Positions 1-7,811 of a stretch of DNA of 7,811 bases are shown here, piece by piece (the stretch's first letter is position 1; every line of letters starts with the position of its first letter). Origin of the DNA: Marinosulfonomonas sp. (lineage in GTDB: Bacteria > Pseudomonadota > Alphaproteobacteria > Rhodobacterales > Rhodobacteraceae). Position numbers and translations under genes: made by a program. Where the stretch lies: positions 1 to 7,811 of the forward strand of contig JAFLKA010000176.1 in the NCBI GenBank assembly GCA_022712735.1, given 5' to 3'. Below the pieces are notes generated by a model. That model was not told the DNA's origin. It was given only the letters and a program-made list of their open reading frames with translations, and did not search any database.

Positions 1-58
1 CCAGAATACGCCGGACGGGGCGGACATAATGTGCATGGGTATTTCGATCTCTTGCCAA
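1..58 (-). CDS. mreC: MreC, N-terminal fragment (gene runs off the window)
   Basis: Reading the minus strand from a TTG codon at 58-56 gives 19 residues, starting (M)ARDRNTHAHYVRPVRRIL, before the window edge. This resembles the cytoplasmic N-terminus of alphaproteobacterial MreC, which has a short basic stretch just before its single membrane anchor. A GGAG motif lies about 6 bases upstream of the TTG, and no ATG or GTG gives a sensible alternative in this frame. It lies 26 bp downstream of the mreB stop on the same strand, the usual mreB-mreC order. MreC is a bitopic inner-membrane protein that links MreB to the periplasmic wall-synthesis machinery. The call rests on position and a short match. 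The TTG start is inferred from the ribosome binding site; only about 5% of the protein is visible. Confidence 0.75.
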   Translation of the reverse strand, partial: MARDRNTHAHYVRPVRRIL

Positions 59-84
59 GGCGCGCTCCCGTGGCCATGCGCGGA

Positions 85-1125
<1,041 letters not shown>

Positions 1126-1188
1126 TTAAGCTTCCCGCTTGAGTAACAAAATCAGGCCCGCGATTCTTACCATCAAAGGCCAAGGGTT

Positions 1189-1194
1189 CTTATA
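1189..1194 (-). promoter_or_regulatory. Possible -10 element for mreB
   Basis: TATAAG on the minus strand, five of six bases like the sigma-70 -10 consensus, lies 66 bp upstream of the mreB ATG. The hexamer 17 bp upstream is TTACCC, a poor -35 match, so support is weak. The G-run cluster (C-rich on this strand) falls in and around the spacer. Confidence 0.25.
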
Positions 1195-1197
1195 GGC

Positions 1198-1228
1198 GGG
1201 GCAGATAGGGGGGGTAAAGGGGGCTGGG
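1198..1228 (+). other. Four G-runs, potential G-quadruplex
   Basis: The plus strand has G-runs of 4, 7, 5 and 3 bases at 1198-1201, 1208-1214, 1219-1223 and 1226-1228, separated by loops of 6, 4 and 2 bases. This satisfies the usual G3+N1-7 pattern. It lies 76-106 bp upstream of the mreB start, on the template strand for mreB, so any mRNA copy would be C-rich. Folding and function are inference. Confidence 0.5.
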
Positions 1229-1270
1229 CTTGATGTCAGCACCTTTTTGCCTTTCCGCGTGTAGCCGACA

Positions 1271-1286
1271 AGGTTTTTCAAAACCT
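1271..1286. repeat. Perfect 7-bp dyad upstream of mreB
   Basis: AGGTTTT-TC-AAAACCT is an exact inverted repeat with a 2-bp centre, about 150 bp upstream of the mreB start. The tight spacing suits a protein-binding site more than a terminator, and no T-run follows on either strand. No regulator can be named. Confidence 0.4.
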
Positions 1287-1329
1287 GTAATAGCGGAAAT
1301 TGTTGGAAATAACCTAGGCAACGCGTGTC

Positions 1330-1385
1330 GCCGGAGTAAATGCCATGTAAAATGTTCGATTATTACAATTGGTATTTACCCCGGC
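1330..1385 (-). repeat. Long imperfect inverted repeat downstream of leuA
   Basis: Arms 1330-1345 and 1370-1385 are complementary at 14 of 16 positions. In the minus-strand RNA one exception becomes a G-U pair and the other an A-C mismatch. An inner stem, TGTAA (1346-1350) with TTACA (1363-1367), extends it after a 2-nt bulge. It starts 37 nt after the leuA stop in the direction of transcription. Without a U-tract it is not a classical intrinsic terminator. It could be a 3'-end stabilising hairpin, a Rho-associated end, or an upstream element of mreB. Confidence 0.55.
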
Positions 1386-1422
1386 TAAGCGCAAAGAAAC
1401 TTACCGGCTTTGGCTATTTGCC

Positions 1423-2955
1423 TTATGCCGGTTTGGTTTTTTGCCGACGCACCAGCAGCTTGTTCAGCGCATTGATATAGGCCTTGGCCGAGGCCACGAC
1501 CGTATCGGTATCTGCCGATTGACCCATGGCGATTTTGCCGTCTTCTTCCATCCGCACTGATACGGTGGCTTGGGCATCTGTGCCCTCGGTCACTGCGTGC
1601 ACTTGGTAAAGTTGCAAGCGCGCCTCATGCGGAAACAGCGCTTTGACCGCGTTGAACGCCGCATCAACAGGCCCGTCACCCTCGGCCGAAACCTCATGCT
1701 CGACCCCGTCAATCAGTAGCGTCATATCGGCAGTTTGCGGCCCCTCGGTGCCACAGACCACAGCTAAGTGTTTCAACTGGATGTGGTCATGCACCGCGTC
1801 CGACGTGCTGTCGCGCATCAAGGCCAGCAAATCATCGTCAAAGATTTCCTTCTTGCGATCCGCCAGCGCCTTGAAACGCACGAAAACGTCCTTCAACTGG
1901 TTGTCCGCCAACTCGTGCCCCAAGTCCTTCAACTTGGCCCGCAAGGCCGCACGGCCCGAATGTTTGCCCATCACCAGATTGGTTTCCGACAGGCCGACAT
2001 CCTCGGGGCGCATGATTTCAAAGGTTTCGGCGTTCTTCAACATGCCGTCCTGATGGATGCCGCTTTCGTGGGCAAAAGCATTTTTGCCGACGATAGCTTT
2101 GTTATATTGCACGGGGAAACCGGACACCGTGGCGACCAAACGGCTGATGTTCATGATCTTGGTGGTGTCGATCCGGTTGCGGTACGGCATGATGTCGTTG
2201 CGCACTTTCATCGCCATCACCACCTCTTCCAAGGCGGTGTTACCGGCCCGTTCGCCCAGCCCGTTGATGGTGCATTCGATCTGGCGCGCACCTGCATCTA
2301 CTGCTGCCAGTGAATTGGCCGTCGCCATGCCCAGATCGTTGTGGCAATGGGTGGCAAAGATAATGCTATCCGCCCCCGGCACCCGTTCCAGCAACATGCG
2401 GATCAGTTCGGCGCTCTCGGCGGGGGCAGTATAGCCCACCGTATCGGGGATGTTGATGGTGGTGGCACCGGCCTTGATGGCGATTTCCACCACGCGGCAC
2501 AGGTAATCATCCTCGGTGCGGGTGGCGTCCATCGGCGACCACTGGACGTTGTCACACAGGTTGCGGGCGTGGGTGACTGATTCATGAATCACATCGGCCA
2601 TTTCGTCCATGTCCAGATTCGGAATGGCGCGGTGCAGCGGCGAGGTGCCGATGAAGGTGTGGATGCGCGGCTGGGCGGCAAATTTCACCGCCTCCCAGCA
2701 GCGGTCAATATCGCCGATCTTGGCGCGGGCCAGCCCGCAGATCACCGAATTCACGCTGCGGGTGGCAACTTCTTTGACAGCCTCGAAATCGCCCTCGGAG
2801 GCAATCGGAAAACCCGCCTCGATCACATCAACACCCATTTCGTCCAGCAGCGATGCGATCTCCAGCTTTTCGTCATGGGTCATGGTTGCGCCCGGCGATT
2901 GCTCGCCATCGCGCAAGGTGGTGTCGAATATTATTACACGGTCTTGTTTGGTCAT
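1423..2955 (-). CDS. leuA: 2-isopropylmalate synthase
   Basis: LeuA condenses acetyl-CoA with 2-oxoisovalerate to 2-isopropylmalate, the committed step of leucine synthesis, in the cytoplasm. From ATG 2955 it is 510 aa, normal for the long type with a regulatory domain. The TIM-barrel catalytic domain shows [12 protein letters not shown] (11-22), the metal-binding HCHND (203-207) and NGLGERAGN (231-239). The linker region has HESGIHQDG (296-304) and GKHSGR (330-335). About residues 390-500 form the C-terminal dimer domain that binds leucine for feedback inhibition. An in-frame ATG at 3000 would add 15 residues but overlap the cupin gene by 35 bp. ATG 2955 instead has AAGGTG about 6 bases upstream, overlapping the cupin stop, which indicates translational coupling. 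The leucine-rich leader upstream of the cupin gene probably adds attenuation control. Confidence 0.97.
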
Positions 2956-2965
2956 TTCAGTCACC

Positions 2966-3331
2966 TTAAATCCAGGGTTTGGCGGCAGCGGTTTCGGCAT
3001 CGCCCGTATTGGGCAGGCCGGCTGGCTCTATCAACATTACTTTTGCTTCTGTTTCCGCGCGGGGCCGATGGACGACGCCTGCGGGAATAACGCAGAGCTC
3101 ACCTGCACCAAGGGTGACGCTATTGCCCCCCTCAACGTCCAGTGTCACTTCGCCCTCAAGGATCAGGAAAAAATCATCGCTGTCCTCATGAACATGAAAC
3201 GGGAATTCGCCGGTGAATTTAACCACCATAATGTCATTGCCATTATACTGGGCAACGATTTTGGGGTCCCAATGGGTGTCAAACATGGCGAGCTTATCGG
3301 CAAGGTTAACTTTTGTCAGGGTATGAGCCAT
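2966..3331 (-). CDS. Small single-domain cupin protein
   Basis: This 121-aa protein is a single cupin beta-barrel. Motif 1 is seen as G41, H46, H48, with Asp53 where the usual Glu metal ligand stands, and G60. Motif 2 is G77, P83, G85 and H88. Metal binding through H46, H48, H88 and perhaps D53 is therefore likely, but the substrate cannot be told from sequence. It has no signal peptide or membrane segment. The ATG at 3331 has AAAGG about 7 bases upstream. The stop is 10 bp before leuA and supplies part of leuA's ribosome binding site, so the two genes should be co-transcribed behind the leucine leader. It may be a small-molecule-binding or mannose-6-phosphate-isomerase-like cupin. A role in leucine metabolism is suggested only by position. 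Confidence 0.88.
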   Translation of the reverse strand: MAHTLTKVNLADKLAMFDTHWDPKIVAQYNGNDIMVVKFTGEFPFHVHEDSDDFFLILEGEVTLDVEGGNSVTLGAGELCVIPAGVVHRPRAETEAKVMLIEPAGLPNTGDAETAAAKPWI

Positions 3332-3369
3332 TTGTCGGCCTTTCTACGTCTTAGCTATTTGTATGAAGC

Positions 3370-3419
3370 GGCGCGTCCTATCTCCTCTGAGCGGTCGCGC
3401 CATCAGGCACGCTCAGAGG
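3370..3419 (-). promoter_or_regulatory. Leucine attenuator-type hairpin region
   Basis: On the minus-strand transcript, CCTCTGAGCG (3419-3410) pairs perfectly over 10 bp with CGCTCAGAGG (3393-3384), with a 16-nt loop that can itself form a short GCC/GGC stem. The leader-peptide stop codon (3415-3413) lies inside the 5' arm. A second pairing, GGCGCG (3401-3396) with CGCGCC (3375-3370), is interlocked with the first, so the two should exclude each other or form a pseudoknot. A ribosome at the stop would cover the first arm; one stalled on the Leu codons would leave it free. That is attenuation logic. No U-tract follows either stem, so whether control is at termination, Rho access or translation is unknown. 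Confidence 0.65.
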
Positions 3420-3502
3420 CGGCTAAGCAGTAGGATCGACGAAAGCAGCAGGCCAGTGGTGCGGGCTGCGGTATCACAGGTGATATGTCCAATATTCGTC
3501 AT
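3413..3502 (-). CDS. Leucine-rich leader peptide (leuL-like)
   Basis: This is a 29-residue ORF from ATG 3502 to TGA 3413. It begins MTNIGHITC and ends LLLSSILLLSRL, so seven of the last twelve residues are Leu (CTG CTG CTT, CTA CTG CTT, CTC) with one Ile. Such a run directly before a strong hairpin, upstream of a leucine biosynthesis gene, is the hallmark of a ribosome-mediated attenuator, as in enteric leuL. Its stop lies inside the hairpin's 5' arm, and the cupin start is 81 bp downstream. There is no clear Shine-Dalgarno sequence; the -10-like TATAGT nearby suggests the transcript may begin almost at the ATG. The peptide itself probably has no function beyond stalling. Homology was not tested, but composition and position make the call strong. 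Confidence 0.85.
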   Translation of the reverse strand: MTNIGHITCDTAARTTGLLLSSILLLSRL

Positions 3503-3511
3503 CACCGGTGA
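3472..3511. repeat. Two similar palindromes, 28 bp apart, at the leu leader start
   Basis: TATCAC-AG-GTGATA (3472-3485) and the perfect palindrome TCACCGGTGA (3502-3511) share the core ATCAC(A/C)GGTGA in direct register 28 bp apart. The second lies between the putative -10 and the leader ATG, where a bound protein would block initiation. The first is inside the leader ORF, so part of its symmetry could be chance. No regulator is identified. Confidence 0.4.
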
Positions 3512-3516
3512 CTATA
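3511..3516 (-). promoter_or_regulatory. Candidate -10 element of the leader-cupin-leuA operon
   Basis: TATAGT on the minus strand matches the -10 consensus at five of six bases. Transcription would start about 7 bases later, at roughly 3502-3505, virtually on the leader ATG, making the leader mRNA leaderless and explaining the missing ribosome binding site. The -35 position (TTTTCT at 17-bp spacing) is a poor match, so the element needs an activator or is only tentative. Confidence 0.4.
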
Positions 3517-3595
3517 TGAGCGGGAAATTGAAAAGAAAACCCCTGTAATATGAATTCCTGAAAGCGACAGAATGTTGCTAGAAACATTAAGATTA

Positions 3596-3624
3596 TTGAA
3601 TGTAATTACCTTTTTCGGTATAGC
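3596..3624 (+). promoter_or_regulatory. Candidate sigma-70 promoter of sqr
   Basis: TTGAAT (3596-3601) and TATAGC (3619-3624) each match four of six consensus bases and are separated by exactly 17 bp in an AT-rich stretch. The predicted start near 3631 leaves a 5' UTR of about 40 nt carrying the dyad at 3638-3653 and a GGGGAG ribosome binding site (3659-3664). Confidence 0.5.
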
Positions 3625-3637
3625 AGACGGGATGAGA

Positions 3638-3653
3638 ATTCAGAAAACTGAGT
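3638..3653. promoter_or_regulatory. Possible sulfide/persulfide repressor operator before sqr
   Basis: ATTCAG-AAAA-CTGAGT is an inverted repeat with five of six positions symmetric in each arm. It fits ATTC-N8-GAGT, one base from the ATTC-N8-GAAT pattern I recall for the ArsR-type repressors SqrR/BigR that control sulfide oxidation genes. It lies just downstream of the predicted transcription start and ahead of the ribosome binding site, a good place for repression. No such repressor gene is in the window, so the assignment is inference. Confidence 0.4.
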
Positions 3654-3670
3654 CTAATGGGGAGTAATCT

Positions 3671-4942
3671 ATGACACATGTAGTTGTATTGGGGGCCGGT
3701 CTAGGCGGCGCCATACAAGCTTATGAGCTGCGCGAAACGTTGGCGAAAAGCGATAAAATAACGGTTATATCGAATAAATCGTATTTTCAATTCACACCAT
3801 CCAACCCGTGGGCAGGTATTGGCTGGCGTAAAAAGAAAGACCTAATTGTCGAGCTGGAACCAGTAATGACCAAGCGGGGAATCGAGTTTATTTGCGATGG
3901 CGCGAAAAAGCTGAAACCAAAGGATAACACCATCGTTCTGGATAGCGGGCGCGAGGTGACCTATGATTATCTGGTGATCGCAACCGGCCCTGATCTGGCC
4001 TTTGACGAGATCGAGGGCTTTGGCCCTGACGCGCATACGTCTTCGGTTTGTCATGTGGAGCACGCGGAAATTTCCGGCGACAACTGGGATGCGTTCTGTG
4101 ACAACCCCGGCCCGATTGTGATCGGCGCAGTGCAAGGTGCGTCGTGTTTTGGCCCAGCTTACGAATACCTGCTGACCATTGAAACTGATCTGCGGCGCCG
4201 TAAAATCCGTCATAAGGTTCCGATGACGTTTGTGACGTCCGAACCCTACATCGGCCACCTTGGTCTGGGTGGTGTGGGCGATACCAAGGGTATGCTCGAA
4301 TCCGCCATGCGGGATCGTGACATCAAATGGGTCACCAACTCCAAGGTCGACAAATTTGAAAAAGACAAAGTGTTTTTCACCGAGGTGAATGACGACGGTT
4401 CTGAGAAAGCCAAACACGAAGAAGAGTTCAGCTATGCGATGATGTTGCCAGCGTTCCGCGGCATCCCTGCGTTGATGGGGATCAAAGGGTTGGTAAACCC
4501 GCGTGGGTTTGTGATTGTCGATGAATTCCAGCGCAATCCGGAATTTAAAAATATCTTTGCCATCGGTGTTTGTATCGCCATCGCACCGCCAGTGATCACA
4601 CCGGTGCCAACGGGTGTACCGAAAACCGGCTTTATGATTGAAAGCATGGTCACGGCCACAGCCCACAACATTCCTGATGTGATCGCGGGTAAGGAGCCCA
4701 AGGAAATGCCAACATGGAACGCCTTCTGTCTGGCCGACTTTGGCAACCGTGGCTTTGCATTTTTGGCGATGCCGCAAAACCCGCCGCGCAACAAAAACTG
4801 GACCTCCAGCGGGCGTTGGGTGCATTGGGCCAAACTGGCGTTTGAATGGTATTTCATCCGCAAAGTGAAAAAAGGCGTGTCCGAGCCTTGGTATGAAAAG
4901 CAGATCATGAAGATGCTGAAGATCACCAAGCTGCAGAAGTAG
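3671..4942 (+). CDS. sqr: Sulfide:quinone oxidoreductase (type I-like)
   Basis: SQR is an FAD enzyme at the inner membrane that oxidises sulfide to polysulfide or persulfide and reduces quinone. The 423-aa protein has the N-terminal FAD motif GAGLGG (8-13), the second flavoprotein motif ATGPD (104-108) and the three Cys expected for SQR: C127 (SSVCHVEHA), C159 (QGASCFGP) and C353 (CLADFG). These and H131, H196 and V300 coincide with the numbering I recall as important in Rhodobacter capsulatus SQR. The segment VPTGVPKTGFMIESMV (312-327) is typical. The C-terminus is rich in Trp, Phe and Lys, fitting monotopic membrane attachment. There is no signal peptide. GGGGAG sits 6 bases before the ATG. 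The first 170 bases are more AT-rich than the rest, with three ATA codons. It stands alone as a single-gene unit, and no persulfide dioxygenase or sox genes are visible. Confidence 0.93.
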   Translation: MTHVVVLGAGLGGAIQAYELRETLAKSDKITVISNKSYFQFTPSNPWAGIGWRKKKDLIVELEPVMTKRGIEFICDGAKKLKPKDNTIVLDSGREVTYDYLVIATGPDLAFDEIEGFGPDAHTSSVCHVEHAEISGDNWDAFCDNPGPIVIGAVQGASCFGPAYEYLLTIETDLRRRKIRHKVPMTFVTSEPYIGHLGLGGVGDTKGMLESAMRDRDIKWVTNSKVDKFEKDKVFFTEVNDDGSEKAKHEEEFSYAMMLPAFRGIPALMGIKGLVNPRGFVIVDEFQRNPEFKNIFAIGVCIAIAPPVITPVPTGVPKTGFMIESMVTATAHNIPDVIAGKEPKEMPTWNAFCLADFGNRGFAFLAMPQNPPRNKNWTSSGRWVHWAKLAFEWYFIRKVKKGVSEPWYEKQIMKMLKITKLQK

Positions 4943-4950
4943 TGATCAAA

Positions 4951-4978
4951 GCGGGGCTCCACAGTGGGCCCCGTTTTC
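4951..4978 (+). terminator. Intrinsic terminator of sqr, possibly bidirectional
   Basis: A GC-rich stem, CGGGGCTC paired with GGGCCCCG (one T-G wobble), has a loop of about 6 bases and is followed by TTTTCGTT. It begins 8 bases after the sqr stop and ends next to the convergent lysR stop at 4980. On the minus strand the stem is followed by TTTGAT, a weaker T-run, so it may also end the lysR transcript. Confidence 0.85.
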
Positions 4979-4979
4979 G

Positions 4980-5882
4980 TTAGAGTGCCGCTAATTCTTT
5001 CGCCAGCATATCGAACACCACCCTGATGCGTCGGCTGGTGTTCAACTCGCGGTGCGCCACCAGCCAGATCGGGAATGTGATTGGCGCAAGGTCGGGCAGC
5101 ACCTGTTGTACCAATGGCTCTGCCTCGCCAATGGTGGCATCAATAATGCCGATTCCCAGACCCTGTTGCACCAAGGCCCACATCACGGTGTAGTTTTCCG
5201 AAATGATCGGAAAGTTATCCTGACTTATCTTCAGGCCAAGCGCGTTTAGCCCAGTCACCATCGCCGTGCCGCGATCAATTCCAATGAATGTTGCATGCCG
5301 CAGACCGTCAGGCGTTGTCGGGTTGCCGATGTTCTTTAAATAGTCGGGGGTCGCATATAGCCGTGCGGCGGCATCACCGATCTTTTTGGCGATCAAATCG
5401 GGTTCGGTCGGGCGGAAATGTCGGATGGCTATATCTGCCTCGCGGCGGCGCAGATCACTGGCCGTGTTTGAGGCGACGATTTCGATGGTGATGCCAGGGT
5501 GCGTGCCGCGTAGTTTGGCGATGATCGGCGGCAGCAGTTTGGCCGCATAAATGTCACTGGCGGTGATGCAGACATTGCCGTTGATAGATTGTGATTGCCC
5601 TGCGGCTGATAACGAGATTCGCCCCGCCGCATCTCCCATCGCGCGCACGTGGTCCAGCAATTCCAGCCCACTGGCGGTCAGCTCCAACCCGCGCCCAACA
5701 CGCTGGAACAGCACCACGCCCAGTTCCTGTTCCAACGCATCCACCTGCCGGCCTAACGTCGGTTGCGCTAACCCTAGCGCCCGTGCCGCCGCCGATAACG
5801 AGCCTTCTTCGGCGGTTACCAAAAAGGCCCGCGCGCGGTTCCAGTCAAAATTTACAGAACGCCAATCCATGCGTATTTGCAT
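4980..5882 (-). CDS. LysR-type transcriptional regulator
   Basis: The 300-aa length and architecture are those of LysR regulators. A winged helix-turn-helix spans about residues 14-72 (RAFLVTAEEGSLSAAARALG, then the recognition helix around QPTLGRQVDALE), followed by a linker helix. An effector-binding domain of two Rossmann-like subdomains runs from about 100 to 295. It is divergent from the MDR oxidoreductase gene with 90 bp between the first codons, the usual arrangement for a LysR regulator and its target; its own effector is unknown. Start choice is uncertain: M1 (5882) and M5 (5870) both lack a strong ribosome binding site. The convergent sqr gene shares its terminator but has no evident regulatory link. 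Confidence 0.94.
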   Translation of the reverse strand: MQIRMDWRSVNFDWNRARAFLVTAEEGSLSAAARALGLAQPTLGRQVDALEQELGVVLFQRVGRGLELTASGLELLDHVRAMGDAAGRISLSAAGQSQSINGNVCITASDIYAAKLLPPIIAKLRGTHPGITIEIVASNTASDLRRREADIAIRHFRPTEPDLIAKKIGDAAARLYATPDYLKNIGNPTTPDGLRHATFIGIDRGTAMVTGLNALGLKISQDNFPIISENYTVMWALVQQGLGIGIIDATIGEAEPLVQQVLPDLAPITFPIWLVAHRELNTSRRIRVVFDMLAKELAAL

Positions 5883-5972
5883 ATCAGGATGCCAAATTTA
5901 GTCAATTCCATTCATGTAATTGCATGGATATCAGGCGGCAACCCGTCCATCGCAAATCAGGAACCCAAAAAT
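5883..5972. promoter_or_regulatory. Divergent control region with LysR-operator-like dyad
   Basis: This 90-bp spacer contains the near-palindrome CATGTAATTGCATG (5913-5926, 12 of 14 positions symmetric), flanked by TCCAT (5907-5911) and ATGGA (5924-5928), in AT-rich surroundings typical of LysR sites. ATATCAGG occurs twice in direct orientation, at 5881-5888 and 5928-5935. No clear -35/-10 pair could be assigned in either direction. AGGAA at 5959-5963 is the ribosome binding site of the plus-strand gene. Confidence 0.5.
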
Positions 5973-6953
5973 ATGAAAGCTGTGACCTTTACCAAATACG
6001 GCCCCGCCGATGTGCTTGAATTTAAAGACATCGCAACGCCAACCCCCAAAGACAACGAGGTTCTGGTGCGCGTCCACGCCACCACCGTTACCCCCGTCGA
6101 TTGTTCGTTTCGCGCTGGTGATCCTTGCATCGTGCGCTTGTATCTGGGGCTGCTGCACCCGAGAAAGACAGTTCTTGGCACCGAATTAGCGGGCATAGTC
6201 GAGGAAATCGGCAAGGATGTGACGCGGCTTTGCGTCGGTGATCGGGTGTTTGCCGCCCCCGCCGATGGCACTGGCGCGCACGCTGAATATATCTGCCTGC
6301 CGTCCGAGGGTGCGATTGCAACCATACCGGACAACATGACGCTAGAGCAGGCCGCAACCGTCTGTAACGGCGGGCTAACCGCGCTGCCGTTTTTGCGCGA
6401 CCATGGCAAGATCAAACGCGGGGACAAAGTGCTGATCATCGGCGCGTCCGGCTCGATTGGCACCATCGCGGTGCAGCTTGCCAAACACTTTGGCGCACAT
6501 GTGACGGGGGTGTGCAGCACGGCGAACATCGAGTTGGTCAAATCGCTGGGGGCGGACCTTGTGATTGACTATACGGTTGATGACTTCACCACGCGGGCCG
6601 AAACCTATGACATCGTTTTCGATACGGTCGCCAAAAGCAGTTTTGCGCAGGCCAAACGCTCGCTAAAACAGGGTGGCATTTATCTGGTCACAGCACCTTC
6701 ATTTGCGACTGTATCTCGCATGTTATGGACAATGGTGTTTGGTGGAAAACGCGCGGTTATGGCGGCCACCGGATTGCGACCTGCCAAGGATCAGGCGGCG
6801 GATATAGATATACTGAAGGGGATGCACAATGCGGGCACCCTTCGAGCGATCATTGACCGGGTCTATCCGCTCAATGATATCGCCACGGCGCACAGCTATG
6901 TCGAAGCAGGGCACAAGAAGGGGAACGTGGTCATTTCTATTATTCCGGAATAG
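5973..6953 (+). CDS. Zinc-independent MDR oxidoreductase, NAD(P)H:quinone reductase-like
   Basis: The protein belongs to the medium-chain dehydrogenase/reductase superfamily, quinone-oxidoreductase branch. From ATG 5973 it is 326 aa. The N-terminal GroES-like domain starts MKAVTFTKYGPADVL and includes the conserved VLGTELAGIVEEIG (67-80). The nucleotide-binding Rossmann motif GASGSIG is at 157-163. The catalytic and structural zinc ligands of alcohol dehydrogenases are absent, so a zinc-free NAD(P)H-dependent reductase of quinones, enones or similar electrophiles is expected; the substrate is not readable. An upstream in-frame ATG at 5877 would add 32 unlikely residues and overlap lysR. The chosen ATG has AGGAA 9 bases before it and a standard family N-terminus. 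It is probably controlled by the divergent LysR gene, and ends 3 bp before a convergent gene. Confidence 0.9.
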   Translation: MKAVTFTKYGPADVLEFKDIATPTPKDNEVLVRVHATTVTPVDCSFRAGDPCIVRLYLGLLHPRKTVLGTELAGIVEEIGKDVTRLCVGDRVFAAPADGTGAHAEYICLPSEGAIATIPDNMTLEQAATVCNGGLTALPFLRDHGKIKRGDKVLIIGASGSIGTIAVQLAKHFGAHVTGVCSTANIELVKSLGADLVIDYTVDDFTTRAETYDIVFDTVAKSSFAQAKRSLKQGGIYLVTAPSFATVSRMLWTMVFGGKRAVMAATGLRPAKDQAADIDILKGMHNAGTLRAIIDRVYPLNDIATAHSYVEAGHKKGNVVISIIPE

Positions 6954-6956
6954 TGG

Positions 6957-7543
6957 TTATCCCGCAAAAGCCTCGCAGTTGTTTTCATCAAACTCGGCTT
7001 TATACCACCCCACAGCTGTCCATCCTTGAGCGTTTCCGATTAGTGAAAAGCTCCAGCCATTCCAGTCCAGGTGGCCGTGCGTGATTAAATCTCCAGCTTG
7101 GGCCACTCCGATACTGCGGGCAACTTACCCACGGGGCGGAATATAGCGGGATGTCGGTACCAAGATAACCAATGCAAATGCCGGTCCCGCCGTCTGTCGC
7201 TGGTTGGAAGTCCAGCTGTTTGCGCAAATCCATTGCCTCTAGATCCAAAGATTTCTTGGAGGTATCAACATTGCAAACATCATAAAATCCGCCCCCGGCA
7301 CCCTGCTCCAGTTTGATAATTTCCGCGATTTGCGTTTCGGTCGCGCGGGACAGAACAGGTTCTTTCGTGGTGCAACTGGAATTGTCAAAGATGGCTTTGC
7401 CCAAGGGGGTTGCAAAGCAATACCCCGCCTGATCCAGCAATCGCATTGCTGGAAAACCACAGATCAGCGCAGGGGTCATCATAGTCAGCAAAGACAGGCG
7501 TTGCGGCCAATAGGCCGATCACAAATACACACTGCTTTATCAT
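6957..7543 (-). pseudogene. Secreted Cys-containing protein (DUF4453/YARHG-like), broken by two +1 frameshifts
   Basis: From ATG 7543 the minus strand encodes a signal peptide (MIKQCVFVIGLLAATPVFA, likely cut before DYDD) and then DPCADLWFSSNAI. Near 7438 the frame must move by +1 to continue LDQAGYCFATPLGKAIFDN. A second +1 shift near 7125 is needed to reach GDLITHGHLDWNGWSF and a C-terminus ending NNCEAFAG, stop TAA at 6957-6959. Removing one base at each place gives exactly 195 codons (194 aa plus stop). I recall similar periplasmic proteins in Rhodobacterales, with an NAI.D.AGYCF...FDN core, a mid Cys region and a GW-rich end; the family name is tentative. Unjoined, the middle frame reads as a 163-aa ORF from 7491 to 7000 with an unrelated-looking tail. 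It starts 12 bp after the MORN gene stop. Decay or sequence error are both possible; function is unknown. Confidence 0.75.
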
Positions 7544-7555
7544 TGAAGACTTTCG

Positions 7556-7811
7556 TTAGTTCGAGCTGTCATCAGCAGGTTGCACTGTGGTCTCGGCATC
7601 TGGCGCAGCGGTGTCATCACCCCCCGCAGGTGCCAACGCGCCGTTTTGCCAGTTGCCCGTGGATTCTTGGCCCGTAGCCGCATAGCGCATGGTGCCTTGA
7701 CCCTGACGTTTGCCAGCGGTGAACGTGCCCTCGTAAATGTCGCCGTTGACGTAGGTTGCAATGCCTTTGCCATCAAATTTACCAGCCTTCCAGCCGCCCG
7801 CATATTTAAAC
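7556..7811 (-). CDS. MORN-repeat protein, C-terminal part (5' end outside the window)
   Basis: The minus strand is open from the window edge to TAA at 7556 and encodes the last 85 residues. Two MORN-type repeats are clear, YAGGWKAGKFDGKGIATYVNG and then DIYEGTFTAGKRQGQGTM, followed by a degenerate third (STGNWQNGAL). A 30-residue tail rich in Ala, Asp, Pro and Thr ends DDSSN. MORN repeats form beta-hairpin sheets and often mediate membrane or protein contact; many alphaproteobacterial versions are exported. The N-terminus is missing, so localisation cannot be judged. It lies 12 bp upstream of the broken secreted-protein gene on the same strand, suggesting one operon. An 87-aa ORF in another frame over the same bases is only its shadow. 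Confidence 0.85.
   Translation of the reverse strand, partial: FKYAGGWKAGKFDGKGIATYVNGDIYEGTFTAGKRQGQGTMRYAATGQESTGNWQNGALAPAGGDDTAAPDAETTVQPADDSSN

Follow-up and report, generated by a model that had tools for sequence, protein, structure and literature searches.

The window analysed here, a stretch of 7,811 nucleotides at the start of a Marinosulfonomonas sp. contig, carries on its minus strand a short leucine-rich open reading frame followed by a small cupin gene and by leuA, and the coordinates of these genes and of the RNA elements around them are collected in Table 1. The start of leuA is favoured at about 2955 because conservation in the relatives begins near this position; from the sequence, the in-frame ATG at 3000 appears the less likely start. 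On the plus strand, the divergent gene at 3671-4942 encodes a pyridine nucleotide-disulphide oxidoreductase (Pfam Pyr_redox_2), which in NCBIfam comes closest to a sulfide:quinone reductase subtype, though with a score far under the cut-off. A plus-strand ORF at 3363-3548 was considered as a gene and rejected, as it matched no protein family.

Table 1. Position of the leader, its promoter, its RNA pairings and the operon genes in the window.
Feature	Position	Strand	Basis
leuA, 2-isopropylmalate synthase	1423..2955	minus	above NCBIfam NF002087 cut-off
Small cupin gene (Cupin_2), heading the operon in the window	2966..3331	minus	domain match
Likely cupin Shine-Dalgarno, AAAGG	3339..3343	minus	sequence
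P1 3' arm, GCUAAG, its end 18 nt before the start codon of the cupin	3350..3355	minus	covariation
P3 3' arm, CGCGCC	3370..3375	minus	alignment A1
P2 3' arm, CGCUCAGAGG	3384..3393	minus	inverted repeat, covariation
P3 5' arm, GGCGCG, within the P2 loop	3396..3401	minus	alignment A1
P2 5' arm, CCUCUGAGCG, holding the leader stop UGA	3410..3419	minus	inverted repeat, covariation
P1 5' arm, CUUAGC, a Ser codon preceded by the final Leu codon of the run	3422..3427	minus	complementarity, covariation
Leu leader ORF, 29 codons and stop	3413..3502	minus	ORF translation, tail kept in relatives
Predicted -10 box, TATAGT, 8 nt before the leader AUG	3511..3516	minus	information peak, 78 sequences
Box at the -35 place, TTTTCTTTTC (CTTTTCATTT-like in relatives)	3530..3539	minus	information peak, 78 sequences

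The leader ORF starts with the ATG at 3502, stops with the TGA at 3415-3413 and encodes the peptide MTNIGHITCDTAARTTGLLLSSILLLSRL, in which leucine occupies codons 18-20, 24-26 and 29. The first-pass annotation had described an ORF of 29 codons with seven Leu among the last 12, a stop lying inside a perfect 10-bp inverted repeat and a second stem interlocked with the first. Re-reading of the sequence bore out all of this, the repeat 3384-3393/3410-3419 holding the TGA and the second stem, 3370-3378/3393-3401, being paired at eight of its nine positions. The leader observation was confirmed to be far from chance. When the 368-base intergenic stretch was put through 5000 dinucleotide shuffles, seven Leu in the last 12 codons of an ATG-initiated ORF of 15-60 codons appeared in one shuffle, and at least five Leu together with a stop within a 10-bp repeat appeared in none. 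The stability of the 81-nt hairpin alone is not unusual for its composition (z -1.5), and the whole 199-nt leader is unusually stable (z -2.6). The peptide was rejected as a member of a known protein family because it matched none, and an Rfam search with the window and 20 loci matched no RNA family.

When 78 sequences (the window included) were aligned on the leader AUG, two conserved boxes stood out, one CTTTTCATTT-like (about -36 to -28) and one TATAGT-like (about -13 to -8). At least five of the six bases of TATAAT were matched 5-17 nt before the AUG in 64 of the 78, a count made on the best-scoring in-frame ATG and without a shuffled control. The usual promoter spacing would put the transcription start at or beside the leader AUG, and the sequence suggests a leaderless transcript that begins at or next to this codon. 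No sigma-70 consensus site came out of a simple promoter scan of 3250-3720. The departure of the upstream box from TTGACA may be the reason, and this box suggests a non-standard -35 region. An inverted repeat around the leader start (TCACAGGTGAT/ATCACCGGTGA, 3474-3511) could hide the leader AUG; as an extra switch this hairpin was rejected, since by eye the near relative L002 has no counterpart of it.

From a LeuA search the best 80 of 593 confirmed stretches were taken, most of them titled Rhodobacteraceae or its members. With the window included and one locus without enough upstream room omitted, a Leu-rich tail (at least five Leu in 12 codons) lies within 400 nt upstream of leuA in 69 of 80 loci. 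Such a tail turned up in 3 of 80 reverse complements and in 5 of 1461 same-strand windows taken elsewhere; our own window counts as a miss in this tally, as the cupin gene shifts its leader beyond 400 nt. Frequent tails in the relatives are LLLLSRL, LLLLIRL and LLLLTRL, each directly before the stop, and both the length and the middle of the leader differ widely, with the first residues, M-T-x-x-x-H-I, kept in many. The His-Ile pair (CAU AUC), at leader codons 6-7 (3487-3482, minus strand) in the window, shows a conservation in many relatives that the middle of the peptide lacks.

Alignment A1 comprises 79 sequences, the window and 78 others hand-picked from the best 80 of the 593 LeuA loci. 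The two omitted loci, L041 and L058 (their elements were found again as L086 and L087), keep the RNA and have a tail with three Leu (QNLILGSL); they belong to small genomes in which P2 is retained and most Leu codons are lost, perhaps a sign of decaying or altered control. In the order of Gemmobacter (G003), which we take to be Rhodobacterales, the covariance model R1, built from A1, matched at E <=0.1 in 195 of the 196 genomes sampled: 186 at <=1.7e-9, nine more weakly, and one not at all. Two matches were present in each of six of these genomes, and leuA was adjacent in 30 of 30 loci examined from the best R1 matches of the order.

In A1, 98.4% of the P2 cells are paired and three of its ten pairs are changed on both sides. 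For P3, counted as the core plus two flanking pairs (eight in all), 82.4% of the cells are paired and three pairs are changed on both sides, one of them in the six-pair core (C-G to U-A, in six sequences). The joint covariation score of P2 and P3 was reached by 0 of 500 shuffles and their count of doubly changed pairs by 4 of 500. The first-pass annotation had proposed to look in relatives for the Leu run and both stems, and both turned out to be conserved, the tails in 69 of 80 loci and P2 and P3 by their covariation in A1. The two stems cross and both covary in A1, which would fit the topology, taken as topology only, of an H-type pseudoknot or of alternative structures. The 5' arm of P3 can alternatively pair with GUGCC and thereby extend P2; this GUGCC:GGCGC extension, paired in 97.9% of its cells in A1, is able to form in place of P3, so that the extended hairpin and the knotted form would compete. 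P3 was rejected as a class-wide switch, as by eye it is seen solely in the order of the window and not in distant relatives.

Over the class, R1 gave 63 hits in 62 of 385 genomes; the hits are partly unspecific, leuA being found at 55 of the 63. Weak class hits precede leuA in 23 of 25 cases (L093-L117) and in 27 of 33 (L148-L180), and leuA was not found at L113, L115, L153, L157, L159, L168, L177 and L179, of which L168 is cut by the contig end. The distant leaders mostly end in LRLxxP or LLLxxP directly before the stop, with CCCC-UGA opposite UCAGGGG. Five of 50 distant leuA loci were excluded before P2 was counted: L156, which lacks the stop at its usual position, L169 and L176, whose arms match weakly, and L096 and L151, whose loops are very long. 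Alignment A2, from which the model R2 was built, holds 45 distant loci, the window and five members of the order. P2 is paired in 96.2% of its cells in A2, eight of its ten pairs are doubly changed, no pair is invariant, and 0 of 500 shuffles reached any of five measures.

At E 0.01, R2 matched 122 of the 385 class genomes (263 had no match) and 55 of 299 genomes over the phylum. We inspected 84 R2 loci: the 29 best of the class (many from genomes used in the model), 15 from the phylum and 40 class hits unused in R2, these last selected by hand at E values from 1.8e-8 to 0.0094. The leuA gene is present at 83 of the 84, including 39 of the 40 class hits unused for the model, and in those 39 the leuA match begins 92-319 nt past the first base of the element, on the same strand. 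Six of the 39 match the LeuA of the window at merely 27-28%, and two of these six (L265 and L266, in genomes G333 and G252) have a LeuA of the other family, TIGR00970, above its cut-off.

The leader stop codon covaries with its P2 partner. In 39 further loci, found by a model that rewards pairing and so biased toward structure in their pairing though not in their leuA adjacency, UGA stands opposite UCA in 15, UAA opposite UUA in 4 of 4, and UAG opposite CUA in 3 of 4 (the fourth has UUA, with a G-U pair). The remaining 17 of the 39 fall outside these exact sets, mostly with UGA and a partner one base different, and L238, L242 and L246 lack a stop codon at this position of P2.

The cupin gene is a less constant companion. 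It lies between leader and leuA in four of the best 80 of 593 LeuA loci and also in L089, L091, L141 and L143, and this cupin was found in 27 of 149 genomes of the family. Among 20 loci taken by their cupin, six have it between leader and leuA, with the leader RNA upstream in all six; at the other 14 no leuA was found within the stretch examined. L028 has a weaker cupin match downstream of leuA, and no cupin match was found in the stretches examined of L001 and L002, whose LeuA proteins are nearest to that of the window among the best 80 of 593 (89% identity). The cupin-leuA operon named in the first-pass annotation therefore stands for the window but not as a general design, the cupin being in the minority (4 of the best 80 of 593).

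A further pairing, P1, joins the end of the Leu run to the region before the next gene. Its 3' arm, at 3350-3355, lies beyond the 3370-3502 segment that the first-pass annotation had delimited, just upstream of the cupin Shine-Dalgarno. In a permutation test on 79 loci, the Leu segment paired better with the downstream region of its own locus (mean -13.9 kcal/mol) than with those of the others (-11.5; z -8.0, 0 of 10000), with z values of -1.2 and -1.3 in two decoy regions. In the distant set, run without decoy regions, the means were -20.7 against -15.9 (z -10.0, 0 of 10000 permutations). The effect per locus is modest, as the own segment has a median rank of 18th of 79 and is among the best five in 18% of the loci, and shared ancestry partly remains in these tests (L011 and L015 are near copies). 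The lists of best helices were picked after the fact, and the weight rests on the permutation tests.

Covariation is also seen at a synonymous position. Among the loci with a run ending in CUN-AGC/U and a downstream GCUNAG motif (27 of 46), CUU goes with GCUAAG in 21 of 21 and CUA or CUG with GCUUAG in 5 of 6, L040 being the one that breaks the rule; the association of Leu codon and arm gave a Fisher value of 7e-5, uncorrected for kinship. The GCU(A/U)AG arm is absent from 19 of the 46 AGC/AGU loci and present in 0 of 33 other loci. Over the 27 loci, its spacing has a standard deviation of 5.6 to the start codon and of 14.5 to P2; the spacer is longer in L031, L048, L055 and L059, where the arm is 29-32 nt from the start codon. 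In A1, P1 ends at a median of 18 nt upstream of the start codon (4-14 nt in 16 of 78). In most of these sequences, the window among them, it thus lies over the 5' margin of the initiation site and leaves the Shine-Dalgarno itself uncovered. In the distant set, with start codons assigned by way of their Shine-Dalgarno, 23 of 48 loci have a best P1 helix that overlaps the Shine-Dalgarno likely used by leuA. At the loci in which the cupin comes first (the window, L035, L037 and L064), the P1 arm precedes the start of the cupin.

The conserved Leu run and the covarying stems support the design of ribosome-mediated attenuation that the first-pass annotation had recognized, and we favour, with somewhat better than even confidence, a leucine attenuator whose target is most likely the initiation of translation at the operon's first gene. 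The promoter abutting the leader AUG would yield a leaderless transcript. With ample Leu-tRNA, the ribosome would pass the Leu run, terminate at the UGA inside P2 and depart; P1 and P2 could then form, the latter either lengthened by GUGCC:GGCGC or in a knot with P3, all of them pairings that covary. P1, with the Leu codons as one strand and a segment on or immediately before the ribosome-binding site as the other, would keep the start region of cupin-leuA shut. When leucine is short, a ribosome stalled on the Leu codons would cover P1 on its 5' side, which would open the start region. P2 probably draws the arms of P1 together and stops the terminating ribosome from reaching the next gene. The leader would probably limit the production of a leucine-synthesis enzyme to leucine shortage.

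A folding calculation with ribosome footprint masks and without pseudoknots supports this scheme. Masking the Leu run cut the cost of opening the start region (-25 to -4) by 2.9 kcal/mol in the 79 sequences of A1, and by 0.2 with a control mask, a footprint placed 16 codons before the stop; in 49 distant loci (-16 to -4) the cost went down by 3.2 kcal/mol, with 0.4 for the control. On the core stretch of A1 (-16 to -4) the fall was 0.6 kcal/mol (control 0.2). The drop exceeded 1 kcal/mol in 53 of 79 A1 and 37 of 49 distant loci. A mask on the stop codon opens the start region too (2.8 in A1, 1.9 in the distant set), and as a ribosome at the stop opens the site about equally in A1, the switch would rely on its quick release. 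For the window (-25 to -4), the calculated cost is 10.2 when free and 9.6 under the control mask, and goes down to 5.3 for an A-site positioned four codons ahead of the stop and to 4.8 for a ribosome at the stop; for the near relative L002 the respective values (-25 to -4) are 1.6, 1.5, 1.0 and 1.9, with almost no effect of the masks.

The first-pass annotation had also pointed out that no U-run follows the stems and that the mechanism may differ from the enteric one, either by Rho access or by translational control. The missing U-run was confirmed and the suspicion of a different mechanism supported, since a TTTTT run between leader and next gene occurs in 0 of the 79 A1 sequences and a terminator-like site in 1 of 79; in the window, no terminator-like site was found at 3250-3720. 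As to the two options, the covarying pairing of Leu codons with the region of the ribosome-binding site favours translational control, and Rho remains the main rival. In Rho-dependent transcription attenuation, the leader and stems would gate the loading of Rho, or its reaching the polymerase, after the leader stop, and a U-run would be unneeded; we regard this as unlikely but worth serious attention. Premature Rho termination is known for other leaders, and the lack of a terminator-like site in 78 of 79 A1 and 46 of 49 distant loci agrees with it. Termination, however, would have no need of a P1 3' arm at a steady distance from the first start codon of the operon, nor of the overlap between P1 and the likely Shine-Dalgarno at 23 of 48 distant loci, and the stretch from the stop to the next gene is short and structured. 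Rho was proposed for actinobacterial cys leaders in the text of Seliverstov et al. (2005; PMC1262725), and a later review (PMC8709942) describes the Corynebacterium glutamicum leuA leader as a case of transcriptional attenuation; this description and the median rank of 18 of 79 for the own P1 segment slightly lower the translational reading and slightly raise that of Rho.

It is improbable that the stems are a protein-binding site with the peptide secondary, as is proposed for the actinobacterial LEU element in PMC1262725, where attenuation is doubted and a regulatory protein is put forward. The sequence of P2 is indeed strongly conserved, even in L041 and L058 with most Leu codons gone, but against a protein site stand the Leu-rich tail in 69 of 80 loci by strict count (the window and the best 80 of 593), the covariation of the Leu run with P1, and P2 bases that vary across the class while their pairing persists. 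Classical attenuation of the enteric type, with an intrinsic terminator, is very improbable: it would share the Leu-rich leader and the mutually exclusive stems, but terminator-like sites are present in just 1 of 79 A1 (L031) and 3 of 49 distant loci (L151, L161 and L162) and in none in the window, and TTTTT runs in 0 of 79 and 2 of 49. That the ORF encodes an ordinary small protein and the repeat is chance or an unrelated structure is scarcely credible, for although the initial residues M-T-x-x-x-H-I are conserved in many relatives, the length and middle vary widely, the linkage to leuA extends across the class and the stop codon is embedded in a covarying stem.

We give about even chances to a broader proposal built on the translational attenuator, namely that many Alphaproteobacteria, around a third of the sampled genomes at the sensitivity of R2, control leuA by one ancestral element of this kind, in which the Leu codons shut the ribosome-binding site of leuA and the stop codon is locked in a covarying stem, that in some genomes the element stands even before a LeuA of a second, distantly related family (TIGR00970), and that the Actinobacteria reached or share the design. 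An RNA element this widespread, and missing from the copy of Rfam that was searched, would link leucine supply to leucine synthesis across the class. It would offer a sharp test of the old question of whether leader peptides that lack a terminator act on translation, and it would serve as a conserved mark for the starts of leuA operons, assigning extra members, here the cupin, to leucine control.

Several known systems resemble parts of this arrangement. The enteric leu attenuator (leuL), which is presumably the Leu_leader family of Rfam, likewise has a short leader peptide with Leu codons before leuA and alternative stems. It ends in an intrinsic terminator with a U-run; here, in contrast, there is no terminator, no U-run and no match to an Rfam family. 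In the attenuation of resistance genes of the ermC type, a drug stalls the ribosome on the leader, and the next gene's ribosome-binding site is thereby freed; a ribosome stalled on the leader would do the same here, with the difference that the starved codons are themselves the sequestering strand. Among the papers listed by full-text literature searches, judged by titles and the openings of abstracts, none dealt with an alphaproteobacterial leuA leader, and Vitreschak et al. (2004) may overlap with the present element. The cysS leader uORFC-8-2 of Rhodobacterales (PMC8632094) is described as ribosome-mediated, with regulatory codons, in the same order as the window, but its codons are for cysteine and its gene is cysS; neither leuA nor leucine occurs in the main text of that article. 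The trpL of Sinorhizobium meliloti (PMC10117765, the main text of which does not contain leuA) is described as an alphaproteobacterial leader peptide on a leaderless transcript before an amino acid gene, and it differs in responding to tryptophan and in working by transcription attenuation that yields a small RNA.

The nearest described design is the actinobacterial LEU element, by its description (PMC1262725) rather than by sequence comparison. As described there, it has a leader ORF with a Leu run before leuA, a base stem joining the Leu codons and the leuA Shine-Dalgarno with a pseudoknot inside, and is said to miss the other elements of an attenuator. The Leu-rich leader ORF before leuA is common to both, and in the order of the window P2 and P3 cross inside P1 in a pseudoknot topology; P1 itself reaches the likely Shine-Dalgarno at 23 of 48 distant loci but stops 18 nt short of the start codon in the window. 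Unlike it, the element reported here belongs to another phylum, has its base stem ending mostly upstream of the Shine-Dalgarno in the order of the window, and carries its stop codon in a covarying stem.
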